The notes below the pieces were generated by a model. It saw only the letters and a program-made list of their open reading frames with translations. It was not told the DNA's origin and searched no databases. DNA of 64,000 nucleotides from Diphasiastrum complanatum (taxonomy: Eukaryota; Streptophyta; Lycopodiopsida; Lycopodiales; Lycopodiaceae). The stretch spans positions 18,618,668 to 18,682,667 of the forward strand of contig CM055111.1 of assembly GCA_029204225.1 (NCBI GenBank), in the 5' to 3' direction. Positions 1 through 64,000 of this stretch are shown here, in pieces; within the stretch, counting starts at the first letter, position 1, and each line of letters opens with the position of its first letter. The translations under genes were made by a program, and so were the position numbers.

Positions 1-1360
1 AATCGTCACTTGGAAAAGCGTAGATTCTCGTTCACTTACATAAAACCAAGTGCTTATTGTTGCTAGTCTTTATCACAAAAATGTTTTTCACAAATTGCCG
101 CAATTGGATTAGAATGTCTTATTGCTATAGGTGGTTGACATTCTCAAAGTGGAGAGCTCTCAGCAACTTCACAACTTGCATGCTCGAGTGCTTTCCATGT
201 GTCTCTTTGTTTTGTCACTTGTATCTGCCATTGACGGTTTCATCTTTGGTTTCATGGCAGATTCTATCTTTTGGGAGGTCTGTATCCTCCATTCGCTTCT
301 GGGTGTTTCTATGGTTCTTTTCTCAGTTGAAGTTTCAGTCTCAAGGAAAACCTTCCATCTACAGGTTGCACAAACTTTGATTATCAGTCTCAAGGGGATG
401 GACTCATAAAAAATTGGTGGTAGGAACAGATTTGGATGGAAGGTTTGATAATGGTAAGAAAACATGATGAAGGCTTGGTGAAAGGATGAAGGAACTGATA
501 GTTCTACAGTTGCAGCCTTGGACCCTTGGAATGTCGAGCTTTGACCACCACTTATTGGGTGAGGAGCTTGCTTTATTTTGCAGGTTCACGGTTGTATTCA
601 TCTTTTTGATGCGTTACTTTTGGATCTCTTTGGACTTCGAAGGAGGAGATTCAACTATCATTGCTCCAAAGAGTTTCTTTTGATCAAAATTGATCTGACT
701 CATCTGTTGCTTAAGTTTTTGTCCTTTCCTCCTCAGCTTTGGATCTTCCTCTTTAGTTCTTCTAGCTGCTTCACCTACTTCTTAGGTCTTTGTTTGGTTG
801 ATCAACCATTGTAGGTGGCAATTGGTCTCCGCAGGACATTTGCAATGATCTTTCAACTGCTTCGGTAGGACTATAGAAAACTAGGGATTTCTCAGAAGAA
901 CAGTAAACTGATGATAACATTTCCTGTTGGTTGGGTGGTTTTTCTCCACAGGTGTCCTTTTGGTTGCATGCAACAGGATCTAGTCAGATCTTCACTAGGC
1001 AATCCTTACATTTACTCACATGCTTTGGTTCATCTTCTTGTGTAGATGAGACTATGCAAGTGGATGGTGGCTTTCATGGAATGGAAGCAAATAATGGATC
1101 TGTAAAAGAGGTCTTCGTCAAGGACTTTTATTGTCAAGAGCAAGATCAAGAGATTGATCTTGAAGGGCTTCAATAACACAAAACGAAAGGTGGCAATTCG
1201 GAGCTAGTCAAGAGCATCAAAGGGAAGCCAAGTGGAAAAGATAACTTAAATATGTTTTCGTAGGTGTTTAAAGACTCAAGTAAGGCCAAAGGAACAACAA
1301 GAAAGTGTTGTTCAAGTTTACTTTACTTGTTTTATCTCATGTTTGAGCAATTTCCTGTGA
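1..1360. other. No recognised gene
   Basis: Mixed-composition DNA with only short ORFs on both strands. The best plus-strand ORF (931-1176, 81 codons, acidic C-terminus) has no motif I recognise and could be an exon or chance. Nothing here matches the copia copies elsewhere in the window. The family A LTR begins at its right edge. Confidence 0.5.
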
Positions 1361-1363
1361 ATG

Positions 1364-2272
1364 TGCTCAAGAAACAAAACGTTTCTATTTACAAAGCTTT
1401 GCTAGCTTTCAGCCCTCTGCCTGAGAAAATGTTCGCAAACACAAAAGTCAAGAGACACGAAGCACAAAAGATTCACAAATGAGAATCTTTTGCGGTCTAG
1501 CATGAGAAAGTCAGATGACGAAACGAAACCAACGGCGCGACATGAAAAAACGTCGCGAAACTTTTTCTACCCTCACGCTCCATGAAGGACCAGCAAGGTC
1601 ACACAAGTACCCAGAAGTATAGATGTCTGATCTGATGGCATGACATCAGCAGATACACTCTAAATCGTGGCTAATCCGCCACTCTTGTAATTTTCTGATT
1701 AGTTGTAGATCTAATTACTCTAATCTAAAAGGTTAAACAGAGCGACTATATACTTACTGGATGATACTTGATAGAGAGAGCATATACAGATATACAGAGA
1801 TGTATGAAGTAGTCTGATGATAGTAAGCAATCAAGACAAAAAATACAGAACAAAAGTCCGCCTGCGTGCGAGACAAGTTCCTGTGATCAGGATCCACAGA
1901 GATCCACAAGTCCGCTAGTAAGCAAGACATCCACTCATGAGAGAACTGTATTTCTCTCACACCAACGCACTACGTGGATCTGCGTGCAGTACTTGAAGAA
2001 TCAGAGAAAAATCAATAGATGATCTTGTAGCCATTGTGCACATGCAAATGTATCTGCCGTTATTCATATGTCTGATTCTCTCACATATTTAATTCCGCAC
2101 CTTGGTTGAAACTTTGTTGAATGCTACATTAATTTATAAACGTAGGTCAACAGTGTCTGACTACATTATTGAGGACTGTAGGAGTGATTCAGCTGGCAGT
2201 GACCAACGATCGCATCTGAATTCCATCCGAATCGCATTGAATCATTTGCGACTCATTAAATCTCTTCCATCA
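1364..2272 (+). repeat. 5' LTR of outer copia family A element
   Basis: The sequence matches the family A LTRs at 5326-5935 and 26045-27085 over most of its length. Shared blocks include the start (TCAAGAAACAAAAC, then the GCTAGCTTTCAGCCCTC stretch) and the end in CCATCA, just before a primer-binding site at 2274. The left edge is uncertain by a few bases because the terminal TG is degenerate. It carries one copy of a 39-bp unit that is present three times in the LTRs of the inner element. Confidence 0.75.
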
Positions 2273-2273
2273 G

Positions 2274-2286
2274 TGGTATCAGAGCC
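2274..2286 (+). promoter_or_regulatory. Primer-binding site, initiator tRNA-Met type
   Basis: TGGTATCAGAGCC lies one base after the LTR end. It is complementary to the 3' end of plant initiator tRNA-Met, the usual minus-strand primer of plant copia elements. It fixes the orientation of the outer family A element as plus. Confidence 0.85.
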
Positions 2287-2387
2287 TCTCTATTGTCATA
2301 ATCTGACATAGCCAATAAGCGATCAAGATCCAGGAGGCCAAGCATTCAGACGAACAACCATCAACAACAGAACAGACTTCAGAAGCA

Positions 2388-5325
2388 ATGGCTTCAATTA
2401 GGAGCATAGAGAACAAGATCTGTACAATTCTTGATTCTTCAAAGTTTCTAGTTGGAAAGTTAAAACATCACTGATACTCAAGGGCGAAGGTTTATTTCCC
2501 TAGGTGGATGGCACATAAGAGATGCCTACGACATTAGGCAAAGAGCTACGTGAGTGGAGGAGAAAAATGACAAGGTAGTAGCCTTGATATCTTCATCCAT
2601 CGAAGATAGTCTCACACTTGACCTGGCTACACTCTCCAAAGCTAAGGAGATGTGAGATGGACTACTCACAAAATTTCAAACAAAATCAAGAAGTCAAATC
2701 ATGATGCTGGAAGATCAGCTGGCAAATCTATAGTGGGATGGGAAAGACCTCACTTATTTCGTAGGGAAGATGAAGGATTTGTTTCTATCACTACATAACT
2801 CTGGAGCAGAGAATGCAATGTCAGCTGAGAAGCATCTCACTTACCTGTTGAGAGCCTTACCCATATCATTCTAGACAATGAGGACCCTGCTCGTGAAAGA
2901 TCCTACCATGAACCTCGAAAAGGTGATTGTCAAGATTCGAGAGGAAGTCGAGGCGAGAGAACATCTTGATCACAAAGATGGTTCTGACCAGGCCCTCTAC
3001 GGCAACAAAGAAAAATCCAAGAAAAAATTTATGCCTAAGAGGGAGTCAAATTAGAGGCAGGATCGTGATCAGCAAGCAAAGAGGACTAGCAAAGGCAATT
3101 GGAAGAGCAAAGGGAGGTCGAAGCAGCAAGGTGGAGAAAAGAAGACTTGCGTGAGATGCAGAAGAGATGGGCAGACGGTTGATACATGATGGCTCAATCC
3201 AAAAATTGAGTGTGTCCACTCCCACAAGAAGGGTCATGCAGCCATGGATTGCCATAAGAACCTGAGAAACAAATCAGCGTAGAACAAACAAGAGAGTAAC
3301 AATAGTTCATCCTATGTCGAGGAGCTTGAGAGCTCAAAAATGGGCGAGTGATCCTAGATTCAGGAGCCACCTCACACTTCATGACATCAAGATGAATCAT
3401 GTCTGATTTTAGAAGTGCAGATCCTTCAAGATTCATAGTTCTTGGAGATGGATCTAAACATCAAGTGAACGGTATTGGTTCACTGTGGATCAACACCAAT
3501 GGCAGAGACAGACGACTCGAAGATGTTTTGTTCATGCCTACATTGTAGCAAGACTTGCTTTCTGTAGCAAAAATAGCAGATGCAGAAATGCGTATGACAT
3601 TTTTTGATGAAGCATGCAACATGGTTGACGCCAGTACCAGTGCTCTGATCGCTCAAGGCAGAAGGAAACGTAGTCTATATCATCTGAAGGTATGCCTTCC
3701 TGCAGATCAGGTGCATCAGACTCATGATGACTCGCCATAGACTCTGTGGCACAGGAGACTCTGCCACATGAACTCAATGGCACTTTACCAAGCAAGCCAT
3801 CATGGAGCAATAACAGGGGTCAGTATCTCGCATACAACCAGTTCAACCACCTGTGATGCATGTTTGAAGAGTAAGATGTCACGCACTCCATTCATCAAAG
3901 ACTCCTACAGAACGATCAAGATTCTAGAGTTAGCGCATTCTAACATCTATGGGCCTATCAATATGATCTCAATAGGAGGTTCAAAATATTATATAACCTT
4001 CATTGATGATTATAGTAAATTTGACAATGTTCTGAAAAACTTGATAAATTCATAGAATATGTGAATTGGACTGAGAGATATACAGGCAACAAGGTTAAGT
4101 AGATCAGAACAGATCGGAGTGACGAATACATCTCGAATCGCTTTACTGACTTCTACAATGATTGTGGCATCATTCATACAAGGACTAGAGCCTACACACC
4201 GCAGCACAATGGTGTTGTAGAAAGAAAGAACAGGGCCCTGATGGAAGCTGTCAGATGCATGATGGCCTACTCGAAGGCTGCAAGGGTACTGTGGGCTGAA
4301 GCAGTAGCTACAGCCGCATACATCCAGAACAGGACAGACAAGCCTGGTGTCCCTCACACGACACCACATGAGTTATGGTGGGGTAGAAAGCCCAACCTGT
4401 CTCACATCAGAATCTTTGGCTGTGCAGCTTATGCACATATTCCTAATAAGCTTTGAAAGAAACTTGATGAGAAAGCCGAGCAGGGATTTCTAGTAGGTTA
4501 TGACAACAATTCGTCATACTACAGAGTCTACATGCCAGACACGAACACTGTGAGAACAGTGAGAGATGTCAGATTTGATGAGAGCAGGACAATGGCCAAT
4601 GACGATCCTGTCAGCTATGAAGTTCTGAAAAGACAGTACTATGACCTGCCGCCAGTGACAGAGGGAGGAGAAGATGAACACAAAAATGAAGATTTTTGAG
4701 TCACTTCCCATTCGAGTGACGAATCTGAAAACGAAAGATTTGAGAGGCAACTTACTTCTACAATTCCTGTAAACCAAGATGGTTCCGGATCTAGCGGAAC
4801 AAACAAAGACAAAGACATTGTTGTCCTAGGAGGAACTCCTAGAAGCTCGACAAGACCACGAAGAGCGCCAGCAAGATATGTGCCAGGTAGCTCTGCTTCT
4901 ACATCAGAAGAGTTCTGTGGATTCAATGGCGAACCACAGACTTTCAAGGAAGCGATTGAATTTCTAGAGAAGGACAGATGGATCCAAGCCATGAACGAAG
5001 AGACGGAGTCCATGAGGAATAACCAGGTATGGACGTTGCAACCATTACCATATAAGCGTAAGACTGTCAAATGCAAATGGATTTCCAAGCTCAGATACGG
5101 CCCATATGGGAATGTCATGAAATACAAGGCAAGACTGGTAGCGAAGGAATTTTCTCAGAGATATAGTATTGACTACTCTAAAACCTTCTCTCCTGTGGTC
5201 AAACATCCATCCCTACGTCTGTTATTTGCATATGCAGCAGCTTATGACCTCATGAACCACATTGTGCACGAGAAGACAACCTTCTTGAATGGCAAGCTAG
5301 ACGAAGAGGTCTATATGGATCAACC
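2388..5325 (+). pseudogene. Copia family A gag-pol, 5' part (outer copy)
   Basis: Decayed gag-pol reading from an ATG at 2388. Gag is broken by many stops and frameshifts. The protease active site survives as DSGAT near 3358. Integrase follows at about 3745-4450, with the H-x-H and C-x2-C zinc residues (WHRRLCH, CDAC) but an HSNI motif where the first catalytic aspartate should be. The last catalytic region, NGVVERKN, is kept. Reverse transcriptase begins near 4880 and runs through the YMDQP motif, then stops abruptly at 5325 where another family A LTR starts. The missing C-terminal half of RT plus RNase H is found on the minus strand at 25051-26044. No part could make a functional polyprotein. 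Confidence 0.85.
5321..5325 (+). repeat. Target-site duplication CAACC, left copy
   Basis: CAACC lies inside the outer element's RT codons for D-Q-P, directly before the inner LTR that starts TGAAG. The same five bases follow the inner 3' LTR end at 26044-26040 on the minus strand, where the RT frame resumes as P-G-Y-V. The pair is what a 5-bp duplication from a copia insertion would look like. Confidence 0.7.
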
Positions 5326-5935
5326 TGAAGAAACAAAATGTTTCTAATTACAAAGCCTTGCTAGCTTTCAGCCCTCAACCCGATGAAGACATTCGCGAAC
5401 TCGAAGATTTGGAGACACAAAGCACAAAAAGTTTCGCCAACACAAAAGTCAAAGAAAACGAAGACGAATGGTTCGTGAACACGAAAGTCAAAGCAGACAA
5501 AGACGAACGGTTTGTGAACACGAAAGATTCATGAATGAGAATCTTTTGCGGTCCAGTACGAGAGAAGGCAAACGACCAAAACAAAACCAACGATAGAAAC
5601 AAAACCTTCTCCTGCCTACATGCTCCAAAGAGTACCAGCAGGATCATGCAAGTACCCAGAAGTACAGATTTATGATCTGATGGTATGACATCAGCAGATA
5701 CATTTTAGGTTGTGGCTAACCTGTGACTCTTGTAATTCCCTGATTAGTTGTAGATGCTTAATCACTCTAATCTCATATTTACATAGACCATACTTACTGG
5801 ATGATACTTGACATATAGATCAACAGAATACACATATATGAACTCCATCCAAGTCGCAAGAGGATCGTGGTTCCTATCGTGAAAGCTTCGCGACTATGAA
5901 ATCCAAATCGCGATACATGAATCTGATTCTCATCA
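5326..5935 (+). repeat. 5' LTR of inner (nested) copia family A element
   Basis: It starts TGAAGAAACAAAATG and ends CTCATCA. Compared with the 1041-bp partner LTR at 26045-27085 (minus strand), it lacks about 430 bp in the middle, near 5835. It holds three 39-bp tandem units starting at 5433, 5472 and 5511, which encode a repeated F-x-N-T-K-V-K-like pattern when read in the frame that continues from pol. Confidence 0.8.
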
Positions 5936-5936
5936 G

Positions 5937-5948
5937 TGGTATCAAAGC
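5937..5948 (+). promoter_or_regulatory. Primer-binding site, mutated
   Basis: TGGTATCAAAGC follows the inner LTR with one spacer base. It differs from the standard TGGTATCAGAGC by one G-to-A change. Confidence 0.75.
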
Positions 5949-6051
5949 GGGTCATCCTATCATATTCTGACATAGCAAAGAAACTAGCAGATCTAGGAGG
6001 CCAAGCATTCAAACAAACAACCATCAACAAGGAAACAGACTCCAAGAAGCA

Positions 6052-6990
6052 ATGGCTTCAATCAGCAGCATGCAGAGCAAGATCTGCACAATACTTGATT
6101 ACTCAGGATCTAACTTTCTAGCCTGGAAAGTTAAGACATCTTTGATACTCAAGGGTGAAGGCCTATTCTCCTGGGTGGATGGCACATAAGAAATGCCTAT
6201 GACAACAGTCAAGGAGCTACGCGAATGGAGGGAGAAAAATGACAAGGCAGTAGTCTTGCTATCATCTTCCACCGAAGATAGTCTCACACTTGACCTGGTT
6301 ACACTCTCCAAAGCTAAGGAGATGTGGAATGCATTACTCACCAGATTTCAAAGGAAATCAAGAAGTCATATCATGATGCTGGAAGATCAGCTGATGAATT
6401 TGCAGTGGGATGGAAAAAAACTCACTTCTTTTGTAAGAAAGATGAAGAATCTATTTCTGTCACTACATAACTCTGGAGTAGAGAATGTTGTGTCAGCTGA
6501 GAAGCAGCTCACGTACCTGTTGAGAGCCTTACCCAGATCATTCCAGATGACAAGAACCCTGCTCGCAAAAGATCCCGCCATGAACCTCCAAAAGACGATT
6601 GTCGGGATTTGAGAGGAAGTCGAGGCCAGAGAACATCTTGATCACAAAGATAGTTTTGACTAGGCCCTCTATGGCAACAACGAAAAATCAAAGAAGCAAT
6701 TTAAGCCTAAGAGGGAGTCCAACCAGCAAGCAGAGGGAACAAGCAAAGGCAACTGGAAGACCAAAGGTAGGTCAAAACAACAAGGTGCACACAAGAAGAC
6801 TTGTGTGAGATGCAGAAGAGACGGGCATACAATAGATACCTGTTGGCTCAATCCCAAGATTGAGTGTATCCATTGCCACAAGAAGGGTCACGTAGCCATG
6901 GATTGCCGCCAAAACCAGAACATAGAACATATAGGAGAACAACAATAGTTCATCCTATGTCAAGGAGCTCGAGAGCTCAAAAATGGGTGA
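6052..6990 (+). pseudogene. Copia family A gag (inner copy)
   Basis: Gag of the inner element from an ATG at 6052. The longest clean stretch is 6193-6612, a helical UBN2-type gag core. It is followed by a frameshift and then a nucleocapsid segment at about 6795-6910 with two perfect CX2CX4HX4C zinc knuckles (CVRCRRDGHTIDTC and CIHCHKKGHVAMDC). These would bind RNA during particle assembly. Similarity to the outer copy ends near 6990, just before the protease, and the sequence changes completely. RT through RNase H of what appears to be the same inner element sits on the minus strand at 27086-28447; protease, integrase and the start of RT are missing. Confidence 0.8.
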
Positions 6991-7074
6991 ATAAAGAACG
7001 AACAAAAATTGTTCGACTGCCTATATCTGTGAAGATGTTCAAATAAGTCAAGTACAGGAACAGCCCTCCGAACA

Positions 7075-7797
7075 AATGCTCATCATCTGGTCTTTAGTCG
7101 GCCTTCCAGGATGGATTAGACGCGAGCTTAAATAAAATGACGAATATACTAGCCTAAAGTTAGCTATGTCTGATGCCATCAAGGAAGAAGACGAAGGATC
7201 ACATGTTGACGAATCCAGAGAAAGGAAGGCACCACGTGCTCTTGCCCATGAGTCGAGGCCAATCAAGGACACCCGAGATCAGCTTTAAAAATCCCAATTG
7301 GAGTTGCTTAGTAAGCAACATCAACTACATATGGAGAAACTCACCAATGAGTTTCAAGCTACCCTGAAGTCTATCCAAAGCAGTATGCCTGGTCAGTCAA
7401 ACCCTACACATGTACCTTATAGACGAAAACCAATATGGGGCCCACACTGCCGGGCTACGCATCCTGCTGATGCTTGTCCTTCATATCAGCATATCCAAGC
7501 ACATACAGTCCAACGATATGAAGAACAATCGGCAAAATTTGGAAATGCCTTGACTTCTCATAAATATCCACCAGAAAGTCCAGAACCACTAGCCATACAA
7601 GATGGCTATGCTGTTATACAAGGGCCATTGCACACTAGATGTTTCATCTATGGTGAAACTAGCCACTTCATGGTTGATTGTCTAGTCAAGACCAAGTACC
7701 ATGCTGAGTGTCCTGACTGTATCAGAAAACACAATTCCAAAGACTATCCGAAAACAACCAACTACGATCCTACCTGCCCATCACGTCAGTTATGAAT
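7075..7797 (+). pseudogene. Gag-like zinc-knuckle protein remnant
   Basis: One reading frame runs through this stretch with two internal stops; the cleanest part is 7298-7795. An N-terminal helical, probably coiled-coil segment (around KQHQLHMEKLTNEF) is followed by a proline-rich linker and three cysteine-histidine clusters. The second, CFIYGETSHFMVDC, fits CX2CX4HX4C except that the second cysteine is tyrosine. The first and third fit CX2CX3HX4C with one cysteine lost in each (to G and to Y). The layout suggests a retroelement nucleocapsid, but it does not match the copia gag proteins here and I do not recognise the family. It abuts the truncated inner family A gag. Confidence 0.4.
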
Positions 7798-9084
7798 CCC
7801 GATAAAATTCTCACGACAACTACATGAGCACCATAGCACCCAACCGCTCAACCTGTTGCTCACTCGAGAAGTTTCTAGCAAACTTCTACAATACTACACA
7901 ATACACCAGCTCCATAATGAAAAAAGACAATATGAAATGAGCCCTTGTCGAAAGAAAGTAAAACCGATATTTCGTCATCTGCTACAATGTCCAAACAAGA
8001 TCAACCTTTACAGGGAATTGATAGTTTTTCTCCCCTTCTACAATCTCAAATCTATTTGTCTTTCCACATGCTGATAAGATTTCCAATGTGCCAATACACA
8101 ATATTTCTCGGATTCAGAAATCCAAATAAAGATTCGGTTCTGAATCTCTTGTTCACAGAGGTCCTCAAGATATAGTACCTCAATAATATTTGCATCTCAA
8201 ACTATATTTTACAACATTTGCTATCACTGATGGTTAATACTAGCGTCACCCACCCTGTCTTGTTTTGACAAGGGCATGTCAGAGTAAGTCACATTACTCT
8301 ACAAAACAACTGAAATATTGCAACTATCAAGGTACATTATCAATGTTGATGAATGCAAGTTTTGTTTGACAAGTGCTATACAGTTCTCACTCTCTGTAAC
8401 GTTGTTTATTTCCTTGTTTTTCTTCACCTATTTTGTGTGATTGATTTTTGCTTGATGAATAGCTATTGACAAGAGTCTTCTGTAGAGCATCTCCAAAGCA
8501 CATTTTTATTCATCTATCCATCTTCAGATTCCCTTGTACAACAGTTTAGGATTTTTGAGACATATGAGAAATCCATGTCAGATTAGAGTTGATTCCTGCA
8601 TCTCATTGCCATATTCAACTACAGCAAGATCAAAACAAATTTAGTTAAAATTTGTTCAATCTTTAGTCTAGTCGCATGTTCAGCGAGTTTCAACTACGTT
8701 TCCACACACCAATCCAATCCTGAGCGTGAACAGTTACCAGCAACAACATCCCCACCAACAGATTTTTTTTGGGGGGGGGAGAGAGTGGATCTGCTTGGAT
8801 CCACTTGAGCAGTTGCGCTGCCAGCAACAATATCAGCAAGATCGACAGCCAAGGTCACAAGTCTAATATGAAAACGACAAGAATAAAGAAGGCAGATGGG
8901 TAATCCAAAGAGACTCAATCAGAAGAAGTACCCCAGTCACGACGAAGATCCTTCAGAAAGGGAAACACAAGCATTGGGAAATCAGTCTCCTTCTTCAACC
9001 AACCTCTCATCATACATCTGCATCCATTCTCATGCCTATCGCCCACACCATCTGCCGTTGTCATTACCACCCTTCCTTCCATCT
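7798..9084. other. No recognised gene
   Basis: AT-rich spacer with short ORFs only. It includes a T8G9 homopolymer pair at 8763-8779. I see no repeat family or motif. Confidence 0.5.
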
Positions 9085-9510
9085 GTAACTTTTGGATGCA
9101 TTTGCTATATCAATATCCCTCTTGATGATAGGACAAAGGAGGATCCATCTTCAAGAAACGGTATTTTTGTTGGTTAAAGTGAGGTGAGCAAGGCTTACAA
9201 AGATTTGATTCCTTCAACTAAGAAAGTGGTCATTGGAAGAGATGTCATTTTTTATGAGGGAAACTTTCCAAAAGCGTCTTCAAGTGGTGGTGTGTATGTT
9301 GGATCTAACATTCTTGATGATACTTTGGATGTTGATATTGAAGAGCCTACTGCAAATCAAAAGCCAAGGAGGACATCAAGGCAAAGGCACCAACCTTTGA
9401 GACTCACTTATGATGAAAAAGGTAAGCAACTTGACTTCTTTCACAAGCACATGCTCTTCCAGCGGGCTACTAAACATCCAATCTTTTTTCCTAAAAAAGA
9501 AAGTTCATAG
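9085..9510 (+). pseudogene. Copia family C fragment (integrase C-terminus)
   Basis: The translation matches the integrase-to-RT linker of elements C1 and C2. It keeps the blocks GCICY-NI-LDDRTKEDPSS, SEVSKAYK, RDVIF and RLTYDEKGKQ. An in-frame stop sits after the IFVG motif, at about 9175. The fragment has no LTR or flanking pol sequence on either side. The last part (after GKQ) diverges from C1 and C2. It is a truncated insertion remnant. Confidence 0.75.
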
Positions 9511-10903
9511 TGGTGTGAGTTGGATATAGTTGTTTATTGTGGTCAAGCCCACAAATACTCAAACCTTGGTTGTTATATTATTGAGATGTAAGGGCCTTGT
9601 ACTTCATGTGTAAACTTGGTGAACTATTTACAACATTCTATTCTACGGGCCCACATGTTCAGAACTCAAAATTAAAATGAAAGGGGAAGGCCCTTCTTTT
9701 ACCAATCTATCAATGGGAAAACTCCAATCTAAATAAAAAAAGTGTAGTGGATTATGTGAAACCTCCTCTTTCTTTTATCTTAATCTCAGTTTTAACTTTT
9801 TAATAAAGAGAATGGTGTTGCCTCCACGACAGAATTTGTGGGAGCAAAATTATGGCAAAATCTTTTTACGTGCACCAAATTTTACCTTATTACATGCACC
9901 TTCCACTCGAAAGGTGTAGGTAAAAAAAATTTTACGACAAAAGGAACATTGAAAAAAAAAAAAGTAAAAACTAAAATTATGGTCGGGAAGGATGCCTCCT
10001 TGGGGCATTCCACCCTAGGAAAGGTGAATGTCCTCGAAGGGCGACCCCCCCCCCCCCCCCCAAATCAACCTTTGGAAAGGGTTTTTAAATTAAGTTTCTA
10101 GAATGACAAGGGACCGCGCTCAAATTGATCAGAAAAGGAGTTTGATCAGGCTAGAAACAGGCTGGGAAGGCGCGACCGTGCAGAGAAGGTGGAGACAGAT
10201 CGCGGGCCAGTCGCACGCCCTCAGTCAAGTGGGTATTTAGTGCATCAAGGTGCCTGCCGGCTGTGTGGAGGTCCATCGATGCCCATAAGGATTAAGATCC
10301 ATGGAATTGAGTTCCATCGTGATGGACGGTGCTGATTAAAGGGCCTGAGGAGCAACGTGAATCGTTGGATCCAAGATAGCCATTGGATTGCTTTGGAACC
10401 ATTTTAAACTTCAAATAAAGGGGCTTGAAGGGCAAAGTGAACTTCAACTTCTTTAGGAAGGTTCACTTTGGAACTGGAGTTGGGTCCAAATTTTCTTGAA
10501 GGTTGAAGTTTCTTCAAGCTGAAAAAAATAGTTCAAAAACTAGAAAAACCCTTATTTTCTAGTCCTTAAGCCTATTTGACTCAAACAAAAGGCTATAACC
10601 TCCAAACAAAGGGCACCCGGATTGTATCTGCAAGTATGGTACTGCAAAATAGAGTGATTGTAGCTGGAGAAAGTGTTCGGAGTGCACCAAAAGTGATTTC
10701 ACCATTCCATTGGGCACGTAGTTGGGAGTTGGCGATAAAGTGCATTTCGGAAGGCGACGCCGATTTGGCTTTCAATTTGGCAAGAAACCAGTGGGTGGCC
10801 TGGTAAGGAGAAAATAGGAGGTCATTACCTTCAACTTCTGACATCACAGTTGGCCTCGACATACAGCTTTTAGCCTACGGTTGAAGTTTCAAGCAGTTTT
10901 GCG
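9511..10903. other. No recognised gene
   Basis: Contains a poly-C run (10045-10061) and an unassigned ORF at 10576-10806 (76 codons). No LTR or primer-binding site for the copia B element was found here, so its 5' end appears lost. Confidence 0.45.
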
Positions 10904-13900
10904 ATGACAAACATGGGAGAGTCCATTTTGAGTGAAAGTAGCAAATTGGACGGAATTTTCAACTATGCAGTGTGGAAATTCAAAATGAAAAACATATTGA
11001 TGGAGAAGGATGTATGGGATGTCATCACATGTGATGAGAGAAGACCGCCAAATGAAACTGGAATCAAAGTGTTCAATAAGAAGGTGAGGAAAGCTTTGAC
11101 CTTCATTAACTTGTCAGTGAAGGATCACATCATTACCCACATTTGTGATGTTGTTACACCCAGACAGGCATGGGATGTGCTAAAGGAGTAGTTCAAAACG
11201 TCAAATCCATCAAGAATCATGTTTCTGAAGTCAAAACTGAATAGTGCCCGCATGGAACAAGGAGAGCACATTTAGACGTACATGACCAGAATCAAGACAA
11301 TGAGGGATGAATTGCACTCTATTGGTGAGCACATATGTGATGTGGAGCTGGTGCATAATGCATTGTGCGGCATTGTAGAACCCTATCAGATGTTTGTGAG
11401 TGGAATAACATCAAGAGAAAGATTGTCAACCTTTGACGAGCTCATAAGAATCTTGATGCAGGAAGAGCAATGGCGAGAAATGGTGAAAGCTAGACGTCAA
11501 AACACTGATGATCAGGCACTTGCGACATGCCAAAAACAAGGCAAGGGCAAGGGCAAGAAGAAGTCTAAGTAGCAATTCGCCAAGGCTCAGGAGGATGAGA
11601 GATCTTCTAGCAAGACCAAGAAGAAGGGCAAGTGCTTCCATTGCGGTAAAAAGGGCCATTGGAAGAGTGAATGTCAGAAATTCCTGGCAGAATCAGACAA
11701 GGGAAAACCAAAGCAAGCTAACCTTGTCGATGAGGGTGAGATTGAAGACTCTAACATCTTCATATTAGTATTGTCATCTAATCAAGATGATCAAGCATGG
11801 TACATTGACTCAAGAGCCACAAGACACATGACAGGTAACAAGGATTGGTTCAGTATCTTGAAAGTGTTGGATAATGGAACATCCGTTTCACAAGCAAATG
11901 GTGATGTGTACAATATCAAGGGGATAGGCAGCACTTCAATCTAACTACCTGATGACAAAAGCAGGATGATCAGGGAGGTACTTTATGTACCAGGTTTGAA
12001 GAAAAATCTACTTTCCGTTGGTGTTATTACTGATCAAAAGTTGAAAGTAGAATTTGTCCATGATCGTTGCTTTGTGAAGGATGTGAACCAAAAGGTCAAA
12101 GTTATTGCGGATGGTATAAGAGAGCCCAACACTAAATTGTACAGGTTGAATGCTAGAATCAAGGGGCAACATGGACTTGTCTCATTCATTCCATCGCAAA
12201 ACTGAACTGTGGCATAAGAGGCCTGGTCACTTAGGAAGCCTCAGTTCGATGAGGAAATTGGAAATGGTGAGAGGATTGCCTATTGTAGAAGACCACTTGA
12301 AGTCGATGTGTGAATCATGTGTGTATGAGAAGCAGCATCGAGAGAAGTTCAATAAAGGTGGCGTTGCTAGAGCAAAGAACATCCTGGATTTGATCCACAC
12401 AGATTTATGCGGGCCTATGAGGACTATGTCCTTAGGTAAAGCCTTCTATTTCATGACCTTTATTGATGATATGTCACGTAAGATGTGGATTTACTTCTTG
12501 AAGAAGAAATCGGATGCATTTGACAATTTCAAGAGCTTCAAAGCATTGGTCGAAAATCAGACATGTAGGAAGATCAAAGTTCTAAGATCAGATAGTGGAG
12601 GTGAGTATAAGTCTAATGACTTCAATGATTTTTGTGATAAATGTGGAATCAAAAGACAATTTACGCAAGCTCATACTCCTGCACTCAATGGTGTAGCTGG
12701 GCGCAAGAATTGTATGATTGTGGAAAGTGCTACATCTATGCTAGCTGAGATGAAACTACCAAAATATTTTTGGTCAGAAGCATGTAGTACAGCAGTCTAT
12801 CTTCAAAATAGAAGTCCTACCATTGCCATACCAAAGATAACACCTGAGGAGGCATTCACGAAGAAGAAGCCAAAGGTAAACCACTTGCGAATCTTTGGAT
12901 GTAAGGCCTTTGTACACATTCCTGAGGAAGAGAGACGTAAGCTTGATGTGAAAGCTGTCAAGTGTATATTCCTAGGATATGATAATCGTGTGAAGGGGTA
13001 TAGATGTTTTGATCCAGTGGAGAACAAAATACATGTCAGTCGTGATGTCATCTTTGATGAATCTAAGATGTATGAAGACGAGGATGCTGAGAAGAGAGAC
13101 ACATCCAGTGGGAAAGATGGTATAGTGAGGATACCTCCTGATGATGATCCATTTATTGACTTTCCTAGTGATGGACACAAGGATACACCTCAAGATACTA
13201 CTACTCAATCTCAAGACACAAGTTGGAGAGGTAGGGACAAACCCTTTGGTGCAAGAAGGATTGAAGTTGCAAGTGACAAATGCAAGGAGAGAGATGTACC
13301 GTGGGATACATTTTCACCAGGAAGCCGATCACCTGACAGAAAGCTCCCTAAGTGGTTTGAGAGATTGTTGGAGAACCGTGACATGGATGACTGTCCAAGA
13401 TCATCTAGCCAGGGAGAGCTACGAAGATCAACAAGAGAGAAGACACAACCTGAAAGGTATGAAGCAAATTATGCTCTCTTATCTAGCATTGTTCAAAGCA
13501 AAGAACCTTCGACTTATGGTGAAGCGAAGGATCATGACATTTGGGTCAAGGACATGGGAGAGGAGATGGAGTCAATTGCTAAGCATTACACATGGCACTT
13601 AGTGGAACCACTAGTTGGCAAGAAACCCATTGGTTGTAAATGGGTATACAGGACTAAGTACCATGCAAATGGAAGTATAGCAAAGCACAAAGCAAGATTG
13701 GTGATCAAAGGGTATGCACAAAGTAAATGGATCGACTATGAGGGGACCTTTGTGCCAGTATGTAAGTGGAATACTCTACGTCTACTTTTGCTTTAGCTTC
13801 ACATTTTGGTTGGCCTTTGCATCAGATGGATGTGAAATCTACTTTTCTAAATGGTGAGTTAGAAGAGGTGTTCATGGATCAACCTGAAGGCTTTGTAGCG

Positions 13901-14990
13901 AAAGGACAGGAGAATAAAATATGTCGCTTGAAGAAAGCGCTTTATGGTCTTAAACAGGCATCACGTGCATGATATAGCAGGATTGATGCCTACTTTCATT
14001 CTAAGAGGATGGTGAGAACACATTCTGGTCCAAATCTTTATGTCTTATGCTTTGATGATATGGTTGCTTTGATTGTTCTTTATGTTGATGACTTGATTAT
14101 CACGGGAAATAATCAAGAGATGATAGACATGATCAAGAAAGACCTCATGAAACAATTCGTGATGACAGATCTCAGCCTAATGCATTACTGCCTTGGAGTG
14201 GAGGTGTGGCAAAAAGGACATGAATTGGGTTTAGCACAGGTGAAGTATGTCAGAGAGTTGTTATATAGGTTCAGGTTGAAGGATTGCAAGTCAGTGAACA
14301 CTCCTATTGAACTAGGTAAAAAGCTTTCTCATCTTGACGAGTCACAGCCATTTGATGCTACGTTGTATAGGCAGTTAGTAGGGAGCTTGATTTACCTTAC
14401 CATGACTAGACCAGATATATGCTATGTTGTTGGTATTGTAAGTTAATTTATGGTAGCACCTACGGAAATGCATTGGAAGGCAGCTAAGCGCATTTTGCGT
14501 TATGTCAAAGGCACTTTAGATTATGGCTTGGCTTACAGGAAGCATGAGGGTTTACCTGAGTTATGTGACCATATGGATGTGGATTGGGGAGGTGACTATG
14601 ATGATCGTAGATCCACCATAGGGTATGTATTCCAGCTTTGTGGGAGTTGCTTTTCCTGGTCTAGCAAAAAGCAAAGTACATTTTCTTTATCCACCACAGA
14701 AGCAGTAAGGCAATGTGTAGTGCAGCACAAGAAGCTATATGGTTGAGGCAAATCTTGGAAGAAATTGGCATGAAACAGGAGAATCCCACAACTATACATA
14801 ACGACAGTCAGAGTGGCATTTAGCTAGCAGAGAACCTAGTGTTCCATACGAGAACCAAACACATTGAGATTTAGTATCACTTTATACGCGTGAGGCTGTT
14901 GAGTCATGAAATTCATGTTATTCATTGTAGTATGAACGAATAACTGGCTGATATTTTCACTAAGCCACTTGTTAGAAAAAAGTTTCATAA
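10904..14990 (+). pseudogene. Copia family B gag-pol, decayed
   Basis: Full domain order in broken frames. Gag spans 10904-11690, with in-frame stops at about 11190 and 11275, a lysine-rich stretch, and the zinc knuckle CFHCGKKGHWKSEC. In the protease the DSG motif has become DSR near 11810. Integrase and the start of RT lie in one 548-codon ORF (12150-13796). The zinc residues and the first two catalytic aspartates (HTDLCG, RSDSGGEY) are kept, but the third catalytic glutamate is glycine (NGVAGRKN). RT continues after a frameshift near 13796 and keeps LYVDDLI at about 14080. RNase H (14450-14950) ends with further stops. It belongs to a different copia lineage from A and C. The protease and integrase changes alone make it inactive. 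Confidence 0.85.
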
Positions 14991-15083
14991 CTTGAAATCA
15001 AAGCTTTATATACTTAAAGTTTGTTGATTTTAAAACTATGTATATGACTGTATAGAAAGTAGACTCTACTTTAAGGGAGAGAG

Positions 15084-15347
15084 TTAGAATTAAAGTAGAA
15101 TCACTGTGTTACTGTACTGTGGGTCCTATCAGTAGATAAGGATCAGTTGGCTTCGCCACGAGGCGATGGGACACGCGTCCTGTCAATGACAACCCATCAT
15201 GCATGGGTTGCCTGAGTGAAGAATTATATGTATAGTGTATTTCGAATTTGAGAAATACAGTTGCTACGTGAGCTTGGTGTGGAAAGTGTTTTCTGTCTGT
15301 GTTATTGTGTAGCATGATCTCTGTTCCTATTCAAAGCAAATTCTAAG
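15084..15347 (+). repeat. Probable 3' LTR of copia B
   Basis: It follows a purine tract (AAGGGAGAGAG, ending at about 15083) after the pol end. It starts TTAGAATT and ends AATTCTAA, the degraded inverted ends typical of such LTRs. No partner LTR is seen upstream of 10904, so the boundaries rest on the ends alone. Confidence 0.45.
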
Positions 15348-15381
15348 TGAAACATTATGTTAGAATGAGCCAAAGGCTTCC

Positions 15382-15696
15382 TTGTATCCTAATGACAACA
15401 TTGCAATTGTACCTAATCCAAGTCCACACATATCAAAACAACAAGTTGGTAATGGTCGTAATCGAAACAAGATGAGACGAAAATCAAGTTTGTCCGATTT
15501 GTATGTCATTGAAAGTTTTGATAGTGATGCAACTGGGATGACATACAATATTATGATTTCAAATGGATTAATAGAAAATCATCAAAAACAAAAACAAAAA
15601 TACACCAAATGTAAGCAAATATATTATGTTTACTTGAGATTAAAAGGCTTCGATGTGAATGAAGAGATGTTTATTTACCAACCAATACTAAGTTAA
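15382..15696 (+). CDS. Hypothetical ORF, 104 codons
   Basis: A polar, lysine- and asparagine-rich ORF directly after the copia B 3' end. I recognise no domain, signal peptide or membrane segment. Its codon use is unremarkable and it may be chance or an exon remnant. The region from here to 16260 contains nothing else I can support. Confidence 0.15.
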   Translation: MYPNDNIAIVPNPSPHISKQQVGNGRNRNKMRRKSSLSDLYVIESFDSDATGMTYNIMISNGLIENHQKQKQKYTKCKQIYYVYLRLKGFDVNEEMFIYQPILS

Positions 15697-16261
15697 CAAG
15701 AGTTGTTCTATGTGATGTCAAGGTCTTGACATCTTAAGGTTGTTGGTTGTTAATCAAACGACTATGTCTGCTCCTCTTTTTGAATTCAAGCTTAATAAAA
15801 AGAATTTCAAACTTCATTGGGTTGTTTGAATGCAACTTAGAAATGTAGAATATGGTTACAAATGATGTTATATTTATGCTATTTCACATCTTTATAATAT
15901 GCAACATTATCAATGCAAATATATATTTGTAAATGAGTCTAACTGTGCAATTCATTTTCAACAAACAAAATATCCAACAATTTGGAGATTGTTAAAATAT
16001 GTGATTTAGCAAATCATAAGCTCGCATAACTCGCACACATTTACTTGCAAAGTGTCAAGTCCCAAGCCCAAGGAAGTCTCTCTCTCCAAGGACACACACT
16101 TGCAACTGTAACCCAAATTCTCCACAATTTTCTACCTATTATGAAATTAGAGTTTTGATTAACAAAGAGATTATTAAGTCCATATTGAAAGCAATTTTTT
16201 GAAATAACAATGTTCACAATATCACAACCTTTTTTGCACATACCCTTTCATACAAAAATTT

Positions 16262-16393
16262 GTGCGATTCAGCTGGCAGTGTCCAGTGATCGCATCTAAA
16301 CTCCATCCGAGTCGCAAGAGGATTGTGGTTCCTTCGTGGAAGCTTCGCGACTGCAAAACCCAAATCGCGATACACGAACCTGATTCCTCATCA
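16262..16393 (+). repeat. Family A LTR fragment (3' end only)
   Basis: About 130 bp match the last part of the family A LTRs (CTCCATCCGAGTCGCAAGAG block, AAGCTTCGCGACT block). It ends exactly at the LTR terminus CTCATCA, with no primer-binding site after it. It is a truncated solo remnant, and its left edge is abrupt. Confidence 0.7.
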
Positions 16394-16650
16394 AGAACGT
16401 CACACAAAACATCGCGAGTTCTAACCTAAATATGAATTTACAAAGTGCAAGTAGGCCTTTACATGAATTTAGGCACTATAACACATTTACATGTACAATA
16501 TAAACAATACTTTTGGATAATGTGGGATCATGAGGCTCCACATATCCCCTTCCTCAGCTGTGCAGTGGCTCGCAAACAAATTGCTTACAATCTTCTTTGT
16601 CACTTCCTGCTGGCTGGCTTTCTATGGAAAATAGCTTTTGCTCGGGCTTT

Positions 16651-18195
16651 ATTTCATTCATTGACTTGCTCTAAGGTCATCCCTTTTGTAGAAAGGTAGT
16701 AATTGTTCTTCTGGTTGTAATCTTCCTGAAATGATAAATTTGAATAACCTCCCATTCCTTGATTTCCCAGTGGTGCAAGGGGGTTGTCGATCAATGTGTT
16801 ATTTTCAAGATGAGTGTACCAACTATCCCCAGACAAGATTTCAGACATCTCAGCAGAAGGGACAATTAGTGAGAGGGCTGCATATGTATATTCTGGAAAT
16901 TTTTCTTTAATGTACAATTGTTGAATGGACAAAAGGGCATATGAAATGAGAGAACCAATATTTACATAATTGTAAGTATAGTATGGTTTGGTTATTGGGT
17001 TAGTGGAGCGAAGTATATCATTTGCTTTAACTTCCTCCAAATAATGAGAATAATTAGCTTCCCAATCTGTGTAGATTTTCCACAGATCAGGGAATAATAG
17101 CTGACTAGAGAACTTGGAAGGAGTTGGATCAGGGCTAGGAACAACTCAATTAACATCAAAAATGTTAATTGAGTCTAGCTTATTCCGATACTCATCCAAA
17201 GCTGGAAAAATATTGTTTTCAAATGTTTTTAGATATTCTAGGATATATATATGCAAAGATCCTGTAACAACATGGATATAGTTAGTTTGCACACTGAGCT
17301 TATTCTGAACAATGGCAAGAGCAAAGATACCTTTTTGGTGCACTGTTAGTTTGGCCCAAAAAGTGTTTAGGCTAGAAAAAATCCAAGGGCTTTCCCATTG
17401 TTCTTTTGTATAACCAAAAAGTTTTGGTGAAAGAAGGTAATCCATTCTCCACTGGAGTTTTGGACTATTAAAAGGTAGAATAAAAAATGTTAGTTCTTGT
17501 TGGAATGTATGAAATTCTGTCTTTAGTAGTGAATACACGACCTTGTTCTTCCTCTCAACAGCTTTCAATGTGTGATGCTTCAGCCTGCTATGAAATGATT
17601 GCTAGAGTTGCTGGTTGGTCTAAAGAAGCTATGTCATTGGTTGCTTTTGGCTTCACAGCATCCTCAGGGTCAGTCTGCATGTCTTGATCTTTCTGGATTT
17701 GCTTAAAAACAATATCTGTCTAGATGGCCTTCTCTGATGTATCTTTAGCTGGCTCATCCATCTGCATAGACTGGTCTTGGCGTTGGACATGTTCTTTATC
17801 TTCAAAATTTTGGATTTGGCTTGATTGAAACTTAGCCTCTTCCAGTTCTTCTTTCAATTTCTCATATGAAACCATCTAGGGTTGCAAATCGCCATAGAAT
17901 TGTCTCTTGGGCTTGTTTCTTATAAATTTGGTTGCCTTTCCTTAGCAGAGTCTGTAGAATTCTACAGCTAGGCAACAGAGTTCTGAAGCTGCTTTGATTT
18001 GCTTGGGCACTCTCCTTGTTGGTAATGGCATTGCTGAGTTTGTCGCTCAGCTCCTCGTTACTACTCTGCAAAGTAGCTCGTGCAACATCTGACTCAGAGC
18101 TCAAGAAGACACGGGGTCTCTTGGCCGTGATACGTTTAGGAGGAAGGGAGACAGCTGGCCTTCGAGATCCAGCCTTCTTGGGGACAGCTTTCTTC
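16651..18195 (-). pseudogene. Coiled coil plus unrecognised C-terminal domain (family X, copy 3)
   Basis: Reading leftwards from about 18195, a basic linker (around KRITAKRPRVF) leads into a helical, heptad-like region (NEELSDKLSN, later SYEKLKEELEEAKF) down to about 17590. That region is broken by two frameshifts and several stops. A second part, 17568-16654, is one frame with a single stop at 17146. It carries a domain shared with the two plus-strand copies near 28.5 and 55.8 kb. Shared marks are TKEQW-x2-PW then FW-x2-L (TTEE-x-DEPW then FW-x2-L in the others), an IL/IF-A-x2-Q helix, PDLW/PLLW, and SIQQ/AIQQ. It lies directly downstream of an H3-like fold in the same direction, with only a frame change between them. 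I do not recognise the C-terminal domain. It could be a gag-like or a host protein. Confidence 0.55.
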
Positions 18196-18649
18196 TCTTC
18201 CTCCTAGAGGTAGTAGGCACGTTGGTTCTATCCATAGGCAGGTCTCTAGAGGTGCTGGCATTATCAACATGCAGACCAGAATATCTGTCCCGAAGCCTTT
18301 TGAGAATGAAAAAATCCTTTGGCATGATGGTGACACGCTTACCATGCACTGCCAAAAGACAAGTATCCTCAAAAAACTAGGACAGAAAATCTTCTGCAGC
18401 ACCCTGCAAGGCCTGCATGGCTATCACGGCAAAACAAATATCCAGGCCAAGTGACAGAGTGACATTCCATACAGATCGGCCGAAAGGAGCTCTAGGGATC
18501 AACAATTCAGTTGATCTCTGGAGTTTTTTGATCTCCCTCAGCCAGACCTGCTTCCTGCCACGCCTACAGCCAGTACCAGGGGGAACACGAGAATGGGATG
18601 GCTGTATAGTGGTGATGGCACGGGCGGTGGATTTGGTCTTGGCGATCAT
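18101..18649 (-). pseudogene. Histone H3-like fold with C-terminal extension
   Basis: The frame from the ATG at 18649 gives an H3-type protein. The N-terminus, AKTKSTAR, mirrors the canonical ARTKQTAR. Residues 37-51 read LREIKKLQRSTELLI, one of the most H3-specific blocks. Residues 78-89 read MQALQGAAEDFL, and 100-112 read AVHGKRVTIMPKD. One in-frame TAG at codon 91 (18377-18379) interrupts it in the alpha-2 region. The tail is about 11 residues shorter than standard H3 and has no lysine at the K9 position. LLIP and AAEDFL recall centromeric H3, but the loop-1 insertion seen in many CENH3 proteins is absent. After the fold come about 57 residues of basic extension, ending at 18101; a shifted frame then continues into the coiled coil. 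This is a diverged H3 variant or retrocopy, now broken. Confidence 0.7.
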
Positions 18650-18955
18650 TCTCGGAAGAAGAAAATTAACAGAAAGAAGTTTGAACAAAACAAAAGTGGA
18701 TCAAAACAAAAAACTTTGCAATGAAAGGGCGCTTGAGATCGACACCAGCACTGAATATCGGTTTCGAGCACAAGGTCTACAGAGATTGTTTGCAGAAAAG
18801 AGATATGCGCTCGAAAGCGATATTGCACAGCAGGCGGTATTGGACTCGAGTGCACTGTGAGAGGACGGAAGCTTGAATTATGAAAGAGCGCACTTGAGAG
18901 CGATATCAAGAGCTAAAAGCGAAAATTTTGCGAAAAAAAATGAAAATTCCAAGGA

Positions 18956-18965
18956 CTTATATATA
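18956..18965 (-). promoter_or_regulatory. Candidate TATA box for the H3-like gene
   Basis: On the minus strand this reads TATATATAAG, a strong plant TATA motif, about 310 bp upstream of the H3-like ATG at 18649. The stretch between them repeats a GCGC-x-TGAGA-x-CGATAT-like motif about three times (near 18727, 18806 and 18886). Confidence 0.4.
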
Positions 18966-19131
18966 CAAAATTTTTGCATGTGTGAAAAGACGATCGAGAC
19001 ACATGTCATTTGATGATTAGACCACGTGGAATGTCCGTACTAACAATGATGAGCCAAGTATGAGGCCATGTGGGCTGAGACATGTCTCCCTCAAGCGCAC
19101 GTTGCCTTGACGTGCTTGTCTGACCTGGGGT

Positions 19132-20692
19132 TTGCGTATGAGAGTGATATTTGAAACTTCAGTTCTATTATTTTTGTTTAAATTGTCTAATTTTGAATCC
19201 GGTTTGTTTTTTTTATTTAATGAATTTGGTAATACTGATAGGTTGGACTATTTCAAATCTCTTTTTTCTCCTTTTCTTTTTATTCTACCTTCTATAATTG
19301 AGGGCCCTAGTGTGGAGGCATTTTTTGGGATATATCTGAGATTTAAGACCCTGCTTAGTACTCCATTATTCAGGTCTCAGAATAAAGACATGATTCATTA
19401 TCAGGACCTGGTGGCACTCGACAAGCATATCTACAAAGCTAAGCTTGACATAATGTTTACCAAGTTACATAATGATTTCAAGTCTGTAGATGAGTGCCGA
19501 ATTCACAATAAAAAATGTAGATTTTTTGATTTTCAGTCTGCTTTTGTTTTTTTTCTTTTGTTAAATATTTCTGATGATTTGGACTCTGTGCCCTCCACTT
19601 CTAAAACAGCTTCTTCTAGTGGTACAAAGTCTGAAAAGTCAAAGATTGTAGATATAGATACCTTTTTTTATTGACACGAGGGTTCATTTAGATGATTGTT
19701 CTGATTTTGATCCTGCTCGAAATAGGGCTGCTTTTATAGGCCCTAGAACACCTACTACCCTTTCTCCTTCTGATAAATCTTTGATCACTTCGCCTACTTA
19801 TATTATAGATAATAATTTCTTTTTGACAATATCGGATATATCGGATCGTTTTAACTTCACTGAAGCTGAGACTCTTTGCATAGAGACTCTTTGCATAGGG
19901 CTGCATTTATAGGCCCTAGAACACCTACTACCCTTTCTCCTTCTGATAAATCTTTGATCACTTCGCCTACTTATATTATAGATAATAATTCCTTTTTGAC
20001 AATATCGGATATATCGGATCGTTTTAACTTCATTGAGACTGAGACTCTTTGCATAGAGCATGCTGATGATCTTCTCCTTGGTGTTGACGATGTATATACT
20101 GATAAGTTTTATTCAGGGAAAGATTGCTTGAAAATGGCTGTGGAGGAAATGCGCAACAAAGAAGATGATCTACCTTCCAAGGAGGAGTTTCTTAGAATCC
20201 AAAGTCAACTTGGTTTTCCACGGCCAACTGTCTATTCACCAACAATATTGACATCAAAAGGTGGACATAATATTGATGGAGAGACAATAATCAGAGAAGA
20301 CAAAGCTGAATGCGTAAGTTTTTGTCTCTTATCAAGTACTAGAGATCTTCTGCAGGAGAATTTTCAAGAGATTATGCACTCGGGCACTATCTAACGTCCT
20401 TCAAGAATAATGAGATAAGTGTTGCCCATTCAAAGTTTCATCAACATGGTGAAACTATGATTATGGCAATCAAGGCACTGTCTCATTTTCTTGGAGGACA
20501 TAATTTTATGAAATAAGGTGCATAAAATAATTTTTGTAAAGAAAACTACTGCGGTTAAAATTTTAGGATATGGACCAGTGAATTCCATGCTCAGATCATC
20601 TCATTTTGTAGTGTATGCTACTTACGTTGATCTGAGTAAGCATGAAAACTATGAGCTATTGGATCCATACGAAAGAAGAAAAATGGTTGCAT
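19132..20692 (+). pseudogene. Unrecognised gene, decayed, divergent from the H3-like gene
   Basis: Coding-like sequence in several frames that can be followed for about 500 codons. The first part (19132-19674) ends in a T7 run; removing one T in thought would let the frame run on into DDCSDFDPARNR. A 173-bp tandem duplication then shifts the frame. The following part reaches 20394 and contains VDDVYTDKFYSGKDCLKM. A frame change near 20360 continues through HYLTSFKNNEISVAH to about 20516, and the last part (about 20523-20692) ends DPYERRKMVA. Hydrophobic segments occur near the start. I recognise no domain. It starts about 480 bp from the H3-like gene on the opposite strand, so the two may share a promoter region. 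Confidence 0.4.
19722..20067 (+). repeat. 173-bp tandem duplication
   Basis: Two head-to-tail copies start at ATAGGGCTGC (19722 and 19895). They differ at only a few positions, so the duplication is fairly recent. Because 173 is not a multiple of 3, it breaks the reading frame of the surrounding gene. Confidence 0.9.
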
Positions 20693-20930
20693 GATTCTAA
20701 GTTGTAACTTCCATTGGAAAAAATATCGGAAGCAGACTACATACTGCTGAATTGTACTTTGTAAATATTTTTATTTAATATACAAAATTTTATTGTGTGT
20801 GTATAGCCTACTGGCTTGTATAAATTTGCATGCTTTTTGAAATTTTTTATAATCCGTCGATTTTGTATTATGACAAATTTGAATTCTTCTGTAAAACCAT
20901 TGAATGTCAATAAATAAACTGTTAGAATTG

Positions 20931-21929
20931 TTATAGACTTTCTCCTTTTGAGCAATACACTTCATTGATATGAGATGGATTACCAACTATTGTCTGCATA
21001 CCATGGTTTAACATGTCTCTTTTTTTTAAAGGATGAAATGGTCGTGGGATTGGAAACTTTTTAATATTTACCTGTGCAAATGCCTCCTTTATCATCTTAA
21101 ACATTGTTGCATATGCTTCCCTACTGATGCTAGAAAAGTCACATGCCCTCTGAAGCAATGTAGTGTCTAATATTTTTTCAACTTCATCCATAATGCTATC
21201 AGTAACTGAAGCCTTAATCTTTTTCATTTTGTTATTATTTAATATTGATTTCATAGATTTAGAAGTCAAGATAGAGCCTAGTGAGTTTCCAATTGAAATC
21301 TCATCGGCCAAATGGACTTCAACAACCAATGCTGATCTGCATTGCAAACATAATGCTCATGAAAATGTCAGTAGAAATTAGGACACTCATAGTATTAACA
21401 GCACTATATAATAAGCAAATCAACAGAAAGTTGAAATGAATAAATAACAAAATTAGCGATTATGAATAAATCAAAAAGTTCAAGCAATTTTCAGTACCAA
21501 ATAAACTATAACTTACTTGAATGCATGGATTCGTCTTTTTCTATGACCTCCTTTGGATGATAGATCACATATATCCTTGTTTACCAGTCTTTGTTTCTTG
21601 TTGCTTCGGACCTTTCTGTTGAGTACATCCATATCTTTAACAAGAGATAAAAATGAGATATGGATGGATTGAAATGCAATTTTTATCTCATCATTACTAG
21701 TTGTATAATGATGCAAAGAAGATTTCAACCTTTGGATCTCCTCCTTGAGCATCTCATTTTTATCCAAACAAGTTTTCATCTTTGTAGATTTTTCTTCGCA
21801 CTCCTTTGATATTTTCCTTGATTCCTCTTCCAAATAATGTATTCTTTGCATTAAATGTGCATTCCCATAGAGCATCAAATTCTCACAGTAACCCAAAAGG
21901 CCATTTGTACCATGACACATATAGATCAT
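20931..21929 (-). CDS. Coiled-coil protein, two exons, function unknown
   Basis: Exon 1 (21929-21517) encodes a clear coiled coil (RIHYLEEESRKISKECEEK, then KNEMLKEEIQRLKSS) and ends in a basic stretch, KGGHRKRRIHAF. A donor GTAAGT starts at 21516 and an acceptor TTTGCAATGCAG ends at 21337, giving a 180-bp intron. The phase matches: AA from exon 1 plus A from exon 2 make a lysine codon. Exon 2 continues with SALVVEVHLADEIS and ends at a stop at 20931, after a helical segment and a PIPRPFHPLKKRD motif. The start codon is uncertain because an upstream exon may exist; the first ATG in the ORF is used here. I do not recognise the family. The matched splice phase suggests a real or recently real gene. 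Confidence 0.45.
21337..21516 (-). other. Predicted intron
   Basis: GT-AG intron, 180 bp, AT-rich, with a GTAAGT donor and a GCAG acceptor. It joins the two coding parts of the coiled-coil gene in frame. Confidence 0.5.
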
Positions 21930-21963
21930 TAACTAAATCACCGAATGAAAATCTGGATGCTTT

Positions 21964-22485
21964 TCAGGGATCGTGAATTGTCTTTTTTACCAGACTCCTA
22001 CTATCGTCCTCTTTCACACGGTATCTACTATCTTTCTTTTGTCTTGCCTTCAAGATGTGTTTTTCTATGTCAAATCTAAGACATACACATCTACATTGCG
22101 GTCGTTTGCAGCAATCTATCGAACCCATATAACTCCATCTGCAATCTACATCGGCTGCGAAATAGGTAAATTTCTTCGACAATCTTGCAAGGGAATTAGA
22201 TCTGTGGCAAGAGTAGTTGAGTACAGGATATTGTGCTTGGTGGAGACGAGAAGCTACAACACATTTCCTGTTTGCCACACACGGCCTGTCATTGTACACA
22301 GAGTAACTATCAAGAACACGTGTAGAGCTAGAAGCTGATGTATAAGACGAAACGTTATTTATTCTTTTTCTTCGTACGAGACATTGTATAGCTCGAACTG
22401 AACACTTAAGTCGAGTGCCAGATATTGAAGTGCGTCGAAAATAATGTTTTGGAGCAAAAGTCACGGCATTTAATTGCAGAAACAT
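21964..22485 (-). CDS. ORF with plastid-transit-like N-terminus
   Basis: A 173-codon ORF whose first 60 residues are rich in Ser, Arg and Thr and nearly free of acidic residues, as in plastid or mitochondrial targeting peptides. A cysteine-rich stretch (residues about 115-135, around DCCKRPQCRCVC) and a charged C-terminus follow. A possible splice donor (CTG-GTAAAA) lies near its end, so it could be a first exon, perhaps of the coiled-coil gene just downstream. No family is recognised and the opposite strand has a 121-codon shadow. Confidence is low. Confidence 0.25.
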   Translation of the reverse strand: MFLQLNAVTFAPKHYFRRTSISGTRLKCSVRAIQCLVRRKRINNVSSYTSASSSTRVLDSYSVYNDRPCVANRKCVVASRLHQAQYPVLNYSCHRSNSLARLSKKFTYFAADVDCRWSYMGSIDCCKRPQCRCVCLRFDIEKHILKARQKKDSRYRVKEDDSRSLVKKTIHDP

Positions 22486-23980
22486 TCCCTATTTCTTAAA
22501 AGCACCCAAACTCGTTCGACGTGCAGCTTATATGACAGCAGAGCCAAATTGAGTGCTTCAAACTTTTCCCGCATAAAGAATTAATCTGCTTTACAACTCT
22601 AGGAACAAGCCCTACGTGTTCTTCACTTATTATACAGTCAGTTGGATGTATTTTGGAGATCAACCTTTGATGAGCTAGTTGTTTTTTTTATCTGCCAGTG
22701 ATAAAATGTCTGATATTTAGTCAATTATCAAGCGATGACTTGATCTGTTGAAACAAGAAGTCATGCAAAATATCTAAGCTTTGTATGTACTGTATGAAAG
22801 CATTCACAATGTCCTGCGACGATCTACACTTATACAGGTTTCAAGATCGATCCAGCAATAACTATACATGTATGTCTGATCTTATTAGATTCTCGATCAA
22901 GCAGGAAGGCTTGTGTTGCACGTAGCACAAAAGTCCAGAGTTCAGAGTCGGCTCTGACTATGTCTCACGAGTCTCCTCGTATGCGATTCCCGAATCCCAT
23001 GGGATCCGAAATATTCTTCCACAAAAAGGGCGAAAAAACTGATGGCAGGCATTGCTGCAGGGCCCAGTCGTGCAATTCTGAACAAGGGCGAGAATAGCCG
23101 GTGGAGATTCGAGAATAGGAATAGCGAATGACTGAATAGCAATAATAATAATATCTGACGTGACCTGTGCAAGCATACAACACCGTCCGTGAGGCAGCTG
23201 CGTGGCGTTGGTGCTTAGACAGTAGTCCTCTCACTTGGACTCATGAAAGGAAATTAGGAAACCGACTCCCTAAATATTTCTTATGTGAGAGGTCGGTCCG
23301 CGTCGGAGGCTGGAGCCCGAGGTCTTAGCGTCGTGGCCCTTTGCAGCCAAAAAAGAGGAGTCCGAGAAGATTCGTATTGATTTAGAGAGTCTATCAAAAA
23401 GAATTGGAAGAAGCCTCACACACAAAAACCCCTTGCTTCTGGGAGCTTCTATTACATGTGGCATCCAAGATTTTGAAATTGGAGTTATTTAAGCTTACTT
23501 TATCGTTTAGGTATTAAAAAAGGATTTGCCCATCATAGTGGGATTTACTGGGTAGAGTTGTTGATTGCCACCAAAAAGGTGAAGTCTTGAATCCCGACCA
23601 CTATGCTATGTAGTAACATCTAAGGAGGCTAGCTTTGTAAATGGCATTGCCAAGTTGTATATAACGACCACTAGTTGCTTAAGATGTATGCAAAAAAAAA
23701 AATTCATTTTAGCAACATAATTTCGACATAAAATTATGGTGAGTTTGTCAAGTGAAGTTTTAACTAAAGAGTGATCTTACTAAGTGTAAAATAAAAGGAT
23801 CTTTCTCAAGCATAAAATTTAAAGGATAATGATGAAATCCTTTATTCATGGCTGAAATTTTTAAATTAGGTTTCCCTCCAATTTGTTTATAGGTTTTTAA
23901 AAAAATTTGCCTTCAAAATCCTGCGTCCCAAATTTTTTGCCAATAAACAAACATTTCCTCTCATGTGAGGTCATTTTCAA
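22486..23980. other. No recognised gene
   Basis: Mixed sequence with short minus-strand ORFs (22942-23234) that overlap in all three frames and show no motif. Confidence 0.4.
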
Positions 23981-23987
23981 GTTTCAC

Positions 23988-24060
23988 CCAAGGGAGTTGG
24001 CTCAATTGGTTAGCTTGACATCCAAAGTTTCTTTGGTCTCAAGTTCGAGCCTTCCCTTGG
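23988..24060 (+). tRNA. tRNA-like sequence (pseudogene or SINE head)
   Basis: A 73-nt stretch is closed by a perfect 8-bp acceptor-like stem (CCAAGGGA with TCCCTTGG). It has an A-box-like TGGCTCAATTGG at 23998 and a B-box-like AGTTCGAGCC at 24042. The D-arm, anticodon and T-arm stems are imperfect, so a working tRNA is unlikely. It fits a decayed tRNA gene or the Pol III promoter head of a SINE. Confidence 0.4.
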
Positions 24061-25050
24061 AAACCAAGAAGCATTTTCAAGTTTCATAAAGATTTCATCA
24101 TATGTCAAGAAAGTAGGTGACCACTTTCACTTTCCATAATATGGTGGCCAAAATTTTACAATTATCTTATGTTCACACAATGTGGCGAACATGAATTTGC
24201 ATACATAATTTTTTTGAGAAATCAAGATTTTTACAATGCAGAAATATTGCAGCTACTACATGTAAAAGACGTAAACTCAACAAGAACTTGTCAAAATCAC
24301 ATACGTAAGTTGATTTATTGTTCCAGTCCCTGCAACAGCCGTACAACAACAATACTCACACGTGGGACCTCATACATATAAGAAAACTAGCATTTTATAC
24401 ACAATAATCCATTATTATATCATCACCAAAATGCAAAAATGGATGTAGAACCCCAAAGAGATATTCCATAAGAATGAAGGAGAGAAGAATGAGAGAGATG
24501 AAATGCTCCCACGCTTGTAGCCTATTTATAATAGCCTTTTGTCCTATTTGGATGCTCTTACTCAAGCTTATCAACTTATAGAAGGTTCTAGATCTCTTCC
24601 AAACCCTAAATCTAACATGACTAGATTCAATGCATCTATACTAACCAATTAGGGTAGGTCCAAATTCGACCTTATCAACTTGCCTAAGTTGCCAAAAATT
24701 ATAAATACACTATTCTTAGCCCTTATTAACTTTATAAAGTCTATATAGCTCTAAGATTAAAATACATATTGGCCTCAAAATTGCCAAATAAACTCAACAT
24801 GAAAAATCTTAAACTAGTTGACAAATTTTCACACTCTCTCTTCAACTAGTTCTACCACACAACTTTGATAGAATGATATCCATTCTAAGTATAGACCTTA
24901 TTTCTATGGTTTTATAATAGCCTTCATAATTGATATAGAAAATAGTATCCACATTGGATGCTTCACTATTTCTTACATCAATTTTACATATCAAGATGTA
25001 ACTAGAATATGAAGAACCAAATAGAATGTAAATACAATGATTCCTCTATA
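24061..25050. other. No recognised gene
   Basis: AT-rich spacer with short ORFs. It ends where the outer copia A RNase H begins on the minus strand. Confidence 0.4.
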
Positions 25051-26044
25051 TTCTTTCGTCAGATGTATTGCAGAGGTGTTATCCATCTGCAAGACCAGAG
25101 GCTCATTCCTTGTTTCGTCCAATTCGTCCAGGAACTGCCTTAGCCAAATTATCTCGTTGGCCATCTTTGCTGCTGCAATGTACTCTGCTTCGCACTGCTT
25201 TGCAGGATGACTGGGCCACAACGGTCTGCTTTTTGCTAACCTAGAGAACTACTGCTCTTGATGAGACGGTGCATCCCCTTGAGACACTTCTACAATTGTA
25301 CTTTAGGGATGCCCAGCTAGCATTACTATAGGAAAGCATCCTGAAACCTGCATCACGACAATAACACAATCCTTAATCCCTCGTCAATTGAAGATATTGC
25401 AAAATTCATTTTGCAATCTTCCAATGTGTTGAGCTTGGATTCGTGCAGAATTGGCTCACCCTGAACACTGCATAAGCGATGTCAGGACGTGTGTTGTCTG
25501 CAAGGTACATCAGCGAATCTATCAACTTCCTGTAAGGTGTCAGCTGCATCTGTTTTCTCTCTTCCTCAGTATTTGGACAATCATCGTTTGTCAACACCGT
25601 TCCTGCGAGCATTGGAGTATTCGCTCCTTTGCAGTTCAGTATCCCAAAATCCTCTAGGATTTTTTGGGTGTATCTGGACCGATGAAGGTATAGCTTACCT
25701 CCCTCGTAGTCCCTTTCAATTTGCAAGCCTAGGTAACATCTGGCTTCTCCCAGATCTACAATCTCGAAATATTTCGAGATGTTTGTCTTCACTTCAGCAA
25801 TCAGCTGCTCACTCTTGCAAAGTATCAGAGTGTCATCCATATATACAACCACAATGATGATCTACCCATCTGTGACTCTGACATACACATTAGAATCAGC
25901 CGACAGTGGCTTGAATCCTAATTATTTCAGGGCTTAATCCTTCTTCTTGTACCATTGTCTGGCTGACTGTTTCAAACCGTAGATATTTCTAAGCATTTTG
26001 CACGCATAATCAGGAAGTGAATTTGAGACATATCCTGGGGGTTG
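25051..26044 (-). pseudogene. Copia family A RT C-terminus and RNase H (outer copy, 3' part)
   Basis: Reading leftwards from 26044, the sequence starts exactly at CAACCCCCAGG (Q-P-P-G-Y-V) and continues the RT frame that is cut at 5325. YMDD is present (VVYMDDTLILC, near 25850) in place of YVDD. RNase H follows, with stops near 25390 and 25240, and similarity ends at HLTKE (25051), so the 3' end and LTR are lost. It is clearly diverged from the second copy at 27086-28447, in line with the two being outer and inner elements. Confidence 0.8.
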
Positions 26045-27085
26045 TGATGAGAATTAGATTTATGTATCACAATTTAAATTTTGCTTTGCGAAGCTTTCAT
26101 GATAGGAACCACGATCCTCTTGCAACTCGGATGGAGTTCAGATGCGATTGCTGGACACTGCCAGCTGAATCACTCCTACAATCCTCCAGAATGTAGTTTG
26201 GCTCTGCTGATCTACATTTATAAAATACTGCAGCATTCAATATAGTTTCAACCAAGGTGTGGAATTAAAATGAACAAGAAAAACTCAGACACACGATTAA
26301 CAGTAGAAGCATTTGCATTCGAGATCTGACACAACAAGAGATATTATCTATATTGAACTTCCTTTGCTTTCTTCAAGCACTGCATGTAAATCCACATAGT
26401 GGGTTGGTGTGAGAGAAACATGGTTCTCTCACGAGTAATCGTCTTGCTTTACTAGCGGACAATTAGATCTTTATGGATCCTGATCACAGAGCTCGTCTCG
26501 CACGTAGGCGGACTTGTTGTCTGTATTTGGTCTTGATTGCTTACTAGCATAAGACTACTACATTACATTGTATGTGTATTTTGTTGATCTATATGTCAAG
26601 TATCATCCAGTAAGTATGGTCGCTCTATGTAAATATGAGATTATAGTGATTAAGAATCTACAACTAATCAGAGAATTATAAGAGTGGCAGATTAGCCATG
26701 ACCTAAAATGTATCTGCTGACGTCATACCATAAGATCAGATATCTGTACTTCTGGGTACTTGCATGATCCTACTGGTGCTCTTTGGAGCGTGTAGGCAGG
26801 AGAAAGTTTCATTTCTGTCGTTGGTTTTGTTTTGGTTGTTTGCCTTCTCTTGTACTGGACCGCAAAAGATTCTCGTTCGTGAATCTTTCATGTTCGCGAA
26901 CCGTTCATCTTCGTCTGCTTTGACTTTCGTGTCCGCGAACCATTCGGCTTCGTTTCCTTTGACTTTCATGTTTGCAAAACTTTTTGTGCTTCGTGTCTCC
27001 AGATCTTCAAGTTCGCGAATGTCTTCGTTGGGCTGAGGGCTGAAAGCTAACAAGGCTTTGTAATTAGAAATATTTTGTTTCTTTA
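26045..27085 (-). repeat. 3' LTR of inner copia family A element
   Basis: On the minus strand it begins TAAAGAAACAAAATA after a purine tract (GAGAGGGAGC) and ends CTAATTCTCATCA at 26045. It is followed at once by CAACC (26044-26040), matching the bases before the inner 5' LTR at 5321. It is the longest family A LTR here (1041 bp) and carries three 39-bp tandem units near its start. Confidence 0.8.
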
Positions 27086-28447
27086 GCTCCCTCTCAAAGC
27101 ATGTTAGCTTTACAATCCTGAGACTTCTCCTTTGTCTCTGCAAGAGTCCTTTGTCCAGGGCTTTAGTGAAGATGTCAGTAACCATGTCTCTCATTCTGAT
27201 GAAGGTGGTTTGCAACATCTTCTTCTCAATTAGATCCCTGATCAAGTGGTACTTGATAGCAATGTGCTTTGTTCTGGAATGGAACACGAGATCTTTTGTC
27301 AAGTGTATTGCAGAGGTATTGTCCATCTACAAGACCAGGGGCTCGTTCCTTGTTTCACCCAATTCCTCCAGGAACTGCCTTAGCCAAATTATCTTGTTGG
27401 CCATCTTTGCTGTTGAAATGTACTCTGCCTCGCAGGATGACTGGGCCACAACAGTCTACTTCTTGCTAACCCAGAGAACTGCTACTCCTGATCAGACGGT
27501 GCATCCCCCTGAGACGCTTTTACAATTGTCCTTTAGGGATGCCCAGCTAGCATCACTGTAGGAAAGCATCCTGAAACCTGCATCACGACAATAACACAAC
27601 CCATAATCCCTTGTCAATTGAAGATATTGCGAAATTCCTTTTGCAATCTTCCAATGTGTCAAGCTTGGATTCGTGTAGAATTGGCTCATCCTGAACATTG
27701 CATAAGCGATGTCAGGGCGTGTGTTGTCTGCAAGGTATATCAGCAAACTTATTAGCTTCCTTTAAGGTGTGAGCTGCATCTGTTTTCTCTCTTCCTCAGT
27801 CTTTGGACAGTCATCATTCGTCAGCACTGTTTCCGCGAGCATTGGAGTGTTCGCTCCTTTGTAGTTCAGCATCCCAAAGTCTTCTAGGATCTTTTGGGTG
27901 TATCTAGAATGGTGAAGGTGTAACTTACCTCCCTTGTAGTCCCTTTGAATTTGCAAGCCCAGGTAACACCTGGCTTCTTCTAGATCCACGATCTCAAAAT
28001 GTTTCAAGATGTTTGTCTTTACTTCAGCAATTAGCTGCTCACTCTTGCAAAGTATCAAAGTGTCATCCACATACACAACCACAATCATGAGCTACCCATC
28101 TGTAACTCTATTATATACATTGGAATCAGCCAACAGAGGCTTGAATCCTAATGATTTCAGGGCTTGATCTTTCTTCTTGTACCATTGTCGGGCTGATTGT
28201 TTCAGACCGTAGATGCTTCTATGCATTCTGCATGCATAGTCAGGAAGTGAATTCGAGACATATCCTTGGGGTTGATCCATGTAGACCTCTTCGTCTAATT
28301 CGCCATGCAAGAAGTTGTCTTATTGTCCACAATGTGGATTCTGAGGTCATAAGCTGCTGCATATGCAAATAGCAGACGTAGGGATAAACGTTTGACGACA
28401 GGAAAGAAGGTTTCAGAGTAGTCAATATCGTATCTCTGAGGAAAACC
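27086..28447 (-). pseudogene. Copia family A RT and RNase H (inner copy, 3' part)
   Basis: Starts in RT at KGFPQRYDIDYSETF (28447) and runs through MDQPQGYVSNS, YVDDTLILC (near 28070), and the RNase H motifs to DIFTKALDKGLL (near 27150). A few stops and frameshifts interrupt it. The last frame runs on through the purine tract into the LTR for about 115 codons. The upstream edge at 28447 is abrupt: the next base begins an unrelated repeat (family X). It is the likely continuation of the inner gag at 6052-6990, now inverted and lacking the middle of pol. Confidence 0.8.
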
Positions 28448-28449
28448 TT

Positions 28450-30115
28450 TAAGAATTGTAGAAGAAGAAGGGCGAATTACCAGACACAACTATAAGAGAG
28501 AGAAGTACGTATAAGCGGATTACAGGATAAGCTCACAAGAAGGGATGAGGAGAATAAAGCATTGTTAGATCTCAATGCACAATGTTTTGAGAGAATAATG
28601 AAACTCTAGAGAGAAGCCGGTGGAATGCAAATATACATGTGATTGAATATGAGAGGGATTTATTACAAACCCAACTCGATAGCATCACTATAAGCGGACC
28701 AGTCCGTAGTGACAACACGAGACTCAAGGAATGGACAAAGAATATTCTACACGCCCATGTCGTGGACAAATTGGAACAGTTTGTGGAAGAGCAGGGATAT
28801 TTGCAAGAGGAGAACATGCAACTGGAAAAGAAATTAGTTAAACATGAGGGTTGTTATCGGTGGCACACCATTGTAATAACTGGTTGTCGCATCCAGAAGT
28901 AGTTCAAGAGCAGGCAAACCTACAACAATCTATGACCGATGTGCAGCACTTAAAACAACACTTGTTTGACTTACAAGGAACACTTCAAGACAAAGAAATA
29001 GAGTGGTAGAAATTACAGGAAGAGGCAAAGGGCTTATTGAAAAACATTGTGGATTTGATAGATCAACTCAAGCTTAGATGAGATTTCGTGCAAGTGGATA
29101 CAAGTCAACACCAACATAGCCAAGCTATGGGAAAGTCAATAGAAAATCAATCCCTGATGGTTGTACCACGTCGGGTGAAAAGGCCTAGAACAAGATTGGG
29201 AAGGAAGGTAAATAGCATGTACAAGGCTTTACAGCCTTGGATACATCAACGCAACATCGAACATGCATTGAATATTGACTATTTGTTCTTGTCAAAGGTG
29301 GATATCACAACAGAATGTGAGTTGTATGAGTTCTGGCAGAATTTGGAGTTGAAAGAACAAACAATTTTGGCTTGGGCATTCTTACAAGGCTGGATGAAGA
29401 TATATATATATGAAGTCGAACATGCCTTACCGATACATAATGACTTGCACTATCAAACCATTAAGAAGTGCGCAAGGTTTACAACATGGGCAGCAAGATC
29501 TTGTAACAAGTTTGATGCGGTGTATGCTACAGTGGCAAGGCATATAAATATCACATACCCATTATTATGGCAGCTATATTACTGATGAGAAGAGGGTTTC
29601 CAAGAGGAAAATCGACAAAGCAACTCAGAATTTCCACACTCATGGCGCTTTCCAATTCATGGACTTTGTTGTAATTGCTATACAACAGACATGGGAGTTG
29701 TTTGTCAACAAACGCTATACGATGATAACCACTGAATGGCTAGAAAAGACAATGCTAATAGATCATGGTTAGTATCCAGTGTTATGGATGAAAAACAAAA
29801 TCTGCTGCTCCAACCTATTTGGCATGGACTAGCCATGCTAGTACCAGAAACACGAAACTGGACATCGTCGCAACTGCAACAACATTGATAGAAATGTCGT
29901 GGTCAAAGAAAATAGCCAGTGAATTTAAATTGCTTACCATTGATTCACATGAAAAGGGTGAACCTGTAAGTCATTTCTTGGGGGTACGTACATCCGACAA
30001 GAGTGACAGTGAGCATCATCGCAAGAGGTTAAACGAAGAAAGAAGATGAAGAAGACCCAGACTTGACACTCGGTGGAACTAGTGTTTTTCCACCAGGGAA
30101 TATGTGTTAGGTCCA
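28450..30115 (+). pseudogene. Family X copy 1: coiled coil plus unrecognised domain
   Basis: A long heptad-patterned region (28500-29080; parts read EEQGYLQEENMQLEKKL and LQDKEIEW) is broken by stops and frameshifts. A basic segment follows (VKRPRTRLGRKV), then the C-terminal domain in one ORF to 29585. Marks include NIDYLFLSKVDITTE, FWQNLELKEQTILAWAFLQ and YPLLWQLYY. A frame change leads into FQFMDFVVIAIQQTWELF and then SSVMDEKQNLLLQPIWHGL (to about 29888). A final frame ends LTLGGTSVFPPGNMC at a stop near 30108. The domain order matches copy 3 at 16651-18195 and copy 2 at 55807. No H3 fold is seen upstream because the copia A fragment starts there. Function unknown. Confidence 0.55.
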
Positions 30116-30384
30116 TTTTGGCCATTACAATGTACATTGTAAATATGGATTGAATTCAGGTAATTTGTCCGCTCCGTAGAGTAACAAAGATTATCTTTTT
30201 TGAACTATGTCCTCCGCATCCATGTATTAATTACATTGAATGCTTGTCACCTAATTAGGAAAGCCATGTCTTTTGTGACAACTATACATAGTATATACGG
30301 TCAATGAATCATTATCGTTCATTATCATTGATGCAGACGAGGATGTCACTTGAACATTCCTCGTTTATTTTAGACGACCTTCGG

Positions 30385-30388
<4 letters not shown>

Positions 30389-30458
<70 letters not shown>

Positions 30459-30460
30459 AC
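30389..30460 (+). repeat. (TC)n-(AC)n compound microsatellite
   Basis: About 46 bp of TC repeats run directly into about 27 bp of CA repeats. Confidence 0.95.
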
Positions 30461-30877
30461 ATTTTTTGCAAGAAGCCGAAAGTGCCCTTAAAAAGGCAAA
30501 GATGTCTTGAAAACTCATGAAAGTAGATGACCTTCGAAAATTTTCTCTCTCTTCGCATTTTTCGGAAAAATGCTAAAAAGCCGAAGGTGTTGAAAATAGT
30601 TAAACTTTTGAACTGCACAAGCTAAACTTTTGAACTATGCAAGTGTCGCATTTCGGGGAAATGAGAAAAAGCCGAAGCTGTTGAAAACAGAATGTATTTA
30701 TGCAAACTGTTGAAAAAGTAATGTATTTCTGCAGACTTGTTCTTAATGTTAATTTCGTGAAGATGGCCAAGTATTCAATGACTTCAAGTTATTGAGCTTA
30801 ACATGAACTTGAAATTATGATAGGATTGGTTACCCTCCTTTGCTGGAGATCAGCTGGAGGCCCGTTGTAGACGTTCT

Positions 30878-32013
30878 TCAAATAAATTGGTTGTCTAAAT
30901 TTGTGATTCCTACAGGTATCAGATGAGCAGACGTAGAACCAAAGTTGGTTTCACCTGACCCTAGATCAATGATCAATAAACATGCAGGAAGAATCATGAA
31001 ATAGAAATTAGTCATTAACCAAGGAGGCAACTGTGGGCTTAATTTCCAACAAAAATTAGTGCACAACAATGTTTGATCCCAAAATGGCTTATCCAGTTTA
31101 GCACTTAGCCTCATGGCTTTGGCACTTCCACGTTAAGTCCTATTCTTCTTTTCAGCCACTTTGTGGGGTCCTTGGTGTTGTATACTCCCTCTTGATCCCA
31201 TGCTCATCACAAAAGGCCTTGAACTTGGTAGATATGTACTCTCCACCATTGTCACTCCTTAAGCACTTGATCCTTGTGAAAAATTGATTCTCCCTTGCAT
31301 TCTTGAACTTAACAAAGACATCATTCACTTCATCTTTGCTCTTTAGTAGATACATCCAACAAAATCTACTAAAATTATCAATGAAAGTTACATACATCTT
31401 AGCTCCACTATTGCTAATTTAATGAATGTTCGAATGTACAGCTTGAAAAGGCTTTATAGATATAGATGTAGATCTAGTATAAGGTTGTCTATGAGACTTT
31501 GACAAAGCACAAGACTCACAAACATGATTGATGCTACTTAAGGAACTTAGAAGACCAATCACAACTTGCTTCCTAGCCATTACCTCCAATGACTTGAAGT
31601 TGAGGTGTCTTATAACAAACCTCTTGAATAGGTATTTGCTCTCTTGCAACACATCCAACTTGGTTAGCAATAACACAAGCATCTAGTTTGAACAACTTTC
31701 CTTGTTTTTTACCTTTTTCAATCAAGATATCCTTCATTTTGATCATACAAGCATCTCCATCAAACTCAACTTTGAGGCCTTTAGTTAGCAACTGACTCAC
31801 ACTAAGTAGATTCTTGGTAATAAATGGAATGAACAAAACATCCTTAAAATGAACATTCCTATTTGTAGAGAGAGAAATAGGAATTGTGCCAATCCCTTTG
31901 ATTGCACACTCACCATCAATATTGGCCATGTAGATCACCCTCTTGTCATCTCCATATGCCAACAAAGAAGCGAAAAGTGCACCATCTTTACTCATTTGAC
32001 ATTCTCAATCAAA

Positions 32014-32061
<48 letters not shown>

Positions 32062-32219
32062 GGATCGAATAGCTTTGGGTAGGTGCTCGAGCCACCCCCA
32101 AAGTCTTTCCTAGCCAAGGCCTTCTATCTGTCATCTCTCTTTCTCTCTCTCTTTCTTAAGTTGGGTGTGAATAGCTTTGGGTGCACTCGAGCCCCCAAAG
32201 CCTCTCTCGACCTAGGCGT

Positions 32220-32250
<31 letters not shown>

Positions 32251-32442
32251 GCAAGTGAATGCGGGGTTGACGCTCCCAATGTTCAGACCCTATGCTACTT
32301 TGACGACACAACAATGGCGCCATTGTCAAAGCCTTTCCTAGCCAAGGCCTTCTATCTCTCCTCTCTTTCTCTCTCTCCTTCCTAGGTTGGGTGTGAATAG
32401 CTTTGAGTAGGCGCTCAAGCCCCCAAAGCCTCTCTTGACCTA

Positions 32443-32527
<85 letters not shown>

Positions 32528-32778
32528 GCTATGCAGGTGAAGGCGGGGTTGACGCTCCCAGCGTTCAAACCCTATGCTACATTGACATAATAGAAGTACT
32601 CTTTGTAAATAGTCATGTGTGAACTTGCTCCACTATCAATCCGCCATGGATCTAGATCTCCATCATTAGCAAGCATGTATGAAGACAACACAAAAGCATC
32701 ATCATTTTCATCTTGAACATCTAAACCATCCTCATCAAGAATAAGCCTACCAAATTTGAACTTGTTTTGAGACATTTA
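30878..32778 (-). pseudogene. Copia family C fragment (gag end, protease, integrase)
   Basis: Reading leftwards, the fragment has DPWRIDSGASSHMT (protease active site intact), then an insertion (about 31966-32590), then RVIYMAN through KGIGTIPISLSTNR and the integrase zinc region (NHVCESCALSKSH). Next comes the core (YVTFIDNFSRFCW, CLRSDNGGEY), broken near 31152, and then a remnant to 30878. It matches C1 and C2 closely in wording but has several frameshifts, and no LTR is present. Confidence 0.8.
31966..32595. repeat. CT-rich composite repeat array inserted in the copia C fragment
   Basis: Alternating blocks: (CT)n tracts at about 32019-32059, 32219-32254 and 32450-32523, and direct repeats of a GAATAGCTTTGGGT / CCCCCAAAGCCTCTC / CCTAGGC unit at 32157 and 32385. 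Partial copies lie at 32065 and 32326. It includes the palindrome CAATGGCGCCATTG at 32312. It splits the protease between KEYF and LLAYGDD. Confidence 0.75.
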
Positions 32779-33149
32779 TAGAGAGGGTTATAGAGAGAGT
32801 CCAGGTGGCCAGAGGTATTTCAGGACACTCTGCTAACCGAGGGTAATACCGAGACTGATGAAAAAAAGGCCCCTCGGTATAAACCACAATATAAAACAGA
32901 ATGTAAATGGATCTCACTTTTGGAATTTGTTACCTATCAACACATTGAATTCCATTTTCTATCAGCATTGGTTGCCATATGCACAAGTGAATAAAGAAAT
33001 TTATGTATCACAAAAAAATGATGATCACAAATTGTGTACTCACATGCATCTACTTTTTGCTCGATGTCAACTAGTCAATTAATAAAGTGTTATTGCATCT
33101 ATGAGCAATATGATTAATATTACAATGAGTTAAAATACATCGTATTGTG

Positions 33150-34037
33150 TCACTTATTTATTTGGTAGTTCATCATTATCATTTTCTACATCATTACGCG
33201 ACAAATTTACCAAACCAAATGAGTCTATCTCTAATTCTATCCAAATATCTCTTATAGCTTCATCATTAATAAGTTGATCTTCAAAAGCTAATGGCGACGG
33301 TTGCAACGAGTGAGACCAAGAAGGTGTGTCGCGTGTCGTTGATCCATCCGATGATGATGCATCACGCTCAACATCATCATTAGCTTGTGAAGCTTGCACA
33401 TGATCATCCTCCAAAAATGTGTTATTGAATCCATCATCACGATCTTGTTCATGAGGTGCATCAACTAGCAGCGCCATTTCCTCCACGACATCTCTATCTT
33501 CAAAACTTCTTTTACTTCTGAATCACGTACGACCATCTGGAACAATCGGGGTGAAAGACCACCTGTAATTGATCGATGTTACCATAAACATTGACTCGTA
33601 GTTAATATCCATAGCTTTGTCACAGCCTGTTGGGTATTACTATACACAATATACATTTTTTGCAGTACACTTAAAATCAACTGATTGATAACAAAAGAGC
33701 ATAGAAATCTTGAAGACATAGAAGAAATGTATCTGCTCACATGGTTGATGAAAAACAAATGTATCCCTTTGATCTGTCCAAAGCTTGGCAGATTCAATGG
33801 CATAATAACTACTCTCATCTCTGATAGTTGCATTGGGATCATTGCAAATAACTTTGAACCATTTGACATCAAATATGAAAAAGTTGAATTGTCTAAATCC
33901 AACTTCAAAGATGCCATTGATTGTCCCACAATAATCAAGTTGAGAAGAGAGTAAACTAGTGTCCGTTGTGCTTGCTCGACTCTCTTGGGTAAAATTTGCC
34001 ATGACTCCACAATCGTACGTATTTCTATTTTTGTCAA
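33150..34037 (-). pseudogene. CACTA (En/Spm) transposase remnant, DUF4216-like
   Basis: The frame 34002-33640 contains LDYCGTINGIFEVGF, then FIFDVKWFKV, then DTFVFHQPCEQIHFF. This spacing and wording is that of DUF4216, which sits near the C-terminus of plant TNP2-type CACTA transposases (typical wording: YYG-I-I-EL, F-C-W-V, DPFVLA-QA-QVFY). A shifted ORF, 33486-33154, is very acidic and fits the tail that often follows. The N-terminal transposase core, inverted repeats and target duplications are not seen. Confidence 0.55.
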
Positions 34038-34159
34038 TATGCTCTATACGAAAGTGTCATCCATGCGTCCACACAATGCATTGTATTTTTTGTACTGAAC
34101 GAAATGGAACTAAATGTCACAAGAACACATGTAGCATATATCCACGCATACCACAAGGA

Positions 34160-34620
34160 GGAGGCATGGGAAAAAAATTTCGCGTGGATAGGCATGGATA
34201 CGGTGCGTGGCTTATCCACGCATGGATGTTCCACGCAAGTGTCATTTCCAGTAGCAAATCGGTTAAATGTCGTGAAATTCAAACTGCGTGGATTATCCAC
34301 GCCAACTCCGACAACCGGCAGCCAGGCAAACCTCCGACACCCGGAGCCGGAAATGTGAATTTTTATTTCGCATGGATAATCAATGCCATAGTAAGATTTT
34401 TTTAAAAAAGGCTCGACTTTTGCGTGGATATTGCGTGGCAAATTATCCATGCGTGGATTATCCACATGAAATTTTTTCATCCACGTGAAATCCAGAGAGT
34501 TGGGGTCGTGGATACCGCGTGGATACAATTTTTTTTATCCACGCGGTATCCATGCGATTAAGTCTCTAGATTTTGCGTGGATTATCCACGTGTGGATAAT
34601 CCATGCAGATTTTTTTGACC
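34160..34620. repeat. Cluster of GTGGATA/TATCCAC palindromes
   Basis: At least eight short inverted repeats are built on the core GCGTGGAT-x-ATCCACGC. Exact examples are GCGTGGATTATCCACGC at 34286-34302 and GCGTGGCTTATCCACGC at 34205-34221. A perfect 17-bp stem with a 10-nt loop pairs 34509-34525 with 34536-34552. Two adjoining 16-bp palindromes lie at 34575-34606. It sits just upstream of the CACTA transposase remnant. Confidence 0.8.
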
Positions 34621-36990
34621 CAAAAAAGAAAACATTTGGTGCAAACCAAAATGTGGTTCGCTCCTAAACTAGAGGTCAACTTCCTTTTTCTGTTGTGTGT
34701 GAGAGAGAAAAAGAGAGTATAGATGGGAGTGAGGATAAGATGGGGATGAATGTGAGTGAGAAGATTGATAGTGTTTAGGATTTTTAGTTCATTGATGGAT
34801 GTTAATAGTATGTGTTTTGTGATCATATGTTTTAAGATCTTTTTAGTTTGTGATGTAGGCTTGGATATGAAAAATGAAAAAAGAGCTTTCACTGCAAAGG
34901 ATTGAAAGATCAAGTGCATGCAAAAGGAAAAGCAAAGATTAAAAACAATGGAGATACAATAGTAAAGGTAAATTCACATTTATTTTGATTCATTTGCCAT
35001 GCAAATCATGTGCTAAAATAGATACATTGCATTGAATTCATCAAAAGATACATTTGCATTCCATAGATGTGCAATAAATAGACTATACATTGCATTGAAT
35101 ACATCAATAAATACATTTGCATTCAATAGATGCACATTCAATAGACTATACATTTGCATTCATGACTTAAAAATATATGCATTCAAAAATTTTGCAAGAA
35201 TGATGTGGTGCCAAAACATTATATTGATTGATTTAAAAAAAAGTACATTGATGAGAGAATAAATTCTCCCTTCATACATTGCCTTCTACAAGGCCTTACA
35301 TTTAATATAAAAACTCTACTCATCATCGCTTCCTCCCTCCTTGCTTCCTTCGTCTTGTAGGTGTATGTTGGTGTCCACATCTTCAAACTCCCCTTTGCTC
35401 TCATTCATGTTGTCTTCCACATTTTGCTCCTCAATATTTTCCACATTTTCTTCCACATCACGAACGCTTGAAGTTGTAGAGCCTCTCTACAACATAAAAT
35501 CAAAGATTCAATTAAATTGAAATTAAACTTACTTGTAAACCACAAAGTAAACAATCGCAAAACAATAAAGGTTAAGAGTTTACGATTGGAAACAATCCAT
35601 GGAATTCCTTAAAAGCCTTAAGGCCGACATATCCATGATCATAACCTTGTTTGTACTACGCGGCGGTCGTGTCTTCCAAAATCACTAAGCTACATTCAAC
35701 AAAAAAACATAGTTTAGTAATAAAAAAAATTAACAATCTCACTATCATAATCTTTTCTAGATTTTATGAGAATATTTTATTGTAGGATTTTACATAAAAT
35801 ATATTTTTTAATATGATGGAACATAAAAAAATCAATTCAAAAATCATTATGGTAGTATTTAATTGTTAAAACTAGTTTTATATTGTTATAAATTTTATTT
35901 TTCTTGAGATTTGACATACAAGACAAAATCAGGAGATAAGAAATAGTACATATTATTATTAAACAAGTAATTTGACAAGTTTTTTAAGATTTTATGACAT
36001 AATATTATGTCAAATCGGTAGCAATGTTACTAGAATATTAGATTTACATTAAGCATAACTTGAATATACATGGATTAGATGTTGGCATGTCTTTAACAAA
36101 TTTTATTATATTTGTTCAGTACATACAGTCTCATAATGATTACTTATGATGTGGTATAGAGTAGTTGGCTACTGTGTGTATATGTCATCGATGATGTTAT
36201 CATCATCATATAGCGATTCATCTCATGATCGCAATAGCAGGTATATATTGTTATTGATATTGACATCAATTGCACTTTAATTGTTATTTGAATATGAGTG
36301 TATAATTTTTCTTGCAAATTTATTCTTACAATGACATTTGATTGGAATTATGAATTCTAGGGAAATTATCGTACCTCCACATGATTTGGAGAAAAGATAA
36401 AAATTGAGCTCTATCACAGAAAAAAGGAACAAGCAAGACTAAAGTACAATGAACAACTATTGATTGGTTCATCTTCAAGCTCTTTCATCAGTCGACGTAG
36501 ACCGCCTATTGATCCATCACATGTATGTATATTGATTTATGTCATAATGTTTTTATTTGTAATAGTGATGTACTGTGATTTGGTTGAGGATTGCGATACA
36601 GTATATTGCCCTTTGGAAAGACAAGACACCACTCCATCACAAATGAAGGTTGCAAATGTACTAAATGTACAAAGACTATTTTGTCAATTTTCACTTGAAT
36701 GACACTGAAAGAATTTGTGCGATTTGCAATTGGATTATTGGACCAGTTCCAACCAAAATATGATGAGTAGATACCATGCACATGTGCACAATGCACAAGC
36801 CTTAGGATTCTGACAAGGAGGATTGTCAACGATCATATTTGGGCCAATGGAGTGCACACAGAGAATCCAAGAGTATGAGAGATAAACTCTTTAAAGTTTT
36901 TTTTGGAAATGCTTTAATCTTTGACCCTTATGACACTTCAAGGTTTGGCCAATAAATATTGATCAATAGGATGAATGCCACGATACTTTG
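34621..36990. other. No recognised gene
   Basis: Very AT-rich. A loose ATACATTTGCATTCAATAGATG-like word recurs between about 34980 and 35180. No coding motif seen. Confidence 0.4.
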
Positions 36991-37155
36991 AAGTTAATCT
37001 CTCACTTGCTTCTAAAAGGAAAAATCCAAATAGAATAATTAGATGAAGTTAATCTCTCACTTGCTTCTAAAAGGAAAAATCCAAATAGAATGATTATATG
37101 AAGTTAATCTCTCACTTGCTTCTAAAAGAAAAAATCCAAATAGAATGATTAGATG
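36991..37155 (+). repeat. Three 55-bp tandem repeats
   Basis: Units start AAGTTAATCTCTCACTTGCT at 36991, 37046 and 37101 with only one or two differences each. Confidence 0.95.
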
Positions 37156-37213
37156 TAGTTTATCTTGATTTCCATATCCAATCATCCGTAATAGACTCAT
37201 TCACGTCCGCGCA

Positions 37214-37333
<120 letters not shown>

Positions 37334-37770
37334 GGGGAAAGTCGGCATTCTTAAGGAATGGAACCGGCATCTTTTCCCCAAAATCGACAACTACAAAATT
37401 TTGCAGGATATTTTACGTGATAAATTTGAAATTTTATAGAGGAAAACCGGCAAGTAGAAGCATATTCCTTGTCAGTAGCCAAAATACTCCTTAAGATATG
37501 GGATTTTTGAGGGAAACCTCAGAAAAGTTTCCCGAACACTGGAGAGAGAGAGTTAAAAGTAACCTACACTCCCAATTATAGGAAGGTGTGAAGCCATTGT
37601 TTTCTTCTATTAAAGGCGTGGTTCAAATGTTTTTGTTGGAAGATGAGTTCCAAAAAAAAGCCCAAACGCCGCAGGGAGGGAGCATGTGGTGACATTTTGG
37701 AGTAGGATATAATTGTGTGATTCCGGAGTTTTGATTAGCACTCTATAATGTTCTCATGAAGTGTGTTTAG

Positions 37771-37855
37771 GGTGTGTGTGTGTGTGTGTGTGTGCGTGTC
37801 TGTGTTTCATGCTACCGGTTTACAATTTGTGTTATATATTAATTTATGTTTCATG

Positions 37856-37951
<96 letters not shown>
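37771..37951 (+). repeat. (GT)n and (GA)n microsatellites
   Basis: GT repeat at 37771-37795 and a 93-bp GA repeat at 37859-37951, about 60 bp apart. Confidence 0.95.
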
Positions 37952-37953
<2 letters not shown>

Positions 37954-37981
37954 TGATACATCTAACATTTTCAACTTTTGC

Positions 37982-39004
37982 AAAAGAAGGAACATAAGTT
38001 GGTTTCAAGGAAAAGAGTTGCAAGAGAGATCGAGAATATTATTGATAGGATAAATCACATGAATATTGATTTTGGATCTTCATTGGCCTTAGATGATGCT
38101 CTTGTTGATGATGACCCCTTGCATGATATAATTACTTCATGAATGCCTTGTGATTCAATCCATGTCTCCAAATCTCTTTAACATTCTTACCACCCAACCA
38201 CACCTATCCTAGAAGTTGCACATGAGTCCTCCACGATGCTCCACGTGGATTCCACAAACTCGACTACCCTTTAAAAAGGAGAACACGTCTTGGACGTACT
38301 ATGACTAGTTTGAAAGATAATTGCAAATTTCTACGCACTGTTGATGTGTCAAAAGACATTCTAGGTTCTTTGTCTTATCTTCCTCTTCCACCTAGCTTGC
38401 AACCATTAATAAAAACTTTCATTAGAAGTAGATATTCATGTTGGCCACTCCAATCACCATTACCATTAAATGGAATTTATGTATTGGGGTCGAATGTACA
38501 GGATCATGCCTAGTGAACACTTTCCTGAGGCTGGTTTGGGCCTTTTTGCATTGATAGTATTGAGGTCCCTCAAAATAGTGTTGTGACATTGATGCCATAT
38601 GCAGGACATCAATACAATTGGGGTGATTGGCATGCTTTGTGTCATCACCAATGGAGGATGCAAGCATATGGCTTGAATTCAAATGCTTGTTCTTTAGAGG
38701 AGCAACGCATGCAAGGAGGCAACATCTCAAGGGCAAATTGTACATACATTGATGGACATCCAAATGTGCATGGAAACATTGCTGCATATATAAATAGTTT
38801 CAATGGCCACCCTCTATTGATAAATTGTGATTTCTAAGAATGCACCAATGAAAAAGAAGAATGTTTTACTAGGAATGTAAAGGGCACTTATGTAATGGTC
38901 TGTGCCACTAGATCTATTAGGTTTGGGGAGGAATTGTTCATCAAGTATAGTTTCAACCATCCTCTATCCAAATGTTTGCAAAAGATAATAAGTCAAATGT
39001 GAAG
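37982..39004 (+). pseudogene. SET-domain protein pseudogene
   Basis: From 38505 the sequence reads EAGLGLFA in one frame, then after a frameshift IEVPQNSVVTLMPYAG, then YIDG...GNIAAYINS, a short gap, INCDF, an in-frame TAA, and finally CATRSIRFGEELFIKYSF at about 38900-38960. These are the ordered core motifs of a SET lysine-methyltransferase domain: the GLGLFA start, the GN-x-A-x-x-IN-x-S and NC block that shapes the pseudoknot, and the ATR-x-I-x-x-GEEL-x-x-x-Y end. A basic and acidic region upstream (37982-38141 and 38268-38513) may be its N-terminal part. One stop and at least one frameshift show it is dead. No post-SET cysteines are visible. Confidence 0.6.
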
Positions 39005-39361
39005 ATTTAAATTTTGTTGATATGCAGAGATGTATAATCCATGCATCTTGTATTTGGTTTGTGTCATTGAATATGTCAAATGTTAGGAGCATTATTTGTC
39101 GTTTGTCTAGATGTTTACATAAGATAATAAGTGAAAGCTAATGAATGTGAAATCCATAAATATGTAAATATGTAGAAGCGTGCAATTCTTTGAGTCCATT
39201 GAATATTAACAAGTTGAAAAGAAAAATGGTCTAATAGATACATTGGTATGTTCATACTTTTTAAACAAAGAGGTAATTTATATTCATATGCAACATTTAT
39301 CAATTATTGGAAGGAAATGTTTATCAAGCATTATTTCAAACTACTTCTTGTTATTTTGGTA

Positions 39362-40452
39362 TATAGGATTCTTCATCCTCATTTAGCGTTGGAGACAATA
39401 ATCCTCGTAATGGTCGACGTAGATGACGAATGCAATACAACGGTCCTCATATAAAGCAATTACCTCGTCGTCTATGTCAAGACTTAAAAGAGATGATGGA
39501 AATTGATGAGCACATTAATCAAGAGACTAATGCATCTGAATCTAGCTCATCTAGATCTACTTCTTCACAAACAAATTCCAACGATGAAAATGAGCTTCCA
39601 ATGGTCAAGTTAAATGGAGCACTAAGAAGTATATATGGCTTACATCCTCAATATCGGAGTATTATACAAAACTATCTACAAACTACTTCTCTCCAGCCTG
39701 GGTTTCGATTAAGGGAAACTATGGAATATGTTTTGAAGTACGAGCAACGAGAACAAAGGCCTAAGATGAAAGCTGAAAGGAAAGAAGAACAATCTAGGTG
39801 GTTTGAGAAAATGAAGATGCGAATTCAGAACTTAGTGAGTGTATATACTAAAGCATCAACAGATGGACAATGGGAAGGAAAGGGAAGAAACTTATGAAGA
39901 TGAAGATGATCCTAACAATGAGTCTAATGAGCAAAGTGACAACGACAAAGCGGATGAGCGAAGCAAGGACAATGATTCGGATGAGCAAAGCGACAATAAA
40001 AGTCAAGTCCCAGATCCAGATATAGTTGCAGACAACAAAAGTCCAATTCAAGATTCGGACCAAGTTGCAACAGCAGATGGTAAAAATCAGGATGTGAAGA
40101 TAATTGAACATCCTTTTGAGTTTAACTTCAACCATCAAACTCTCGAACTTGACCTACATCGATGCATTCATCTGGTGAATGATCAAGCAACTATGGGTCA
40201 TCAAAATGAGAAGATTGTTATGCTCAAAGAAAGTCGATCAAGACGTTCACCAAAATTTCAGAATGAGGACTATATGGCACCGGTATTCCATGGCTTGGAA
40301 TTGAGTGGCTATTTAAAGGATCCGCGATCTGCGAACCAATTCAATTTGATTTGGGAGCCTTTGAGAATATTTTTATTTTTGACAACAATCTAATGGAGTA
40401 TGAGGTATTCAACAACGATATTGTCAACAATGAAGAGATTTCATTATTCCAT
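39362..40452 (+). pseudogene. Unrecognised acidic/low-complexity gene remnant
   Basis: Two ORFs in different frames (39430-39897 and 39839-40393) plus a third frame to 40452 give a continuous protein-like pattern. It has a serine-rich stretch, a charged helical part (REQRPKMKAERKEEQSRW), then a long Asp/Glu/Ser/Asn-rich region (near 39890-40090) and an HPFEFNF segment. A possible acceptor (CTCATTTAG) precedes it. It follows the SET remnant by about 360 bp on the same strand and could be part of the same former gene. No domain recognised. Confidence 0.3.
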
Positions 40453-40581
40453 ATAATCTAACTTGTATCAATACCTTGGATTATTGTTCAATGCCTCATA
40501 ACTTCAGTTGGAGAACCCTATTCCCAGAGATTCTCTAGAACTCAATAGCCAATATGTAATTCACGTGCATATTTAGCATGT

Positions 40582-41274
40582 ATGGATGTGAAGAAATATT
40601 GGGAATATTCTCTCAGTCAACCAATACTCTATAGGAAGCTGATTTTAAAATATGCCATCAATCTATATCAGTTTCTTTGGAGAAGTTCGCATTGCTCAAT
40701 CGATACTAACTCAGTGAATCTTTCATTCAATAATGTCAACAATGATTGTTCATCAATGGTTATTTGGAACAATCGAAACATCAAATCCTTGGTTCAACTT
40801 TGGAATGTATTTTCACTATTTGGGATTGATGCTTCAACAATTTATATGGGCAACTGCAAATTTTATATTTCAAAACGAGAGTCCATTTTAGAGATCAATC
40901 AGGTCGAATATCTACAACCACCTATGAATGAGGTATTGACCAAATTTGAAGAAATATATTGTGGTCAAGAGTATGCCCAGAGACATGTGTCAATATTTAT
41001 GCCGACTACTTCATTTGGAGCATTTATATACGAACATCAATTCATGACTACCATTTTTTATGAAAGAGTTGTACAAGCAATATGGATCTTTCATCAGCCT
41101 CTTCTTCGACCATTATTTTTCCCCAATGGAAAAGCAAATTGCAGACCTTCAACAAGCACTTTTCAATTTAGGTACCTACTACCATGTGTCTCAGATTTAG
41201 TAGACCCCCTCCATCATACTCTCACATTTTCACTTTTACCTTTGTATCATTGCTACCCACCATTGATTTTTTGA
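40582..41274 (+). CDS. Hypothetical ORF, 230 codons
   Basis: An open frame with aromatic-rich content (MDVKKYWEYSLSQ, later IYMGNCKFYISKRESILEI). I recognise no domain. The last 60 residues look like translated noncoding sequence. It is on the same strand as the SET remnant and the acidic ORFs and may be the end of that locus. Confidence 0.25.
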   Translation: MDVKKYWEYSLSQPILYRKLILKYAINLYQFLWRSSHCSIDTNSVNLSFNNVNNDCSSMVIWNNRNIKSLVQLWNVFSLFGIDASTIYMGNCKFYISKRESILEINQVEYLQPPMNEVLTKFEEIYCGQEYAQRHVSIFMPTTSFGAFIYEHQFMTTIFYERVVQAIWIFHQPLLRPLFFPNGKANCRPSTSTFQFRYLLPCVSDLVDPLHHTLTFSLLPLYHCYPPLIF

Positions 41275-41889
41275 CACTTGGCAAAAGGTGAATCTAGCTC
41301 CTAATTTCTTGTGAATATAATATATGTAATCCAATTAAAGATTGACACTTCAGCACAACTAGCCCATGTGCCTAATTTTTAAAGCTCTCTGAAGGGCTAG
41401 AATTTAATCATTTTAGTCTCTGACCGTTAGTTTTTTTGACACGTCATGAAAATTTAAAATTTCTTTGTCATTTGTATACTTCCATCAAAAGATTTGCATT
41501 GGTATTAAGGTTCAAAGTGGCATTTGGCCTTGACTTGCATTTATGTTTGGCGGTTCCATTCTTTGAGTTGCCAGTCCTCTTCCAAGTGACATACTAGAGC
41601 AATCTTGGGTCAAAATTGACCGTTTCTAAAAGGCAAAGAGATTTTTCTATTAGTCATAATATTGATAAGTACATTAAAATGTTGGATTGTTCTACTATCA
41701 AAATTGATTCATTTGAATAATCGATCCTTAATCTAGATCTATTCATTATCCAGTTTTGTATTTTTATTCGTGTTTCTACACAATCTATAGAAATACTCGG
41801 GAATCGCTCAATAGGTGGCTCCGACATATCGGATAAGGCTAAAAGCATGGTTTGGTGGTATAACATAGACTTTCAAGGACACTACCTTT

Positions 41890-42300
41890 TTTGGGTAGAA
41901 ATCTATTTACGTTTTCTATTGGAGGAGAGATCCATTGTAGTCAGCTTGGACATGTTATGAAATTCTGCCTTGAGCGACAAAAAGGCGCAGCTCAATTGAT
42001 TGAGATGTTAGGTAAAGAAAATCTTAAGCTAGAAATCAATATAGTTAATTGTGAGTGCGATTGTTCTCTTAGTACTACCTCATTCTTGCCAAATGATTTA
42101 TTTCATTTGAAAGGCACTATAAATGGACATGAAGTTAGTATTTTAGTGGACAGTGGATCTACTCATAATTTTCTTAACTCTAGTCTTGTGTAAAAACTCG
42201 GCCTCAAAACTGAAGTCAGTAACCATAGATATTGAGTATATCTAGCTTCAGGTGCAGAGTTGGAAACATGAGATGCTAAAGTTCCAAGGCTCTCTATAAC
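41890..42300 (+). pseudogene. Ty3/gypsy gag-protease fragment
   Basis: A partial zinc knuckle (CSQLGHVMKFC, fitting CX4HX4C) is followed by the aspartic protease block LKGTINGHEVSILVDSGSTHNFL, here split across the motif FHLKGTINGHEV and VDSGSTHNFLNSSLV, then KLGLKTEV after a stop at about 42190. The DSG active site is intact. It is typical of plant gypsy elements. No RT follows; the sequence turns into a copia RNase H scrap. Confidence 0.7.
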
Positions 42301-42329
42301 AATCTATTGTGACAATTCCTACAACAATC

Positions 42330-43440
42330 TATTGTGACAATCAAAGCACAATAGCGTTATCTCTCAATCCAAGATTTGACTCTCAAAGGAAACATATTGA
42401 AAACATGTATTATTACTTTAGAGAGAAAGTGTATAGCAAGGAAGTAGCATTGGTTTTTTACAAATGTTAGCATCTATGCTAACACACACAAAAAACAAAA
42501 AAAGAGAAATAAAACTCCGTGGCATGTGTTTTGTAAGTTCACGTATGAGTGCCCGTTAATAAATTTCCATCGTGGCATGTGTTTTGTAAGCCCATGAGTA
42601 GAAGCTTAAATAATAATAAAAAAGCTTAAACTTAGATTTAGAACTGACTTAGGAAACCTAAGTTTAGAAATATGTTGTCTTAAGTTTTTCTAAGTTCATA
42701 AGTTTTGAGGTTCTAAATCCTAAGTTAGAAGTTCTAGAAAGGCTAGAAATAGATTAGTCCCATATGTTAGTGGATACTTATGCAAGACCCTCCTTGCCGT
42801 AAAAGGAGAGTTATTTGTCTTGTAGATAACACTTTTGAGATTATGCTAATCTCTCTTGAGATTATCTTGCTATTTCACTTGTGTTCCCATTGGAAGGTGC
42901 ATAGCTCGAGGGAAGGTGCTCAGGCCTCCTCTTGCCTCCTTTCATTGGTTCTTTTATTGTGGCATGTTAATTTATTGATGTTTAGTTTAGCCGCAATCTA
43001 TTATTTCAATCCCTTTGGGTGTTAATTTAGAATCTAGCTTAATCACCTTGCTAGTTGGGGAAGCCTTAGTAAGGTTTTGTTTCTTGTCCTCTTAGTTAGT
43101 TTCATTTCTATTTCGAGCACTAGTTGGATAATCCGTAGTGCTTCCATCATTGTTTTCTATTTCCGCATTTCCGTTTGAAGCTTGGTAGAAACTTAGAAAG
43201 TGGACGATCCTCTCTATACTACACCACATCGTGAGTAGATCTAGCCAAACATTCACAAATCAGATTTAATTCCAACAGCAGAACACACTACATGGCAGCA
43301 GATTACTTCACAAAGGCTCTATCCAAGGAGCAACATCTCAGATTTAATGATATGTTAAATCTGCAGATGACTCAGGCCGACAATTCGGAGTCGGCCGACA
43401 AATCTGAGGCAGCCAACAATTCAGACCTTAACATTTTTCA
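42330..43440 (+). pseudogene. Copia family D RNase H and pol end, split
   Basis: The first part (42330-42462) reads YCDNQSTIALSLNPRF and YYFREKVYSKEVAL. The second (43284-43440) reads MAADYFTKALSKEQHLRF, the standard end of copia pol. About 810 bp of unrelated DNA lies between them. After the second part comes LTR-like sequence with repeated ACCTTCG words. Confidence 0.65.
42465..43277. mobile_element. Possible solo LTR inserted in copia D pol
   Basis: Starts TGTTAGCATCTATGCTAACA (itself a palindrome) and ends TTCCAACA, LTR-like termini, at the point where copia D pol is split. Length about 813 bp with no long ORF. I could not find a convincing target duplication, so the assignment is tentative. 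Confidence 0.3.
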
Positions 43441-43670
43441 CCTTTGCGAATTTTTGTGTCTTGACCATTTCTAGGCACCTTCGTCTTTTTTGCGCCTTCG
43501 GGATTTTTGCACCTGAACCGTTGTAAGGAACCTTCGTATTTTTATGCCTTCACTTTTTGGGGAACCTTCGGGATTTGCATGCCTTCACTGTTCAAAGGCA
43601 CTTTCGGATTTTTCGGTTTTTTTCAACAGTGGCAAACGGATGTCGCCAACTTATCATAAACCCTAAAAAT
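43441..43670 (+). repeat. Copia D 3' LTR, left part, split by C1
   Basis: Follows the pol end of copia D. Words such as CACCTTCG and GGGATTTTTGCAC recur. It is interrupted by element C1 at 43671 and probably resumes at 49532 (TATATAAACTAG near 49650) to about 49860. The LTR boundaries are inferred from position only. Confidence 0.4.
43666..43670 (+). repeat. C1 target-site duplication, left (AAAAT)
   Basis: AAAAT directly precedes the 5' LTR; the same five bases follow the 3' LTR at 49532-49536. Confidence 0.9.
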
Positions 43671-43954
43671 TGTGAAAAATTGTCAACTAGTAGTATTTTC
43701 CTAACTTGAGATTTTGTAGGCCTATGGCCAAATAAAAGTTAGAGATAGGTTCATACATGTATGTAGAGGCCCAAAGTATGTGTACACTACTTTTGAGGTC
43801 ACATTAATTAGAGGAGGTCGAGTGTGGAGCTCTTCTATTGGCTCATAATTTGGTGCATTCCTATTTGACCAAATTTCTAGGTATATGGGTGAATCCTATT
43901 GGACCCCAATTTTAGCCTATCATAAGACAAGTGGCCAAGAGGCACTATGGCTGC

Positions 43955-43962
43955 TATAAATA
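43955..43962 (+). promoter_or_regulatory. TATA box of C1 LTR
   Basis: TATAAATA, 284 bp into the LTR, in a TGCTATAAATAGCC context. The same box lies at 49163 in the 3' LTR. It would start genomic RNA synthesis within the LTR. Confidence 0.7.
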
Positions 43963-44108
43963 GCCATCTCCACGAGTATGTACACATCTCATTTTCATTC
44001 TATTGAATGAATGTTATGCTCTTTGAAGATCCATCTTCTTCTCTCTCACTTTTTTGTTCATATCTTGCATTCTAGCCACTAGAATTGTGATTTCTTTGTT
44101 GCTATGGC

Positions 44109-44122
44109 TTCACACGTGTGAA
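44109..44122 (+). promoter_or_regulatory. G-box palindrome TTCACACGTGTGAA
   Basis: A perfect 14-bp palindrome with a CACGTG core, a site type bound by plant bZIP and bHLH factors. The identical 14-mer occurs in the otherwise different C2 LTRs. It lies downstream of the TATA box here. Confidence 0.6.
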
Positions 44123-44323
44123 ATGCAGGTTGTAGGCTCTGAAGTACGGACAGGGACAGCAAGTTTCTGTTTGTGGAAGCTTATGATCAGATTTTGATGT
44201 TTAGTTGATGTTTAGTATGCTTAACATCACAATTTCTATCATTTTTTCAATCTAGATGTGCATAACTTCCATGGCCAAGATCTTTATGAAACTTTAGCAT
44301 CTTTTGGATCTGAGTTTTTCACA

Positions 44324-44335
44324 TGGTATCAGAGC
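44324..44335 (+). promoter_or_regulatory. C1 primer-binding site
   Basis: TGGTATCAGAGC immediately after the 5' LTR, complementary to initiator tRNA-Met. Confidence 0.95.
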
Positions 44336-44932
44336 ATTAGGCGGCCAAATGTGCAGGTTTTGCCAGATTTAGAAGAGATTTGTGGGCGAGTTTGCTTTTG
44401 TAGCATTCCAATCAAGTTTCTAGCTAAAAATCTTGTTGATTTATGTGTAGAAATTGGATCTTTGTGATCAAAACATCATTTGTATGCATTTCAATTGAAG
44501 TAGGGCGAATTCCCTCTGTACTTATCAGAATAAGGAGACAAAAATTGTTTTGGAAAGAGGGAGATGCAAGATCCAACAAGATCCTATTAGTTTTCCATTC
44601 TAGCATATAGTTTTTTGATTCAATTTCTTGCTTCTTCATGTCAAAAACTTCAAAATTGATGTAACCCTCTGATTTTCAGTTTGCTGAATGATTCAAGAGT
44701 GTATTTCAATCTTAGGAGTGAGGGAAAAGCAAGTATATTGAGGTTTGGTCTTGGTTTGATCAAGAAATCATAAAACTAGTGGCTAAAATTAAGGAAAAAG
44801 TGAGGAAAAGAGAGAAAAAGTAAGGTTTTAGGTTCCAAATCTTTGTGATTTCTTCTTGTGTTTCATTTGTTGATTCAAGAGAGTGCTTAGTGCATTGGAA
44901 CAGGTCAAAGATCAGAGATCAATCATTGCAAC

Positions 44933-47900
44933 ATGGCTACAAATGGAGGCTACATGTTGGAAAGCAATGATAGGCTTACCTCCCTCAACTATTCTACTTG
45001 GAAAGTAAGGATGGAGTCTTTGCTTGAGATGAATGAGTTGATGGATATTGTTGTAGGTGTGGAGGAGAGACCTTTGGCACCTCAAGAACAATTGAGGTAT
45101 GACAAGAGGGAAAAGAAAGCCCTTCACATGATCAAGATGAATGTGACAAATGAGCTTATCAAAGAGGTTGGTAAGTGCACATCATCTAGTGAAGCTTGGG
45201 AAGCCTTGAAGAAGGTTTATGAATCCAAGTCTACTTCTAGAGTGTTGACTTTAAGAAGGCAAATCTTTTCTTGTATGCAAAAGAAGAGTGAGAATGGACA
45301 TGCTTTTGTTTTGAGAGTTAAAGCATTGAATGATGAGTTAGCATGCATTAATGATGGCATAAATAATGAGGAGCTTGTTCAAGTGATTCTCAATGGCTTG
45401 TTGGATGATCATGCTAATCTTGTTCAAAGTTATGCTATCCAAAAATGTTTACCAAGTGTTGGAGACTTGCAAGAGGTCTTGTTGGCTGAAGAATTCAGGT
45501 TGCAAGCAAGAGTGGGAGCATCTTCTACATCTCAAGGAGGAGAAGAGGAGGCAATGTTCTCTAAAGGCAAGTTCAAGGGCAAAGGTAAAAGCAATTGGTC
45601 TAAAGGGCAAGACCAAGGTGAGCACTCTACTTTTGGCAAAAAGAAGGATAGATCTAAGCTAAAATGTTTCTATTGTGGAGTCAAAGGGCATTTTGCTAGT
45701 GATTGTTTTAAGAAAAAGAGGGATCAAGGGGAAAAGCAAACCAATCTAACTATTGATGAGGGTGGGGATGAGCTTCTTTCAAATGATGCTTTTGTTATGT
45801 CATCTTGCTTGTTGGCTAATCATGGAGACATTGATCCTTGGTGGATTGATAGTGGAGCCACTTCTCATATGACATATCATAAAGAGTATTTTTCATCTTT
45901 AATGGCATTTGATGGTGATAGGAAGGTAATCTATACCGCAAATGATGGTGAGTGTGCAATCAAGGGGATTGGCACAATTCCTATTTCACTTTCTACAAAT
46001 AGGAATATAGAATTGAAAGATGTTTTGCTCATTCCATCCATTACCAAGAACTTACTTAGTGTAAGCCAAATGCTTGACAAAGGATTCAAAGTTGAGTTTG
46101 ATGGTGATGCTTGCTTGATCAAAAAGGGGTGTAGTATCATTGCAAAAGGGAAAAGGCAAGGGAAATTGTTCAAGCTTGATGCATGTGTTGTTGCTAACCA
46201 AGTTGGATGCATGGCAAATGAACAAATGTCAATTCAAGAGGTATGGCATAAAAGGATGGGACATCTCAACTACAAGGCCTTGGAGGTAATAGCCAAAAAG
46301 GAGGTAGTAAGGGGACTTCCCAAGTCTCTTACTTGCTTGAATCATGTTTGTGAAGAATGTGCTTTGTCTAAATCACATAGATTGCCATATACTAGATCTA
46401 TATCTAGATCTAAGATGCCTTTTTCTCTCTTGCATTCGGATATTCATGGTGTTACTACAATTAGCAATGGAGGTGCTAAGATGTATGTAACTTTCATTGA
46501 TGATTTTAGTAGATTTTGTTGGGTTTATCTACTAAAGAGCAAGGATGAGGTGTTTGATGTGTTTGTCAAGTTCAAAGTTGCTATTGAGACTCAATTTACA
46601 ACCAAAATCAAATGCTTGAGGAGCGACAATGGTGGTGAATACATTTCTAACAAATTCAAAGCCTTTTGCGATGAGCATGGGATCAAGAGGGAGTACACAT
46701 GTCCAAGAACACCACAACAAAATGGAGTGGCCGAGAGGAAGAATAGAACCTTGTGTGAGAGTGCAAAGGCAATGAGATTGAATGCTAATCTTCCTAAACC
46801 TTTTTGGAGTGATGCTTTGTTGTGTGCAAATTTCCTATGCAATAGATGGCCAAGTGTTGTATTGAAAGGAAAAACCCCTTTTGAAGCTTTGTTTGGTACG
46901 AAGCCTAATGTCAAGTTTCTAAGAACTTTTGGATGCATTTGCTACTTCAACATTACTCTTGATGATAGAACTAAGGAGGATCCATCTTCAAGAAAGGGCA
47001 TTTTTGTTGGTTATAGTGAAGTAAGCAAAGCATATAGGATTTATGTTCCTTCAATCAAAAAAGTGTTCACAAGTAGGGATGTCATTTTTGATGAAAGTAA
47101 CATTCCAAAAGTTGTTTCAAGTGATGATGGTGTTGTTGCAACTAATGTGCTTGATGACAATGGAGTTGATGACACATTGGATGTGGATGTTGAAGAAGCC
47201 TCTTCAAGTCAAATTCCAAGGAGAACTCCAAGGCATAAAGTGAAACCCTCAAGGCTCACTTATGATGGCAAAGGTAAGCAAGTGGTGGATGGATCCAACT
47301 ATGCTTTCCTAACTTCTTTTGATGTACCTTCATGTGTAGATGAAGCAAGGCAAGAAGAGGAATGGATCCAAGCAATGGATCTTGAGTTTGAAGCACTTAT
47401 GAAGAACAACACATGGAGATTGGTGGAGCTTCCAAAGGGCAAAAGTGCAATTGGATGCAAATGGATCTTCAAGGTAAAGACAAATCAAGATGGATCTATC
47501 AACAAGTTGAAGGCAAGGTTGGTGGCTAAAGGTTATGCTCAAGAGCATGGCATTGACTATGAGGAAACCTTTGCACCCGTGGCAAAGATGGTGAGCATAA
47601 GAGTAATCATTTCCCTTGCAACTCTTTATGGATGGGATCTTTGGCAATTAGACATTTCTAATGCTTTCTTGAATGGTGATCTTGAAGAGGAAGTCTACAT
47701 GGAGCAACCCGAGAGCTATGTTTCTCATAGCAAGCCTAATCATGTGTGTTTTCTACAAAAAAGTTTGTATGGTCTTAAGCAAGCACCAAGGAGTTGGTAT
47801 GCTAGGCTTAACTCTTTTCTACTTTCTCAAAACTTCACTATGAGTGAGTATGATCATTCACTTTACTTTAGAATTAGTGCTAATGATGTTACAATCCTTC

Positions 47901-48883
47901 TAATTTATGTGGATGACATTATTTTAAGTGGAGGGAACAAGGAAGATATAGAAGATATCAAGAAAGCACTAAAAAAGGAATTTGAAGTGCATGATCTTGG
48001 TCTTTTGAGCTATATCTTAGGAATAGAAGTAATTAGAACTTCTCAAATCACTTTTATTTCACAAGAGAAGTATGCTATTTCTATTCTCAATAGATTTCAT
48101 ATGGTAGATGCAAATCCTATTGATACACCTATGGAATCACATGTAAAGCTAACTATAAGAGGTAATGAAAGATCCTTCGAGGACATTACTCTCTATAGGA
48201 AGCTAATAGGTTCTCTTATATATCTAACCATCACAAGACCTGATTTATCTTATTGTGTTGGTAGATTAAGCCAATTCATGCAAGATCCTAGCATAGAACA
48301 TTGGAAACTAGGAAAGAGGATCTTGAGATACATCTCGGGAACAAAAGATTTTGGCATTGTTTATAGAGGCTCATCACCTAACTTATTTGGTTTTTCAGAT
48401 TCAGATTTTGCAGGAGACCTTATGGATAGAAAATCCATAAATGCACATGCTATTTTCATAGGTGATGGAGCTATCTCATGGATGTCGAAGAAACAAGCAA
48501 CTATATCACTTTCTTCTAGTGAGGCCGAGTACAAAGCTTTGACATCATGCACAAAGGAGATGGTGTGGATCAAGAGGATGATTATGGAGCTTCATTTGCT
48601 GGATTTTTCAGAGAGTCCAATCATCTTTTGTGACAACCTTTCAGCCCAAAGTCTAGCAAGCAATCCGGTTTTCCATGCAAGGAGCAAACATATCGAGGTG
48701 GCTTACCATTTTGTGAGAGAACAAGTGTTGGCAAAAGAGATCAAGCTTGAACATGTCCCATCAAAGGAATGTGTGGCTGATATCTTTACCAAAGCATTGG
48801 GAAAGGACTTATTTTTCAAGCATAGAACAAGTCTTGGTGTACTTTCTAAATCTATGCTAAAACTAGTTGAAGAGGGAGTGTGA
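44933..48883 (+). CDS. C1 gag-pol polyprotein, intact, 1316 aa
   Basis: One uninterrupted frame encodes the whole copia polyprotein. Gag (residues about 1-240) is a UBN2-type core, with the zinc knuckle CFYCGVKGHFASDC at 245-258. Protease has DSGATSHM with the catalytic aspartate at 306. The integrase zinc region has H439, H444 and CEECALSKSH. The integrase core has D503 (HSDIHG), D565 (RSDNGGEY) and E601 (NGVAERKN), spaced D-D-35-E. In RT the active site YVDD is at 992-995. RNase H carries FSDSDFAGD, SLSSSEAEYKAL and DNLSAQ motifs. All catalytic residues are present. The ATG at 44933 begins the conserved MATNGG start also seen in C2 (MASNGG). The stop codon lies inside the first five bases of the 3' LTR. 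Gag and pol share one frame, so the gag:pol ratio must be set some other way. Confidence 0.95.
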   Translation: MATNGGYMLESNDRLTSLNYSTWKVRMESLLEMNELMDIVVGVEERPLAPQEQLRYDKREKKALHMIKMNVTNELIKEVGKCTSSSEAWEALKKVYESKSTSRVLTLRRQIFSCMQKKSENGHAFVLRVKALNDELACINDGINNEELVQVILNGLLDDHANLVQSYAIQKCLPSVGDLQEVLLAEEFRLQARVGASSTSQGGEEEAMFSKGKFKGKGKSNWSKGQDQGEHSTFGKKKDRSKLKCFYCGVKGHFASDCFKKKRDQGEKQTNLTIDEGGDELLSNDAFVMSSCLLANHGDIDPWWIDSGATSHMTYHKEYFSSLMAFDGDRKVIYTANDGECAIKGIGTIPISLSTNRNIELKDVLLIPSITKNLLSVSQMLDKGFKVEFDGDACLIKKGCSIIAKGKRQGKLFKLDACVVANQVGCMANEQMSIQEVWHKRMGHLNYKALEVIAKKEVVRGLPKSLTCLNHVCEECALSKSHRLPYTRSISRSKMPFSLLHSDIHGVTTISNGGAKMYVTFIDDFSRFCWVYLLKSKDEVFDVFVKFKVAIETQFTTKIKCLRSDNGGEYISNKFKAFCDEHGIKREYTCPRTPQQNGVAERKNRTLCESAKAMRLNANLPKPFWSDALLCANFLCNRWPSVVLKGKTPFEALFGTKPNVKFLRTFGCICYFNITLDDRTKEDPSSRKGIFVGYSEVSKAYRIYVPSIKKVFTSRDVIFDESNIPKVVSSDDGVVATNVLDDNGVDDTLDVDVEEASSSQIPRRTPRHKVKPSRLTYDGKGKQVVDGSNYAFLTSFDVPSCVDEARQEEEWIQAMDLEFEALMKNNTWRLVELPKGKSAIGCKWIFKVKTNQDGSINKLKARLVAKGYAQEHGIDYEETFAPVAKMVSIRVIISLATLYGWDLWQLDISNAFLNGDLEEEVYMEQPESYVSHSKPNHVCFLQKSLYGLKQAPRSWYARLNSFLLSQNFTMSEYDHSLYFRISANDVTILLIYVDDIILSGGNKEDIEDIKKALKKEFEVHDLGLLSYILGIEVIRTSQITFISQEKYAISILNRFHMVDANPIDTPMESHVKLTIRGNERSFEDITLYRKLIGSLIYLTITRPDLSYCVGRLSQFMQDPSIEHWKLGKRILRYISGTKDFGIVYRGSSPNLFGFSDSDFAGDLMDRKSINAHAIFIGDGAISWMSKKQATISLSSSEAEYKALTSCTKEMVWIKRMIMELHLLDFSESPIIFCDNLSAQSLASNPVFHARSKHIEVAYHFVREQVLAKEIKLEHVPSKECVADIFTKALGKDLFFKHRTSLGVLSKSMLKLVEEGV
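48869..48878 (+). promoter_or_regulatory. C1 polypurine tract
   Basis: GAAGAGGGAG directly before the 3' LTR. It primes plus-strand DNA synthesis. It is also the coding sequence for the last residues of pol. Confidence 0.85.
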
Positions 48884-49531
48884 AAAATTGTCAACTAGTA
48901 GTATTTTCCTAACTTGAGATTTTGTAGGCCTATGGCCAAATAAAAGTTAGAGATAGGTTCATACATGTATGTAGAGGCCCAAAGTATGTGTACACTACTT
49001 TTGAGGTCACATTAATTAGAGGAGGTCGAGTGTGGAGCTCTTCTATTGGCTCATAATTTGGTGCATTCCTATTTGACCAAATTTCTAGGTATATGGGTGA
49101 ATCCTATTGGACCCCAATTTTAGCCTATCATAAGACAAGTGGCCAAGAGGCACTATGGCTGCTATAAATAGCCATCTCCACGAGTATGTACACATCTCAT
49201 TTTCATTCTATTGAATGAATGTTATGCTCTTTGAAGATCCATCTTCTTCTCTCTCACTTTTTTGTTCATATCTTGCATTCTAGCCACTAGAATTGTGATT
49301 TCTTTGTTGCTATGGCTTCACACGTGTGAAATGCAGGTTGTAGGCTCTGAAGTACGGACAGGGACAGCAAGTTTCTGTTTGTGGAAGCTTATGATCAGAT
49401 TTTGATGTTTAGTTGATGTTTAGTATGCTTAACATCACAATTTCTATCATTTTTTCAATCTAGATGTGCATAACTTCCATGGCCAAGATCTTTATGAAAC
49501 TTTAGCATCTTTTGGATCTGAGTTTTTCACA
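48879..49531 (+). repeat. C1 3' LTR
   Basis: 653 bp, apparently identical to the 5' LTR, with the TATA box at 49163 and the G-box palindrome at 49317. Confidence 0.95.
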
Positions 49532-49536
49532 AAAAT
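49532..49536 (+). repeat. C1 target-site duplication, right (AAAAT)
   Basis: Matches 43666-43670. Confidence 0.9.
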
Positions 49537-49860
49537 AACTGGACTACTAAATATCCCAAGGGCGGTTACCCACTTTGTACATATACAAAGACTGGCATAA
49601 ATAACATTCAATGATTGTAAGATATTTTTTGAAGACACTTGTATATATAAACTAGCTAAATCAGGCTATGTACGTGTTGCTTTTAACATTAATAGAGTTT
49701 CTGTAGCTAGCGTTATCACTCTCAACAAGCTGAAGTTATTATTTCAAGCCATTGTACTCACTGTTGATATTAATCAGAGTGCAATCTTCTGTCTCACTAT
49801 TGTATTGTTCATTTGCGCAATTTTGTATGAATGATTCATTTTGAATATTTCTGCTGCTCA

Positions 49861-51180
49861 CTATTGCATTTCCGTTCCTACACGCCTACGCTCAAAGCTT
49901 TGAGCTTCTGCTACATGTCGTCTCACAACATGCACGAATTTACCAGGTGCAAGTTCAATTAGCTCTGTTGAATCTGGTAAAATAATATCTTCCATCATAT
50001 TGGCCTTCGTATGGCCATGAATTTTGAGCATGGTTGTCTCCACAGATTTATTCTTGTCGTCAACTTGGGGTTTATTACCGAATTCTTATTCGGATTCGTT
50101 AGATTCGTGAGATTCATCGTCAGCATCTTGATCAGAATCTTCAGAATTCTTGTCTGCAACTATTGGTTCTTTAAAAGAAATATCTACTTCAGTAATGCAG
50201 ACGTCGAAAAATTCTTCTTCATCATCCGATAAATCATTATTCTCATAGCATTCAAAATATTTAACTTCGATATATGAATTAGTATAGAATATATTGAGTG
50301 CATAAGAAAAATCCTTAGAGGTAATGGACATTGGAGTTTCTCCTTGATATCTGTCTCAACTCCAAGTTATAATTTGTTCTACTAGCTTTCCACAATTATT
50401 AGTTTTGGGAGTTTGGAATCTTAGTTCTCTGGACTTCCATGTACACTTGCATTAGGCCATCCAATCAGCACAACATAAGAGGGCAAATCGAGTGGTTTGA
50501 TAACAATAAAGTTCATCGTAAAAGGCTTGGCTTACATATATATAGTGATGTCCTTTAATTCACCAACAAGCTTTCTTCGTGTCGAATTGGCCAACTTGAT
50601 ATTTCCTTGAGTTGGTTGAATATCAGTCAAACCTAGGGCATGAACAATGTCTTTTGTTATAATATTGACACTCGAACCTGATTCGATTGGCACGTTTTTT
50701 ATTAAACATCCAACAATTGTAAAGTCGATTTCTCGTGCACCGAGATCTCCCAAATCACAGTATGCCAACATCTACTAGAGAAATTTTTTTTTTCTTTTTA
50801 GGAACAGAATGACCTTTTAATCGTTTGAGATAATAAGTGTTGTCTCCCAACAATTGTTCGTCGAAAGTTATATTGGGACGAAAAGAGACAATATCAGTTG
50901 CAATTCTGTTTTCACTTTCGTGATAGGCTTGTCAATCGTGGCATCAAAAAAGTTGGTCTTCTTGATTTCACATCCTCTTCCTTGAATGTGACTTTCTTCT
51001 CTACAGCAACTGTTTGTGATTCGGAATTGATAATTTCTTTAGCTTCTGCAAAAATATTTTTCGAAAATAGCTTGGTGGCATCATGATCATAATTAGGATC
51101 ATCGTTAAGATCTTCTTTCGTTACGGATTTGTGCGATGATTTCTTCTTCGAGGAATTTCTTTTCTTCTTCGAAGAAACTA
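49861..51180 (-). pseudogene. Ty3/gypsy gag-protease remnant
   Basis: Reading leftwards: a lysine/serine-rich part with VEKKVTFKEEDV (near 50990), then the protease frame 50771-50532 with VPIESGSSVNIITKDIVHALGL. Here the active-site D of DSG or DGG is a glutamate, followed by IKLANSTRRKLVGELKDI. Further fragments (50331-50086 acidic; 50043-49861 with IHGHTKANMMEDIILPDS) are unassigned. Stops separate the pieces. The protease would be dead without its aspartate. Confidence 0.5.
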
Positions 51181-51185
51181 TCGAG

Positions 51186-51430
51186 TCAAGTTTCGAGGAG
51201 CCTTAGGTTGATGTCTGCAAGCAGTTGCCTTAGCGAAATCACTTCTTTGGTTGCATTTGTGATAGCCATGTATTCAAACTTCGTTGATGATAATGCAACT
51301 GAGGTCTGCTTTTGACTGTTCCATGAGATTGGGCCTTGGTTGTATAAAAATACAAATCTAGAAGTTGATTTTATGGTAGCGACATATTCTGCCTGTGTAG
51401 GCTTCAAGGATGTTGGCGGTTTGGCTTCCT
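51186..51430 (-). pseudogene. Copia RNase H fragment
   Basis: Reads FVFLYNQGPISWNSQKQ, then SVALSSTKFEYMAITNATKE and LRQLLADI, the middle of copia RNase H. The catalytic glutamate of the SSTEAEY motif is changed (SSTKFEY). It is a short scrap beside the gypsy remnant and not clearly from families A-D. Confidence 0.7.
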
Positions 51431-52650
51431 CCGTAGCAGATCATTAGAGAAAATATGGGCCCAAAGAGGGCCCTATAAGAAATGCCATGTAGGAGAGAGA
51501 AAAATAATTATAAAGTAATTATAATATCATTTTCTAACTTATTTACACATCTGCCTGCACTACTTTCCATGTAAATGAATGCACCTTAGTTTAGTCACAT
51601 CAAACTCACTGGTGTTTAACCACAGTTAAAATATAATTTTTCAAAATGCTGAAATATTCCCTCCCAATAGTTGGGAACACTCAAAAATTTGAATTAGGAG
51701 TGACATTTCCGAAAAAAGCCTATGCCATCTCTATCTCCAGCAGAGTTGTTAGCGTCATCTTGAGTTTTGTTATTGTCATCATGTTGTTTGTTACTATACT
51801 ATTGTACTGATGACAAAGCTTTATCATCTTCATGTGGATCTGTCACCAAAATATGCTCCGCTCAGGACGAGAAATTCAAAACAACCCAAATTGTCAACTT
51901 CTGATATGATCCAATACAGGGAGGAAAAGCTAAAACATGTAGATTTATGGTCATCGGGAACATTGTATCCTATTGATCCATGTTCATTGGTCATTCCTAT
52001 ATAGCATCATCCGAACATTCGGTGCAAACGGGGATGGTTTGAACGATGCGCCGTTGCTGTATACACTCAGCGTAAGTGCTTCAACAAAGATAATGCTAAA
52101 AGACAATGATTACATTGACCTGAAAATATTAAGAATGTTTTCCCCGCCTTGAAACCACACTGCAATGTACAACATAAGACATATCGTAGCATTGTACGTA
52201 CGTAATTCTAAATACTAGTGCCAAACGTTAGGAACATGGATCTTGAGATACAAACTTATGGCAATGCAATATTATGAAAGTGATGAAAATGAAGTGTTTA
52301 TTGTTTGATTATCTCTATCGTTATGATCTTGCGGTTTTGTCTTTTTACAAAACTCTTTCCATCATTTCATATAAAAATTCGAAGACACAAAACTTTTGTT
52401 TACATGTCTTTCTCTCCTTCAAGCGAACAATGCATGGATAGCAGGTGATGCTTGTTCCCTTGATGAAACTTTGCGCTGGCCGGTTGGTAACTGGAGTCAA
52501 GTGGCTTTCTACCTTTATAGCACTATCTGGTAATCTATCTAATATCAGCTATCAAATATTTAGTCATTCAGGCAGTTAACTAGTAGAAGCTCTCAGATGT
52601 ACTACATGGTAAAAGGCATTCAGTGCCTAAAGTCACTAATCAAACATTGA
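51431..52650. other. No recognised gene; likely intron and upstream DNA of the EamA gene
   Basis: Contains one 64-codon ORF (51810-52004) with no motif. I found no upstream exon of the transporter here. A branch-point and acceptor region precedes 52664. Confidence 0.4.
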
Positions 52651-52663
52651 TTTTCCCTGTTAG

Positions 52664-53575
52664 GTATGGGTGTGCTGGAGGAAGAAGGTTCAGGGTGGAA
52701 AGGCATCATTATGCCACAACGTGGAAACCCGTGGGTTTTCGCGAGTTCATTAATTTCTGCTCTACAAATATTTCGATCAGAAGTCTTTGGAATCGCTAAA
52801 GCATTGGATGCAAAGCGTTTAAATGCCCTTCAGTCGGCCGTATTATCTGTCCTCAGCTTTTTCTGGGAGATATGCAACCTATGCAGCAGTTCTAGTGATT
52901 GGGGTTTAGACTTTAGAACACTGGCTCAACATTTACCATGGCTTCCATTAATCTACAATGGCATCGTCTGTGGTGGAATTTGCAGCTGGTTGGAAATACG
53001 AGCTCTGCGTGGAGTGAACGCATCCGTCGCCACTTTGATTTACATGACTTTTCCGGTCTGGGGTGCATTTTTCTCTACACTTCTCCGACACAAATCTCCG
53101 AGCGAGCTTGAACTTGTGGGAGCGCCAATGATTCTGCTAGCAACTATGTGGACTAACAAAATGACTTCTGAACAGCGTACCAATAGTTCTCAACCATACC
53201 AAAATGATCAGGGCCTTACTAGACAGAACAGAGATCAGAGTAGCCATTTGAATCGTCGACAGGAATTTTCCAGGCCAGATGAAGGCTATTTGATGGAAAA
53301 TGTCCTGGCATCGACGCTCCTCAGTGCTGATCATCTTCCAGGAGTCATGTTAATATCTCAACTAAAATCTCCGTTCTATACTGCTCAAGATGAGAGGCTT
53401 GTCAAAGATGTAGATGTCATATTTCAAGAGAACACGGATTGTCTATCCGACTTTACCACCATTTTTAAACCTCCACAATGCGCCGAAGTTCATAATACGG
53501 CTGTAAATGTTGGATCTCCATGTTTTCTGTGCACTGAAGAGCATGTCTGTGATATTGGCGCATGATCAGTGCTTA
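52664..53575 (+). CDS. EamA (DMT family) transporter, last exon(s)
   Basis: An acceptor (TTTTCCCTGTTAG) ends at 52663 and the frame is open to a stop at 53565. The first ATG (52666) is internal, because the family continues upstream with a further transmembrane half. The protein part shown is the second EamA repeat. A G-V-L-E-E start is followed by helices near NPWVFASSLISALQIF, NALQSAVLSVLSFFWEI, LPWLPLIYNGIVCGGICSWL, VNASVATLIYMTFPVWGAFF and ELELVGAPMILLATMW. The wording GVNASVATLIYMTFPVWGAFF matches the most conserved EamA helix. Relatives are plant membrane carriers of metabolites, some of them plastidial. An unusual polar tail of about 130 residues follows the last helix. Earlier exons are outside or too degraded to see. 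Confidence 0.7.
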
Positions 53576-55530
53576 ATATTTTGTTCGCCAAATGCGTAAT
53601 TCAATCTAAGTAGATATAAATAATAGGCCCACGCTTGGTGCGGTGATCTACTGTGCGTGTGCTGGGCTTGACTACTCAGATTCCATTCGCTTCCCTGCCC
53701 CACTCGTGGGCGGAAACTTGGGCCAAAGGCTCAAAGCCTCCTTAATATAAAAAGTTAAATAGAATTAGTAGCAGTTTTAGTTTTCTAACGAGATTAGTTT
53801 CTTAGCATTACGTCTTAAGAAGCATGAGGACAAAAGTTGCTAAAATATCTTGGAGAGCAGGAAATTGTGTGCAAGTTCTATTTGCATTTTCACTAGCTTT
53901 AAGATCCGCTTTCCACTGATCTGTGATCCGTATAAGCTTCTTTGCTGTCAACTATCCCCTAGGCACATCCGAATCAAAAGCCTGCCATTTGTGTATAAAC
54001 TCTCTCGTCCATTTCACGATTTTGCGGTTCTGATCTCCGTCAGTCCATTGATTATTTATCGCGCAGTACAGAATCACGTTGATTAGAATCGAAAGTTGAA
54101 AGTGGTAATGCGCTATTTCATTTTGGGAACAATTCGCTCAAAGATATTATCTCGCGTCTATTTCTTTCTTGCAAGTCCGACACACAAATGTGACATATAA
54201 GTAAATTTTGTCCGCTTAGTTATAAGCTTAATTTATGATACTCTTCTATTTTTCAATTAATTTTGTATAAGCAAAGGTAGTTACAAATTTACAATGTGAG
54301 AGGACCTTTGCTCTAGGTCCCCAAGGGCTGTGGAACCCTTGAGCAAGGAAGGCCCAACCATGTTGAAGGCCTAAGACCCCTTTTCGAGTTTGATGTCTAA
54401 GTGTGAATTTTGTTACATGTTTATTTTGAGTGGACTTTGCATGACAACCAATAAAGGTTACTTAATTTGTGAAAGTTTTTATACTAGTGGACTTTGGTCT
54501 TAAATTCTATGAGGACATCCAATGCCTAGATGTCACAAGGCTCATGTGCTATGTGGCAGCCAATAATTGGGTTGTTGGCACAAGATTTAGTGTTAGGTGC
54601 TTATCTCTCATTAGATGTCAATATGAGAAGTTTATTGGAAAACTAAAATGTGATGGTATTGCTCATAAAATAAATCGTTCATAACATAGAACTAGAAATG
54701 TACTTTGTAAATTGTTTAAATAATGATAATAACCTAGTACATGAGAAGATTTGTCTAAGAATTTACAATGATCCTTATGAGGCTTGAGGATGAGGATAAA
54801 TGTAATGTTTGAAGCATAGATTTTGAGACATTTTTTTTAAGAGACAACCTCCAATGAGCTCCAAACATGGTTTCTCTAAGAGAGAATTGACGTCTTTTTC
54901 TTTTATAGAAATGAATCTCCATAAAACTTTGAAGTATGTTCACATCTTGAGATTTAACATTATGTTTTTTTGCGGATGAAGCTTTATGTACAACAACAAG
55001 CTAGTTGGTGGAATGCAAACCTTAGATTTTCTAGATCATAGACAATTTTGGTATTTGTATGTATGCATCAAGGTATTATCAAGCTAAATCCATAGTCTAT
55101 AGCTTATAAATAGTTCTTTGCTTGATTAGGTGGTGAGTTGGTGAGGACCTCATTTATTCTCTTTGAAGTTAGGAGTTAGCCACACAAATGAGGACATGCA
55201 AGAGAAATAAAGTACATAATAAGATAGTTTACTTTTAATAAGTAGGGAGCTGCTTATTACTTTATTTTCTCTCCTTTAATTAGGTCATGAGTTTAACTCC
55301 AATTTGATGCACAAAATGAGGACGTAATAGATGAAAACAGGAAAATTGTGGTATAGTGCCAAGTTTTCTTGATGGGGACATAAGAAAGAAAAGCAAGAAA
55401 GTTATGCTATACGCATCACAAAGGCCTAGCCATTCTCTTGAAAATGTATGAAAGTACAAATTTCTTGAATAAAACATGTCATTAATGTCTAAGAATCGAT
55501 GCAAGGTAAATACTTATTTTTAGAGAATCT
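53576..55530. other. No recognised gene
   Basis: 3' flank of the transporter and AT-rich spacer with short ORFs only. No repeat family recognised. Confidence 0.4.
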
Positions 55531-55806
55531 ATGTGCCAGAGATAAACATAGTGAAGACAATCAGAGACGTCAAATTCGATGAGAGCAGAACAATGGCCAA
55601 CAATAATCCTGTCAGTTATGAATTCCTTGAAAGACAATACTAGGATCTACGAACCGTGACAGAGAGAGCAGAGGATGAACACTCAGACGAAGTCGCACCT
55701 CATTCGAGCAACGAATCAGATGAAGAAATATTCGCATGCCAGCCTATTGCTACAACACCTGTAAATCGAATTGGTTCTGGACCTAGCAAAACAGATAAAG
55801 ACAATA
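55531..55806 (+). pseudogene. Copia family A fragment (integrase-RT linker)
   Basis: Matches the outer family A copy at about 4520-4800. Shared blocks include the VRFDESRTMAN-like segment, a diverged acidic stretch, and the GSGPS-like part before a lysine/aspartate run. It stops at 55806, where family X copy 2 begins. Confidence 0.7.
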
Positions 55807-56839
55807 ACTGGTTGTCGCATCCAAAATTAGTTCAAGAGCAGGCAAACCTACAACAATCTATGACCGATATGCAGCACTTAAAACAACACTTGTCTGACTT
55901 ACAAGGCACACTTCAAAACAAAGAAATAGAGTGGTAGAAATTACAAGAAGAGGCAAAGGGCTTATTGAAGAACATTGCGGATTTGATAGATCAACTCAAG
56001 CTTAGATGAGATTACGTGCAAGTGGATACAAGTCAACACCAACATAGCCAAGCTATGGGAAAGTCAATAGAAAATCAATCCCTGATGGTTGTACCACGTC
56101 GGGCGAAAAGACCTAGAACAAGATTGGGAAGGAAGGTAAACAGCATGTACAAGTCTTTACAGCCTTGGATACATCAACGCAACATCGAACATGCATTGAA
56201 TATTGACTATTTGTTCTTGTCAAAGGTGGATATCACAACAGAAGAGTGAGATGAGCCATGGGAGCTATGTGAGTTATATGAGTTCTGGCAGAATTTGGAG
56301 TTGAAAGAACAAACGATTTTGGCTTGGGCATTCTTACAAGGCTGGATGAAGATATATATATATGAAGTCGAACATGCCTTAATGATACATAATGACTTGC
56401 ACTATCAAACCATTAAGAAGTGCACAAGGTTTACAACATGTGCAACAAGATCTTGTAACAAGTTTGATGCGGTGTATGCTACGGTGGCAAGGCATATAAA
56501 TATCACATACCCATTATTATGGCAGCTATATTATTGATGAGAAGAGGGTTTCCAAGAGCAAAATCGACAAAGCAACTCAGAATTTCCACACTCACGGCGC
56601 TTTCCAATTCATGGACTTTGTTGTGATTGCTATACAACAGACACGGGAGTTGTTTGTCTACAAACGCTATACGATGATAACCACTGAATGGCTGGAGAAG
56701 ACAATGCTAATAGACAACGGTTAGTATCCAGTGTTATGGATGAAAAACAAAATCTGCTGCTCCAACCTATTTGGCATGGACTAGCCATGCTAGTACCAGA
56801 AATACGAAACTGGACATCGTCGCAACTGCAACAACATTG
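55807..56839 (+). pseudogene. Family X copy 2: coiled coil plus unrecognised domain
   Basis: Very similar to copy 1 from its ACTGGTTGTCGCATCC word (28872) onward: the QANLQQSMTD coil, a stop-broken stretch, the basic PRTRLGRKVNSMYK segment, SKVDITTEE, FW-x2-LELKEQ and the YPLLWQLYY end. It keeps a DEPWEL segment that copy 1 has lost; this segment makes the match to copy 3 (TKEQWESPW) clear. It is truncated at about 56839 compared with copy 1. Several stops and frameshifts. Function unknown. Confidence 0.55.
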
Positions 56840-57710
56840 CCCAATGTCATTTTTAAACTTAGAGATCACTTTTTAGAGTTGGGTCCAAATTGGGATTCAC
56901 ATGAATCTTGTGATTTCTAATGTACTTTTTGTGGACCCTTGGATCAAGTTGGGTCCAAGATGAATGGTTAGGATCATTGTGAATATTAGCCAATAAGATT
57001 GAGAGGCAAGGGCTTTCCCCATTTTATAAAAAGACACCATTTGTACACTATTTCCATGCTTAATGAGAAGGAGGAAACTCTATCATTTTTGGAAGAGAAG
57101 CATCCTCATTTTCTATTCACTACTTGCTATTGCTCTTGGTTGTATTTTCTATTGCTTTCTATTTCCATGTTTTATTGTTTGCCATAGTGAATGTTTTTCC
57201 ATTAGCAAGCATAAGGAGCATTTGAGCTAACCTCCACCCTCACTCTCTTTCTCTCTATTTCTCTTCTCTTCTCAATCTCTTCTTCTCCATCCCTTCCCTT
57301 CAACCAAAACTATGATGAATGTTAGTGTAGAGGAGTAGAGTTAAAGAGGAGTAGTATAGTGGTGAGTAGAGTTAAGGGAGAAAGTAGGAAATTAACTAAA
57401 AGTAGCATCTATGCATAGTTAGGCACCTATCTAGTGATCTAACCTTTGTTGACAGGCAGAAGGGCTATACTACGAAAGATCTTCGACCCCACATTGAGAC
57501 CATGACAAAATTCTACTATAACATGTCTAGCCACTTAAGGGACAGGCTGGGACACTTTTACAGAGGCAACTATATGCTGATTTTTTGCTAATAACCGGGT
57601 TTTACATGTCGATTTTTTATAGTTTTGAAAAAAGAAATCTCAACATTAGTCCGATTTTCCGTGCAAAAATATCGACTAATAGTGTGGATCCGAAAATAGC
57701 ATAAAATAAG
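56840..57710. other. No recognised gene
   Basis: Spacer with a CT-rich stretch at about 57240-57300. The five bases before the C2 LTR are ATAAG, its expected target duplication. Confidence 0.4.
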
Positions 57711-58365
57711 TGTGAAAATTGTCAACATTTCCTAGCTAGTTTGAGGCCTAAATTGGCTAAAATTGTAAATAGTTTTGGTTCTGGAGTTTCACACGTGTGA
57801 ACCAGGCCACAATGTTTTTATTTACTGTATTTTTTCAGTATGATGAAGTGTCAAACTTCATACCCTTCAAAATGAGACCATTTTGATGTATTTTGGTCAT
57901 ATAAGCCATTTTTAGCTATTTTTCCTATATAGGGAATATCTAGGGTCAAGTACCTTCTAGAGAGAGGAGAGAGAGTCATCTTCCTCATCCATAAATAGTA
58001 GGGAAGTCGTGGAGAACAGGTTGGAGAAACCTTTTGTATGCTTCATTGAGATCAATAGATCATTGTCATTGTTTCTTCCTCCATTGAGAGCATTGTTGTG
58101 TGTATTGTCTTCAAGCTATTGTGTATGATCTTAGGTGCTTTCCAAAAGTGATAGGCTGATGTATTATGGACTGTATAATGCTATTTTGGGCCGCACTTGA
58201 TGTTTATGGAAGTTTCCATTTGTGATAAATGCTTTTTGATCAAGTTCTTTGCATTCTAGGTAGCATAGAATGTGTTGCCAATTCCTAGCTTATGTAGTTT
58301 GGAGTGCAAGCATTCAAGCCAATGATCTTGGAGTTTAGATCCACTTAGGATCTGTATTTTTCACA
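57711..58365 (+). repeat. C2 5' LTR
   Basis: 655 bp, from TGTGAAAATTG to TTTTTCACA. Its ends match C1 but most of its body does not. TATA-like words are CTATATAGGG at 57925 and CATAAATAG at 57990. The palindrome TTCACACGTGTGAA lies at 57788, upstream of them. Confidence 0.95.
57788..57801 (+). promoter_or_regulatory. G-box palindrome TTCACACGTGTGAA in C2 LTR
   Basis: The same 14 bp as in C1, but 77 bp into the LTR instead of 438. A second copy is at 63565 in the 3' LTR. Confidence 0.6.
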
Positions 58366-58377
58366 TGGTATCAGAGC
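58366..58377 (+). promoter_or_regulatory. C2 primer-binding site
   Basis: TGGTATCAGAGC directly after the LTR. Confidence 0.95.
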
Positions 58378-59537
58378 TGGTTGGCTTCTATTTACAGTAA
58401 GTATTCCATTTTTGGTGATATTTGGATGTTTGATCAAGTTCTAGCATGATTTTGCATTGCTTTGTTGATCAAATCTTACTAACCTTTGTTTTGTGAGTTG
58501 AACTTGTGGATCAAAAGCATATTTCAGGTCTATTGAAGATCAGAGGCTGAAAAGAAACTATTTTGGATCAGATCATAACACCTAATCATTTGTTATTGTG
58601 AGGCTTGTGCATATTCAATACTAATAATGTTCTTTTCAATCCTATTGTTGACAATCTCCATTCTTGGATGAACACTCTCCTTAAGTGGATGAAACTTCTC
58701 CTTAAGTGGATGACAAATGCTCTTTTGAGTGAGTTGTAATTCTCCTAAAGGCTGAGCAAAGCTCCCATTTGGATGAAAGATCCCCTTTTTTGGGTGAACA
58801 TATTGCAAGCTCCATTGTGAAGAGCATATTGTAAAGATTGTCATCAATTTTGGCATAAATTTTGGTGTACTTTGTTGAGCATGTAAGTAACTCTCCTTAT
58901 GTAATTTGATTGGAGCATTTGCTGGAAGGTGTTAACCATTATGCAAGTGTGTTTTCAGGTTCTTAACAGGTTGAGGAACATTCTCATGTGAAGTGATCTT
59001 AGATCTACATCTAAACACCAAGATTTGACAAGATAGTGAAGCTAGTCTTGTGATTCACTAAGTGTGCTCATTCATTCACCTCTAAATCTTGTATTTATCA
59101 CTTGCTGGAGTTTATAAACTTTTAGAAGTGTGGTTTACATGTGGTTTTACAGGTTGAATCAATATCTTAGTGTGTTGATCATATGTTGATCAAGTTTGTT
59201 CATTACTAGGTAATCTTGGCATCCTAGTTTTGGGTATTTTCTAAGAATGCAAGTAACTCTTCACACCATAACTTGATTTGGTCACTTGCTGGAAAGTTTG
59301 AGAGCTTAAGCAAGAGTGTGTTCAGGTTGGTTTGATTTTGTAATCCATTCTTAGTGTGTGCAAAGTGTTGCATGTGTTTCAATCTTCCTTTCTATGCTTG
59401 GAAACCATCTAGGTTCAAGATAGAAGTGTTTTAGGGTCCTAAATCTTCATAGATCTCTTTATCTATCATTTGTTGAGAGAAAAGTGAGTGCTAAGTGCTT
59501 TAGGACAGAACCTAAAAGTTGAAGAAACATTAGAATC
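58378..59537 (+). other. C2 leader with degenerate repeats
   Basis: About 1.16 kb between the primer site and gag, twice the length of the C1 leader. It holds a run of short TCTCCTTAAGTGGATGAA-like units at about 58659-58810. Three longer imperfect repeats are centred on CTTGCTGGA...TTCAGGTT at about 58882-58980, 59090-59180 and 59250-59340. Confidence 0.6.
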
Positions 59538-62500
59538 ATGGCTTCCAATGGTGGGATCATGCTAGAGTCTAGTGAAAGGTTGAGTTCATCAAACTACTCT
59601 ACTTGGAAAGTGAGGATGGAGTCCTTACTTGAGTTGAATGAACTCATGGACATAGTTGCAGAAATTGAAGAGAGACCTCTCACACTTCAAGAGCAACAAA
59701 GGTTTGATAAGAAGGCCAAAAGGGCTCTTCATATCATTAAAATGAATGTTACAAATGAACTTCTCAAGGAAGTTGGAAAGTGTCAAAGTGCAAGTGAGGC
59801 ATGGAATGCCTTAAAGAAGCTCTTTGAATCAAAGTCCACATCTAGGGTATTGACCCTAAGGAGACAAATATTTTCTAGTAGGCAAAGAGAGGGTGAAAGT
59901 GCTCATGCATTTATCTTGAGAGTTAAGTCCCTAAGTGATGATTTAGCATGCATTGATGAGAACATAAAAGATGGTGAAATAGTCCAAGTTATGTTGAATG
60001 GTTTGCTAAATGAACATGCTAACCTTGTGCAAAGTTTTGCCATTCAAAGAGTCTTGCCAAGTGTGGTTGACTTGCAAGAAATCTTATTGGCTGAAGAACA
60101 TAGGTTGCAATCAAAGCTTGATGGTGCATCCTTGCAAGGTGGAGGTGAAGAGGCTTTATTCACAAAAGGCAAATTCAAGGGCAAAGGTAAAGGCAAAGGG
60201 AAATGGTCCAAAGGTGGTAACTTTGATCATGATGATCACTCTTCCTCTTCCTCTTCTACTAAGAACAATAAGTCAAAGTTCAAGTGCTTTTATTGTGGGA
60301 TAAAAGGTCATTTTGCAAATGAATGTTATAAGAAGAAAAGAGAGCAAGGAGAGAGGCAAGGAAATCTTACAATAGATGAGGAAGAACATAACACATGTGA
60401 ATCACTTGTTATGACTTCAAGTTTGTTAGCCAACATAGATGATAATGATCCTTGGTGGATTGATAGTGGAGCCTCATCTCACATGACAAGACATAAGGAA
60501 TACTTTACATCCTTATTGTCTTATGAGGGAGAAGGTAACATCATCTACACTGCAAATGATGGTCAATGTGACATCAAAGGCATAGGCACTATTCCTATTT
60601 CCCTTTCAACAAATAGGAAAGCAAATCTTGAAAATGTCTTGTACATTCCTTCAATCACTAAGAATTTGCTTAGTGTAAGTCAAATGATTGACAAAGGACT
60701 TGATGTGGAGTTCATTGGAGATGCATGTTTGATAAGTAAATGTGGATCCTTGATTGCTCAAGGTAGGAGGCATGGTAAACTTTTCAAGCTTGATGCATGT
60801 GTGATCTCTAATCATGAAGGATGTATGGCTAGGGAGCAATTGACAAACCAAGAAGTTTGGCACAAGAGGTTGGGCCATCCCAACTTCAAATCTTTGGAGG
60901 TAATGGCAAAGAAAGAGCTTGTTCTTGGTCTCCCTAAAAGTCTTGTTGCAAACAATAGTGTTTGTGAACATTGTGCCTTGTCCAAATCTCATAGACTTGC
61001 TTATTCTAGATCTACTTCTAGATCTAAAGAAGTTTTTCAACTTGTGCATTCTGATATTCATTCTTCTAGTACAACTAGCAATGGTGGGGCAAAGATGTAT
61101 GCAACTTTCATTGATGACTTTAGTAGGTATACTTGGATCTATCTTCTTAAAAGTAAGGATGAAGTGTTTGCTGCATTTGTCAAGTTCAAGAATGAAATGG
61201 AAAACCAATTCAATACAAAGATCAAATGCTTAAGATCTGATAATGGAGGGGAATACACCTCAAATAGGTTCAAAGACTTTTGTATAGCACATGGGATTAA
61301 GAGGGAGATGTCTAGTCCTAGGACTCCACAACAGAATGGAGTGGCCGAGAGGAAGAATAGAACCCTTTGTGAATGTGCCAAGGCAATGAGACTACATGCT
61401 AATCTTGCTAAGTCTTTTTGGGGGGAAGCTTTAGCATGTGCTAACTATCTATGTAATAGATGGACAAGTGCTTCCTTGGATGGTAAAACTCCTCATGAGG
61501 TTCTTTATGGTAGAAGGCCGAGTGTCAAGCATTGTAGGATCTTTGGATGTACATGTTTTGTCAATATCACACTTGATGATAGAACTAAAGAAGATCCTTC
61601 ATCAAAGAAGGGTGTGTTTGTTGGCTATAGTGAAGTAAGCAAGGCTTACAAAGTGTACATTCCTTCTACAAAGAAAGTTGTCATAAGTAGGGATGTCATC
61701 TTTCATGAAGAGAATGTTTCCAATGTTGTTGATGTTGATGTTGATGTGCCTACTAATCATCATGATGTGCAAGATGTCTTGGATGAAGATGGAGATGCCA
61801 CTCCAAAGCAAACTTCAAGGAAGACTCAAAGGCAAAGGGCTAAGCCATCAAGGCTAACCTATGATGAAAAAGGAAAGCAAGTGGTGGACAACTCTAACTT
61901 TGCTTTTCTTACCTCTTTTGATGAACCAACTTGTGTAGGTGAAGCAATTCAAAAGAAGGAATGGATCCAAGCCATGGATCATGAGCATCAAGCACTCATC
62001 AAAAGCAACACATGGAGGTTGGTAAAGCTTCCAAAGGACAAGAAGGCAATTGGTTGTAAGTGGATCTTCAAGATCAAGACAAATCAAGATGGATCAATCA
62101 ACAAGTACAAGGCAAGGTTGGTGGCAAAGGGGTATGCTCAAGAATATGGTATTGACTATGATGAGACCTTTGCACCCGTGGCAAAGATGGTAACTATTCG
62201 AATCCTAATCTCTCTTGCAACTCTTTATGATTGGGATATGTGGCAAATGGATGTTACTAATGCCTTCTTGAATGGTGATCTTGAAGAAGATATTTACATG
62301 GAGCAACCCGAGGGCTATGTTTCACATGATGAGCCTAATCATGTGTGCTATCTCCAAAAGAGTTTGTATGGGCTAAAGCAAGCACCAAGGAGTTGGTATG
62401 CTAAGCTCAATTCCTTCTTACTTTCTCAAAACTTTGTTATGAGTGAGTATGATCATTCTCTCTACTTTAGATTGAATGAAAATGATATCACTTTACTTTT

Positions 62501-63492
62501 GATCTATGTTGATGACATTATCTTAAGTGGTGGTAACAATCTAGATATAGATGAAATCAAGATGGCACTCAAAAGAGAGTTTGAAATTCAAGATCTTGGT
62601 AAACTTCATTATATCTTAGGAATAGAGATTATTAGAACTTCTAAATCTACATTCATATGTCAAGAAAAGTATGTTAACTCTATTCTAAAAAGGTTTCATA
62701 TGGAAGATTGTAAAGTTGTTTCTACTCCTATGGAATCAAATGTAAAGCTAACTACAAGAAGTAATGAAAGATCCTTCAAGGACATTACTCTCTATAGAAA
62801 GCTAATAGGATCTCTTATATGGTTAACCATCACAAGACCTGATCTAAGCTTTGTGGTTGGTAAACTAAGTCAATTTATGCAAGATCCTAGTGAGGCTCAT
62901 TGGAAGCTAGGAAAGAGAGTACTTAGATACATCTCGGGATCTAGAGATTTTGGCATCTTGTATGGAGGTACTACACCTAACCTTTGTGGATTTTCAGATT
63001 CAGATTTTGCAGGTGATCAAATGGATAGGAAGTCAACAAGTGCCTTTGCAATCTATCTTGGAGATGGAGTGGTCTCATGGCTATCAAAGAAGCAACCAAC
63101 TATCTCTCTATCTTCCACCGAAGCCGAGTACAAGGCATTAACAACATGCACCAAGGAGATTCTTTGGATCAAGAGGATGTTATTGGATCTTCACTTGCTG
63201 GAACCAGAGAAGACTCCAATCATACTTTGTGATAACCTTTCAGCCCAAAGCTTGGCAAGCAATCCTGTTTTTTCATGCAAGGAGCAAGCACATTGAGATT
63301 GCTCACCATTTTGTGAGAGATCAAGTCATTGCCAAAGAGGTGGAGCTTCAACATGTCTCTTCAAAGGAGTGTGTGGCTGATATCTTCACCAAACCATTGG
63401 GAAAGGACCTATATTTAATGCATAGATCTAATCTTGGAATGTGCTCAAAGACTATGTTGAAACTAGCATCCAATGTTGAAGAGGGAGTGTGA
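59538..63492 (+). pseudogene. C2 gag-pol, one frameshift from intact
   Basis: The 1252-codon ORF from the ATG at 59538 contains gag and the zinc knuckle CFYCGIKGHFANEC (from residue 250). Protease DSGASSHM has its aspartate at 309. Integrase has catalytic D506, D568 and E604; RT has YVDD from residue 990; and most of RNase H is present. At 63268-63273 a run of six T, against a shorter run in C1, shifts the frame after NPVF and gives an early stop at 63296. The remaining 70-odd codons (ARSKHIEIAHHFVRDQ to EEGV) continue in the next frame to a stop at 63492. As in C1, this final stop lies inside the 3' LTR. A single-base homopolymer error in sequencing could also explain it. Confidence 0.9.
63478..63487 (+). 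promoter_or_regulatory. C2 polypurine tract
   Basis: GAAGAGGGAG directly before the 3' LTR, identical to C1. Confidence 0.85.
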
Positions 63493-64000
63493 AAATTGTC
63501 AACATTTCCTAGCTAGTTTGAGGCCTAAATTGGCTAAAATTGTAAATAGTTTTGGTTCTGGAGTTTCACACGTGTGAACCAGGCCACAATGTTTTTATTT
63601 ACTGTATTTTTTCAGTATGATGAAGTGTCAAACTTCATACCCTTCAAAATGAGACCATTTTGATGTATTTTGGTCATATAAGCCATTTTTAGCTATTTTT
63701 CCTATATAGGGAATATCTAGGGTCAAGTACCTTCTAGAGAGAGGAGAGAGAGTCATCTTCCTCATCCATAAATAGTAGGGAAGTCGTGGAGAACAGGTTG
63801 GAGAAACCTTTTGTATGCTTCATTGAGATCAATAGATCATTGTCATTGTTTCTTCCTCCATTGAGAGCATTGTTGTGTGTATTGTCTTCAAGCTATTGTG
63901 TATGATCTTAGGTGCTTTCCAAAAGTGATAGGCTGATGTATTATGGACTGTATAATGCTATTTTGGGCCGCACTTGATGTTTATGGAAGTTTCCATTTGT
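63488..64000 (+). repeat. C2 3' LTR, partial
   Basis: The first 513 bp of the LTR, matching 57711-58223 without visible difference. Confidence 0.93.

Follow-up and report, generated by a model that had tools for sequence, protein, structure and literature searches.

The histone H3-like sequence in a 64-kb stretch of Diphasiastrum complanatum DNA (C20:18618668-18682667, hereafter the window) is very probably the broken front part of an H3 gene belonging to a multi-gene DNA element, with the coiled-coil sequence that follows it being an unrelated repeat joined to it locally. At least two families of such elements in this genome share four genes, which we call g1, g2, H3, and g4, and one family A copy is complete between inverted repeats. 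The relevant features of the window are:

18377..18649, minus strand: N-terminal tail of the H3 gene and the beginning of its fold, up to an in-frame TAG at 18379-18377 (ORF, Pfam, and PDB match)
18275..18376, minus strand: remainder of the H3 fold, alpha-3 side (same frame, Pfam)
18084..18274, minus strand: the H3 gene's basic linker, which contains the frame change near 18200; the relatives L055 and L056 share it as far as the breakpoint
18083..18084: breakpoint, with the H3 element on one side and the coiled-coil repeat on the other (similarity of each side ends there)
16586..18084, minus strand: a separate, repetitive gene for a coiled-coil protein, decayed and 5'-truncated in this copy (similarity to relatives)
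19222..20688, plus strand: remnant of element gene g2 (collinearity with family A)
20804..21356, minus strand: remnant of element gene g1, transposase-like (collinearity with family A)
21512..21557, minus strand: short match to the 5' part of the family A element L011
28875..29887, plus strand: relative of the coiled-coil gene adjoining copia-like sequence, outside the H3 element
55803..56839, plus strand: relative of the coiled-coil gene adjoining copia-like sequence, outside the H3 element

The initial annotation had described a minus-strand H3-type reading frame with an ATG at 18649, and both the ORF reading and Pfam bear this out. PF00125 (Histone) matched the two halves of the fold separately (E=7.2e-10 and 7.1e-05) and matched the joined fold, with the stop written as X, at E=3.5e-21. 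The single stop reported inside the fold is the TAG at 18379-18377, beyond which the rest of the fold continues in the same frame, and the frame change reported downstream of the fold was located near 18200. Plant H3.1 was the best solved relative (E=1.6e-20), and the top PDB matches listed were H3 and CENP-A chains. Against reference sequences, the fold was identical to H3.1 at 44 of 83 positions (53%) and to the CENH3s of Arabidopsis and maize at 38 and 40 of 83 positions (46-48%). The window sequence is a genuine H3 fold, closest to H3 among histones. It differs from a short intact H3 ending soon after the fold by its stop and its frame change. The predicted structure of the H3 part was of low confidence (mean pLDDT 37.9), and a profile search in six frames found no second H3 fold in the 64-kb window.

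We asked how the fold relates to the coil downstream. The initial annotation had proposed that an ancestral gene fused an H3 fold to a long coiled-coil protein and that the window carries a broken copy of it. The two parts do share a strand, with 100-200 bases and few lesions separating them, and the join occurs at 15 places. However, only the adjacency stood, and the single gene did not: similarity of the window to the coil-gene relatives L047, L050, L051, and L052 begins abruptly, exactly at 18084, and similarity to the H3 gene in L055 and L056 stops at 18083-18086. A 301-base query across the breakpoint gave 1395 first-look candidates, and 40 places were scored. The join was present at 15 of these, all within C20:17178754-20140145; 12 of them, the window included, matched the whole query, and three matched query positions 136-301. 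The other 25 places, on 16 contigs, matched only the H3 side (query positions 1-178, or 1-175 in one case). Because all the joins are confined to one ~3-Mb stretch, the H3-coil junction arose once and was multiplied locally rather than being ancestral; with the join block present 15 times in 3 Mb, the C20 region must therefore have been amplified locally.

Relatives of the coiled-coil gene point the same way. A genome search gave 4689 first-look candidates, of which 126 were scored, and we fetched eight stretches (L047-L054). An H3 fold was absent at the join in six of the eight in a forward-frame profile search and was present only in L053 and L054, both of which carry the join. Upstream of the window breakpoint, L051 and L052 contain more coil; L048, L049, and L050 contain more coil and then an acidic N-terminal part; L047 contains more coil and then a reverse-transcriptase-like frame (copia-like by eye). 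On the H3 side, L055 and L056 enter another domain at the same base. An intact homologue with fold and coil in one reading frame, which the initial annotation suggested looking for, did not emerge: the join is local, and no intact frame crosses it in the window, L053, or L054. Most relatives of either side examined lack the other, and we reject a gene fusing H3 with a coiled coil; its ancestral form is extremely improbable. Two distinct repeats meet at this breakpoint.

The coiled-coil gene itself was read correctly in the initial annotation as a coil and a C-terminal region beyond the frame change, lying in ORF pieces. The coil spans ~18084-17602 and lacks 113 bases at 17890/17889 relative to L050; the C-terminal region (17601-16654) lies in a single frame with one TGA, and its predicted structure was of low confidence (mean pLDDT 36.6). 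The resemblance of this region to two other loci in the window holds, but it is weak: the match to 56049-56390 has a tblastn E of 5e-5, and 28875-29887, a near-copy of 56049-56390 (94% identical DNA), has ~25% protein identity to the region. Since copies adjoin copia-like sequence twice in the window and the L047 copy is joined to a reverse-transcriptase-like frame, this gene seems to be found often in chimeras.

The window also holds other repeats. A 128-base sequence downstream of the coil gene (16266-16393) is shared with 5841-5935 and 26045-26171 and adjoins copia-like repeats. Two pairs of direct repeats, each 100% identical, lie around copia-like frames: 43671-44323 and 48879-49531 (653 bases), and 57709-58223 and 63486-64000 (at least 515 bases). 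Both pairs are probably very young LTR retrotransposons, the second running past the window end.

What follows the H3 fold in relatives lacking the join was seen in L055 and L056. These match the window at 91-92% from the leader to 18086 and 18083, respectively, and beyond the breakpoint they continue into an acidic, proline-containing stretch and then a further domain. The L055 frame stays open for 350 codons stop to stop, and in both loci the end of the domain is read in another frame. This domain is collinear with the C-terminal part of a family A protein, with 30-32% identity (a BLASTP search among four sequences gave E=2e-12 and 5e-9). We infer from these alignments that an H3 fold, a linker, and this C-terminal domain made up the ancestral gene of the family A and window subfamily lineages. 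The long C-terminal extension claimed for the H3 gene thus exists, as these other loci reveal, but it is a different domain from the coiled coil.

The genome contains many such H3 genes. In the 1.74-Gb assembly (5176 contigs), a search with a histone profile yielded 153 matches from 6325 first-look candidates. Among the 150 matches listed, 13 scored near 164 bits, 134 scored 95-110 bits, and three were partial. The five loci read from the ~164-bit group are canonical H3. In the group at 95-110 bits, some of which may be other host histones, 77 matches have no stops inside and 57 do. We fetched 20 loci at 10 kb, picked for long open frames or high scores rather than at random, and all 20 contained an H3-type fold. 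Two families were apparent. In family A (seven loci), the fold lies near the N-terminus, with stop-to-stop frames of 327-347 codons in six loci and a broken frame in the seventh. In family B (12 loci, one cut at the stretch edge), the fold lies at the C-terminal end, after a proline-rich stretch, in frames of up to 417 codons. Within each family, matching reaches far beyond the H3 gene. One further locus, L028, holds family-B-like and family-A-like H3 sequences side by side (4518-4910 and 6671-7414), diverged and each near a g2-like frame. A 32-base motif from the family B fold, with up to three mismatches, occurred at 195 places (97+98) and at none in the control.

At least one H3 gene lies between defined ends. 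A family A copy on C7 (C7:71809545-71818225) spans 8.7 kb between 35-bp inverted repeats, and its 3' repeat also occurs in L013, L024, and L026, that is, in four of the seven family A loci. The termini read CATTAG...CTAATG; the family B left end is CATTAG in four of the five loci shown, two of which have a common flank. The first 28 bp of the family A element, with up to two mismatches, occurred at 2101 places (1029+1072) and at none in a reversed control, a count of element ends and not of copies with H3. The order of genes in family A is g1 forward, g2 reverse, H3 forward, and g4 reverse. Family B keeps the four genes in this order, except that H3 and g2 are flipped with respect to g1 and g4. 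The window g1, g2, and H3 are collinear with family A. We found no element terminus and no inverted repeats on the window copy; because its own termini are lost, it is tied to the inverted-repeat elements by gene collinearity and H3 similarity. The window g1 has lost its middle, the section with the candidate catalytic part, between 20907 and 20904, and the g2 remnant contains a 164-base tandem duplication (97%; 19722-19885 and 19895-20058). The earlier suspicion of a link to a mobile element survives in altered form: judged by termini and gene collinearity, the H3 gene lies within a DNA element. An LTR retrotransposon carrying H3 was considered and rejected, as no long direct repeats flank the window H3 or bracket the H3 gene in the compared loci.

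Six end pairs were checked for target-site duplications, and two of these were mirror copies of one flank; the other four pairs lie on C1. No duplication was found in four of five copies (three of the C1 pairs and the C7 copy, the latter by eye), and one pair shows three bases, TCA. An absent target-site duplication is unusual for a cut-and-paste transposon.

The candidate protein for moving the element is g1. Its alignment between families A and B shows the conserved blocks KLDE, DLKTLKCMY, CxYC, HxCTxH, and QGMEKSH, in which candidate residues, read by eye, follow the order D, D, C(2)C, H-x4-H, E. CMC transposases (CACTA/EnSpm-Mirage-Chapaev-Transib) are described in PMC12730594 as having two D residues and an E, the motifs C(2)C and H(3-4)H lying between the second D and the E, and the candidate blocks of g1 run in the same order. 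The element departs from CMC elements in that g1 has no Pfam match and no consistent target-site duplication is present, and its termini are CATTAG rather than CACTA. Among the 14 element ORFs scanned, g1, g2, and g4 matched no Pfam family, including hAT, other transposase, capsid, and polymerase families, and a PDB search found no solved structure for the g1 core. We infer from the order of its blocks that g1 may be a DDE-type transposase moving the element.

The lack of capsid and polymerase families among these 14 ORFs also bears on whether the element could instead be an endogenous DNA virus that encodes a viral histone. The presence of several genes on both strands would suit a virus, and some DNA viruses are reported to encode histones (PMC9145170). 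However, the C-terminal region of the coil gene, the g1 core, and the family A H3 had no relatives in viral contigs, in single-protein scans that detect close relatives only. A viral origin is very unlikely.

We placed the element H3s among histones in a 28-row tree. The window H3 grouped with family A at a support of 99/97, and all element H3s formed one branch with less firm support (88/84, not starred). H113, R116, D123, and R129, residues of the H3-H3' four-helix bundle, are conserved in every element H3 compared: that of the window, two rows from family A, one from family B, and L028. The element H3s might act like centromeric H3 and direct where in the chromatin the element inserts or is maintained. 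They have P63 and A65 in common with plant CENH3 rather than with H3, and termini on C1 cluster in two stretches, 65.0-66.7 Mb with 27 and 95.0-98.6 Mb with 21 of the first 100 listed. Yet the grouping of elements with plant CENH3 has a support of only 63/21, and the length of loop 1, 27-28 residues, is that of H3 or rice CENH3. Some of the clustered C1 termini share flanks, in mirror orientation too, which indicates local duplication, and of the 81 exact matches to the family B motif, 75 are dispersed over 21 of contigs C1-C23. Such targeting is improbable.

The tails of the element H3s are unusual. The tail reads ARTKSTARA in L055 and L056 and AKTKSTARA in the window; ARTKQTARD in L009, the sole family B locus in which a tail was seen; and DRRKQTRRD in four loci of family A (L018, L020, L021, and L024), of which L011, L013, and L026 have variants. 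Most of the tails seen retain the K4 position, and none has K9. A tail without K9 is also found in plant CENH3, and descent alone could therefore explain its loss. Relative to plant H3 and CENH3, the element proteins have the H3 fold in common and differ by their long extension, their K9-less tail, and their separate clade.

Selection on the H3 gene was estimated from six family A copies (15 pairs, L011 left out) and nine family B copies (L012, L022, and L027 left out). The family A fold had a mean dN of 0.048 and a mean dS of 0.318 (dN/dS 0.15); the part after the fold had 0.093 and 0.146. Between the two family A subgroups, differences in the fold at codon positions 1/2/3 numbered 42/50/191 over eight non-independent pairs, against 210/191/236 in the non-fold part; the single pair L013-L018 gave 3/4/24 in the fold. 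The nine family B folds had a dN of 0.025 and a dS of 0.071. For close pairs the ratios ranged from 0.69 to 1.37 in family A, one pair from family B gave 1.71, and dN was about equal to dS among L055, L056, and the window. Small as the samples are, these comparisons show a family A fold apparently under purifying selection between lineages and young copies that seem to decay neutrally. Such a pattern would be expected of a gene needed by active lineages whose inserted copies decay.

The same data weigh on a simpler account, in which the element picked up an H3 gene once and carries it as a passenger without use (transduplication). Transposons carrying H3 are known in fungi (PMC6710886 and PMC3538342), many copies are broken (57 of the 134 H3-like matches listed have stops inside), and young copies evolve neutrally, all as a passenger would. 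However, the dN/dS of 0.15 and the 42/50/191 pattern in the fold count against it, as does the retention of H3 in both families and, together with its second domain, in the subfamily of the window. We consider a passenger unlikely.

Taken together, these results show that the window holds a decayed and truncated minus-strand element, comprising a g1 remnant, a g2 remnant, and the front of the H3 gene. A breakpoint at 18083/18084 joins a truncated copy of an unrelated coiled-coil repeat to it, and the joined block is present 15 times in 3 Mb. In active copies, g1 would move the element as a DDE-type transposase, and the element-encoded H3 would pair with host H4 and enter nucleosomes on element DNA. 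Plants have H3K9-dependent silencing; because silencing depends on H3K9, an element with a K9-less H3 might resist it, its nucleosomes lacking the silencing mark. It is possible, and we propose it tentatively from the tails and the fold, that element nucleosomes built in this way would be unable to bear the K9 mark and so make it easier for the element to escape silencing. The broadest form of the proposal, a superfamily of plant DNA transposons not recognised before (termini CATTAG...CTAATG, target-site duplication not consistent, a transposase outside known profiles) and encoding a two-domain H3 whose K9-less tail would block silencing marks, is more doubtful.

The nearest published systems are fungal. 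In Pyrenophora tritici-repentis, a hAT transposon carries an H3-like gene, H3L, that fully matches neither H3 nor CenH3 (PMC3538342), and hAT elements carrying H3 occur in Pseudocercospora fijiensis and five further genomes (PMC6710886). As described there, the Dothideomycete hAT-H3 elements are, like the plant element, DNA transposons with terminal inverted repeats, an H3-like coding sequence between their ends, and tens or hundreds of copies. The fungal elements have hAT domains, whereas none was matched in the 14 plant element ORFs, and the fungal H3 copies are reported as near-identical or inactivated, whereas the plant fold appears constrained between diverged lineages. The plant H3 also has a C-terminal domain of its own, in family A and the window subfamily, unlike the fungal hAT-H3 elements, and its host is a plant. 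No plant transposon carrying H3 was found in the open-licence literature searched, which yielded fungal cases only, and the word histone does not occur in the main text of a 2026 review of gene capture by plant transposons (PMC13317346). The plant host, the two-domain H3, and the lack of any hAT domain found are new relative to the published fungal cases. A functional analogy, and only that, is offered by VANDAL elements and their VANC anti-silencing proteins, an extra gene that could counter silencing (PMC10398659). VANC is not a histone, unlike the element H3, and the likeness is in the way of working only.

Automatic annotation of this genome may contain many false histone genes. If g1 represents a new transposase lineage, the element would stand further from known kinds. 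If our reading is true, a plant element family that keeps an H3 under purifying selection in diverged lineages would be a selfish element supplying its own nucleosome part, and the plant element H3 makes escape from H3K9 silencing directly testable.
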